Shown here: one piece after another, positions 1 to 39,804 of the stretch
How positions within the stretch are numbered: position 1 is the stretch's first letter
How the letters are laid out: every line of letters starts with the position of its first letter
DNA from: Caulobacteraceae bacterium
GTDB taxonomy: Bacteria > Pseudomonadota > Alphaproteobacteria > Caulobacterales > Caulobacteraceae
Reading direction: 5' to 3'
Assembly: GCA_003164925.1 (NCBI GenBank)
Contig: PLRV01000088.1
Location: 1 to 39,804, forward strand
DNA length: 39,804 nucleotides
The notes under the pieces: model-generated
Seen by the model: only the letters and a program-made list of their open reading frames with translations
Told to the model about the DNA's origin: nothing
Database searches by the model: none
Made by a program: the position numbers and the translations under genes

Positions 1-749
<749 letters not shown>

Positions 750-1676
750 TTACTCTTTCCCGATCGGGCGGTTCAGCGCGGCCAGCGTCAAGGCGGGCTT
801 GGCGGCGTCGATCTTGGCTGACGTCTTGGTTACCGCTGGGGCGGCGGCGGCAGGGGCGACTGGAGCCGGCTTAGGCTGCTTGGAGGCCACCCAGGCGTTG
901 AAATCGGCTTGCGACAGCACGTTCACCTGGATCGGCATGAAGGCGTGGTTGATGCCGCATAGCTGCGAGCACTGACCGTAGTAGGAGCCCACCTGCGCGG
1001 CCTTGAACCAGGTCTCATTCACCCGGCCCGGAATGGCGTCGATTTTCACGCCGAAGGCCGGCACCGAAAAGGAGTGGATCACGTCCGCGCCGGTCACCAG
1101 CACCCGCACCACCTGCCCCACAGGAACGACCATCGGGTTGTCAGCGGCCAACCGATAGAGTTGCGGGGTGGTCTTGTCCTCGGGCGTCACCGTCGAGGTG
1201 ATCTCGTCGATCTTCTGATCGGGATAGGCATAGCCCCAGTACCACTGATAGCCGGTCGCCTTCACCGTCATGTAGGGCTGCGGCATGTCGTGGTATTTGA
1301 ACAGCAGCTTGAACGAGAAGATGGCGACGAACATCAGGATCAGCACGGGAATGCCCGTCCAAGCCACCTCGATCGCCGTGTTGTGGCTCCAACGCGCCGG
1401 GGTAGGATTGGCCCGACTGTTGAAACGCACGATGCAGATGACCAGCAGCGCCAACACGAACAGCACGATCAAGGTAATGATCGGCAGCAGGATGTCGTTG
1501 TGGAAGAACATCACGTCATCGCGCAACGGCGACGCCGAGCGCTGAAGGTCAATCGCTCCGGGCGTCGGCTGACCTAGCAGCTCATCGGCCCGGGCTTGAA
1601 CGCCGATCGCCGACGCTACGAGCGCCGACCCGACCGCTGTCGCCAGCTTTCCCATCCCTATTAGTGACTTTTTCAT
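750..1676 (-). CDS. ctaC: Cytochrome c oxidase subunit II
   Basis: This periplasm-facing subunit receives electrons from cytochrome c through its binuclear CuA centre and passes them to CtaD. It has a signal peptide (residues ~1-30), two transmembrane segments (~57-80 and ~98-122) and a cupredoxin domain. CuA ligands are visible as H201 and CSQLCGINHAFM (C236, C240, H244, M247). The residue between the cysteines that is usually Glu, and touches the Mg site, is Gln here. The C-terminus carries an Ala/Pro/Lys-rich tail. An in-frame GTG at 1685 would add three residues, but GGAGA just before the ATG at 1676 favours the ATG. The gene is first in the ctaC-ctaD operon; its promoter must lie in 1686-1946, which it shares with divergent tldD. 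Confidence 0.96.
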   Translation of the reverse strand: MKKSLIGMGKLATAVGSALVASAIGVQARADELLGQPTPGAIDLQRSASPLRDDVMFFHNDILLPIITLIVLFVLALLVICIVRFNSRANPTPARWSHNTAIEVAWTGIPVLILMFVAIFSFKLLFKYHDMPQPYMTVKATGYQWYWGYAYPDQKIDEITSTVTPEDKTTPQLYRLAADNPMVVPVGQVVRVLVTGADVIHSFSVPAFGVKIDAIPGRVNETWFKAAQVGSYYGQCSQLCGINHAFMPIQVNVLSQADFNAWVASKQPKPAPVAPAAAAPAVTKTSAKIDAAKPALTLAALNRPIGKE

Positions 1677-1946
1677 TGTCTCCACAGTTCGGCTGTGGCC
1701 GCCAGCCCGGCAAGGCCGGTCCGCCGACTCATAACTTAAAGCCTGGGGGCGTTCAGCCTCTGCCCGGCAGCGGATTGTCGCACCGGGCGAAAGCAGACTC
1801 CTTGGGGCTTAAGGGCGTGCATACGCGTTCGATTTGCACTTGCCAAGGCGCCGGTAGGCACAGGGTGAAGGTTTCGCTCGGAGCGTCGAACGCTTATGTA
1901 TACGGGCTCGCCTCCTCAATATGGCGTTTGACCGGATTTTGAGCCC

Positions 1947-3377
1947 ATGACCGCCCAGCCCTCCGCCCTGTCCATCCTGGAAGCCTGCGATGTGGACCCC
2001 GGCCGCGCCGCATCCCTGCTGAACGACGCGCTTGACGGGGCGGACGACGGCGAACTTTTCCTGGAGCGTTCGGAAAGCGAATCCTTCGTGTTCGATGACG
2101 GCCGCCTGAAATCGGCGGCCTACGACGCGGCTGAGGGCTTTGGCTTGCGCGTGGTGGCGGGCGAGCGGTCGGGCTATGCCCACGCCAGCGAAATTTCGGC
2201 GGCGGCGATCGGCCGCGCCGCCCAATCCGCCGCCCTGGCCAAGCGCGGCTATTCCGGCGTCGCCGCTGAGGGTCCCAGGGCGACCAACGCCAAGCTCTAC
2301 GGCGAGGAGGATCCGCTCGCCTCCCCCCTCTTCTCAGACAAGGTCGCCCTGCTGCAGGAGATCGACGCCTTCGCCCGCGCCCGCGATCCGCGGGTGGTGC
2401 AGGTGATGACGTCCCTGGCCGGCGAGCGCCGCCAGATCGAGATTCTGCGCGGCGACGGGCGACTGCTGCGCGACGTGCGCCCCCTGGCTCGCATCAATGT
2501 GCAGGTGACCGTCGAGCGCGGGGGTCGGCGGGAGTCCGGCTATTCCGGCGCGGGCGGCCGGGCCGGCTTCGAGGCCTGGATCACGCCGGAGAAATGGCAG
2601 GCCGAGGTCGAGGAGGCCCTGCGCCAGGCCCTGGTCAATCTTGACGCCGCGTCCGCTCCCGCCGGCGAGATGGACGTGGTGATGGGCCCCGGCTGGAACG
2701 GCGTGCTGCTGCACGAGGCGGTCGGCCACGGCCTGGAGGGCGACTTCAACCGTAAGGGCGTCTCGGCCTTTTCCGGCCGAATCGGCGAGCGGGTGGCCGC
2801 GCCGGGCGTGACGGTGTTCGACGACGGCACCGAACTGGGCCGCCGCGGCTCGCTGACCATCGACGACGAAGGCACGCCCACCGAACGCACCATCCTGATC
2901 GAGGACGGCATCCTGGTGGGCTATATGCACGACCGTTTGAGCGCCCGGCTCATGGGGCTCAAGCCCACCGGCAACGGCCGGCGCGAATCCTACGCCCACA
3001 TGCCCCTGCCGCGCATGACCAACACCGGCATGCTGGCGGGCGACGCCTCGCGCGAAGACATGATCAAATCGGTCAAGCGGGGCATCTACGCCGCCCACTT
3101 CGGCGGCGGCCAGGTGGACATCACCAACGGCAAGTTCGTGTTCCAGTGCACCGAGGCCTATCTGATCGAGGACGGCAAGATCACCACCCCGGTCAAGGGC
3201 GCCACCCTGATCGGCGACGGGCCCAGCGCCCTGACCCGTGTGGAAATGATCGGCGACGACTTCTGCTTCGACCCGGGCGTGGGCGTGTGCGGCAAGGCCG
3301 GCCAGGGCGTCCCGGTGGGCGTGGGTCAGCCCAGCATGAAGATCAAGGGCCTGACCGTTGGCGGGACGAACGTTTAG
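1947..3377 (+). CDS. tldD: Metalloprotease subunit TldD
   Basis: TldD forms a cytoplasmic heterodimer with TldE/PmbA and carries the zinc site. In other bacteria the pair trims leader peptides of modified peptides (microcin B17) and helps degrade CcdA. The protein is 476 residues, normal for the family. The zinc motif is HEAVGH at about 256-261, and the C-terminal glycine-rich block DPGVGVCGKAGQGVPVGVG is typical. No convincing Shine-Dalgarno precedes the ATG at 1947. The gene stands alone between the divergent ctaC operon and the convergent mazF. Its partner tldE is at 15438. Confidence 0.95.
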   Translation: MTAQPSALSILEACDVDPGRAASLLNDALDGADDGELFLERSESESFVFDDGRLKSAAYDAAEGFGLRVVAGERSGYAHASEISAAAIGRAAQSAALAKRGYSGVAAEGPRATNAKLYGEEDPLASPLFSDKVALLQEIDAFARARDPRVVQVMTSLAGERRQIEILRGDGRLLRDVRPLARINVQVTVERGGRRESGYSGAGGRAGFEAWITPEKWQAEVEEALRQALVNLDAASAPAGEMDVVMGPGWNGVLLHEAVGHGLEGDFNRKGVSAFSGRIGERVAAPGVTVFDDGTELGRRGSLTIDDEGTPTERTILIEDGILVGYMHDRLSARLMGLKPTGNGRRESYAHMPLPRMTNTGMLAGDASREDMIKSVKRGIYAAHFGGGQVDITNGKFVFQCTEAYLIEDGKITTPVKGATLIGDGPSALTRVEMIGDDFCFDPGVGVCGKAGQGVPVGVGQPSMKIKGLTVGGTNV

Positions 3378-3382
3378 TCAGC

Positions 3383-3709
3383 CTAGTCCGCCAGCCCTGT
3401 CGCTAAGGCCAATAGCCTGTTCAACGCCAACATGGTGGACGAATCAATCCGACCGATCACCGGACCGCACCGGTCTCGCCGCACGGCCATGATCTTGTCG
3501 ACCATGACCTGGGACTGTTCGCGCAGACCCGTGGCCCCGACGGCTGGCAGGTCAAGCCGATACAGCGGCGAGTCTCGCAACGTGCTGGTGACGAGGCAGA
3601 CCAATACGCTATCCGTGTCGGCCAGAAAATCGGACTGGATCACCAGGGCCGGGCGCGGCTTGCCATAATCACCGCTCACGGCCACCGTGATCAGGTCGCC
3701 GCGACGCAC
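3383..3709 (-). CDS. mazF: MazF/PemK-family toxin (mRNA interferase)
   Basis: The 108-residue protein is a PemK/MazF-type endoribonuclease toxin. It begins RRGDLITVAVSGDYGKPRPALVIQSD, the usual first strands of the fold with the conserved RGD and K/R-P-R-P. SQVMVDKIMAVRRDRCG matches the conserved strand containing the catalytic Thr/Ser-Lys region, and GRIDSSTMLALNRLLALATGLAD forms the C-terminal helix. Translation starts at GTG (3709), preceded by GAGGG, 3 bases after the upstream antitoxin gene. The pair is therefore one operon, antitoxin first, as usual for MazEF. Toxicity and the cleavage site are family inference. Confidence 0.88.
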   Translation of the reverse strand: MRRGDLITVAVSGDYGKPRPALVIQSDFLADTDSVLVCLVTSTLRDSPLYRLDLPAVGATGLREQSQVMVDKIMAVRRDRCGPVIGRIDSSTMLALNRLLALATGLAD

Positions 3710-3712
3710 CCC

Positions 3713-3931
3713 TCAGTCGCCGAAATCAGCGGCGGATTCGATAAACGCCAGAGCCTCCACTTCCTCCGGGGACCCGCGCAACAGCAGCGCCTGACGTCTG
3801 GCCTCCTCGGCAAAGCCGGGCGCATGCGGATCGACTGTCCAAACGCGCAGCAGCTTAAGGCCCCGCGCCTTTCGGCTGGCCCGGTATCGTTGGAACTTGT
3901 CCTGATGGGTCTTCGGAAGGGTCAGAGGCAC
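3713..3931 (-). CDS. mazE: MazE-like antitoxin (DUF3018 family)
   Basis: This small 72-residue protein precedes mazF. It matches the DUF3018 antitoxin family: a basic N-terminus (KFQRYRASRKARGLKLLRVW), the block DPHAPGFAEEARRQ and the ending EALAFIESAADFGD are its recognisable segments. The basic part likely binds DNA and the acidic C-terminus likely wraps the toxin. The start is GTG at 3931 with a weak GGAAAAG ribosome site. Two palindromic boxes at 3946-3976 sit directly upstream and are the likely autoregulatory operator. Confidence 0.82.
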   Translation of the reverse strand: MPLTLPKTHQDKFQRYRASRKARGLKLLRVWTVDPHAPGFAEEARRQALLLRGSPEEVEALAFIESAADFGD

Positions 3932-3945
3932 GACTTTTCCAATCG

Positions 3946-3976
3946 GTAGCGCACTACCTAGTAAGTAGCGCGCTAC
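3946..3976 (-). promoter_or_regulatory. Paired palindromic operator and promoter of mazEF
   Basis: Two 12-bp boxes lie 19 bp apart (start to start): GTAGCGCACTAC at 3946-3957 and the perfect palindrome GTAGCGCGCTAC at 3965-3976. They begin 14 bases upstream of the mazE start codon. On the minus strand a possible -35 TTGCGC, a 17-bp spacer and a -10 TACTTA overlap the boxes, so bound antitoxin or toxin-antitoxin complex would block RNA polymerase. The boxes are seen directly; the promoter and the regulator are inferred. Confidence 0.6.
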
Positions 3977-4036
3977 GGTCTCAGGCGCAAGCTGATGGCG
4001 CCAATCGCTCCGTCCGAGACGGGACCACCATCCGAC

Positions 4037-4831
4037 CTAGGTTTGGTGATTCTTGATCGCTGCTATCCGGCGGGTAAGCCGCGGATGGCTTCGGAATATC
4101 TCGGTGAGAAAGCCGAAGATGGGCGGGACCATGGTTTCTTGAGCCACGAACGCCTCGCAGTTCATCGACCCGTTCAAGCGGCGGCATCCGCAGCCCAGCA
4201 TCTGCAACGAACTGCGCGACGCGTTGAAGTCCTTGGCCAGATAGCTCCCGATGCTGTCGCAGCTATATTCGCGGGACCGCGAATAAGCGCTCATCAGAAA
4301 GGGCACGACGTGAGCGGGCAATTTCAAAAAATTGAGCCATGGATTCAGATGGCCGGCGGCGTGGTGTCCAAGTTCATGGCCGATGACGAACCGGACCTGA
4401 TCGTCGCTGTTGGCCTCCACCAGCGCGGATGTCAGGAATACATACCGGCCGCCCATCAGGCGGCGCGCAAACGCATTGAACAGACCGTTTGAGTTATAAA
4501 GGAATGTCTTGGGCGGCTCGCTCAGACCGAGCTCCTGAGATCCGGCGACCACCATCGCATGAAGCTCAGGAAACTGGTTCGGGCTCAAAAGGACCATGTT
4601 GCCGAAGGCCGTCGCCCGGTAGGCGGCGCTGGACACGAGATAAAAGACCGCGATGCAGGCTCCGTAGAAGAGGTATGTCGCTACCAGGCCGGCAATTGCG
4701 GGCTTGCCGCTGGTGAACGCCGCCCAGACGCCCCACGCGATCAGCCCCCACAGAACCACGCCGCAAATGATCGCCGCGCGACAGTAGGCCTTCTCTTTTC
4801 CGTTACGCAGCTTACTGATAACACTAGACAT
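4037..4831 (-). CDS. M48-family membrane metalloprotease (HtpX-like)
   Basis: The protein has 264 residues and two N-terminal transmembrane segments (~20-40 and ~45-68), followed by a zinc protease domain. The zinc site is HELGHHAAGH (H152, E153, H156), and the third ligand is probably E188 in SREYSCD, the family's ExxxD pattern. A late SHPRLTRRIAAI segment matches the HP.L..RI region of M48 proteases. It probably degrades or processes membrane proteins, like HtpX, but substrates cannot be told. The ATG at 4831 is preceded by GGGGAGGGGTA, a strong ribosome site; a longer frame reaching 4864 lacks one. The gene appears to have its own promoter in 4832-5062. Confidence 0.88.
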   Translation of the reverse strand: MSSVISKLRNGKEKAYCRAAIICGVVLWGLIAWGVWAAFTSGKPAIAGLVATYLFYGACIAVFYLVSSAAYRATAFGNMVLLSPNQFPELHAMVVAGSQELGLSEPPKTFLYNSNGLFNAFARRLMGGRYVFLTSALVEANSDDQVRFVIGHELGHHAAGHLNPWLNFLKLPAHVVPFLMSAYSRSREYSCDSIGSYLAKDFNASRSSLQMLGCGCRRLNGSMNCEAFVAQETMVPPIFGFLTEIFRSHPRLTRRIAAIKNHQT

Positions 4832-5062
4832 TACCCCTCCCCGAAGCTGATTTCCCGTGTCCAAACCACGCGTGAGTTAGCTCGCGTCGAGCCTTACAGC
4901 CAAGCTTTTCACAGATACACGCAAGGCAAAAGGCTCAACCGACAGATGCATAGCCATCATCGCACCGACGCACACCCGCGTTCGCCGCGCCGCAGGCAAC
5001 GCTCAAAACGCCCGCATCACTCACCGTCCGGTTTACCGGCCGCGACCGCTCCCCTGGCGCCT

Positions 5063-5431
5063 CTAAGCCTCCACCACCCGGGCGCCCACGGGGGCCAGGG
5101 AGATCATCGCCAGCTTCAAATGCTGCCAGGCGAAGGGGATGCCGATGATGGTCACGGCCAGGGCCGCGGCCAGCACGAGGTGGTGCAGGGCCAGCCACCA
5201 TCCGGCCAGGACGATCCAGACGATGTTCAGGATCACGCTGCCGACCCGCGCTGGCGGCTCCACCAGCGTCTTGCCGAACGGCGCGAAGCTGAAGCAGCTG
5301 ATGCGCACAGCCGCCGGGGTCCAAGGCAGGCCCACGATGGTCACCGCCAGGATCACCGCGGCCAGAAGCCACAGGGCCCCGGAAATCCAGCCGCCGAGGA
5401 TGAACCAGAGTATGTTGAGCAATAGCCGCAT
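5063..5431 (-). CDS. YccF-domain inner membrane protein
   Basis: The protein has 122 residues and two copies of the YccF (DUF307) module. Each runs as hydrophobic helix, ILN.(L/V)W(F/I), then IVGLPWTPAAVRIS or IIGIPFAWQHLKLA, ending at FAPFG/LAPVG. Function in the family is unknown; YccF is an inner-membrane protein in E. coli. An upstream ATG at 5458 is possible, but GAGG six bases before the ATG at 5431 and the usual family start MR..LNILWF favour 5431. Divergent from the DUF4112 gene. Confidence 0.87.
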   Translation of the reverse strand: MRLLLNILWFILGGWISGALWLLAAVILAVTIVGLPWTPAAVRISCFSFAPFGKTLVEPPARVGSVILNIVWIVLAGWWLALHHLVLAAALAVTIIGIPFAWQHLKLAMISLAPVGARVVEA

Positions 5432-5519
5432 CGGTCGCCTCGCCTTGGCCTGTTGCATGGAACGCTTGGCCTGGCCGCAAGCTTCCTATGTATAGGCCAT
5501 CGCTTCAAAGGATTTAGCC

Positions 5520-5927
5520 ATGCGCGCGCCGGCCGACCTGGTGAAAATCCGCGACAGCGTGGCCATGGTCGGCCGCCTGTCCGACAACCTGGCGCACATC
5601 GGCCCCTTCCGCATCGGGCTAGACGGCGTGCTGAGCTGGATCCCCGGCGTGGGCGAAATCTATAGCGCCTGCGCGGCGGTCTTCATTCTGGGCCAAGCTG
5701 TGCGGGCGCGCGTGCCGATCCACGTGCTGCTCGGCTGCGCAGCGCTGATGGCCGCACGCACCGGCGTCAGCGTGGCGCCCTTGGCCGGCCCTCTTGTCGC
5801 CGACGTGTTCCTGGCGCACCGCTGGTCGGCCCGCATGGTGGTTCGGGCCATCGACAAGAAGCTTGGCGCCCTGCCGCCGCCGAACAGCGCGGCCGGCGAA
5901 CTCGAAGGCCTCGGCGCCCTGCGCTAG
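5520..5927 (+). CDS. DUF4112 family protein
   Basis: The 135-residue protein belongs to DUF4112. After a short polar start, it has the family core: PFRIGLDGVLSWIPGVGEIYSA, then a hydrophobic stretch with two probable membrane helices, then AGPLVADVFLAHRWSARM. No function is established. AAGGA lies 9 bases before the ATG. It stands just upstream of the OPT transporter in the same direction with a 55-base gap, so co-transcription is possible but unproven. Confidence 0.85.
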   Translation: MRAPADLVKIRDSVAMVGRLSDNLAHIGPFRIGLDGVLSWIPGVGEIYSACAAVFILGQAVRARVPIHVLLGCAALMAARTGVSVAPLAGPLVADVFLAHRWSARMVVRAIDKKLGALPPPNSAAGELEGLGALR

Positions 5928-5982
5928 GTAGGCACGGGCGCTCATCTCTGGCACTGCTGAGGCTGTGTAGGAGAGATGCCGG

Positions 5983-8028
5983 ATGGATGACGCGCCTGCC
6001 CCCAAGACCCGCGTGGAACTGACCGCGCGCGGGCTGATCCTGGGCTTCGCCATCACCGTGGTGTTCACCGCGGCTAATGTCTATGCGGGCCTCAAGGTGG
6101 CCCTGACCTTCTCCACCTCCATCCCCGCGGCCGTCATCTCCATGGCGGTCCTGCGCTCCTTCAAGGGGCACACGATTTGGGAGAACAACATCGTCCAGAC
6201 GGTGGCCTCGGCGGCGGGCACCCTGTCTTCGGTGATCTTCGTCCTGCCCGGCCTGTTGATGATCGGCTGGTGGAGCGGCTTTCCGTTCTGGAGCTCCTTT
6301 GGCATCTGCGCCATCGGCGGGGTGCTGGGCGTCATGTACACCATCCCCCTGCGCCGGGCCCTGGTGACCCGATCGGACCTGCCCTATCCGGAGGGCGTGG
6401 CCGCCGCAGAGGTGCTCAAGGTCGGCATGGCCTCCTCGTTGGCCGCCGACGCGGCGGGCGAAGGACGCGAGGGTCTGCTGGCCCTTACGGCCGGCGCGCT
6501 GACGTCGGCCGGAGTGGTCATCCTGTCGGCGCTGAAGCTATTCTCCGATGGGGTCAGCGTCTTTTTCCGGCCCTTTCCCACAGCGGCCACGGGGCTCGGC
6601 GCGTCCTTTTCCTTGCTGCTGGTTGGCATAGGCCAACTGATGGGGATAGCGGTCGGCTCAGCCATGGCCGTGGGTCTTCTGATCGCCTGGGGCGTGGCTA
6701 CGCCCCTGCTCAGCGCGGCCCATCCCGTTGCGGGCGATGCGGCGCACGCCGCCCTCTCCGTCTGGAAGGGTCAGGTCAGACTGATCGGCGCCGGGACGAT
6801 CGCCGCGGCCGCTCTGTGGACCTTGGGCAAGCTGGCCATCCCGGTCTGGACCGGCCTTATGTCGGCCATCGCCGCCTCACGCCGAAGCCTGGACCCGGAA
6901 CTGGAGCGATCCGAGCACGATTTGCCCATCTGGATTGTCGGTCTGATCAGCCTGGCCTGTCTGGTTCCCATGGCCTGGCTGCTGCACGCGTTTTTGGATG
7001 TCCCGGCCGGCGCCCCGCTGCGGTCGCTCATGGCGCCCCTGGTGGTCGGCGGCGTGGTCTACATCGCCGTGGTCGGCTTTCTGGTAGCTGCGGTGTGTGG
7101 CTACATGGCCGGCCTGATTGGCTCATCCAACAGCCCGGTTTCGGGTCTAGCGATCCTGGGCGTGCTCGGCGCAGCGGCTGCGCTGGCGCTCCTGGCTAAG
7201 GCCACCGCCGGCCCCGCCGGTCAGCACGCGCTGGTGGCCTTCTCCCTGCTCGTCACCTCCATCCTGGTGGCCGTCGCCACCGTTGCCAACGACAATCTGC
7301 AGGACCTGAAGACCGGGCAATTGGTCGGCGCCACGCCCTGGCGCCAGCAGTTGGCCCTGCTGGCGGGTGTGTTCGCCGGCGCCCTGGTGATCCCCTGGAC
7401 TTGCAATCTGCTGCTCAAATCCAACGGTTTCGTCGGCGTGCCCGGCCACGCCCTGTCCGATACCCCGCTCCAGGCGCCCCAGGCCACGCTCATTTCCACC
7501 CTGGCCCGCGGCGTGATCGAGGGTGGGCTGGACTGGCGGCTGATCGGCATGGGCCTGGCCGTTGGCGCGGTGCTTGTGGCGATCGACGAGACCCTGCGCC
7601 GGACGACGGGCCGACTGAGCCTGCCGCCGCTGGGCGCCGCCCTGGCCATGTACCTGCCCTCGGACGTGATCGTCCCGGTGATCCTCGGCGCGCTGATCGG
7701 CTGGGCTTATGAGCGCTGGACAGGCGCCAAATCCTGGGGCCAGCCCGCCAAGCGCTTGGGCGTGCTGCTAGCTTCCGGTCTCGTGGTGGGCGAGAGTATG
7801 ATGGCGGTTCTGCTCGCTGGCCTGTCCATCGCCGAAGGCAAGGGCGATCCCTTGGCCCTGCTCGGCTCCGATCCGACCGGTGGACGCGGCGTATGGATCG
7901 GAGCCCTCGGCTGCGGGGTTGTACTGGCGACGCTCTACCCGTGGATCGGACGGCTGGCCCGGCGAGGAGCGGAGCGGAGCGATTTTCACATTCGGGCATT
8001 CAAGCCGAATAGGGAGCAAACGCCATGA
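5983..8028 (+). CDS. OPT-family oligopeptide transporter
   Basis: The protein has 681 residues and about 14-16 hydrophobic segments, typical of bacterial members of the OPT/YSL family, which import oligopeptides or metal chelates by proton coupling. Supporting stretches are the start ELTARGLILGFAITVVFTAANVYAGLK, the segment RSDLPYPEGVAAAEVLKVG (the conserved P.(Y/F)P.G.A.A.VL motif) and SSNSPVSGL in the middle. AGGAG nine bases before the ATG serves as ribosome site. The stop overlaps the start of the next gene (ATGA), so the DUF427 gene is translationally coupled. The substrate cannot be told from sequence. Confidence 0.92.
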   Translation: MDDAPAPKTRVELTARGLILGFAITVVFTAANVYAGLKVALTFSTSIPAAVISMAVLRSFKGHTIWENNIVQTVASAAGTLSSVIFVLPGLLMIGWWSGFPFWSSFGICAIGGVLGVMYTIPLRRALVTRSDLPYPEGVAAAEVLKVGMASSLAADAAGEGREGLLALTAGALTSAGVVILSALKLFSDGVSVFFRPFPTAATGLGASFSLLLVGIGQLMGIAVGSAMAVGLLIAWGVATPLLSAAHPVAGDAAHAALSVWKGQVRLIGAGTIAAAALWTLGKLAIPVWTGLMSAIAASRRSLDPELERSEHDLPIWIVGLISLACLVPMAWLLHAFLDVPAGAPLRSLMAPLVVGGVVYIAVVGFLVAAVCGYMAGLIGSSNSPVSGLAILGVLGAAAALALLAKATAGPAGQHALVAFSLLVTSILVAVATVANDNLQDLKTGQLVGATPWRQQLALLAGVFAGALVIPWTCNLLLKSNGFVGVPGHALSDTPLQAPQATLISTLARGVIEGGLDWRLIGMGLAVGAVLVAIDETLRRTTGRLSLPPLGAALAMYLPSDVIVPVILGALIGWAYERWTGAKSWGQPAKRLGVLLASGLVVGESMMAVLLAGLSIAEGKGDPLALLGSDPTGGRGVWIGALGCGVVLATLYPWIGRLARRGAERSDFHIRAFKPNREQTP

Positions 8029-8420
8029 CCGGCAACGTCAATCCTGTGCATATCAAGGCGAATCTGAACCACATGCGCGCCGTCTTCCAAGGGCGGGTCA
8101 TCGCCGACACCAACCACGCCCTGACGGTGCTGGAGGGCGATTACCCGCCCGCGCACTACTTCCCGCGCGAGGACGTGGATATGAGTTGCTTGAGCCAGAC
8201 CGATCGGCGAACTCGCTGCCCCTACAAGGGCGAGGCCGCATACTTCACCGTCAGCGTGGACGACCAGACTGCCGAGAATGCGGCCTGGAGCTATGAATCC
8301 ACCCTGCACGACGCCTTGGCGTTGAGAAATTACATCGCCTTCTACCCGGACAGGATCCAGGTCAGCCCGGTCAGTCCCGGCGAGGAAGCGTCCGAGCCGC
8401 GGTCTGCGCTGCCGTATTGA
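8025..8420 (+). CDS. DUF427 domain protein
   Basis: The 131-residue protein shows the DUF427 pattern: VFQGRVIADTNHALTVLEGDYPPAHYFPREDVDMSCL, then the conserved CPYKGEAAYFTV, and WSYESTLHDALALRNYIAFYPDRIQV at the end. The family is a small beta-rich fold without a firmly assigned function. It overlaps the OPT gene by four bases, so the two are made together. The 3' end faces gshA across seven bases. Confidence 0.9.
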   Translation: MTGNVNPVHIKANLNHMRAVFQGRVIADTNHALTVLEGDYPPAHYFPREDVDMSCLSQTDRRTRCPYKGEAAYFTVSVDDQTAENAAWSYESTLHDALALRNYIAFYPDRIQVSPVSPGEEASEPRSALPY

Positions 8421-8427
8421 ATTGAGA

Positions 8428-9783
8428 TTAGTAGGCTAGATCCTCAAAGGCCCGGCTGGCGTCGCCCTGCCAAGGACCGCGATAAAGGTCCAGCAGCCGC
8501 TCAGCCGGCGTGATCCCGCTGTCGGCGATCTCCTCCAGCTCGCCCAGGAACACGGTCTCGTCGATCATGCTGGCGTTCAGCTTGGCCCGGCGGCGCAGGC
8601 CGGCCTTGGCGATGGCCACCATGTCGCGCGCCACGTCCTGCACGGTGCGGCCGCCGATCTCGCCTTTCAGCCCCGTCCGGGCCGCGTCCAGCCGCAACCG
8701 GGCCCGCTGCTCGCTCGTCCAGTCTTTGCAAAGACTCCAGGCCGCCTCCAGGGCGGCATCGTCGTACAAGACGCCCGCCCACAGGGCCGGCAGGGCGCAG
8801 ATGCGCGAGGCCGGACCCGAATCGGCGCCGCGCATCTCCAGGTACTGTTTCAGCCGCACCTCGGGAAACAGGGTGGTCAGGTGGTCGGCCCAGTCGCCCA
8901 AGGTCGGGCGTTCGCCCGGCAGCTCGGGCAACTCGCCCTGCATGAAGGCGCGGAATGAGCGGCCCGCCGTGTCGATGTATCGCTCCGCGCGTTTCACGAA
9001 GTACATGGGAACGTCCAGCGCGTAGTCCGCATAGCTCTCAAAGCCGAATCCGTCCTGGAACACGAACTCCAGCATGCCGGTGCGGTCCGGGTCGGTGTCG
9101 GTCCATACAGCGGCGCGGCTGGACAGCAGGCCCGATGGCTTGCCCTCGATGAAGGGCGAGTTGGCGAACAGGGCCGTGGCGATGGGCTGCAGCGCCAGGC
9201 TCACCCGGAACTTTTTCACCATGTCCGCCTCGGAGGCGAAGTCCAGGTTGGCCTGCACCGTGCAGGTGCGCAGCATCATGTCCAGACCCTTGCCGCCGAC
9301 CTTGGGCATGTAGGCGCGCATGATGGCGTAGCGGCCCTTGGGCATCACCGGGCAGTCCTCGCGCCGCCAAGTGGGCGTGAAGCCCAGGCCGAGAAAGCCG
9401 ATGCCAAGCGGATCGGCGATGGCCTTGACCTCATCAAGGTGGTTTTGGGTCTCGCCGCAGATGTCGTGGATCGACTCCAGGGGCGCGCCCGAAAGCTCGA
9501 ACTGGCCAGCGGGCTCCAGGCTGACGCTCGCCTTGCCCCGCTGCAGGGCGATCAGGGTCTCGCCTTCGTAGACGCCCCGCCATCCGAAGCGCATCAGCCC
9601 TTCGAGCAGGGCCTTGATGCCATCGGGCTCATAGGGAACCGTCGCGTGCGAACCGTGGCGGAAAACGAACTTCTCGTGCTCTGCGCCGATCAGGAACGGC
9701 CCATCGGGCTTGCAGCCGTCGGCCAGATGCTGGGCCAACCCTTGAGCAGTGAGCGGCCGGTCATCCACAGAGGTTGCGGCCAT
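8428..9783 (-). CDS. gshA: Glutamate-cysteine ligase, plant/alphaproteobacterial type
   Basis: This enzyme joins L-glutamate and L-cysteine with ATP, the first step of glutathione synthesis, in the cytoplasm. Its 451 residues fit the plant-type class rather than the E. coli GshA class. Seen motifs are FLIGAEHEKFVF near the N-terminus (substrate and metal binding), SLEPAGQFELSGAP, the KGRYAIMRAYMPKVG block, CTVQANLDFASEADM and the late LKQYLEMRGADSGP. GGAG six bases before the ATG at 9783 supports that start over the in-frame TTG at 9795. rsmE lies upstream in the same direction with a 116-base gap, a common alphaproteobacterial order. Confidence 0.95.
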   Translation of the reverse strand: MAATSVDDRPLTAQGLAQHLADGCKPDGPFLIGAEHEKFVFRHGSHATVPYEPDGIKALLEGLMRFGWRGVYEGETLIALQRGKASVSLEPAGQFELSGAPLESIHDICGETQNHLDEVKAIADPLGIGFLGLGFTPTWRREDCPVMPKGRYAIMRAYMPKVGGKGLDMMLRTCTVQANLDFASEADMVKKFRVSLALQPIATALFANSPFIEGKPSGLLSSRAAVWTDTDPDRTGMLEFVFQDGFGFESYADYALDVPMYFVKRAERYIDTAGRSFRAFMQGELPELPGERPTLGDWADHLTTLFPEVRLKQYLEMRGADSGPASRICALPALWAGVLYDDAALEAAWSLCKDWTSEQRARLRLDAARTGLKGEIGGRTVQDVARDMVAIAKAGLRRRAKLNASMIDETVFLGELEEIADSGITPAERLLDLYRGPWQGDASRAFEDLAY

Positions 9784-9899
9784 GCCACGCTCCAAATCCC
9801 CACAAGCGACGGTTCTTCACGCCTTTCGGCGCGCGAGAGGCCGTCGCTTCACCTCGCCAGCGGCAGTTAATGGGCCTGGGCCCCAATCTCAAGGGGGCG

Positions 9900-10661
9900 T
9901 CAGCCCGTCCGCCAATCCCCCAGGGCCGCCTGCCACAGGGTCAGCGCGGCGACGGCGGCCGTGTCGGCCCTCAGAATACGCGGACCCAGCGACGCCGGCG
10001 TGACGTAGGACAGCCCCTGCAGCCGCGTTCGCTCCTGCGCATCAAAGCCACCCTCGGGCCCGATCAGCACCGCCCATGGCCCGGCTGGCTCCCCCGCCAA
10101 CGCCCGCAGCGCCGGAACGGCGCGCCCGTTCGGCCCGCCCCAGTCCGCCGCCGGATCATCCCCCGCCTCGTCGCAGAACATCAGCCGCCGCTCCGGGGCC
10201 CATCCATTCAGCAGCCGTTCGAGCTTGTCCGGTCCGATGACCTCCGGCGCGTCCAGCCGGCCGGTCTGCTCGGCCGCCTCCGTCGCGATGGCGCTGAGAC
10301 GGGCAAGATTGGCGTGGTCGGCATTGGTGCGACGGGTGGTGACGAGGCGTATGCGCCGCACGCCCAGTTCGGTCGCCTTCTCCACGATGGTTTCCAGCGG
10401 CCCGCGCTTGACCAGGGCCAGGATCAGCTCGAGGTCAGGTCCCAGGGCCTGAGGCCGCGTCTGGGCCACGGTCTCCAGTACGCAGCCACGCTTGGACGTC
10501 TCGGCCAGGCGCGCGCGCCACTCCCCATGGCGCCCATTGAAGGCCAAAATCTCGGCTCCCACGCCCAGCCGCATCACCTGAGTCAGGTAGCGCGCCTGTT
10601 CTGGCCGGGGCGAAAAGCTTGCGCCCGCCTCTAGATCGTCATCGACAAATAGCCGGATCAT
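9900..10661 (-). CDS. rsmE: 16S rRNA (uracil-1498-N3)-methyltransferase
   Basis: RsmE is a SPOUT-class enzyme that methylates U1498 of 16S rRNA at N3 using S-adenosylmethionine. The 253-residue protein has an N-terminal PUA-like part (MIRLFVDDDL... HYLTQVMRL-like segment EQARYLTQVMRLG) and a C-terminal knotted domain. The cofactor-binding loops are GPEGGF (201-206) and LGPRILRADTA (225-235), both diagnostic. EKATELGV near residue 94 is also conserved. Its 71-base upstream region is shared with the divergent PPK2 gene. Confidence 0.95.
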   Translation of the reverse strand: MIRLFVDDDLEAGASFSPRPEQARYLTQVMRLGVGAEILAFNGRHGEWRARLAETSKRGCVLETVAQTRPQALGPDLELILALVKRGPLETIVEKATELGVRRIRLVTTRRTNADHANLARLSAIATEAAEQTGRLDAPEVIGPDKLERLLNGWAPERRLMFCDEAGDDPAADWGGPNGRAVPALRALAGEPAGPWAVLIGPEGGFDAQERTRLQGLSYVTPASLGPRILRADTAAVAALTLWQAALGDWRTG

Positions 10662-10732
10662 GGCGCCTTCTTAGAATGCAGGCATTCAAACCGCGACGAC
10701 TTTTGCGGCGGCGCTGACAAACCGGGAGTGGA

Positions 10733-11494
10733 ATGAGCCGATCCGAAGACCACGACGCGCAATTCCGCGCCCTGTCCATCGAGCTGGTCAGGACCCAGAT
10801 TTGGGCGATGAAAGAAGGCCACAAGGCCGTGATCCTGTTCGAGGGGCGCGATGCGGCGGGCAAGGACGGAACGATCCGTCGCCTGACCGAGCACCTGTCC
10901 ACCCGCGCGACGCGGGTGGTGGCCCTGCCCAAGCCCTCCGACCGAGAGGAGGGCCAGTGGTGGTTTCAGCGCTACGTCCACTTTCTGCCCGGCGCCGGAG
11001 AATGGGTCATCTTCAACCGCTCCTGGTACAACCGCGCGGGCGTGGAGACGGTGATGGGCTTTTCCACGCCGCAGCAGCAGGAGCAGTTCCTGATCGACGC
11101 GCCGGACTTCGAGCGCATGCTCATCGCCTCGGGCGTGCAGGTGATCAAATACTGGCTCGACGTCTCACAGGACGAGCAGCGCAAGCGCATCGAGGAGCGC
11201 GAGACCGACCCGCTCAAGCGGTTGAAAACCGGCCCCATGGACCGCGAGGCGCTCAAGCGCTGGGACGCCTACTCCCAGGCGCGCGACGAGATGCTGATGC
11301 GCACCCACACCGCCGCAGCGCCCTGGACCTGCGTGCGGGCCGACCACAAGAAGCGGGCGCACCTCAACATCATGCGCCACCTGCTGCATGCGCTGGCCTG
11401 CCCCAAGCTGTCGAAGAAGACGGACAAACCCGATCCCGACGTGCTGTTCCCCTTCGAGGCCAAGGCGCTAGGCGATGGGCGGCTGGCGCGCTGA
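10733..11494 (+). CDS. ppk2: Polyphosphate kinase 2 (class I PPK2)
   Basis: PPK2 enzymes transfer phosphate between polyphosphate and nucleoside di- or monophosphates. The 253-residue single-domain protein has the Walker A loop EGRDAAGKDG (37-46), then the lid-type segment ALPKPSDREEGQWWFQRYVHFLP and the Walker B region FNRSWYNRAGVE (94-105), all PPK2 signatures. The length and the residue after Walker A (Asp, GKDG) fit class I enzymes that phosphorylate NDPs, but substrate preference needs assay. GGGAGTGGA stands right before the ATG. It runs convergent with the small lipoprotein gene, only three bases away. Confidence 0.93.
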   Translation: MSRSEDHDAQFRALSIELVRTQIWAMKEGHKAVILFEGRDAAGKDGTIRRLTEHLSTRATRVVALPKPSDREEGQWWFQRYVHFLPGAGEWVIFNRSWYNRAGVETVMGFSTPQQQEQFLIDAPDFERMLIASGVQVIKYWLDVSQDEQRKRIEERETDPLKRLKTGPMDREALKRWDAYSQARDEMLMRTHTAAAPWTCVRADHKKRAHLNIMRHLLHALACPKLSKKTDKPDPDVLFPFEAKALGDGRLAR

Positions 11495-11497
11495 GGA

Positions 11498-11764
11498 TCA
11501 GAACCGCGGCTCGCCGTTCTCCCAGTAGTACCGGCCGGTGACCTGGTCGAAATAGTAGTAGCGGTTTTCGTGCTGGTTGAAGTACTGGCGCCGGTTGGCG
11601 ATCTTGCTGCAGGGATTGTCCTTGGGGCAGGTCGTGCGCGGGTCCGCGCCGGCCGCAATGGGCGGTTCGGGCTTGTGCTTCCACAAGGCGCATCCCCCCA
11701 GCGCCAGGAACGTCGCCGTCAGCACCGCCAAGGCCAGGGTCGGGGCCGTCCGCTTCGCACTCAT
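11498..11764 (-). CDS. Small hypothetical lipoprotein
   Basis: The 88-residue protein has a lipoprotein signal sequence: basic start MSAKR, hydrophobic core, and the lipobox LGGC with the lipidated Cys at 25. The mature part is short and has two further cysteines in TTCPKDNPCSK that could form a disulfide. It ends in a Tyr-rich block (QYFNQHENRYYYFDQVTGRYYWENG) that looks like repeated Y/F-(D/E)-x-x-TGRYYW units. No family is recognised. GGAGG five bases before the ATG is a strong ribosome site. Confidence 0.75.
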   Translation of the reverse strand: MSAKRTAPTLALAVLTATFLALGGCALWKHKPEPPIAAGADPRTTCPKDNPCSKIANRRQYFNQHENRYYYFDQVTGRYYWENGEPRF

Positions 11765-11794
11765 GTGGTCCTCCGCCGAAATCGCTAGCCGTCG

Positions 11795-11920
11795 TCAACA
11801 CAGCACCACCATGCGGCCCCGTTGGCTCGGGTCGTCATAATCGCGCGCGGTCACGGCGTCGACCAGGGTCTTCTGCGGGCGCGAATCGAACAGGTTTGAT
11901 TTCGTAGTGACGAGCGCCGC
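11795..11920 (-). other. Coding-like open frame without a normal start codon
   Basis: The minus strand holds 41 sense codons between in-frame stops (TGA at 11921-11923 and TGA at 11795-11797). The translation includes NLFDSRPQKTLVDAV and ARDYDDPSQRGRMVVLC. Third codon positions are mostly G or C, as in the neighbouring genes, and the composition looks like a real small protein. There is no ATG, GTG or TTG near its beginning: the frame opens with GCG GCG CTC GTC ACT ACG AAA. The first usable start is an internal GTG that would leave 19 residues. It could be a small gene with a lost or non-canonical start, or chance. Confidence 0.3.
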
Positions 11921-11942
11921 TCATCCGTTGCACAAAGCCGCC

Positions 11943-12878
11943 ATGTCCGCCGCCCTTCCAGACGCCGAAGCCGCCAACTGGGTCGACCGGCATGCGCCGC
12001 ACGGCCTGCGGCCCTGGCTCAGGCTCGGCCGGTTCGACCGGCCGATCGGCGCTTGGCTCCTGCTCCTGCCCGGCTGGCAGGGCGTGGCCCTGGCGGCGGC
12101 CCAGATGGGACATTGGCCCGATCCCTGGGTTCTGGCGCGGTTCTTCCTGGGCGCCTTCCTGATGCGAGGCGCCGGCTGCGCCTGGAACGATATCCTCGAC
12201 CGGGACATCGACGCAAAGGTCGCGCGCACCGCGCAGCGGCCGATCCCTTCCGGACAGATCAGCGTCAAGCAAGCCCTGGCCTTCATAGCCCTGTGCTGCC
12301 TTGCGAGCCTGGCCATCCTGCTGACCATGAACCTTCTGGCCATCGCCCTGGGCGCCGGCTCCCTGCTGCTGGTCGCCGCGTACCCTTTGATGAAACGCAT
12401 CACCTGGTGGCCGCAGGCCTGGCTGGGCCTGACCTTCAACTGGGGCTCCCTTATGGGCTACGCCGCCGTGGCCAGCCGCCTGGGCTGGCCCCCGGCCCTG
12501 CTCTATATGGGCGGGTTTTTCTGGACCCTGGGCTACGACACCCTCTACGCCATCCAGGACAAGGAGGACGACGCTTTGGTCGGGGTGAAGTCCTCGGCCC
12601 TGCGTCTGGGGGCGGCCACGCCCGGGGCTGTGCTGGCCTTCTACGGCCTGGCCTTCACGCTGGCCCTGGCCGCCGCCTGGAGCGCGCGGCTCGGACCGCT
12701 GTTTCTTCCCTTCGCGGGCCTCTACGCGGTCCATCTGTCGCGCCAAGCCGCCAAGGCGCGCATCGACGACGGCTCATTGGCCCTGCGCCTGTTCAAATCC
12801 AACCGCAACGCCGCCCTTCTGCTCCTGGCTGGGCTGATGGCAGGCCTGTGGCGCTCGGGCTTAGCCGGCGGCCCATGA
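11943..12878 (+). CDS. ubiA: 4-hydroxybenzoate polyprenyltransferase
   Basis: UbiA attaches the polyprenyl tail to 4-hydroxybenzoate in ubiquinone synthesis and is an integral inner-membrane enzyme. The 311 residues show about eight or nine membrane helices and both Mg-diphosphate motifs: NDILDRDID (82-90) and DTLYAIQDKEDD (199-210). RFDRPIGAWLLLLPGWQGV near residue 30 is typical of the ubiquinone-type enzyme. The ATG at 11943 is chosen; a GTG at 11907 in frame is also possible, and neither has a clear ribosome site. UbiD, which removes the carboxyl group in the next step of the pathway, is coded at 13872. Confidence 0.95.
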   Translation: MSAALPDAEAANWVDRHAPHGLRPWLRLGRFDRPIGAWLLLLPGWQGVALAAAQMGHWPDPWVLARFFLGAFLMRGAGCAWNDILDRDIDAKVARTAQRPIPSGQISVKQALAFIALCCLASLAILLTMNLLAIALGAGSLLLVAAYPLMKRITWWPQAWLGLTFNWGSLMGYAAVASRLGWPPALLYMGGFFWTLGYDTLYAIQDKEDDALVGVKSSALRLGAATPGAVLAFYGLAFTLALAAAWSARLGPLFLPFAGLYAVHLSRQAAKARIDDGSLALRLFKSNRNAALLLLAGLMAGLWRSGLAGGP

Positions 12879-12884
12879 GCCGCT

Positions 12885-13787
12885 TCAGTTCCTTTTTGCG
12901 AACTTCGGCTGGAAGTCGCGAGGGGCCCAGGACAGATCTTCCTGCGCGGGCCCGGCCTTGAACACTAGGTTCTCTGCCATGCGTTTTCCCATCTGCGCCG
13001 TGGCTCCCTTGAGCAGAGGCTTGGCTATGGCAAAGCCCAAGGCCCACAGCCATTCGGGCGCCGTGACGATCCGCGGTCGCCGGCCCATGCCCTCAAACAC
13101 CCGTTCGGCCATCTGGCGATAGGTCAAGGTCTCGCCGCCCGGCAGGTCGTAGGCGCGATCATGCGCGGCCGGCCGGACGGCGGCCAGCAAAGCGCCCATC
13201 GCCAGATCGTCCGCGTGCACCGGCTGACGCAGACCTTGGCCCGACCCGGCCAGGGGCAGAAAGCCCAGGCGGCGAATCATCCCCGCCAGGCGCGTCACAT
13301 TCTGGTCGTGGCCCTCGGCGTAGATCAGCGTCGGCCGCAGGATGGTCCAGGCGACGCCGTGCGCCTCGCAGAAAGCCATCGTCGCGGCCTCTCCGCCGGC
13401 CAGCTTCTGGGCGACCCTGCGCTCGCCCTCGTCGTCCGAGCCAGCCTTGGTGAACACGCTGGTGGAGGAGAAGGCCACCAGCCGCTGCATGCCTCGGGCC
13501 TTCAGCGCCGGCAGGGCCGGCGGCAGGGCCCAGATGGGCGACAGGCTGATCACCGTCGCCGCGTCCGGCAGAGCCGTTCCCAACTGCGGACCATCCAGAT
13601 CAACCTGCAGCCAACGCAAGGAGCCGTCGGGAGGTCGGGTCGGTTTGCGGCTTAGGGCGATGGCCTCCACGCCCAGCGTCGCCAGTCGCGGGACAAGGAA
13701 CCGGCCGATCAGGCTGGTGGCGCCCAGCACGAGGACGGGATCGGCTATGGCGGGGGCGCGCGGATTCACGAGCCCGGTTATATCCAT
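12885..13787 (-). CDS. NAD(P)-binding epimerase/NDUFA9-like protein
   Basis: This 300-residue Rossmann-fold protein belongs to the atypical short-chain dehydrogenase/NAD-dependent epimerase group. The nucleotide loop is [18 protein letters not shown] (GATSLIG at 22-28). Further on come FSSTSVFTK, the [11 protein letters not shown] block and QPVHADDLA, typical of NDUFA9-like (complex I assembly) proteins. A catalytic YxxxK is not evident, so it may be a binding protein rather than an enzyme. ATG at 13787 is chosen; a frame upstream to an ATG at 13871 would leave no room for the divergent ubiD promoter. The 3' end is 6 bases from ubiA's. The much longer frame on this strand through ubiD is antisense noise. 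Confidence 0.82.
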
Positions 13788-13871
13788 CCGCGAGCGATCG
13801 CGCGAGCGGTCGAGCTTGGGCGTGGCGATCCGTTTAGGAACGTCGTAGGTGTCGCTTTGAAGCGAGGGCAT

Positions 13872-15401
13872 ATGGCTTATCGATCTTTGCGCGATTTCAT
13901 GGCGATGCTGGAAGCGGCCAGCGAGTTGGTGCGGGTAAAGGAGCCCGTATCGACCGTGCTTGAAATGACCGAGATTCAGACCCGCCTCTTGGCCAGCGGC
14001 GGACCGGCCGTCCTGTTCGAGAATCCCATCCGCGCCGACGGTCAGCCCTCGTCCATCCCCTGCCTGGCCAACCTGTTCGGCACGGTGGCCCGTGTGGCCA
14101 AGGGCGTGACCCTCCAGGGCAAGGACCGCGCCACCGCTGCAGACCTGCGCGAGGTGGGCGAGCTGCTGGCGTTTCTGCGCCAGCCCCAGCCGCCGCGCGG
14201 CCTGTCCGGCGCCATGGAAATGCTGCCCCTGGCCAAGACCGTCCTGTCCATGCGGCCCAAGACGGTGAAGCGCGCGCCCGTGCAGGAGGTGGTGCTGACC
14301 GGGGCCGACATCGACCTTGGCAAGCTGCCGATTCAGACCTGTTGGCCCGGCGAGCCCGCCCCGCTCATCACCTGGCCCTTGGTGATCACCCGGGGCCCAG
14401 GCGACGCCGCGGAGGACGATTACAACCTCGGCATCTATCGCATGCAGGTGCTGGGGCCCGACAAAACCGTCATGCGCTGGCTGGCTCATCGCGGCGGCGC
14501 ACAGCATCATCGCCGCTGGAAGGCGGCGGGCAAGCGCGAGCCCCTGCCCGCCTGCGCGGTGCTGGGCGCCGATCCGGGCATGATCCTGGCCGCCGTGACG
14601 CCGGTGCCCGACACCCTGTCGGAGTATCAGTTCGCCGGCCTGCTGCGCGGCGCCAAGGTTGAGCTGGTCAAGGCCAAGACCCAGCCCCTGCTGGTTCCGG
14701 CCGAGGCCGAGATCGTACTGGAAGGCGTGGTGCACCTGGACGACTACGCCGACGAGGGGCCCTACGGCGACCACACCGGCTACTACAATTCGGTCGAGCG
14801 CTTCCCCGTGTTCGAGATCACGGCCATCACCATGCGCAGGGACCCGATCTATCTGACCACCTTCACGGGCCGGCCGCCCGACGAACCCAGCGTGCTGGGC
14901 GAGGCCCTCAACGAGGTGTTCATCCCCCTGCTGCGCCAGCAGTTTCCCGAGATCACCGATTTCTGGCTGCCGCCGGAGGGCTGCAGCTACCGCATCGCCG
15001 TGGTGTCGATGAAGAAGGCCTATCCGGGCCACGCCAAGCGGGTGATGCTGGGCGTATGGTCCTATCTGCGCCAGTTCATGTACACCAAGTGGGTCATCGT
15101 GGTGGACGACGACATAGATGCACGCGACTGGAAGGATGTGATGTGGGCCCTCTCCACCCGCATGGACCCGGCGCGCGACATCACGGTGATCGAGAACACC
15201 CCGATCGATTACCTGGACTTCGCCTCGCCCGAGTCCGGCCTAGGCTCGAAGATCGGCCTGGACGCCACCGACAAGTGGCCGCCCGAAACCCACCGCGAAT
15301 GGGGCCGTAAGATCGCCATGGACCCTGAGGTGGTGCGCGCGGTCAGCGAAAAGTGGGCCACGCTCGGGCTGCCGGGCGAGGGCAAGCCGATCTGGAAGTG
15401 A
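13872..15401 (+). CDS. ubiD: 4-hydroxy-3-polyprenylbenzoate decarboxylase
   Basis: UbiD removes the ring carboxylate in ubiquinone synthesis with a prenylated FMN cofactor made by UbiX. The 509-residue protein begins with the family's MAYRSLRDF. The prFMN/metal-binding block [20 protein letters not shown] (~196-215) and the catalytic-loop motif [12 protein letters not shown] (Glu ~295) are visible, as is the C-terminal [15 protein letters not shown] segment. GAGG five bases before the ATG at 13872 supports this start. No ubiX is in the window. tldE follows closely but the 36-base gap has no clear ribosome site. Confidence 0.95.
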
Positions 15402-15437
15402 GGCTGGCTCTTGCGGGCCGGGGCCGCCCTGCCCCAT

Positions 15438-16778
15438 ATGGCGCGCATGGACGAAAACCTGTTGCATGATCTGGTCGGCGCTGCCCTGAAAGCCGGCGCC
15501 GACGCCGCCGAGGCCGTTTGGGCCGAACGTCAATCCTTGTCCGTCAGCGTGCGCCTGGGCGACTTGGAGGAGGTCGAGCGCGAAGAAGCCCGCGACCTGG
15601 GCATCCGTGTCTTCATTGGCCAGAAACAGGCCAGCGTTTCCGGCTCCGACGTGTCAACCACGGGCCGCGCCAAGCTGGTGGAGCGGGTCCTCAACATGGC
15701 CCGCATGGCCGCCGAAGACCCCTATGCAGGCCTGGCCCCGCAAGACCGTCTGGCCAGGGGGCCCTTCCCTGACCTGCAGCTCTTCGACGCCGCCGAGCCC
15801 ACGCCGCTGGACCTGGAAGCGCGCGCCCTGGCCGCCGAGGACGCGGCCCGCGCCGTGCAGGGCGTGACCAATTCGGACGGCGGGTCGGCCTCCTGGTCGA
15901 GCAGCCGCATCTGCATGGCGACCAGCGGCGGCTTTGCCGGCGCCCACCGCGCCTCGGGCTTCTCACTCTACGCCTCGGCTATTGCCGGAGACGAACATGG
16001 CATGGAGCGGGGCGGCGATGGCCGCTCCACCCGCTGGCAATCGGACCTGCCTGCGCCCGAGGAGATCGGCTCCGAAGCGGGCCGCCGGGCAGTGCAGCGG
16101 CTGGGCGCCCACAAAATCGAAAGCCAGACCGCCTCGGTGATCTTCGAGAACCGCGTCGCCATGTCGGTGCTCTCGCCGATGCTGGGCGCCGTGTCCGGCC
16201 CGGCCATCGCCCGCGGCGCCTCGTTCCTGAAAGCCAAGCTCGGCCAGGCGGTGTTTTCCCCCGCCATCGACATCGTCGACGAGCCCCACCGCCTGCGTGG
16301 CCTCGGCTCCAGTCCTTTCGACGATGAGGGCGTGGCCAACAAAGACACCCGCCTGATCGACAAGGGCGTTCTGACCACCTGGCTGCTGAATTCCGCCTCG
16401 GCCCGTCAGCTCGGCCTTGAGACCACCGGTCACGCCTCGCGCGGCTTGGCCGGACCGCCGGGGGTGGGGGTTCACAATCTCACGATGAAGCCGGGCGATC
16501 TGGACCTGGCTGGCCTGATGCAAGCCGCCGGCAAGGGCCTCTTGGTCACCTCCATGTTCGGACCATCCCTGAACGCCAATACCGGGGACTGGTCCACCGG
16601 CGTGTCGGGCTTCTGGTTCGATGAGGGCCAGATCGCCTATCCGGTCAATGAAATCACCGTGGCCGGCAATCTTGTGGACGTCTATGCCCGCCTCGTCGCC
16701 GGAGCCGACCTCGAAATTCGCTCCGCCCATAACGCCCCCTCTCTGTTGGTCGAAGGTATGGCGATCGCTGGCCTTTGA
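15438..16778 (+). CDS. tldE: Metalloprotease subunit TldE/PmbA
   Basis: The 446-residue partner of TldD shares its fold but lacks the HExxxH zinc motif; the matching region reads VIFENRVAMSVLS. Typical PmbA segments are DLGIRVFIGQKQASVSGSD near residue 60, SSPFDDEGVANKDTRLIDKGVLTTWLL, and GLLVTSMFGPSLNANTGDWSTGVSGFWFDEGQIAYPVNEIT near the C-terminus. ATG at 15438 is chosen; the ATG nine bases later is equally possible since neither has a clear ribosome site. It is not beside tldD, as is common. Downstream, 149 bases with two short hairpins (around 16780-16806 and GTCGAT...ATCGAC at 16848-16866) separate it from the DUF4170 gene. Confidence 0.93.
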   Translation: MARMDENLLHDLVGAALKAGADAAEAVWAERQSLSVSVRLGDLEEVEREEARDLGIRVFIGQKQASVSGSDVSTTGRAKLVERVLNMARMAAEDPYAGLAPQDRLARGPFPDLQLFDAAEPTPLDLEARALAAEDAARAVQGVTNSDGGSASWSSSRICMATSGGFAGAHRASGFSLYASAIAGDEHGMERGGDGRSTRWQSDLPAPEEIGSEAGRRAVQRLGAHKIESQTASVIFENRVAMSVLSPMLGAVSGPAIARGASFLKAKLGQAVFSPAIDIVDEPHRLRGLGSSPFDDEGVANKDTRLIDKGVLTTWLLNSASARQLGLETTGHASRGLAGPPGVGVHNLTMKPGDLDLAGLMQAAGKGLLVTSMFGPSLNANTGDWSTGVSGFWFDEGQIAYPVNEITVAGNLVDVYARLVAGADLEIRSAHNAPSLLVEGMAIAGL

Positions 16779-16927
16779 GCTGACGGCGGGCGCAGCGAAT
16801 GCCGCCGTTCTGATCACGTCGCTTCTCGGAGCGGCGTGCGACGTCCAGTCGATTGATTTTATCGACGCCGGCGCCTAATCGAACTGTCGATGGCTAACGC
16901 CGTCTTGATTCTCTTGGGAAAGCACGC

Positions 16928-17161
16928 ATGCCCGACGGCAAACATCATCTGCACATCGTCCTGGGCGGCGAGTTGAAGGCTCTCGAGGGCCATCCGCACT
17001 TCCGCGACCCCTCCACCGTGGTGTTCGTCGGCGCCTATCCCAACTACGATGAGGCCTATGCGGCCTGGAAGGCCAAGGCCCAGGCGACCGTCGACAACGC
17101 CCACGCCCGCTTCTTCATCATCGACGCCGACAAGCTGCTCGATCCGACGATGACGGATTAG
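16928..17161 (+). CDS. DUF4170 family small protein
   Basis: The 77-residue protein matches DUF4170: LHIVLGGELKALEG at the start, VVFVGAYPNYDEAYAAWKAKAQ in the middle and the ending ARFFIIDADKLLDP. The family is restricted to Alphaproteobacteria, is usually found beside lipid A and Kdo genes, and has no known function. Here the same association is loosened: the lipid A genes start 2.4 kb downstream, after the small-protein operon. TTGGGAAAGCACGC precedes the ATG. A 104-bp repeat begins 11 bases after the stop. Confidence 0.88.
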   Translation: MPDGKHHLHIVLGGELKALEGHPHFRDPSTVVFVGAYPNYDEAYAAWKAKAQATVDNAHARFFIIDADKLLDPTMTD

Positions 17162-17172
17162 GGTCCCCGCGC

Positions 17173-17276
17173 TAGTGCCCGATGGGTTTAGGCGGAATCG
17201 CCTAAACGCTGAATCGTGCTCTAGATTCAAATATTTAGAGCCGGATTCAGACTTCGAGAGAAGTCATCCGGCTCTA
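17173..17276 (+). repeat. Two-hairpin intergenic repeat, copy 1
   Basis: This 104-bp element matches copy 2 (33924-34027) at all but three positions. Hairpin 1 has an inner perfect stem TTTAGGCG/CGCCTAAA with loop GAAT and an outer arm pair that is imperfect here (TAGTGCCCGAT against ATCGTGCTCTA). Hairpin 2 has an 11-bp outer stem TTAGAGCCGGAT-like/ATCCGGCTCTA, a three-base bulge TCA and an inner stem GACTTC/GAAGTC closed by GAGA, a GNRA-type loop. Four GANTC sites lie at 17195, 17211, 17224 and 17244. Its last three bases, CTA, are the stop codon (TAG) of the minus-strand gene at 17274-17489. Confidence 0.9.
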
Positions 17277-17489
17277 ACTGACCAGCGTCGGACCTTCGGG
17301 GCCGCCAGACCCGCTTTTCACCAGGGCCAGGCCTTCGGACGTTATCTCCCAGCCGGCGCGGGTGCGCCGGGCGAAGCCCAGTTCCGTCAAGGCGCGAGCA
17401 TCGGCGATATTGATCCAGTCCACATCTGCGCCTCCCTGCTTGTCCACCAGGTTGCGAAGCGCGCTCAGTAGTTTGGGGGAAAGCGTCAT
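17274..17489 (-). CDS. Hypothetical small protein, winged-helix-like
   Basis: The 71-residue protein is the last of a four-gene operon. It has an amphipathic helix (LSPKLLSALRNLVDKQG), then INIADARALTELGFARRTRAGWEITSEGLALV, which reads like a winged-helix core: helix-turn-helix followed by a W-containing wing strand. This is a resemblance, not a family assignment. Its ATG overlaps the stop of the preceding gene (ATGA), showing coupling. Codon use matches the genome. Its TAG stop is formed by the terminal bases of the repeat element, so the original C-terminus may have been different. Confidence 0.7.
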   Translation of the reverse strand: MTLSPKLLSALRNLVDKQGGADVDWINIADARALTELGFARRTRAGWEITSEGLALVKSGSGGPEGPTLVS

Positions 17490-17761
17490 GGGCGCCGCCC
17501 ATACCCGGCGGCGCGCGCGCGGGCAGCGCTCGCTTCCACCCGGATCACGGCCTTCAACAGAGCCGCGCGTTGCAGCGACACTTCCGTCGCCTTGGATTCC
17601 AGCCGTGCGCCGAGGAGCACCTCGCCCTGATGACGTCCGCCCAACGCCCAGGTCTCCTTTTTTACATCCCGCGCAAGGACCCTGTAGGACAACGCCTGCC
17701 CAAGCAGCGCACGCAAACCACGCAGGGCCCGACGCCCGAATCCGAGGAGGAACGGACCCAT
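17486..17761 (-). CDS. Hypothetical small basic protein
   Basis: The 91-residue protein is strongly basic at both ends (GRRALRGLRALL near the start; RARAAGYGRRP at the end), with a central VKKETWALGGRHQGEVLLGARLESKATEVSLQRAALLKAVIRVEASA. It has no membrane helix or family signature that I recognise. The ATG at 17761 follows the upstream stop after one base, and the gene overlaps the next one by four bases, so it sits inside a coupled operon. G/C-rich third codon positions support coding. Confidence 0.65.
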   Translation of the reverse strand: MGPFLLGFGRRALRGLRALLGQALSYRVLARDVKKETWALGGRHQGEVLLGARLESKATEVSLQRAALLKAVIRVEASAARARAAGYGRRP

Positions 17762-17762
17762 C

Positions 17763-18029
17763 CTAACCCGCCAACCACGCCAGGGCCGCTCGGGCGCCGG
17801 CGATGAGCTGCGCGTTGATGGCCAGCAACAGCAGGCCTGCGGGAATGGCCATGAATGGACCGTGGAAATGCGTCCATCCCAGCATCTGCCCCGCCAAGGC
17901 AACCAGACCGGCCACGGCGCAAACGGTGATGAACGTGGCCCATAGGCTCATTCGGCCGGCGGTCCTGCGCATCTTCCGGTTTTGCCAGTAGATCAGGCCC
18001 GGTTGGCCAAATTGGTGCTCCATGCCCAT
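17763..18029 (-). CDS. Hypothetical two-helix membrane protein
   Basis: The 88-residue protein has a basic cytoplasmic-looking N-terminus (YWQNRKMRRTAGRMS) and two transmembrane segments, about 28-50 and 57-77, separated by a short loop GWTHFHGPF. Size and layout resemble small helper or holin-like proteins, but no family is recognised. The ATG at 18029 overlaps the upstream stop as TGATG; a second ATG at 18023 is possible. Second gene of the four-gene operon. Confidence 0.68.
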   Translation of the reverse strand: MGMEHQFGQPGLIYWQNRKMRRTAGRMSLWATFITVCAVAGLVALAGQMLGWTHFHGPFMAIPAGLLLLAINAQLIAGARAALAWLAG

Positions 18030-18292
18030 CAGGCGCCGGACCCTTGCCCGTCCTCGCAACTACGCGCGGCGTGAAGCGCCCGGCCGTGGAAATCCAGATC
18101 CATATCGGCCCTCAGGGAGGCTTCCAGGTCGGCGCTGGGCCGTGCGTGCGGCGGCTCGGCGAAGGCCGTCGACAAGACCCGGTGAACCAGCATGGATGAG
18201 GCGTTCGGGTCCGCCTGTAGGCCCCGTGCGTACCGGCGCAGCTTTGGCGACAGGGCCAAGAGTTCCAGGTGGCGGCGGATTCGCGACGACAT
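18029..18292 (-). CDS. Hypothetical protein resembling a lone sigma-factor region 2
   Basis: First gene of the operon, 87 residues. LSPKLRRYARGLQADPNASS followed by MLVHRVLSTAFAEP is similar in spacing and chemistry to region 2.1-2.2 of ECF sigma factors (L..LRRYARAL..D...A.DLVQ..L..A) and to the sigma-like domain of PhyR. Nothing resembling regions 2.3-2.4 or 4 follows; the protein ends in PSADLEASLRADMDLDFHGRALHAARS and a polar tail. GGAG six bases before the ATG is a good ribosome site. The sigma resemblance is by eye and needs a profile search. Confidence 0.65.
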   Translation of the reverse strand: MSSRIRRHLELLALSPKLRRYARGLQADPNASSMLVHRVLSTAFAEPPHARPSADLEASLRADMDLDFHGRALHAARSCEDGQGSGA

Positions 18293-18363
18293 GACGGTCT
18301 CCAGGATCAGGCGCGCTCGCCCGAAAAGCGCGGGCCGCTCAAGCCATTTTCGAATGATAGACC

Positions 18364-18392
18364 TTCACGATATAGCAAAATATTTCTATATG
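18364..18392 (+). promoter_or_regulatory. Probable promoter in AT-rich island
   Basis: TTCACG (18364-18369), a 17-bp spacer and TATATG (18387-18392) fit a housekeeping promoter. Transcription would start near 18399, just upstream of AGGAGG at 18402-18407, giving a very short leader. The surrounding ~220 bases are far richer in A and T than the rest of the window. Confidence 0.4.
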
Positions 18393-18411
18393 CGACTAAA
18401 TAGGAGGTGTC

Positions 18412-18468
18412 ATGACAATAAAAATCGGCCACAATTCACGTTTATTTTCGTATCCACCGTGCGAATGA
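18412..18468 (+). CDS. Possible 18-residue peptide in AT-rich island
   Basis: A perfect AGGAGG stands four bases before an ATG that opens an 18-codon frame ending in TGA. The product begins MTIKIGHNS, similar to the N-termini of some small alphaproteobacterial and phage proteins (the K-IGHN start), then ends after SYPPCE. It may be a functional micropeptide, a leader peptide for the small gene 160 bases downstream, or the stump of a decayed gene. The remaining part of the 336-base gap (18293-18628) holds AT-rich sequence, a GGAAC box at 18517 and a CACCC/GGGTG hairpin at 18583-18596. Confidence 0.35.
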   Translation: MTIKIGHNSRLFSYPPCE

Positions 18469-18628
18469 TGGCTATCTGACTTAATATGTATTTCGTCAAA
18501 ATTTATATTGTGTCGCGGAACGTCGAAATAAAAAGGGACGAACCGCCACAAAATGCGCGTTTTAGTGAAACATAGGCGCTCTCACCCTCGCGGGTGTTAC
18601 CGTTGATCACTTGGAGGACCGGAAGGCC

Positions 18629-18745
18629 ATGAAGGAAAGTAAGGGTAAGAAGAAGCAGTCGCAGCCGCCCAAGGCCAATGCTTCGCAGCCAAGCCAGAAG
18701 GGCCTGACCGGCCTGGTGCAGAAGGTCAACAAACCCAGCAAATAG
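18629..18745 (+). CDS. Small Lys/Gln-rich basic peptide
   Basis: A 38-residue protein with a clear double ribosome site (GGAGG and GGAAGG just before ATG). The first part is KESKGKKKQSQPPKANASQ, highly charged and disordered-looking; the second, GLTGLVQKVNKPSK, could form a short amphipathic helix. Codons end mostly in G or C, as in native genes. No family is recognised; a nucleic-acid-binding or ribosome-associated role would fit its charge but is only a guess. It converges on the phosphatase gene ten bases away. Confidence 0.65.
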   Translation: MKESKGKKKQSQPPKANASQPSQKGLTGLVQKVNKPSK

Positions 18746-18754
18746 CCGTGGCGC

Positions 18755-19420
18755 CTACTCCCGCCGGATCAACTGCTCGGTCAACAGCGCGCCCCACCAC
18801 TTGGCGCGGAAGTCGGCCTTCATTTTCGGCGGGTCGTAGGCTTCGCTGTTCACCCAGTCGGTGAAGCTGAGTCCCTTGGGTTCGGCGTCTTCGAGGTAGC
18901 GCTCGAAGGTGTAATCCAGCACCCCCGTCTTGCCGGCCCTCACATGCAGATAGCGCAAAGACAGCTGATCTACCGCCTCGCGGATGGGTTGGCCCAGGCG
19001 GAAATGGGCGTAGAGCACGCTCATGACCCCGGCGCGATCCGCGCCGGACTTACAGTGCATCAGGGCGGGATATTGGATGGTCTCGAACAGGGCCTTGGCG
19101 CCGAGCACCTGCGCCCGCGAAGGGACCTCGCGCGAGGTGACGGTGAAGTCCACAAGCGTCAGGCCCAGCTCGGCGCAGGCCTCCTTCTCCAGGGCGTAGA
19201 AGCTGGCGTCGAAGCCGCCGCGCAGATTGATGATGGTCTTGATGCCGGCGTCGCGCCAAGCTTTCAGCTGGAACGGCCAGGGCTGGTTGGTGCGCACCAG
19301 TTCGGGGCTCACCCAGTGCGCGTTCTGGAATTTCAGGCGAAGATAGGCATGGTCGTTCCACAGATAGTTGAGGTAGGTGGAGCGGCGCCCTTTAGGCGTA
19401 GAGAGGTCGAAGTCGGCCAA
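18755..19420 (-). CDS. Tyrosine/dual-specificity phosphatase-like protein (CtpA-like)
   Basis: The 221-residue protein has the cysteine phosphatase signature HCKSGADRAG, with nucleophile C123 and R129 (CX5R), and an upstream general-acid-region FTVTSREVPS. IKTIINLRGGFDASFYALEKEACAELG is typical of the Y_phosphatase/DSP family. It lies divergent from msbA, next to the lipid A genes. In Caulobacter the essential homologue CtpA has been tied to cell envelope integrity and to removing lipid A phosphates, so a lipid A role is likely here, though the orthology is my inference. The start is TTG at 19420 with AGGA eight bases upstream; no ATG fits. Confidence 0.8.
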   Translation of the reverse strand: MADFDLSTPKGRRSTYLNYLWNDHAYLRLKFQNAHWVSPELVRTNQPWPFQLKAWRDAGIKTIINLRGGFDASFYALEKEACAELGLTLVDFTVTSREVPSRAQVLGAKALFETIQYPALMHCKSGADRAGVMSVLYAHFRLGQPIREAVDQLSLRYLHVRAGKTGVLDYTFERYLEDAEPKGLSFTDWVNSEAYDPPKMKADFRAKWWGALLTEQLIRRE

Positions 19421-19551
19421 AAAATGCGTCCTGGCTGGATGAGCCGCCCTGATACCCTGCCACGCGCTTCAAAAGAAGACGCCGTCGGGAGCCAGGGCAT
19501 ACGGCGGACCTCAAGCTTGACACCGGATCGGAAAAAAAGCGACCGAACCGC

Positions 19552-21342
19552 ATGAGTTCTCCCACCCCTTCAGCGCCGAAGTCCAAGAGGCCCGCCCATG
19601 GCCTCGCCGCCGCGCGGCGGCTGTTCCGCGACTATCTGCGCCCGCGTGGGAAGGAGTTGGCCCTGTCCATGGCGTGCGCGGCCATTGTGGCCGGGACCAC
19701 CGCCGCCCTCGCGCAATTGCTCGGCCAGACCATCCAGGCGCTGTTCGTCGGCAAGGACGTCCATGCCTTGTGGCTTTTCCCGGGCCTGATCGCCTTAGTG
19801 GCGATCCTGCGCGGGCTGGCTCAGGTGGGTCAGGCCGCTCTGGTCAATAAGGTCGGCAACCAGATGGTCGGCCAGATTCAGGTGCAGTTGTTCGCACGTC
19901 TGGTGCGCGCCGATCTGGCCCAACTGCGCGAAGCCCACTCCGGCGCCCACCTGTCCAGCATCCTCTATGAGGCGGGCATGGTGCGTGAGGCGGCCACCAA
20001 CGGCCTGGTCAACTATGTGCAGAACGCCCTGACCATCGCCGCCACGGTGGCGGTCATGCTGCGGCAGGACGTGGGCCTGACCCTGGTCGTCCTGATCGGC
20101 GGCCCCATCGCCTCCGGCGTGATGACCCGCTATTCGCGCCGCACGCGCAAGGCGGCCCAGGGCGCCATGAGTGAGACCTCGGCCCTGTCCACAGCCGTGA
20201 TGGAGAGCCTGGACGGAGTCAAAATCGTCAAGATCGAGAACCGCGAGGCCTTCGAAGAGGACCGCGTGGCCCAGGTGGTGGCCCGGCGCGAGGCGCACCT
20301 GATCAAGGGCGCCAACGCGCGCGCCACAGCGGCCCCGGCCACCGAGGTGGTCATGACCCTGATCACCGCCGCCGTGGTCGCCTTCGCTGGCTGGCGGGCG
20401 CTGAATGGCGCCTTCACGGTGGGCAACCTGACCGCCTTTCTGGCGGCGATCGGCATGGCCTCCCAATCCCTACGTCAGGTAGCCAATCTGCAGACCGTCA
20501 TGGGCGAGGGGCTGGCCGCCGCCGAGCGTCTGTTCGTCGCCCTGGACACGCAGCCGCAGATCAAGGACGCGGCCGCCGCCCTGGCCTTGCCGCACAGCGA
20601 GGGCCGCATAACCCTGACCGATGTGACCTTCGCCTATGGCCCGGACATTCCAGCGTTGACCGGCGTGAGCCTGGAGGCGCGGCGCGGCGAGACCATTGCC
20701 CTAGTCGGGCCCTCGGGCGGGGGCAAGAGCACCATTCTGAACCTGATCCCGCGCTTCTACGACGTGCAGTCCGGGCAGGTGGCCATAGACGGCCACGATG
20801 TGCGCGACGTCACCCTGCAGTCCTTGCGCGGCCAGATCGCCCTGGTCACCCAAGAGCCGTTCCTTTTCGACGACACCGTGCGGGGCAACATCGCCTACGC
20901 TCGGCCCGAAGCCTCGCCGGGGGAAATCGAGCAGGCGGCCCGCAACGCGGCCGCGCACGAGTTCATCATGGCCCTGCCGCTGGGCTATGAAACGCCGGTG
21001 GGTGAACTGGGCTCGCGCCTGTCCGGCGGACAGCGCCAGCGCATCGCCATCGCCAGGGCCTTCTTGAAAGACGCGCCGATCCTGCTGCTGGACGAAGCCA
21101 CCAGCGCGCTCGACACCGAGAGCGAGGCCAAGGTGCAGGAGGCGCTGGAGCGCCTGATGGCCGGGCGCACCGCCATCCTTATCGCCCATCGCCTGTCCAC
21201 CGTGCGCGGCGCCGATCGCATCTATGTCATCGACCGAGGCAAGGTGGTGGAGACCGGCCACCACGAGAGCCTGATGGCGCGCGGGGGCCTCTACGCCCGC
21301 CTGGCGCGCAGTCAGCAGCTCGACGAAGACTTGCCCGCGTGA
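19552..21342 (+). CDS. msbA: Lipid A export ABC transporter MsbA (ATP-binding/permease)
   Basis: This 596-residue half-transporter flips lipid A-core across the inner membrane as a homodimer. An N-terminal membrane domain with about six helices (~35-320) is followed by the ATPase domain: Walker A GPSGGGKST (386-394), Q-loop VTQEPFLFDDT, signature LSGGQRQRIAIARA, Walker B ILLLDEATSALD and the H-loop in LIAHRLSTV. The family could also include other exporters, but the position just before an acyltransferase, waaA and lpxK argues for lipid A. The stop overlaps the next start by four bases (GTGA). Confidence 0.92.
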   Translation: MSSPTPSAPKSKRPAHGLAAARRLFRDYLRPRGKELALSMACAAIVAGTTAALAQLLGQTIQALFVGKDVHALWLFPGLIALVAILRGLAQVGQAALVNKVGNQMVGQIQVQLFARLVRADLAQLREAHSGAHLSSILYEAGMVREAATNGLVNYVQNALTIAATVAVMLRQDVGLTLVVLIGGPIASGVMTRYSRRTRKAAQGAMSETSALSTAVMESLDGVKIVKIENREAFEEDRVAQVVARREAHLIKGANARATAAPATEVVMTLITAAVVAFAGWRALNGAFTVGNLTAFLAAIGMASQSLRQVANLQTVMGEGLAAAERLFVALDTQPQIKDAAAALALPHSEGRITLTDVTFAYGPDIPALTGVSLEARRGETIALVGPSGGGKSTILNLIPRFYDVQSGQVAIDGHDVRDVTLQSLRGQIALVTQEPFLFDDTVRGNIAYARPEASPGEIEQAARNAAAHEFIMALPLGYETPVGELGSRLSGGQRQRIAIARAFLKDAPILLLDEATSALDTESEAKVQEALERLMAGRTAILIAHRLSTVRGADRIYVIDRGKVVETGHHESLMARGGLYARLARSQQLDEDLPA

Positions 21343-22022
21343 AGGCTGTGATCCGCTCCGCGCCCGTTCAGGGCCTGTTGGCTTTCCTGACCTGGGCCTA
21401 CTTGGGCCTGGTGCTACACACCATCCGCTGGACGCATCTTGGGCTGGACGTCGCCGACGCGGAAATGGCGCGCCAGCGCGGCGCCATCGGCTGCATCTGG
21501 CACGGAACCATTCCCCTGGTGATCGGCGCACGGCCGATCCTGCGCGGCCGCGAGGCGCGGGCTCTGATTTCCCTGTCGGCCGACGGCGCGTTCATCACCC
21601 GCGCCATCGCCGGCCACGGCATCACCGCCATCCGCGGATCCAAGGCCAAGGGCGCCAAGGCCAAGGGGGGGGCGGCTGCGTTCCGTGAATGCATCGACTG
21701 GGTGGTCGGCGGCGGCCTGCTGTTGGTAACGCCGGACGGGCCTCGCGGACCGGCGGAGGTCATGTCCATGGGCGTGGCGCGCATGGCCAAGCTCGCCCAA
21801 GCCCCGGTCTACATGATCGGCTTGGCCGCCCGGCCCGCGGCCCGGCTGAAAAGCTGGGACCGCACCTGCCTGCCCAGCCCCTTCGGCCGAGGCGCGGTGG
21901 TGTGGGATGGGCCCTACCTGCTGCCCGCCGAGGCCACCGAAGCTGATCTGGAGGCGGCCATCGCCGCATGGACCACGGCTCTGAAAGCGGCCTGCGCACG
22001 GGCCGAGGCCGCCCTGTCGTGA
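21339..22022 (+). CDS. DUF374 lysophospholipid acyltransferase-family protein
   Basis: The 227-residue protein belongs to DUF374, related to LPLAT acyltransferases. WHGTIPLV (H55) corresponds to the usual catalytic His region; ITAIRGSKAKGAKAKGGAAAFRE and LLVTPDGPRGPAEVMSMGVARMA (DGPRGP at 133-138) are the family's strongest blocks. The N-terminal ~30 residues form a membrane anchor. In alphaproteobacteria it nearly always lies beside waaA, so it probably acts on lipid A or a related lipid, but the reaction is not established. The start GTG overlaps the msbA stop. Confidence 0.9.
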   Translation: MKAVIRSAPVQGLLAFLTWAYLGLVLHTIRWTHLGLDVADAEMARQRGAIGCIWHGTIPLVIGARPILRGREARALISLSADGAFITRAIAGHGITAIRGSKAKGAKAKGGAAAFRECIDWVVGGGLLLVTPDGPRGPAEVMSMGVARMAKLAQAPVYMIGLAARPAARLKSWDRTCLPSPFGRGAVVWDGPYLLPAEATEADLEAAIAAWTTALKAACARAEAALS

Positions 22023-23284
22023 TGCTCAAGCTTTACAGCCTGGCGATGGGAGCCCTGCAGCCTCTAGCGCCGACGATCCTGCGCATGCGCGCGCGAGCAG
22101 GGAAGGAGGACCCCGAGCGGCTGGGCGAACGCCTTGGCCGCGCCTCCCTGCCTCGGCAGCCCGGCCCACTGATCTGGCTGCACGGCGCCAGCGTCGGTGA
22201 GACCCTGTCCCTCCTGCCCCTGGTCGAGGCGCTAAGGCGCGAGCGCCCGGACATCGCCTTGCTGGTCACCTCCGGCACGGTGACGTCGACCCGCCTCCTG
22301 AGCCTGCGCCTGCCCGCCGGCGTCATCCACCAATACGTTCCCCTAGATACGCCCGCCAACGCGCGCCGATTCTTGAAGCACTGGCGCCCGTCTGTGGCCA
22401 TCTTCGTGGAGAGCGAGCTTTGGCCCGTCCTGCTGCTGCGGGCCAAGGCCTCGGGCGTGAAGCTCGCCCTGGTTGGCGCTCGCCTGTCGGAGGCTAGCCT
22501 GCGGGGATGGGCCAAGGCGCCCGACGCCGCGCGCGCCTTGCTTGGGGTCTTCGATCTGATCCTCGCCCAGGACGAGGTCAGCCGGCAGCGCATCGCGCGG
22601 CTGGGCGGAAGAGCCACGGGGGAACTGGACCTGAAAAAGGCTGGCGCTCCCCTCCCCTGCGACGAGGCGGAGCTGGCGCGGTTGAAGGCGGCGGCCGGAC
22701 GCAGATCGGTGGTGATCGCAGCCAGCACCCATCCGGGCGAGGACGAGATCATCATTGGCGCTTTCGCCGCGTTGCCGGCGCCGGCGCCCCTGCTGATCTT
22801 GGTTCCCCGACACCCCGAGCGCGGCTCCGCACTGGCTGCGGCCCTGCGCGAAAACGGCTGGCGCGTGGCCCAACGCAGCTGCGGCGAGCCGCTGACGGAC
22901 CAGGTGCAGATCTACCTGGCGGACACCCTGGGCGAACTGGGCCTGATGTTCCGGCTGGCCCAGGTGGTGGTGATGGGCGGTGGGTTCGCGGGCGGCGTAG
23001 GCGGACACAATCCGCTTGAGCCTGCCCGCCTGGCCTTGCCCATAATCGCTGGACCCGACACGGCGAATTTCCGCGAAGCCTACGCTGGCCTCGCCGCCGA
23101 CCAGGCCGTGCTCATGGCGCACAACCCCGCCGAGCTTGTGGAGCACATCGGTCAGTTCCTCGCCGACCCGGTCCGCGCGAGCCAGATCGGCCAGAGGGCC
23201 AAGGCCTTCGCCGTGCGAGGAGACGCGGTGCTGGACGCCGCGCTGGACGCCCTGCGCCCTCTGCTTCCGGAGCCCGAGACGTGA
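22022..23284 (+). CDS. waaA: 3-deoxy-D-manno-octulosonic acid (Kdo) transferase
   Basis: WaaA/KdtA transfers Kdo from CMP-Kdo to the lipid A precursor at the inner membrane. The 420-residue GT-B enzyme has a membrane-anchoring N-terminus, LIWLHGASVGE with the conserved catalytic Glu (E60), and FVESELWPVLL; ASTHPGEDE and the C-terminal MGGGFAGGVGGHNPLEPA are family hallmarks for CMP-Kdo binding. The ATG at 22022 shares its A with the upstream stop (TGATG), and the stop overlaps the lpxK start (GTGA). It is thus the third of four tightly coupled genes. Confidence 0.95.
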   Translation: MLKLYSLAMGALQPLAPTILRMRARAGKEDPERLGERLGRASLPRQPGPLIWLHGASVGETLSLLPLVEALRRERPDIALLVTSGTVTSTRLLSLRLPAGVIHQYVPLDTPANARRFLKHWRPSVAIFVESELWPVLLLRAKASGVKLALVGARLSEASLRGWAKAPDAARALLGVFDLILAQDEVSRQRIARLGGRATGELDLKKAGAPLPCDEAELARLKAAAGRRSVVIAASTHPGEDEIIIGAFAALPAPAPLLILVPRHPERGSALAAALRENGWRVAQRSCGEPLTDQVQIYLADTLGELGLMFRLAQVVVMGGGFAGGVGGHNPLEPARLALPIIAGPDTANFREAYAGLAADQAVLMAHNPAELVEHIGQFLADPVRASQIGQRAKAFAVRGDAVLDAALDALRPLLPEPET

Positions 23285-24306
23285 AGCTGGGCACCCCGCG
23301 CTGGTGGTATGTGCGCCGCGGCGCCCCGGCGCCGGTGATCCGCGCCTTGCTCCGCCCGGTCTCCTGGGTGTGGGCCTGGGAGACCCGCCGCAAGATCGCC
23401 CGCGCCCGGCCCGTCGATCCCGGCGCGCCCGTGATCTGCGTCGGCAACCTGACCATGGGCGGGACCGGCAAGACCCCCGTCGTGCGAGCCCTGATCCAGC
23501 GCTTAGAAGCCCAGGGCGCACGAACGGCCGTTCTGTCGCGTGGTTATGGCGGACGCCTCAAGGGCCCGCTGCGGGTTGACCCCGCCGTGCATGGCGCTGC
23601 CGATGTCGGCGATGAGCCGCTCATGCTGGCCATGGCCGGACAGTCGATCTGGATCGCCCGCGACCGGCCGGCGGGCGCTCGCGCCGCAGCGGCGGACGGC
23701 GCCCAGGCGATCGTGATGGACGATGGCCATCAGAACCCCAGCCTGAAGAAGGCCCTGTCCCTGGTGGTGGTCGATGGTGAAACCCGGGATGGGGAATGGC
23801 CCTTCGGCGACGAGGCCGTGTTTCCCAGCGGGCCCCTGCGCGAACCCTTGACCGAAGGCCTGGCGCGCGCCGACGCGGTGGTGGTCTTGCTGCCCGCCGA
23901 CCTGCCCTCGGCCGACCCGGAGCTTTTGCGCCTATTCGGGGCCAAGCCAGTGTTGATCGCTCGGCTGGCGCCAGGGGCCGCGCCGCCGCCCGGCCCGCAG
24001 ATGGCCTTCGCCGGCGTCGGCAAACCCTGGAAGGTGGAGCGAAGCCTGCGGGCGGCCGGTTGTGATCTGGTGGATTTCGCGGGTTTTCCCGATCACGCGG
24101 GCTACAGCCCCGGCATCCTGAAAGCGCTGCAAGCGCGCGCTGAGGCCTATGGCGCGGGCCTCTTGACCACCGAAAAGGACTGGGCGCGCTTGCCGCCGGA
24201 CTGGCGCGCCAAGGTGACGGCCTGGCCTGTGCTTGCGCGATTCGAGGACGAAGCGGCGCTGGACCGATTGCTCGGCGCCGTCCTGCCCCCTTACCCGGCT
24301 AGATGA
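23281..24306 (+). CDS. lpxK: Tetraacyldisaccharide 4'-kinase
   Basis: LpxK phosphorylates the 4' position of the lipid A disaccharide with ATP at the inner membrane. The 341-residue protein has an N-terminal membrane-associated helix region, the P-loop NLTMGGTGKTP (GGTGKT at 60-65), VLSRGYGG, VGDEPLMLA and MDDGHQNPSL (the DDGxQ motif), then AFAGVGKPWK. It starts with GTG overlapping the waaA stop. If the neighbouring phosphatase removes lipid A phosphates, the pathway would first add and later remove this group. Confidence 0.94.
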   Translation: MKLGTPRWWYVRRGAPAPVIRALLRPVSWVWAWETRRKIARARPVDPGAPVICVGNLTMGGTGKTPVVRALIQRLEAQGARTAVLSRGYGGRLKGPLRVDPAVHGAADVGDEPLMLAMAGQSIWIARDRPAGARAAAADGAQAIVMDDGHQNPSLKKALSLVVVDGETRDGEWPFGDEAVFPSGPLREPLTEGLARADAVVVLLPADLPSADPELLRLFGAKPVLIARLAPGAAPPPGPQMAFAGVGKPWKVERSLRAAGCDLVDFAGFPDHAGYSPGILKALQARAEAYGAGLLTTEKDWARLPPDWRAKVTAWPVLARFEDEAALDRLLGAVLPPYPAR

Positions 24307-24434
24307 GCGTTGCCTTGATCGCGCGCCGATATTGAGCATGGCCCAGCAATGGGTGCGCCATTGAACCCGTCATGGGGAACTTCTCGCGCAAATTGCAGAC
24401 CGCGCGTTCATTGCCTGTGTGTCCGGTTGATATA

Positions 24435-24464
24435 TTGACACCGCACGATCTATGCGGGTATCGC
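24435..24464 (+). promoter_or_regulatory. Possible promoter with an inverted repeat in the spacer
   Basis: A consensus -35 TTGACA (24435-24440) is followed by CCGCACGATCTATGCGG, whose CCGCA/TGCGG arms form an inverted repeat, then by TATCGC (weak -10) at 24459-24464. It would drive the Coa1-like gene at 24569 with a ~100-base leader, and the repeat could be an operator. The rest of the 262-base gap (24307-24568) shows nothing else I can name. Confidence 0.4.
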
Positions 24465-24568
24465 TCCCTCCCGGCAAATGTGCTTCCTGTGGCTGATCGC
24501 CCAGGCCCAGACAAGTGTACCGATGTATTAAATTCGGAAAAAACGTTCATGTCGAGCGAGACATCAGA

Positions 24569-24907
24569 ATGAATCGATGGTCGGTTATAGCGATATTCTT
24601 TGTTTCAGCCATTTCTGCTTGCTATTTAATATCGAAGTTATATTTTTTAGAGAATAAAAGCTATTCTATAGCATATTCCATGATCGGAAAATCTAATAAA
24701 ATATCGTCAGAAACTGGCGGTATAAGAGACATTAGTTTGAACTTGATCAAATCGAGCCTGTCTGAGTCTAAAGCCTCTGGCCGAGCAACGCTCTGCCTGC
24801 AGGTGCTCGGAGAGAGACAGAACCGGGACGTGACGGTGAATTTGCAAAAGCGCGACGGCGCCTGGAGTGTCGTTTCCGCCGCCATGGGCGGCGAACAATT
24901 GCGATAG
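24569..24907 (+). CDS. Coa1-like membrane-anchored small protein
   Basis: The 112-residue protein has one N-terminal membrane helix (residues ~5-25) and a soluble domain. Its pattern, YSMIGKSNKISSETGG, then ASGRATLCLQVLGERQNRDVTVNLQKRDGAWSVVSA, resembles the cytochrome oxidase assembly factor Coa1/Tim21-type fold, where small anchored proteins end with strands like (V/T)V...KRDG.W.L. The first two-thirds of the gene is markedly AT-rich (ATA, TTA and AGA codons) compared with its neighbours, suggesting recent transfer. The ATG at 24569 is chosen because the membrane helix follows directly; an upstream frame to 24515 adds a non-hydrophobic stretch. Confidence 0.55.
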   Translation: MNRWSVIAIFFVSAISACYLISKLYFLENKSYSIAYSMIGKSNKISSETGGIRDISLNLIKSSLSESKASGRATLCLQVLGERQNRDVTVNLQKRDGAWSVVSAAMGGEQLR

Positions 24908-24969
24908 AGCCTATCCGGCGAAAGAGTGGGGGCTCCGCTCGAATAAGCGCTAATTATTTGATTTTCCGT

Positions 24970-25023
24970 CAGATTCGAATATGCGGAGCCTGATTCAGGC
25001 TTCAAGGTGAAGCCATTGGGCTA
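24970..25023 (+). repeat. Two-hairpin intergenic repeat, diverged partial copy 3
   Basis: The sequence from AGATTCGAATAT onward aligns with the linker and hairpin 2 of the other copies. The inner stem GACTTC/GAAGTC has become GGCTTC/GAAGCC, keeping the pairing, and the outer stem is kept with two wobble pairs (AGCCTGAT with ATTGGGCT). Two GANTC sites (24972, 24992) remain at matching positions. Hairpin 1 is not recognisable. It lies between convergent genes, eight bases from the purD stop. Confidence 0.65.
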
Positions 25024-25030
25024 TGCCGAT

Positions 25031-26299
25031 CTAACCTAAGGCGCGCCAGCCGATGTCCCGCCGAAAAAAGCCGCCCGGCCAATCGATGGCGTCCACCGCC
25101 GCATAGGCCCGTTCGCGCGCCTCCTTGAGCGTCCGTCCCCGGGCGCAGACATTGAGCACTCGTCCGCCGGCCGCGATTAAGGCGCCGTCCCCATCACGCT
25201 CGGTTCCGGCCTGGAACACCACCACGTCTTCGCCGAAATCCTGATCGGCGCCCTTGATGACCGTTCCGGTCTCCGGCGCCTCCGGGTAGCCCTTGGCCGC
25301 GAGCACCACGCATATCGCCGCTTCCTCGCGCCACAGGGGCGCGTCCAGCTCACCGAGCCGCCCGGTCGCCGCGCCCATCAAATAGGGCACGATGTCGCTC
25401 TTCAATCGCAGCATGAGAGCCTGACACTCCGGGTCGCCGAAGCGGGCGTTGAACTCCACCAGCTTGGGGCCGCTCTCGGTCAACATCAGCCCGGCATAAA
25501 GCACGCCCCGATAGGGCCGCCCTTCGGCCGCCATGCCGCTGACTGCCGGATCGATCAGGGTTCGGCGAGCCTGCTCGGTCAGCTCCGGCGTCAGCACAGG
25601 CGGCGGCGAGTAGGTTCCCATACCGCCGGTATTGGGACCCTTGTCGCCATCGTAGGCGCGTTTGTGATCCTGCGCCGCGCCGAACAGCAGCGCCGTGGCG
25701 CCGTCGCTGAGGGCGAACAGCGAAGCCTCTTCACCGGCCATGAACTCCTCGATCACGACCCGCGCGCCGGCTTGGCCGAACTTGCCGCCGAGCATGTCGT
25801 CGATGGCCCCCTCGGCTTCTTGGCGGGTCTCGGCGATCACTACGCCCTTGCCGGCCGCCAGACCGTCGGCCTTGATCACGTAGGGCGGCTGGAACCGGCC
25901 CAGGAACGCCTTCGCGGGCGCCGTGTCCTCGAAGACGCCGAACGCGGCGGACGGCAATCCGCGCCGCTCGGCGAAGGCCTTGGAAAACGCCTTGGAGGTT
26001 TCCAGCTTCGCCGCCCGTTCTGTGGGGCCGAAACAGGGGATGGCCAGGTCCTCCAAGCGGTCCGCCAAGCCCAACTCCAGCGCGCTTTCCGGGCCCACCA
26101 CCACCAGATCCGCGGCGATCTCCTGCGCCAGGGCCACCAGACCCGCAACGTCCGTCGCCTTGACCGGGCGGGTCTCGCACAGCGCGGCGATGCCGGGATT
26201 GCCGGGCGCGGCCACCAAGCGTTTAAGCAGCGGGCTCTGGGCGATTTTCCAGGCCAGGGCGTGCTCGCGCCCGCCCGATCCGACGAGAAGGATGTTCAT
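25031..26299 (-). CDS. purD: Phosphoribosylamine-glycine ligase
   Basis: PurD makes glycinamide ribonucleotide from phosphoribosylamine, glycine and ATP, the second step of purine synthesis. The 422-residue protein starts with [18 protein letters not shown], and shows [15 protein letters not shown] and [13 protein letters not shown] of the ATP-grasp domain, [17 protein letters not shown], the [11 protein letters not shown] metal-site motif, and the ending RRDIGWRAL. The ATG at 26299 matches the family start. Divergent from xseA across 93 bases; the long plus-strand open frame running through it is antisense noise. Confidence 0.97.
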
Positions 26300-26392
26300 G
26301 GCTCGCCTGTGGCGCGCGCCGCGAGGAAGGTCAATCCCCGCACCCATTACGCACCCCTGCCGCGACTCAGGTCGAGCGCCTATGTTGAACTC

Positions 26393-27907
26393 ATGACCGA
26401 CGTGGACCTCACGCACCAGACAGCGTCTGCCCCAGGCGGCAACGCCGAACCCTATTCCGTCTCCGAGCTCGCCTTCGCCCTGAAGCGCACCCTGGAGTCG
26501 GCCTATGGCTTCGTGCGCCTGCGTGGGGAGCTGAGCAAGGTGACCCGCCACGCTTCAGGCCACATCTATCTGACGATCAAGGACGACAAGGCCGCCATCG
26601 ACGGCGTGATCTGGAAAGGCCGTAGCCTGCAATGCCGGCCGGAGCAGGGTCTGGAGGTGATCGTCACCGGCAAGGTGACCACCTATCCGGCCTCCTCCAA
26701 GTACCAGCTCGTCATCGACAGCATGGAGCCGGCCGGCGTTGGCGCCCTTTTGGCCCAGCTCGAGCGGTTGAAGGCCAAGCTGGCGGCTGAGGGTCTGTTC
26801 GATCCGGCGCGCAAGCGGCCCCTGCCCGCCATGCCCGCAACCATCGGCGTCATCACAAGTCCGACCGGAGCCGTGATCCGCGACATTCTCCACCGCATTC
26901 GCGAGCGCTGGCCTTGCCGGGTTGTGGTTTGGCCGGTGGTGGTCCAGGGCGAGGCCGCGGCGGCCCAGGTCGCGGGCGCCATCGCCGGCTTCAACGCCCT
27001 GAGCGCCGGGGGCTCGATCCCGCGGCCAGACGTCCTGATCGTCGCGCGCGGCGGGGGTTCGGTGGAGGACCTGTGGCCCTTCAATGACGAAGGCTTGGCG
27101 CGGGCGGCCGCCGCCAGCGCCATTCCCCTGATTTCGGCGGTGGGCCATGAGACCGATACGACTCTGATCGATTTCGTTTCCGACCGACGCGCGCCGACCC
27201 CGACGGCCGCGGCGGAAATGGCGACGCCCGTGCTTGCGGAGCTGAGAGCCGGCCTGGCCGATAGTCAGCGTCGCTTGGCGCGCGTGGGCGGACGCATGCT
27301 GGAGGACCGGCGCAACCGGCTGGCCGCCGCTGCGCGCGGCCTGCCGCGACCGGCGGATATCCTGGCCCTGGCCTCGCAAAGGTTCGATATCGTCGCGGGG
27401 CGCCTCTCAGCCGCCATCGAGCGCAACACTCAGGTCCACGCCCAAGCCCTAACGGGAACGGCCGCCCGTTTCACCCTGTCGCTGCTTGAGCGCCCGCGCC
27501 GATTGAAGAGCGAACGGCTGGCCGAATTATCGCGCCGCTTCGCCCTGGCTGCTCGGCGCGTCCCAGAACGGGCCACGCAAAACGCGCGCCTGCCGATGCT
27601 GGGTCATAGGCTCTCGACCGCCCTCGCCCGACGCCTGGCGACAGCGCGTGATCGCTTGATCCAGCTCGACAAGCTGCGGCTGTCGCTGGACCCGAATCGT
27701 CCCCTTGCGCTCGGCTTCGCCCTGGTTCGTCGACCGGACGGCTCGATCGTGCGCGAGGGTTCGGCGCTCAAGCCTGGCGAGGCGGTGAACCTCAAGTTTG
27801 CCGACGTCGAACGTGCGGCGGTGATCGGAGGGACATCGACAGCGCCGCCGCCGCGCGGCAAATCTGCGACCAACCCGCCCGGTCCGGGTCAAGGCGATTT
27901 ATTTTGA
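26393..27907 (+). CDS. xseA: Exodeoxyribonuclease VII large subunit
   Basis: XseA forms exonuclease VII with several XseB subunits and degrades single-stranded DNA in repair. The 504-residue protein has the N-terminal OB fold ([30 protein letters not shown], then GHIYLTIKD), and the catalytic domain with [36 protein letters not shown], and [28 protein letters not shown]. The following ~200 residues are a charged helical region typical of the subunit. No xseB is in the window. The DUF2093 gene follows 25 bases later. Confidence 0.96.
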
Positions 27908-27932
27908 GCCGGCGCGGAGTTACATTGACCCC

Positions 27933-28163
27933 ATGAACGCTCACGATCGCGCCTTGCCCGGCGCCCGCTCCGAAGAGGCCAAACTTCACTACGGCGATGG
28001 TGAATACGCCATCCTCAAGCCGGGCCGCTATGTCGTCTGCGCCGTGTCCGGTCAGGCCATTCCGCTGGAAGCCCTGCGCTATTGGAACCCCGTGCTGCAG
28101 GAAGCCTACGCCGGCCCCGAGGAAGCGCTCCAGCGCTGGCGGGAGCTGAATCCTAAGGCCTGA
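27933..28163 (+). CDS. DUF2093 family small protein
   Basis: The 76-residue protein matches DUF2093: AKLHYGDGEYAILKPGRYVVCAVSGQAIPLEALRYWNPVLQEAYAGPEEA. The family is limited to Alphaproteobacteria and is usually coded next to lpxK or xseA; it has no known function. Probably co-transcribed with xseA, 25 bases upstream. An AACCCT/AGGGTT hairpin lies downstream near 28179-28195 but without a T-run. Confidence 0.88.
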   Translation: MNAHDRALPGARSEEAKLHYGDGEYAILKPGRYVVCAVSGQAIPLEALRYWNPVLQEAYAGPEEALQRWRELNPKA

Positions 28164-28257
28164 TCTAAACGCGTCGATAACCCTTTGTCAGGGTTTGGTG
28201 AACAATGTTCTTCAACATCCATATCGAATCGGCAGAGCTACGGAGGGTGGCTGGTAT

Positions 28258-28770
28258 ATGAGCGGTCAATTCTCCAGCCTCAAGATTCTTGTGGCGGACG
28301 ACAACGCCAACGTCCGGTCGCTCGTCGCTGCGGTCCTGGCCGGCCTTGATATAATTCACGTGCATGAATGCCGCGACGGCGCTCAAGCCCTGGACTTCGT
28401 GAAACGCGAGCCGGTCGATATCGCCATAGTGGACTTCCACATGGAGCCCGTTGACGGGGTGCAATTCACCAAACTGATCCGCAAAGGCCCGGATAGTCCC
28501 AATCCCATGTTGCCGATCATCATGCTCACCGGCTCCGGGGAAAAGACCCGCGTGTTCGAGGCTCGCGACGCGGGAGTCACGGAATTCATCGTCAAGCCGA
28601 TGACCACTCGAGCCCTCTACGACCGCATCAACGCCGTGGTCTTTCGGCCTCGGCCCTTTGTCCGCTCCGCGATCTATTTCGGTCCCTGTCGTCGGCGTCG
28701 ACAGGACCCCGCTTTCACTGGCCCCTTCCGGCGATCAGCCGATGCGCAGGCCCGCAAGGTTACTCGTTGA
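28258..28770 (+). CDS. Single-domain response regulator
   Basis: A CheY-like receiver of 170 residues without an output domain. Acidic pocket residues D14 and D15 (ILVADDNANVR), phospho-acceptor D59 (IAIVDFHM), T91 (IIMLTGSGE) and K103 (FIVKPM) are all present. The tail FRPRPFVRSAIYFGPCRRRRQDP resembles the basic tail seen in a group of alphaproteobacterial receivers (FVR...YFGPDRR). No histidine kinase is adjacent, so the partner is unknown. GGAGG (28242-28246) lies eleven bases before the ATG, further than usual. The 3' end overlaps lpxL-like by 11 bases tail to tail. Confidence 0.88.
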   Translation: MSGQFSSLKILVADDNANVRSLVAAVLAGLDIIHVHECRDGAQALDFVKREPVDIAIVDFHMEPVDGVQFTKLIRKGPDSPNPMLPIIMLTGSGEKTRVFEARDAGVTEFIVKPMTTRALYDRINAVVFRPRPFVRSAIYFGPCRRRRQDPAFTGPFRRSADAQARKVTR

Positions 28771-29677
28771 AAGAGGTGTAGGCCTCCGTCGGCCACCGTT
28801 TGTGCACCCAGAACCACTCTTCGGGCCGCTCGCGGATACGCTCCTCGATGAAAGCGTTGATGCGGCGCACGCCGTCCTTGATGTCCCGGCCCCGCTCGCC
28901 CGAGCGCTCAAGCACGATCGGCTCGTGGACCACCACCCGGAAACGGGCGCCGCCCATCCTCTGCACTGACATGGGCTGGATCACCCCTGACGAGCGCAAG
29001 GCCAGGCGTGTCGGACCGGGCGCAGTGTGGGCGAGCACGCCGAAGAATGGCTCCGCCAGTCCGCCGTTGAACTTCTGGTCGTTCATCAGCGCCACCGATT
29101 CCCCACGGCGCAGGGCCTCCAGCACTTCGCGCGACCCGGTTTCGCCCTTGGGCGCGAACAGCTCCACGCCATAACGGGCGCGGTTGGCGATGATGCGCCG
29201 GTCGATGTAGGGGTTGTTGGCGGCGCGGTAGGTCACCTGGCAGCGGACCCCTGCGCGCATGATCACGATGGCCATGACTTCCCAATTGGAAAAGTGGCCC
29301 GAAATGAACACCACCGCCTCTTCGCTCTTGCGGATGGCCTCCAGCCGTTCACCGCCGACCACCTCGATCCGGCCGCTGTCCGGCGTCAAGCGGCCGAGCA
29401 TCTGAAATTCCGCGGCCAGCCGGCCCAGGTTTTCCCACTGCGCGGCCAGAAGGCGCTCGCGCTCGGCCTCGCTCATGTCCGGAAACGCGATCATCAGGTT
29501 GCCCCGCGCGGTCTTGTGCGCGCCAGTGAGCGGACCGATCAGCTTCAGCACCGCGGCGCCGAGCGCCGAAGCGGCGTCAATCGGCAACAGGAACAACAAG
29601 GCCCCCACCAGGTCAAAAGCCAGGGCCTCGATACGCCATGCCAAGTCCTGCGCCGGGGAGGGACGTTTGTCGGGCAT
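28760..29677 (-). CDS. Lipid A late acyltransferase, LpxL/HtrB family
   Basis: These inner-membrane enzymes add secondary acyl chains to lipid A. The 305-residue protein has an N-terminal membrane helix (~18-50) and the catalytic HX4E motif in FISGHFSNWEV (H128, E133). Further conserved parts are YRAANNPYIDR, GGESVALMNDQKFNGGLAEPFFG-like segment RRGESVALMNDQKFNGG, and the ending RPEEWFWVHKRWP. The family includes LpxL, LpxM and glycolipid acyltransferases; which chain is added cannot be told. The substrate pathway is that of waaA and lpxK 5-7 kb upstream. Confidence 0.9.
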   Translation of the reverse strand: MPDKRPSPAQDLAWRIEALAFDLVGALLFLLPIDAASALGAAVLKLIGPLTGAHKTARGNLMIAFPDMSEAERERLLAAQWENLGRLAAEFQMLGRLTPDSGRIEVVGGERLEAIRKSEEAVVFISGHFSNWEVMAIVIMRAGVRCQVTYRAANNPYIDRRIIANRARYGVELFAPKGETGSREVLEALRRGESVALMNDQKFNGGLAEPFFGVLAHTAPGPTRLALRSSGVIQPMSVQRMGGARFRVVVHEPIVLERSGERGRDIKDGVRRINAFIEERIRERPEEWFWVHKRWPTEAYTSFNE

Positions 29678-29780
29678 GGCCTCCTAATAAGCACTGGCTC
29701 TTTCAAGGCAAGAGCTTCGCCTCCGGCGCGAACACGCTGCGGGCGAGCGTGGCGCCGCCTTTGCGGCGAGTTCCGCCATC

Positions 29781-29797
29781 TGTCCCATGCTGGGACA
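29781..29797. promoter_or_regulatory. Inverted repeat upstream of XRE regulator gene
   Basis: TGTCCCATGCTGGGACA is a perfect 7-bp inverted repeat with a 3-base centre, ending 21 bases before the regulator's ATG. Its place and symmetry suit an autoregulatory operator for the XRE protein coded downstream; it could instead form an RNA hairpin in the leader. Confidence 0.5.
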
Positions 29798-29818
29798 CAC
29801 GCCTTAAGGAGACTTTCC

Positions 29819-30202
29819 ATGGCGAACGACATCGACCTTCACCTGGGCAAGCGCCTGCGTCGGCGTCGGCGGCTGCTTGGCCTTACCCAACAACAGCTCG
29901 CTGTGGCCGTCGGCGTGCGCTTCCAGCAGATTCAGAAATACGAATGCGGCGCCAACCGCATCTCGGCCGCCCGCCTTTGGCAGCTGTCCGAAGCGCTGGA
30001 AGTGCCCGTATCCTACTTCTTCGACGGCCTGGCCGAGGCAGTGGAGCGCGCTGGCAACGATCCCTCCGAAGGCGGCGGCGAGATGTTCGCCCGCAAGGAG
30101 ACCCTGGATCTGGTGCGCGCCTATTACCAGCTCGGCGAACGCCCTCGCCGGCGCCTGCTCGATCTGGCCCGCTCGCTCAATGGCGAGATCGACGCGACCT
30201 AG
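29819..30202 (+). CDS. XRE-family transcriptional regulator
   Basis: The 127-residue protein has an N-terminal helix-turn-helix of the Cro/C1 type: LGKRLRRRRRLLGLTQQQLAVAVGVRFQQIQKYECGANRISAARLWQLSEALEVPVSYFFDGL. The rest is a short helical tail with ETLDLVRAYYQLGERPRRRLLDLARSL, likely for dimer contacts. It is a common form in Caulobacterales. AAGGAGA precedes the ATG at 29819. A perfect inverted repeat upstream suggests self-regulation. hisN follows after 58 bases. Confidence 0.9.
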   Translation: MANDIDLHLGKRLRRRRRLLGLTQQQLAVAVGVRFQQIQKYECGANRISAARLWQLSEALEVPVSYFFDGLAEAVERAGNDPSEGGGEMFARKETLDLVRAYYQLGERPRRRLLDLARSLNGEIDAT

Positions 30203-30260
30203 CCTTCGTATGAGCACTCGGCCCTTGGCTTTGAGGTCGAAAAACCTCTAAGCCTTGGCC

Positions 30261-31094
30261 ATGCTCGATTGGCCCCGCAACGCCGCGTCCGACGCTCATC
30301 TCGCCGAGCTGGAGTCATTCCTGCTGGCGTTGAATGCGGCGGCTGCGGAGGTCACCCTGCCCCTGTTCCGTGCGGACCTGGGCATGGAAAACAAGGCCGC
30401 CTCCGGCGAGGCCTTCGATCCGGTGACGGCGGCCGACCGCGGCGCCGAGGCCGCGATCCGGGCCCTGATCTCGGCCCGGTTTCCGGGTCATGGCGTGATC
30501 GGCGAGGAATACGGCGAAGACCGCCCGGACGCCGAATTCGTATGGATCCTGGACCCGGTCGATGGCACGCGGGCCTTCGTCGCCGGCCTCCCGCTGTGGA
30601 CCCACCTGATCGGCCTGCGTTTTCGAGGCGAGCCGTTGCTGGGCCTGATCGGCCAGCCCTATCTAGATGAGATCTATATCGGTTCTCCGTCCGGCTCGCG
30701 CCTTCACGTGCGTGGGCAGACCTTGCCGCTCAAGGTTCGGCCCTGCCCGCAACTGACGGACGCCACAATCGCCTCCACCGACCCGCACGCCTATTTCAAT
30801 GGGGCGGAGCTGGGCGCTTGGAGCCAGGTGCGGGCCGCCGCGCGGCTCGTGCGGCTAGGCGGCGACGCTTATATCTTCGCGCTTCTCGCGGCCGGGCGCA
30901 TCGATCTGGTTATCGAATCCGGTCTGAAGCTGTGGGACATCGATCCCATCGTGCCGGTGATCGAGAACGCCGGGGGTCTGGTGACGGACTGGCGCGGCGA
31001 CAGACTCGGCCGCAGCGGCGGACAGGTCGTGGCGGCCGGCGACCGCTCCTGCCTGGACGAAGCCCTGGTGGCGCTCAGGCGCTCCGCCCGGTGA
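30261..31094 (+). CDS. hisN: Inositol monophosphatase-family phosphatase, likely histidinol-phosphatase
   Basis: The 277-residue protein is a Mg-dependent IMPase-fold phosphatase. Metal ligand motifs are DPVTAADRGAE (53-63), GEEYG (81-85), DPVDGTRAF (98-106) and WDIDP (225-229). The wording DPVDGTRAFVAGLPLWTHLIGL and the absence of CysQ-type features favour HisN, which makes L-histidinol in histidine synthesis, but other substrates (3'-phosphoadenosine phosphate, inositol phosphate) remain possible. The last 20 bases overlap the alpha/beta hydrolase gene on the other strand. Confidence 0.8.
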   Translation: MLDWPRNAASDAHLAELESFLLALNAAAAEVTLPLFRADLGMENKAASGEAFDPVTAADRGAEAAIRALISARFPGHGVIGEEYGEDRPDAEFVWILDPVDGTRAFVAGLPLWTHLIGLRFRGEPLLGLIGQPYLDEIYIGSPSGSRLHVRGQTLPLKVRPCPQLTDATIASTDPHAYFNGAELGAWSQVRAAARLVRLGGDAYIFALLAAGRIDLVIESGLKLWDIDPIVPVIENAGGLVTDWRGDRLGRSGGQVVAAGDRSCLDEALVALRRSAR

Positions 31095-32025
31095 TACGCG
31101 CCGCCAGGGCGTCGAACTCGCTCCAGAACGTCGCCCGCACCGGATCGGTCTCCATCAGGATCTCGTGGAAGGCTTGGGCGATCTCCACATAGCGTCCGCT
31201 CGACGCGGCCTGGGCGAAAGCTCGCCCGTTGGCGCTCAGCACAAGCCGATCCTGCCCTGCGCCGATCACGCTGACCGGCGCCTCCACGGCCGCCGCGCTC
31301 GCGCGCCGCCGCAAAACCGCGCCCGCGCTCAGGGCGTAGTCCAGCCAGCCCCAGGTGGGTCCCCCCAGCGCCAGATCGGGACAGGCCTTGAGCTGGGCCA
31401 TGTAACGGTCATAGCGGATGCGGTCGTGGGTCAGGACGTTGCCTTCGAACGGTTGCGCGAACGGGTCGTAAGTCTGCAGGAGCGCCGCCGACAGGCCGCA
31501 AAGGCACGCCCCACGGGCGATCAAGCCGGCAAGGGGGGGCGGCACGGGAACCGCGCGCAGGCCGATCATGGGCGCGGTGGTGATCACCCCGTCCAAGCGC
31601 CGTTCGCCTCGAACGATGGCCAACAGGACCAGACCGCCGCCCATGGAATGAGCCAGGCTGATCCAGGGCCGTGGCAGGTCGCCCCCCAATCGGTCGAGCA
31701 TCAGGGCGTAGTCCGACAGGAACGGTCCAAAGCCCTTGGCATATCCGCGCAGACGGTCGGGCAGCGCCCGTCCCGATAGCCCCTGGCCGCGCCAGTCATG
31801 CGCCACAACGGTCCAGCCCCGCGCCTGCAACTCGCCCACGACTTCGAAGTATTTCTCAATGGGCTCGGTGCGGCCGGGACTGAGCATCACCGTTCCGCAG
31901 GCCGCGCCCTGGGCGGGGAACAATGCGGCGCGCAGCGGGATCCCGTCTTCCGCCTCGAGCCAGACAGCACGACCGCCCTCGGGAACCGGCGCGTCGGCGA
32001 TCCCGATCAGGGGCGCCGCCTCCAC
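31075..32025 (-). CDS. Alpha/beta hydrolase, lysophospholipase-like
   Basis: The 316-residue protein has the serine-hydrolase fold of the Hydrolase_4/monoglyceride lipase group. The oxyanion-side loop is MLSPGRTEPIEKYFEV, the GxSxG-type elbow is AHSMGG (nucleophile S127), and DWRGQGLSGR follows the third strand. Acid and His are probably in VSVIGAGQDRLV and FHEILMETD near the C-terminus. It likely cleaves lysophospholipids or monoacylglycerols. It is the last gene of a three-gene operon; its GTG start is 4 bases from the SCP2 stop. Confidence 0.85.
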   Translation of the reverse strand: MEAAPLIGIADAPVPEGGRAVWLEAEDGIPLRAALFPAQGAACGTVMLSPGRTEPIEKYFEVVGELQARGWTVVAHDWRGQGLSGRALPDRLRGYAKGFGPFLSDYALMLDRLGGDLPRPWISLAHSMGGGLVLLAIVRGERRLDGVITTAPMIGLRAVPVPPPLAGLIARGACLCGLSAALLQTYDPFAQPFEGNVLTHDRIRYDRYMAQLKACPDLALGGPTWGWLDYALSAGAVLRRRASAAAVEAPVSVIGAGQDRLVLSANGRAFAQAASSGRYVEIAQAFHEILMETDPVRATFWSEFDALAARITGRSA

Positions 32026-32029
32026 CGCC

Positions 32030-32332
32030 CTAGCCCTTGGCCGCCGACAACATCGGCGCCAGCCGCATGGCCACCGCCATGTCGCCGGTCACCCGCATAC
32101 GACCACGCATCAGAGCGCCCATGGGGTCGAGCGCGCCCTTGGCCAGCGCCTCCAGATCGTCCTTGGACACCGAAACGGTGCAGTCTGCGGCACGATCCTC
32201 GTTGCTGACCGTCTGGCCGTCGAAGAACACGAAACCCTCGCCGCGCAAGTCCAGCTTGAGGGTCCTATCCAGGCCGGCTTGGCCTTCCAAGGCGCGCCTG
32301 AACCGCTCGGTGATGTGCTGCAAACTGGCCAT
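32030..32332 (-). CDS. SCP2 sterol-binding domain protein
   Basis: The 100-residue protein consists of one SCP2 domain, a hydrophobic-pocket fold that binds lipids. The conserved ending DPMGALMRGRMRVTGDMAVAMRLAPML is clear, as is ADCTVSVSKDDLEALAKG in the middle. It lies between a methyltransferase-like lipoprotein gene (2 bases upstream) and a lipase-like gene (4 bases downstream), so it may carry or present the lipid substrate of its neighbours. Confidence 0.9.
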   Translation of the reverse strand: MASLQHITERFRRALEGQAGLDRTLKLDLRGEGFVFFDGQTVSNEDRAADCTVSVSKDDLEALAKGALDPMGALMRGRMRVTGDMAVAMRLAPMLSAAKG

Positions 32333-32334
32333 GG

Positions 32335-33237
32335 CTAACCTGGCTTGACAAACCGAAGGGTCATGCGATCGCTTTCGCCGACCGCGTCGTACTTGGCGTG
32401 ATCGAAGCCTGGATTGTCAGGCTTGCCCTTGGGAGCGGACTGCCGCCACGGCGGCAGGGTCCAGGCGCCGAAGGGGTAGGATCGTGTGTCCTTGGGATTG
32501 GCGTTGATCTCGCTGGCCGCGTCGAAGATAAAGCCGGCTTCCTGAGCCAGCCGTTTGACATAAGCCTCCTGGACATAGCCATCCGCCGCCAGGACGTCCT
32601 GCACGCCGCCCGGCTCGGCCCGGCTCTCCTCGACCCCCAGGACCCCGCCAGGCTTGAGCGCGGCATAGGCGTCGCGGAAGGCCTTTTCGGCAATACCGGT
32701 CGCCATCCAGCAAGCGATGTCGCGCGAGAAGATCGCCAAATCCGCGCTGGCGGCCGGGGCGACGGGCCCGCTGGCGGCGCCAAAGGCGGTGATCGAGGGT
32801 TGGCCGTACAGCGCAGGCATGGCGGCGATCTTCTTGGCGTAGGCGTCCGCCAGCCACGCCTCGGCTGGCCGCGCAAGCGCGTCCACCTGGAACTGGGCGG
32901 CGTAGAGCTTGCCGCCGTTCGCCGCCAAATACGGCGCCAGAACTTCCGTGTACCAGCCCGCGCCCGGCCAGAACTCCACCACGGTCTGGTTCGGCTTCAG
33001 GCCCCAGAACTGGAGGGTCTGCTCGGGGTGACGCCAGATGTCGCGCGCCTTATCGGCCTTCGAACGCCAGTCCCCGGCCACGGCCCAGGCCAGGCTGGAA
33101 GGCGCGGGCGCATCGGTCGAGGTCACAGGCGCCTGAGCCGCCGGCGTGGCCGCTTTGCGGCTGCAGGCAGCCAGGGCCAAAGCCATCACGGCAAGGCAGG
33201 CGTTGCGGCGGGAAGGATCAGACAGCCAATCGCTCAT
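32335..33237 (-). CDS. Methyltransferase-like lipoprotein
   Basis: The 300-residue protein resembles the predicted methyltransferase group COG4798. It has a lipoprotein signal with lipobox LAAC (Cys25), so it should be anchored at the periplasmic side, unusual for an S-adenosylmethionine enzyme. The Rossmann segment is VVEFWPGAGWYTEVLAPYLA (a variant of the GxGxG loop), with ALKPGGVLGVEESRAEPGG in the later strand. It may have lost methyl transfer. It heads an operon with the SCP2 and alpha/beta hydrolase genes. Confidence 0.8.
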   Translation of the reverse strand: MSDWLSDPSRRNACLAVMALALAACSRKAATPAAQAPVTSTDAPAPSSLAWAVAGDWRSKADKARDIWRHPEQTLQFWGLKPNQTVVEFWPGAGWYTEVLAPYLAANGGKLYAAQFQVDALARPAEAWLADAYAKKIAAMPALYGQPSITAFGAASGPVAPAASADLAIFSRDIACWMATGIAEKAFRDAYAALKPGGVLGVEESRAEPGGVQDVLAADGYVQEAYVKRLAQEAGFIFDAASEINANPKDTRSYPFGAWTLPPWRQSAPKGKPDNPGFDHAKYDAVGESDRMTLRFVKPG

Positions 33238-33341
33238 CGATATGGGGGCCCGGCGAATGGCTGGGCGACACCCGGGGTCGCTTAGCGCGTGCCGGCCTCC
33301 GGGTCAAAGGCGCCGGAGCACGACGGAACGTCGGCAACCCC

Positions 33342-33369
33342 CTTGAACACCGCGAAGACCTACCCAAAT
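33342..33369 (+). promoter_or_regulatory. Probable RpoH (heat-shock) promoter of hsp20
   Basis: CTTGAA (33342-33347), a 16-base spacer and CCAAAT (33364-33369) fit the alphaproteobacterial RpoH pattern of CTTGAA and CCANAT. It points to hsp20 and would give a leader of about 95 bases that ends in the thermometer-like hairpin. Confidence 0.55.
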
Positions 33370-33442
33370 TTTGGACGAAGGCGCCGATAGAGGGCCTTCC
33401 GGGCGGGCGCGGCGAAGGTGCGCCCGGCTCGTCGGAACACAA

Positions 33443-33463
33443 CCTTGCTTATGCGAAGAAGGA
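33443..33463 (+). promoter_or_regulatory. ROSE-like RNA thermometer over the hsp20 ribosome site
   Basis: CCTTGCTT (33443-33450) pairs with AAGAAGG (33456-33462) around the loop ATGCG, leaving G33447 bulged opposite the Shine-Dalgarno. This is the hallmark of ROSE elements, in which a TTGCT strand masks the ribosome site and melts on heating. A GC-rich hairpin (GGGCGC/GCGCCC arms, ~33401-33427) lies upstream, matching the multi-hairpin layout of ROSE leaders of hsp20 genes. Confidence 0.65.
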
Positions 33464-33470
33464 TGTCGTC

Positions 33471-33926
33471 ATGCGAACCATCGATTTGTCCCCCCTTTAC
33501 CGTTCCGCCGTCGGCTTCGACCGATTGGCCTCCCTGCTGGAAACGGCCGCCGGCGCCGACGCGGCTTCTGGCTATCCGCCCTACAACATCGAAACCGTGG
33601 GCGAAAACGCCTATCGCATCGAGATCGCGGTCGCGGGATTCCGGCCGGAGGAGCTTAGCCTTGAGGTTCGCGAAAACCTGCTGACCGTGCAGGGCCATAA
33701 GGCTCAGGCTGAAGACCCTCGGCGGTTCCTGCACCGCGGACTGGCCGAGCGCAACTTCGAGCGACGTTTCCAATTGGCTGACCATGTGGAGGTGACCGAT
33801 GCCCAGCTCGCCGACGGCCTGCTGGTGATTTCCCTCAAGCGCGAGATTCCGGAGGTGCTGAAGCCGCGCAAGATCGAGATCAAGTCCAGCGCGAACGGTC
33901 AGCTGATCCGGGACAAGGCTGCTTAG
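33471..33926 (+). CDS. hsp20: Small heat shock protein, Hsp20 family
   Basis: The 151-residue ATP-independent chaperone prevents aggregation of unfolded proteins in the cytoplasm. The N-terminus (IDLSPLYRSAVGFDRLASLL) and the alpha-crystallin domain (YNIETVGENAYRIEIAVAGFRPEELSLEVRENLLTVQGHK, then FLHRGLAERNFERRFQLADHVEVTDAQLADGLLVISLKREIPE) are typical of the rhizobial/Caulobacter IbpA-like class. AAGAAGGA is the ribosome site and is predicted to be hidden in a hairpin. The TAG stop is also the first three bases of repeat copy 2. Confidence 0.95.
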   Translation: MRTIDLSPLYRSAVGFDRLASLLETAAGADAASGYPPYNIETVGENAYRIEIAVAGFRPEELSLEVRENLLTVQGHKAQAEDPRRFLHRGLAERNFERRFQLADHVEVTDAQLADGLLVISLKREIPEVLKPRKIEIKSSANGQLIRDKAA

Positions 33927-34027
33927 AGCACGATGGGTTTAGGCGGAATCGCCTAAACGCTGAATCGTGCTCTAGATTCAAATATCTAGAGCCGGATTCA
34001 GACTTCGAGAGAAGTCATCCGGCTCTA
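33924..34027 (+). repeat. Two-hairpin intergenic repeat, copy 2
   Basis: Best-kept copy, 104 bp. Hairpin 1: TAGAGCACGAT (33924) pairs perfectly with ATCGTGCTCTA (33964-33974) around an inner stem TTTAGGCG/CGCCTAAA. Hairpin 2: TAGAGCCGGAT (33987) pairs perfectly with ATCCGGCTCTA (34017-34027) around a TCA bulge and GACTTC-GAGA-GAAGTC. The middle, GCTCTAGAT...ATCTAGAGC, is itself a palindrome, so an alternative fold exists. GANTC sites lie at 33946, 33962, 33975 and 33995. Confidence 0.92.
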
Positions 34028-34049
34028 GGCGATCCTGCTCAATCGACGA

Positions 34050-34077
34050 GGGCGGCGTCTCAGCGCCGCCCTTTTTT
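34050..34077 (+). terminator. Rho-independent terminator after hsp20
   Basis: A perfect GGGCGGCG/CGCCGCCC stem with the six-base loop TCTCAG is followed at once by six T residues. It ends transcription from hsp20, beyond the repeat. It lacks a T-run in the other direction, so it does not serve emrB. Confidence 0.9.
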
Positions 34078-34106
34078 CATTGTCGTCAGGACCAAGGATC
34101 GGTCCT

Positions 34107-35663
34107 TCAGTGCGCCGATGGCGGCTTCATGAGCATCTTGGGCTTGGGCGCCAGCCAGATCGCGCTGGCGGACACAATCATCAGGGCCGAAACCACGGTG
34201 AAGATGTGGTTGGTCGACAGCATGACGGCCTGACCTTGGACCAGATTGTCCAGTAGGCTGGCCGCCTGGTTCTGGGCGAGCCCCATCTGGGTTAGGCCGT
34301 TGATCGTATCGCCGGCGCCATTCATCCGTTCCACCAGAGTCTGCCGCGCGGTGGTGGCGTGGTCGTCCCAGGCCGTTGTGGCGATGGAGGTGCCGAAGGC
34401 GCCGGCGGTGGTCCGCACGAAGTTGAGCAGGCCGGCCCCCGAGGCGACTTCCTCGGGCTTGAGCGCGCCCATGGCCAACGACATGAGCGGGATAAAGAAG
34501 AACGGCATGGCCAGACCCTGGGCGAGCTGCGGCCCGATCAACTGACCGTAGGACATGCTCGAGGTGAAGGTGCTGCGCCAGAACATGTCGCCGGCCAGCC
34601 AGAGAATGCCGAAGGTCACCAGGCGGCGCGGATCCACCTTGGTCACCAGGCCCGCGACGATGGGCGCGAAGATCACCGCCAGCACGCCATTGAAACCGGT
34701 TACACAGCCTGCCCAGCTGGCCGTGTAGCCCATGTCCAACTGCAGCCAGAGGGGGATGATTACCAGCGATGCATACATGCCGGCGAACGCCAGGGTCATG
34801 GCGAAGCAGGCGGCTGTGAAGCCTCGGTAGCGGAAGATGCGCAGGTCCACGATCGGGTGCTCTTCTGTAAGCTCCCAGATCAGGAAAGCGATGAATCCCA
34901 CCACGGCGACCACCAGAAGGCCGACGATGACCCAGGAAGAGAACCAATCCAGCTCCTTGCCCTTGTCGAGCATGATCTGCAGGGCGCCGACCCATAGGAT
35001 CAGCAGCCCCAGCCCCACGAAGTCCACCGGCAGCTTCCTGAGCACGTCCACGCGCGGCAGGGCGCGCAGGGCCAGAATCACCAGCCCGAACGCGACCGGC
35101 ACATTGATGAAGAACACCCAGGACCAGCCCAAATTATCCGAAATCGCCCCGCCCAGCACCGGGCCGGCGATGGGCGCCACCACGGTGGTCATGGCCCAGA
35201 TGCCCATGGTCTGGCCCCGCAGCTCCGGCGGCGAGAACCGCTGCAGCAGGGTCTGGGACATGGGCAGCAAGGGGCCGCCCGAGAGGCCCTGCATCACCCG
35301 GAAGAACACCAGGGCGCCCAGAGAGGGCGACAGGCCGCACATCATGGAAAAGAAGCCGAAGGCGCCGATAGCGATGATGAACACCCGGACCGCCCCGAAG
35401 CGACTCGCCAACCACCCGGTGAGCGGCACAGTGATGGCCTCGGCCACCGCATAGGAGGTGATCACCCAGGTGCCTTCCTGGGACGAAACCGCCAGGCCTC
35501 CGGCTATGTTGGGCACCGAGACGTTGGCGATGGTCATGTCCAGCACCGCCATGAAGTTGGCGGCGGCCAGGGCGAAGACCGCCAGGACCAGGGCGGAGCC
35601 GCGAAGAATGGTTTCGGGTGGCGGGCTGGAGGCCGCGGACGCGGCGCTGGAAGCGTCGGCCAT
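34107..35663 (-). CDS. emrB: MFS drug efflux permease, EmrB/DHA2 type
   Basis: The inner-membrane pump of a tripartite efflux system, driven by protons. The 518 residues show about 14 membrane helices, with ANFMAVLDMTIANVSVPNIAGGL (DHA2 motif D1 region), WVITSYAVAEAITVPLTGWLASRFG, and the antiporter motif GPVLGGAISDNLGWSWVFFINVP. GGAGG five bases before the ATG at 35663 sets the start, one base after the emrA stop. Third gene of the nodT-emrA-emrB operon. Confidence 0.94.
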   Translation of the reverse strand: MADASSAASAASSPPPETILRGSALVLAVFALAAANFMAVLDMTIANVSVPNIAGGLAVSSQEGTWVITSYAVAEAITVPLTGWLASRFGAVRVFIIAIGAFGFFSMMCGLSPSLGALVFFRVMQGLSGGPLLPMSQTLLQRFSPPELRGQTMGIWAMTTVVAPIAGPVLGGAISDNLGWSWVFFINVPVAFGLVILALRALPRVDVLRKLPVDFVGLGLLILWVGALQIMLDKGKELDWFSSWVIVGLLVVAVVGFIAFLIWELTEEHPIVDLRIFRYRGFTAACFAMTLAFAGMYASLVIIPLWLQLDMGYTASWAGCVTGFNGVLAVIFAPIVAGLVTKVDPRRLVTFGILWLAGDMFWRSTFTSSMSYGQLIGPQLAQGLAMPFFFIPLMSLAMGALKPEEVASGAGLLNFVRTTAGAFGTSIATTAWDDHATTARQTLVERMNGAGDTINGLTQMGLAQNQAASLLDNLVQGQAVMLSTNHIFTVVSALMIVSASAIWLAPKPKMLMKPPSAH

Positions 35664-35664
35664 G

Positions 35665-36840
35665 TCAGCCTCCGTGACTGGGCTCGCCGGATTTGGCGAC
35701 ATCGATCGTCGCCGCCATGGACAGGCCCAAACGCAGCGGGTGCTCCGCCAGTTCGTTGGGATCGAGGCGCACGCGCACCGGCAGGCGCTGCACCACCTTG
35801 ATCCAATTGCCCGTCGCGTTCTGGGCTGGGATCAGGGAGAAAGCCGATCCGGTGCCGCCCGACACGCCGACCACCACCCCGTGATAGACGACCCGGCCGC
35901 CGTAAAGATCGGACTTCAGCGTGACCGGCTGACCCGGCCGCACCCGGCGCAGCTGGCTTTCCTTGAAGTTGGCGTCCACAAAGGCCTGGGTTACCGGAAC
36001 AATGCTCATCAAGGTGACGCCCACCCCAACGCGCTGTCCGACCTCGACCTGCTTCTTGGAAACGACGCCGTCGAGCGGCGCACGGATCACCGTGCGCTCC
36101 AGATCCAGCTTGGCGGCGTCGCGCGCGGCGCGGGCCGCGGCCACCTGCGGGTTGGACTCCACCGCGCCCTGCACCAGGATTTGTTGGGCCTGGAACTGGC
36201 CTTCGGCGGCCTTGCGAGCGGCGGCGGCCTGGGCGGCGGCGGCCTGGGCGGCGGCGAGATTGGCTTTGGCGTTGTCGTAGGCGCTCTTGGCCGCGCTCAG
36301 CTCATCGCCTGAAACGGCGCCGGAGTCGGCCAGACCCGCCCGACGGTCATAGTCGAGCTTGGCCTTGGCTAGATCGGCCGTCCCGGCGTCGATCTGAGCC
36401 TGGGCTCGCGCCAGATCGGCGCCCCGCGCCGTCACCTGGGCCGACAGGGAATCGGCTGTGGCGGCCTCGCCGTTGATCTGGCGCGCCGTCGCCTCGTAGT
36501 CGGCCTCGGCCTTTTGATAGGCAAACGTCGCATCGGCGGGGTCCAGCTCAACCAGCACGTCGCCGGCTTTAACCTGGTCGGTCTCATGCACGTGGACGGC
36601 CTTGACCGCCCCACCCACCAGCGGCGTCACCTGAGCCACCTCGGCGCCGACATAGGCGTCGTCCGTGGTGACATAATGCGAGGCCACCAGCAGCCACCAG
36701 AGCCCGAACAGAACCAAGATCACCGCGCCGGCTGCGCCCAACATGGCGAACATCCGCTGACGCTGCTGCGCGCGATGCTCGTTAGTCCCCGCGGGGGCAG
36801 CCGCAGCCTGGGCGGAAGGACCAGATTGATCGTCAGCCAT
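35665..36840 (-). CDS. emrA: Membrane fusion protein, EmrA/HlyD family
   Basis: The periplasmic adaptor that links the permease to the outer membrane channel. The 391-residue protein has one N-terminal membrane helix (~31-53), the lipoyl half-motif VGGAVKAVHVHETDQVKAGDVLVELDP, a long Ala-rich coiled coil (~105-215) and IRAPLDGVVSKKQVEVGQRVGVG, the second lipoyl part. QAFVDANFKESQLRRVRPGQPV is typical of EmrA. AAGGA seven bases before the ATG at 36840 sets the start. Confidence 0.94.
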   Translation of the reverse strand: MADDQSGPSAQAAAAPAGTNEHRAQQRQRMFAMLGAAGAVILVLFGLWWLLVASHYVTTDDAYVGAEVAQVTPLVGGAVKAVHVHETDQVKAGDVLVELDPADATFAYQKAEADYEATARQINGEAATADSLSAQVTARGADLARAQAQIDAGTADLAKAKLDYDRRAGLADSGAVSGDELSAAKSAYDNAKANLAAAQAAAAQAAAARKAAEGQFQAQQILVQGAVESNPQVAAARAARDAAKLDLERTVIRAPLDGVVSKKQVEVGQRVGVGVTLMSIVPVTQAFVDANFKESQLRRVRPGQPVTLKSDLYGGRVVYHGVVVGVSGGTGSAFSLIPAQNATGNWIKVVQRLPVRVRLDPNELAEHPLRLGLSMAATIDVAKSGEPSHGG

Positions 36841-36850
36841 CGGGAAGTCC

Positions 36851-38326
36851 TTAGGGGTTCGAATAATGCGCCGCGGCGGTTTCATCAAAACCGCCCCCCA
36901 GCGCTTGGATGAGGGTGACGTCCGCGCCAATAGCCTGGGCTTTCAGATCGTCGAGCTGGCGGCGGGCGGCGAGCAGGGTGTCTTCCACAGTCAGGACCAT
37001 CAGGTAGGTCGTCAAACCCGCCTTGTAACGCAAGGTTGCCAGATTGTAGGCGTCCTGACTGGCCGCCAGGGCGAGTTGGGCGTGATCGATGCTCGCCTGG
37101 ACGCCTTCTCGCACGGTGACGGCGTTGCTGACCTCTTGCAGCGCCCGCACCACGGCCTTGTCATAGCTGGCCACGGCCGCTTCGTATTCGCCGCGGGCGT
37201 TGCGCGCCGCGCCCGCCAACTTTCCGCCATCGAATAAGGGCAGGGTCACAGCCGGGCCGACCTGCATCAGTTCGGCGCCATGGCTGAAGAATTCCCCGGG
37301 CGTCATGGACAGAGCCAGGCCTGAGGCCACCAAATTGATGTTGGGATAGAAGTCCGCCCGCGCCACCTTCTCACGTTGGGCGGCGGCCTCCACGCGCAGT
37401 CGGGCCGCGGCGATGTCGGGACGACGCCCGATCAGATCGGCCGCGAGATGCGGCGGCAGGCCGATCGGCGTGGTTTTCAGCCCGGTGTCCGGCCTCAGAT
37501 CGAGAAAGGCGTCGGGCCCCACGCCCACCACCGCCGCCAGGGCGTATTTGGCTTGCAGCACCGCGCCCGCCGCCTCGATCATATCCACCCGGCTGGACTC
37601 GTGCAGGGCGTTCGACTGGCTATACTCGGCCCGGGTCTCCAGGCCATTCCTTTGTCGATCCGCGACCAGGGCGCGGCTGTTCTCGCGCAGTCGCGTGGCT
37701 TCGGCAGCCGCGGCCTCGTCTGTTTCAGCCGTGATCAGCTTGGCGTAGGCCGAAGCGACGGCGGCCGAAAGCTCGAGCCGCGCTTCGTCCAGTTCGAACT
37801 GGGCCGCCTTGGCGTCAGAGCTTGCGGCAGCCACCGCCGCGCGGTTCCGGCCGAAAAAATCCAGCTCATAGCTGACGTTGGCGCTCAGCTGGGTGATGGG
37901 CTGGGCGGCGGAGGGAAAGGACTGTTTGAGCGACTCCGAGACACCCGGCAAGTTCACATGAGCCCCGGTCTCCTCGATCGATCCCTTGGCCGAGAGGCTG
38001 GGAAACAGGCCGGCGCGGACCGTCTCCTGGGCGCCTTGGGCCTGAACCAGTCGCGCCTGCACCGCCTTCAGGTCGGGAGAGGTCTTGAGCGCGCGGTCGA
38101 TCAGCCCGTTCAGAACGGGATCGTTATAAGCGGTCCACCAGCCCTCCGCAGGCCAGTCTGTTTGGGCTTTGGAGAACGTCCTGGCGGCCGCGTAGTCGGG
38201 TGCGGGCCGAATGTTCGAGGCGGGCCCCAGATCCGGCGCGCACCCGGCCAAGGCGCACAGCCCAAGGCCGACAACCGTCGACAGCACCGAATGCGGCATT
38301 TGGGCTAACGCCAAACGGAAGGGCAT
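36851..38326 (-). CDS. nodT: Outer membrane efflux lipoprotein, NodT/OprM family
   Basis: The outer-membrane channel of the efflux system. The 491-residue protein has a lipoprotein signal with lipobox LAGC (Cys29), then two OEP repeats. Typical segments are WWTAYNDPVLNGLIDRALKTSPDL, LRENSRALVADRQRNGLETRAEYSQSNALHES, and GLPPHLAADLIGRRPDIAAARLRVEAAAQREKVARADFYPNINL. It is the first gene of the operon, 10 bases ahead of emrA, and faces the divergent TetR gene. Confidence 0.94.
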   Translation of the reverse strand: MPFRLALAQMPHSVLSTVVGLGLCALAGCAPDLGPASNIRPAPDYAAARTFSKAQTDWPAEGWWTAYNDPVLNGLIDRALKTSPDLKAVQARLVQAQGAQETVRAGLFPSLSAKGSIEETGAHVNLPGVSESLKQSFPSAAQPITQLSANVSYELDFFGRNRAAVAAASSDAKAAQFELDEARLELSAAVASAYAKLITAETDEAAAAEATRLRENSRALVADRQRNGLETRAEYSQSNALHESSRVDMIEAAGAVLQAKYALAAVVGVGPDAFLDLRPDTGLKTTPIGLPPHLAADLIGRRPDIAAARLRVEAAAQREKVARADFYPNINLVASGLALSMTPGEFFSHGAELMQVGPAVTLPLFDGGKLAGAARNARGEYEAAVASYDKAVVRALQEVSNAVTVREGVQASIDHAQLALAASQDAYNLATLRYKAGLTTYLMVLTVEDTLLAARRQLDDLKAQAIGADVTLIQALGGGFDETAAAHYSNP

Positions 38327-38351
38327 GACGAACCTGATAGACTTGATAATG

Positions 38352-38366
38352 ACCGTACTGTACGGT
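38352..38366. promoter_or_regulatory. Probable TetR operator of efflux operon
   Basis: ACCGTACTGTACGGT is a perfect inverted repeat of 7-bp arms around one T, in the 113-base gap between nodT and tetR. It lies 26 bases from the nodT start codon and beside TTGATA, a possible -35 in the tetR direction, so a bound repressor could block one or both promoters. Assignment to the neighbouring TetR is inferred from position. Confidence 0.65.
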
Positions 38367-38439
38367 TGGCGCGGTTAGGTTGTCTCCGCTGCGGCGCAAG
38401 CTGTCAAGACGGAACGAGAACAGGAAAGGCCGAAAAGGC

Positions 38440-39057
38440 ATGAACGCCCCTGCAAAGCCCTGCCGGGACGGCCGACGGGAAGGCATTATCGCCATAGCCC
38501 GGGAAGTGTTCATGGCGGAGGGTTACGCCGCCGCCTCCATGTCTTCGATCGCGGCCCGCGTGGGCGGTTCCAAAGGCACTTTATACAACTACTTCCGATC
38601 CAAGGCCGAACTGTTCGCAGCCGTGATCCAAGACGACTGCGCCAAAAGCCAAGCCGAACTGTTCGACCTGGAGACCGCCAACGGCGACGTGGAAAAACTG
38701 TTGCTCAATCTAGGCAAGCGGTTCCTCCCCCTGATGCTGTCGGATCAGGTCATTGCCGTGCATCGCATCGTGGTGGCGGAGTCGGCGCGCTTTCCTGAGG
38801 TCGGCGAGGCGCATTTCAAGGCTGGCCCCAAGGAAGGTAAGGAGAGGCTCACCGCCTTGCTCGCGCGGGCCATGGCCGAGGGCAAGCTTAAGCAGGCGGA
38901 CGCCGGACGGGCCGCCGAGCAGTGCATCGAATTGATGCTGGCCGGCCTCTATCGCCGGCGCCTGTGGAACATGGGTCCGATCCCCACCGCGACTGAGATG
39001 GACGCCAACGTAGAGGCCGGCGTCGCTGTATTCATGGCCGCCTACCGCCCGGACTGA
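38440..39057 (+). CDS. TetR/AcrR-family transcriptional regulator
   Basis: The 205-residue protein has the TetR N-terminal DNA-binding domain: IIAIAREVFMAEGYAAASMSSIAARVGGSKGTLYNYFRSKAELFAAVI, with the helix-turn-helix about residues 30-55. The C-terminal part is the ligand and dimer domain, with IAVHRIVVAESARFPEVGEAHFKAGPK of the AcrR-type. Placed divergently from nodT-emrA-emrB, it is the likely repressor. AAGG lies close to the ATG at 38440; an upstream in-frame TTG is not preferred. Confidence 0.93.
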   Translation: MNAPAKPCRDGRREGIIAIAREVFMAEGYAAASMSSIAARVGGSKGTLYNYFRSKAELFAAVIQDDCAKSQAELFDLETANGDVEKLLLNLGKRFLPLMLSDQVIAVHRIVVAESARFPEVGEAHFKAGPKEGKERLTALLARAMAEGKLKQADAGRAAEQCIELMLAGLYRRRLWNMGPIPTATEMDANVEAGVAVFMAAYRPD

Positions 39058-39100
39058 GCGCCCAGAACTTGGCCTTTATGCTGCAATGCGGTGTATTTGT

Positions 39101-39140
39101 GCGCTGCAGCGCTTGTAGGGCGGGAGCCCCCTGCTAGATT
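39101..39140 (+). promoter_or_regulatory. Probable promoter with adjacent palindrome upstream of sleB-like gene
   Basis: The perfect 12-bp palindrome GCGCTGCAGCGC (39101-39112) abuts a possible -35 TTGTAG (39113-39118); a 16-base spacer and -10 TAGATT (39135-39140) follow. This would give a ~60-base leader to the gene at 39206. The palindrome could be an activator or repressor site. Confidence 0.35.
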
Positions 39141-39205
39141 GATCCGTGTTCAGCGACCCTTCGCGACCCTTTAGGTCGTCTGGTCGTGGCTAGCGAGCGG
39201 CGCTC

Positions 39206-39804
39206 ATGAATCCTTCCACTTGGCTGAAAACGCGATTGGGCCGCGTGGCGGCGGCAGCCGGCGGCGGCGTGGCCATATTGGCCGGCGGCGCGCTGATGGC
39301 GGTGGTCTCCACTGCGCCTTCCGACGCCGCCATCGAACGACGCCGCGCCTTCCTGATCGCCGAGCAGGCCCGGGGCGACTTTTCCGAAGCCCGACTGAAG
39401 ACCATCCTCGGCCATATGCATCCTGGCGACGCCGCCATGGCGGCGCGCTACGACCCGGCGCTCCTCCAAGCCGCGTCGCCGGTAATACCTGCCCGCAAGC
39501 TCGACCAGGACATGCTGCGGCTATTGCCCGACCTCAGCTTGCAGCAGGCCGCTGCGGTCAACGCCGGTTTCGCCCTTTCGGACGCGCCTAATCCTCCCGC
39601 GCGTCCCTTCTCTCTGAAAGGCGCCAGCGCCCAGGACCGCCAGCGCGCCGCGGACTGCATGAGCCAGGCGATCTATTACGAAGCTGGCTTTGAGCCGCTG
39701 GAAGGCGCCCAGGCGGTGGCCCAGGTGATTATCAACCGCGTCCGTCATCCCGCCTTCCCCAAGACCATCTGCGGCGTCGTGTTCGAAGGCTCGACCCAAA
39801 AGAC
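39206..39804 (+). CDS. Cell wall hydrolase, SleB-like (partial, C-terminus beyond window)
   Basis: The first 199 residues are visible. An N-terminal membrane anchor or signal (~15-35) precedes a periplasmic region of ~110 residues and the start of a Hydrolase_2/SleB domain: DCMSQAIYYEAGFEPLEGAQAVAQVIINRVRHPAFPKTICGVVFEGST. The YYEA Glu is the likely catalytic residue. Such enzymes cleave peptidoglycan; in Caulobacterales several homologues act in cell wall remodelling. The frame is open to the end of the window. Confidence 0.9.
   Translation, partial: MNPSTWLKTRLGRVAAAAGGGVAILAGGALMAVVSTAPSDAAIERRRAFLIAEQARGDFSEARLKTILGHMHPGDAAMAARYDPALLQAASPVIPARKLDQDMLRLLPDLSLQQAAAVNAGFALSDAPNPPARPFSLKGASAQDRQRAADCMSQAIYYEAGFEPLEGAQAVAQVIINRVRHPAFPKTICGVVFEGSTQK

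Follow-up and report, generated by a model that had tools for sequence, protein, structure and literature searches.

A double-hairpin repeat of the Caulobacter CIR type in Caulobacteraceae: a probable MITE-like element that inserts at YTAR and rebuilds stop codons

The stretch of DNA analysed here, referred to as the window, comprises 39,804 nucleotides of contig PLRV01000088.1 of a Caulobacteraceae bacterium (assembly GCA_003164925.1; genome G000 below), and it holds two full copies and one partial copy of an intergenic double-hairpin repeat. The reference full copy (33924..34027, plus strand), which was delimited by sequence, BLAST, folding and a covariance model, lies between an hsp20 gene that ends on the element (33471..33926, plus strand; PF00011, E 8.7e-19) and the convergent gene of an EmrB-type MFS transporter (34107..35702, minus strand; TIGR00711 over the cut-off). 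The second full copy (17173..17276, plus strand) stands between DUF4170 and a convergent open reading frame on the minus strand without a family match (17274-17489), for which the last three bases of the element (CTA) form the TAG stop codon. Both full copies had been described in a first-pass annotation made from the letters alone, and they differ, as it had said, at 3 of 104 positions (97% identity by BLAST). The diverged partial copy that it had also listed is real (24967..25022, plus strand; 26.1 bits and E 3.1e-6 with a profile HMM, E 1.1e-4 with the covariance model), and it consists of the linker and the second hairpin of an older subfamily, placed between a reading frame without a family match (24515-24907) and the convergent PurD; both unmatched reading frames, the first of them listed at 17277-17489, were taken from ORF calling alone. 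The reading frames confirm the reported tail-to-tail position of all three window copies, although this does not hold as a genome-wide rule. An Rfam scan of the window returned no family at its gathering score.

The element is 104 bp long and is made up of a first hairpin unit of 51 bases (H1, 33924..33974, plus strand), a 12-base linker (GATTCAAATATC, 33975..33986) and a second hairpin unit of 41 bases (H2, 33987..34027, minus strand) in which the same plan is repeated in inverted orientation. In H1, TAGAGCACGAT is followed by an inner stem (GTTTAGGCG/CGCCTAAAC), a TGA bulge and ATCGTGCTCTA, and H2, read on the minus strand, is TAGAGCCGGAT-GACTTC..GAAGTC-TGA-ATCCGGCTCTA. When H2 is read inverted, both units tend to follow the plan TAGAGCnnGAT-(inner palindrome)-TGA-ATCnnGCTCTA, in which the bulge consists of three unpaired bases on the 3' side of the hairpin only. 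The bulge reads TGA in 95 of the 143 distinct end combinations found in 227 units from 125 elements, a count restricted to units in which 9 or more of the 11 outer positions pair, many of these units coming from the same genomes. The element starts with TAGAGC and finishes with GCTCTA, its boundaries are sharp and its flanks are unrelated, with only one base per side in common outside it. Lengths of 98-117 bp were read for 39 of 40 matches in relatives, the remaining one being a 79-bp partial match, while subfamilies are distinguished by differing inner stems and second hairpins, some of them being about 113-115 bp long.

Copy 33924 is predicted to fold at -59.1 kcal/mol (z -11.2) and its other strand at -56.2 kcal/mol (z -9.6), values that were reached by 0 of 200 shuffles in either case. 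Near-identical outer arms had been attributed to each full copy; in copy 17173 the left arm is mutated (TAGTGCCCGAT). Inner palindromes vary among lineages, yet they remain palindromic. In 18 distinct H1 sequences from 19 genomes (the sample being 19 sequences selected for their 51-base length), pairing is seen in 97.7% of cells, both sides have changed in 13 of the 22 pairs, and double-change cells number 49 compared with 12.0 in shuffles, of which 0 of 500 reach 49. Such strong covariation indicates that the inner stems are maintained.

Several copies depart from this architecture. A bulge-free H1 that forms a perfect palindrome occurs in the window's genome (L034:5001-5101 and L036:5001-5101), in the copy-rich relative G148 (L241) and in G255 (L193), and the erasure of the TGA bulge in these copies looks like template switching inside the hairpin. 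At G000:C3:52705-52795 the interior of H1 is partly inverted and shortened with its outer arms intact, as if the hairpin tip had been flipped. At five further places in the same genome (C54:4882, C63:12518, C95:37182, C59:5083 and C54:5721) the outermost bases and the full H2 are kept and the inside of H1 is lost, apparently by deletion between short repeats.

The count of three copies given by the first-pass annotation was too low. BLAST with the window copy returned at least 40 near-full copies in the window's assembly (3,435,177 bases in 100 contigs), with 40 of 122 candidates scored, and with a covariance model trained on 36 of the 40 copies a hand count gave at least 99 places in the 3.44-Mb assembly at E<=1e-5 (100 hits from the 150 candidates scored out of 1427, one place found on both strands being counted once). 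Locus statistics were obtained on 738,585 bases in 84 pieces around the covariance-model hits; on these bases a profile HMM found 115 non-overlapping copies at E<=1e-4, of which 37 are young (defined as 95 bits or more) and near full length. Six contigs of this genome (C28, C65, C54, C15, C31 and C96) end in or near element copies, so that assembly breaks may hide additional ones.

With regard to its distribution, a survey of 41 genomes with stricter filters, in which both-strand matches were counted, gave a match at E<=0.01 in 11 genomes, all of them from the window's family (11 of 25), and in 0 of the 16 genomes from other families of the order Caulobacterales. Within the window's genus, 92 matches were obtained in G000 against 0, 2 and 0 in three other genomes, and the copy number of G000 is thus a recent burst; another element-bearing relative, G023, has 60 matches. 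Across the family, at least 88 of 300 genomes match at E<=1e-4, with 13 candidates scored per genome, and a scan of named genomes with the linker pattern gave one match, a Caulobacteraceae MAG. The H2 type of a relative's copy (L192) is present on Methylocystis and Acuticoccus (Hyphomicrobiales) plasmids at 81-83% over 54-58 bases. The plasmid search gave no match to the window copy or to the copy at L177, the phage search gave none to the L177 copy, and a viral-contig scan with the exact H1 pattern found none.

The flanks of the copies define the target of the element. In the window's genome, where the left TA is intact, Y (C/T) is found at -1 in 38 of 40 copies, and where the right TA is intact, R (A/G) is found at +1 in 55 of 60. 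Of the 33 copies that are intact at both ends, 32 show YTAR, compared with 920 of 2740 TAs in intergenic DNA generally. Elsewhere in the family, C stands at -1 in 27 of 27 cases, and +1 is occupied by G in 20, A in 6 and T in 1. It is well supported that the target is YTAR, in relatives preferably CTAG, and equally that on insertion CTAG becomes C-TA-(element)-TA-G, with a TA left on each side. For copy 33924, flank statistics and the empty sites in relatives place the presumed left and right copies of the duplicated target TA at 33924..33925 and 34026..34027, respectively, a 2-bp duplication being indistinguishable from the insertion of an element that carries one terminal TA itself.

The first-pass suggestion that the repeat could be a mobile hairpin element is borne out by empty orthologous sites in relatives. 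Eight of the ten matches of G148 were tested as insertions, and five of these (L178, L235, L236, L237 and L239) have an empty orthologue with a single TA that is gapless for 25 bases on either side, in G191 and/or G260. For L178, which was searched across 101 genomes of its genus with 15 fetched loci inspected, the empty site in G191 reads ...gccaaggaCTAGgctcgcgcc... and the filled site in G148 reads ...ccaggtccTA(element)TAGgcccgcgcc.... In eight more genomes YTAR is found at the start of the right flank of this site, as CTAG in G230, G104, G114, G319, G172 and G290, as CTAA in G327 and as TTAG in G317, with the left flank aligning only further upstream in G114, G319, G172 and G290 and with 3-base gaps beside the junction in G230 and G327; G329 is ambiguous, and a single flank aligned in G260, G331, G339 and G179. 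In G188 a different double hairpin occupies the same CTAG, which suggests that this site was probably hit twice.

The seven other insertions of G148 were tested against five genomes with their flanks joined by one TA. A gapless junction was obtained for L235, L236, L237 and L239 in G260 and/or G191, and no junction-spanning alignment was found among the five genomes for L238, L240 and L241, while some sites are kept in part with other sequence on one side (L235 in G327 and G230, L236 in G230, L237 in G327). Because the site is empty in most of the relatives inspected, precise loss would be a less parsimonious explanation than insertion. The repeat is a mobile but non-autonomous element, and its mobility is well supported. 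Same-genus relatives of G000 are 69-79% identical in the one region tried, so that the window's own sites are not alignable across the junction and the empty-site evidence is provided by the insertions of relatives. Head-to-tail matches occur in G023, as judged from coordinates only, abutting at C15:73-186 and 187-300 and with two bases in common at C41:58421-58534 and 58533-58648, an arrangement expected if an element inserted into the CTAG that ends another element.

Of 39 gene 3' ends that extend into an element, 35 have an overlap of exactly 3 nt, which means that the TA together with the G of the element rebuilds a TAG stop codon. In the window this is exemplified by hsp20, of which the TAG stop (33924..33926, plus strand) is formed by TA and the element's first G, and by the small minus-strand reading frame with its stop at 17274-17276. 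Using a home-made gene finder, 31 of the 62 full copies (both ends near intact, two copies at piece edges dropped) were found to coincide with a stop codon (in 4 copies at both ends), against an expectation of 21.6% that was calculated from non-coding YTAR sites weighted by target class and that counts all intergenic YTAR sites (p 1.0e-6, in binomial tests that treat copies as independent). Among young copies, a hand count gave 22 of 35 on a stop codon (p 1.6e-7). This gene finder missed purD in the window, and the orientation and stop-codon counts carry some error. Outside elements, 182 of 925 non-coding YTAR sites are at stop codons, and of the 251 TAG stop codons predicted in the fetched G000 stretches, 58 lie at elements. 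If upstream insertions are purged, the real expectation would be higher, and the excess at stop codons may therefore reflect selection rather than targeting.

The same tendency is seen in other genomes, in which the longest frame is in phase with the TAG at 54 of 67 element ends (p 2.5e-15), compared with 30 of 72 control YTAG sites. This test was confined to ends with an open frame of 60 or more codons upstream and started from 78 ends with TAG at 45 hand-chosen loci, 20 from three genomes and 25 of 39 sources. The TAG is in phase on both sides in 15 of 44 loci and on one side in 24. Of the two H2-type matches on plasmids, the one in Acuticoccus includes the final 3 bases of an annotated gene, and the one in Methylocystis has no annotated gene in contact with it.

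As regards gene orientation, the placement between convergent genes is a strong bias and not a rule. Young copies are convergent in 20, tandem in 9 and divergent in 4 of the 33 classifiable cases out of 37 (three others lie at contig ends and one overlaps a gene), and for all copies the corresponding numbers are 42, 50 and 13 (105 classifiable of 115). Convergent regions account for 9.1% of intergenic bases and 17.6% of gene junctions, and the bias of the young copies is significant on either basis (p 2e-13 and 4e-8, respectively). According to the home-made gene finder, 1 of 115 copies is intragenic and 2 of 115 overlap genes, the remainder being intergenic or at contig ends. Much of the convergent bias is explained because CTAG can be the stop codon common to two convergent genes, and the rest is probably due to the purging of upstream insertions.

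It had also been proposed that the repeat acts as a terminator, and strong hairpins between convergent genes are indeed what a family of bidirectional intrinsic terminators would offer. However, within the 8 bases beyond each of 165 element ends, four or more T occur in only 3 cases, which is below the intergenic background of 7.4%, and copy 33924 is followed about 20 bases on by a separate intrinsic-terminator-like hairpin with a T run (34048..34073, plus strand; a pattern match only). Since T runs are rarer than background and placement is not only convergent, with the 50 tandem and 13 divergent copies among 105, intrinsic terminator function was rejected, and we regard a terminator family as a most improbable explanation.

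The four GANTC sites within 54 bases that had been noted are present at element positions 23, 39, 52 and 72. They lie in the terminal loop of H1 (33946..33950), astride the TGA bulge of H1 (33962..33966), in the linker (33975..33979) and astride the TGA bulge of H2 (33995..33999), and they are kept in 27, 33, 32 and 33 of 36 young copies and in 9, 13, 7 and 16 of 18 old copies, respectively. A methylation-sensitive site had been among the first-pass proposals. In the 36 young copies, conservation is no higher in GANTC columns (0.960) than elsewhere (0.967, p 0.75). In the 18 old copies the values are 0.861 for GANTC columns and 0.791 elsewhere (p 0.058), and here retention at positions 39 and 72 is among the best (91st and 100th percentile among all offsets) but that at positions 23 and 52 is not (78th and 53rd). 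The two better-kept sites occupy equivalent positions in the two units, straddling the TGA bulge. Moreover, of 101 distinct units with an outer arm starting in ATC, 91 have GA directly before the arm, compared with 13 of 42 for other arms. Elements of relatives contain from 0 to 4 GANTC sites, with 2 of 40 lacking any, and the H1-loop site is missing in many of them. On these sequence patterns, GANTC belongs to a longer conserved block.

These data bear on the view that the repeat is a host regulatory module, either a CcrM (GANTC) methylation platform or a 3'-end RNA element under selection, of which the spread would be incidental. The retention of sites 39 and 72 in old copies, the GA that precedes arms starting with ATC and the placement in gene tails would all suit such a module. 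Nevertheless, the four sites are jointly not significantly better kept in young or old copies, their number varies in relatives down to none, insertion sites differ among species, and the conserved block (TAGAGC..GAT..TGAATC..GCTCTA) exceeds GANTC, as expected for a transposase site, all of which renders a host module improbable. Also unlikely is a gene-tail element family gated by the cell cycle, in which an enzyme would read paired TAGAGCnnGAT...TGAATCnnGCTCTA units and the element would move on hemimethylated post-replication DNA and land in CTAG, most often without harm where this is the stop codon common to two convergent genes, the host using the same-sense 3' hairpins to finish or protect its messages. 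If this were true, the CcrM site straddling the unpaired TGA of each hairpin would be a cell-cycle gate on movement, and both convergent genes would acquire a new TAG together with a 3' hairpin in the same sense.

The kinship with CcrM-associated intergenic repeats of Caulobacter that had been put forward is borne out in architecture, and by this architecture the element belongs with the Caulobacter CIR repeats, which are known here by description. Chen and Shapiro reportedly gave, in 2003, CIR copy numbers of up to 21, which differs from the about 100 copies found here. In a 2007 review, CIR repeats are described as sequences some 110 bp in length, with a pair of long inverted repeats, two arms and a linker, with GANTC at or near the terminal loop and TA at both termini, their target duplication being given as '?' and their mobility mechanism as needing more information (PMC2229807); they have also been reported to be strictly intergenic (PMC10969869). 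The present element resembles them in size (~110 bp), in its two hairpin arms and linker, in its TA termini, in the loop GANTC of one arm, in its intergenic position and in having Caulobacteraceae and other alphaproteobacteria as hosts. On the other hand, its target is TA at CTAG/YTAR where '?' is given for CIR (PMC2229807), and neither stop-codon landing nor a common unit plan appears in the CIR descriptions, as far as the available text of both sources goes (PMC2229807, PMC10969869).

Correia/NEMIS, ERIC and RUP are, according to the same review, non-autonomous sequences of about 100-200 bp with TA termini and target-site duplication, RUP being ascribed to IS630-Spn1 at TA targets (PMC2229807). 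They are like the present element in being small and non-autonomous, with TA termini and a target-site duplication (found here at 5 of 8 G148 sites), but their two ends pair as one stem-loop, whereas the element described here has two independent inverted hairpins with a common end that extends little beyond TAGAGC. RIME palindromes of Rhizobiales are intergenic and about 103-108 bp long. Together with Bru-RS1 and Bru-RS2 of Brucella, given as 103 and 106 bp (PMC10800456), they share with the element its size, palindromic nature, intergenic location and alphaproteobacterial hosts, in a comparison by description only.

Overall, the element is very probably a non-autonomous, MITE-like element of the Caulobacter CIR type that inserts at YTAR, rebuilds stop codons and is moved by a transposase acting in trans. 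Such a transposase, most likely of a TA-targeting DDE type, would read the paired units. Insertion at YTAR with a TA left on each side is shown by the empty sites in relatives and by the flank statistics of this genome. The TAG...CTA ends of the element rebuild a TAG stop for a gene on either side, so that it can land in the stop of one gene, or in a CTAG common to two convergent genes, with neither protein changed. Selection would remove insertions from genes and promoters, so that those in gene tails would remain and a convergent bias would arise. For each of two convergent genes the hairpins would be transcribed right after the stop codon, with the same sense, and as a side effect they probably stabilise the mRNA 3' ends or keep them apart.

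How alphaproteobacterial CIR-type repeats move was an open question in the 2007 review (PMC2229807), and the empty sites supply both the target (CTAG/YTAR) and the TA on each side. A literature search found no report of stop-codon landing or of a CTAG target for CIR-type repeats, which is not proof of absence. The rebuilding of stop codons by the ends of the element is an economical trick, which makes tail-to-tail insertion free of protein cost and provides a simple account of the accumulation of such repeats where genes converge. This placement may wrongly be taken to indicate a terminator.

The transposase was sought among the families Y1_Tnp, DUF4096/IS427 (PF13340) and DDE_3/IS630 (PF13358), with part of the hits inspected, and no partner insertion sequence with matching ends was accepted among 24 inspected Y1, IS427 and IS630 loci. 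In the window's genome no matching pair of ends was found at any of the four transposase loci examined out of five (the second DUF4096 hit, on C35, was left out). IS630-type elements prefer TA/CTAG targets. Among 16 copy-rich genomes, some of which are incomplete drafts (G136 is 83% complete), PF13358 is missing in 9 and PF13340 in 7, and both are missing in seven (G191, G079, G136, G071, G249, G188 and G119). The enzyme could be of a different family, could act from a distant relative or could since have been lost, and the common hairpin plan offers a handle for finding it.

REPINs consist of two imperfect palindromes that are inverted and moved as one unit, and they are intergenic. It may be asked whether the present repeat is such an element, moved by a Y1 (HUH) REP-associated tyrosine transposase that would act on single-stranded DNA at inverted imperfect palindromes with a CTAG tag. 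Two inverted imperfect palindromes in one intergenic unit are a likeness, as are the often asymmetric bulge and the YTAG at the outer foot of each hairpin, and the window's genome has one Y1 transposase. This gene is a single RAYT-like one (L126, G000:C3:179319-179636). However, Y1_Tnp was detected at E<=0.001 in 5 of 41 genomes, namely in 2 of 11 element-bearing ones (G000 and G024) and in 3 of 30 others, which is no consistent association, G023 has no Y1 gene despite its 60 matches, and the 3.3-kb locus of the Y1 gene in G000 contains no element of the family. Furthermore, the symmetric TA/YTAR target (Y-TA-R) fits double-strand cutting better, the hairpins are much longer, and the tag forms base pairs within the stem, whereas REPs, which are found in gene tails, have unpaired GTAG and CGTC tags (PMC3733652). 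A REPIN-like origin is consequently unlikely, and the MITE-like element with a transposase in trans is preferred.

Two loci in relatives combine a transposase gene with element-like sequence. At L287:1329-2440 (G050), an IS630-type transposase gene has element-like ends ~1.1 kb apart; it was not accepted as an autonomous copy, and its layout suggests an IS that invaded, or adjoins, the second hairpin of an ordinary element. At L291:1290-1401 (G260), a complete double hairpin lies directly beside an IS427-type transposase gene, and the first unit of this hairpin resembles what we take to be a common Rhizobiales palindrome.
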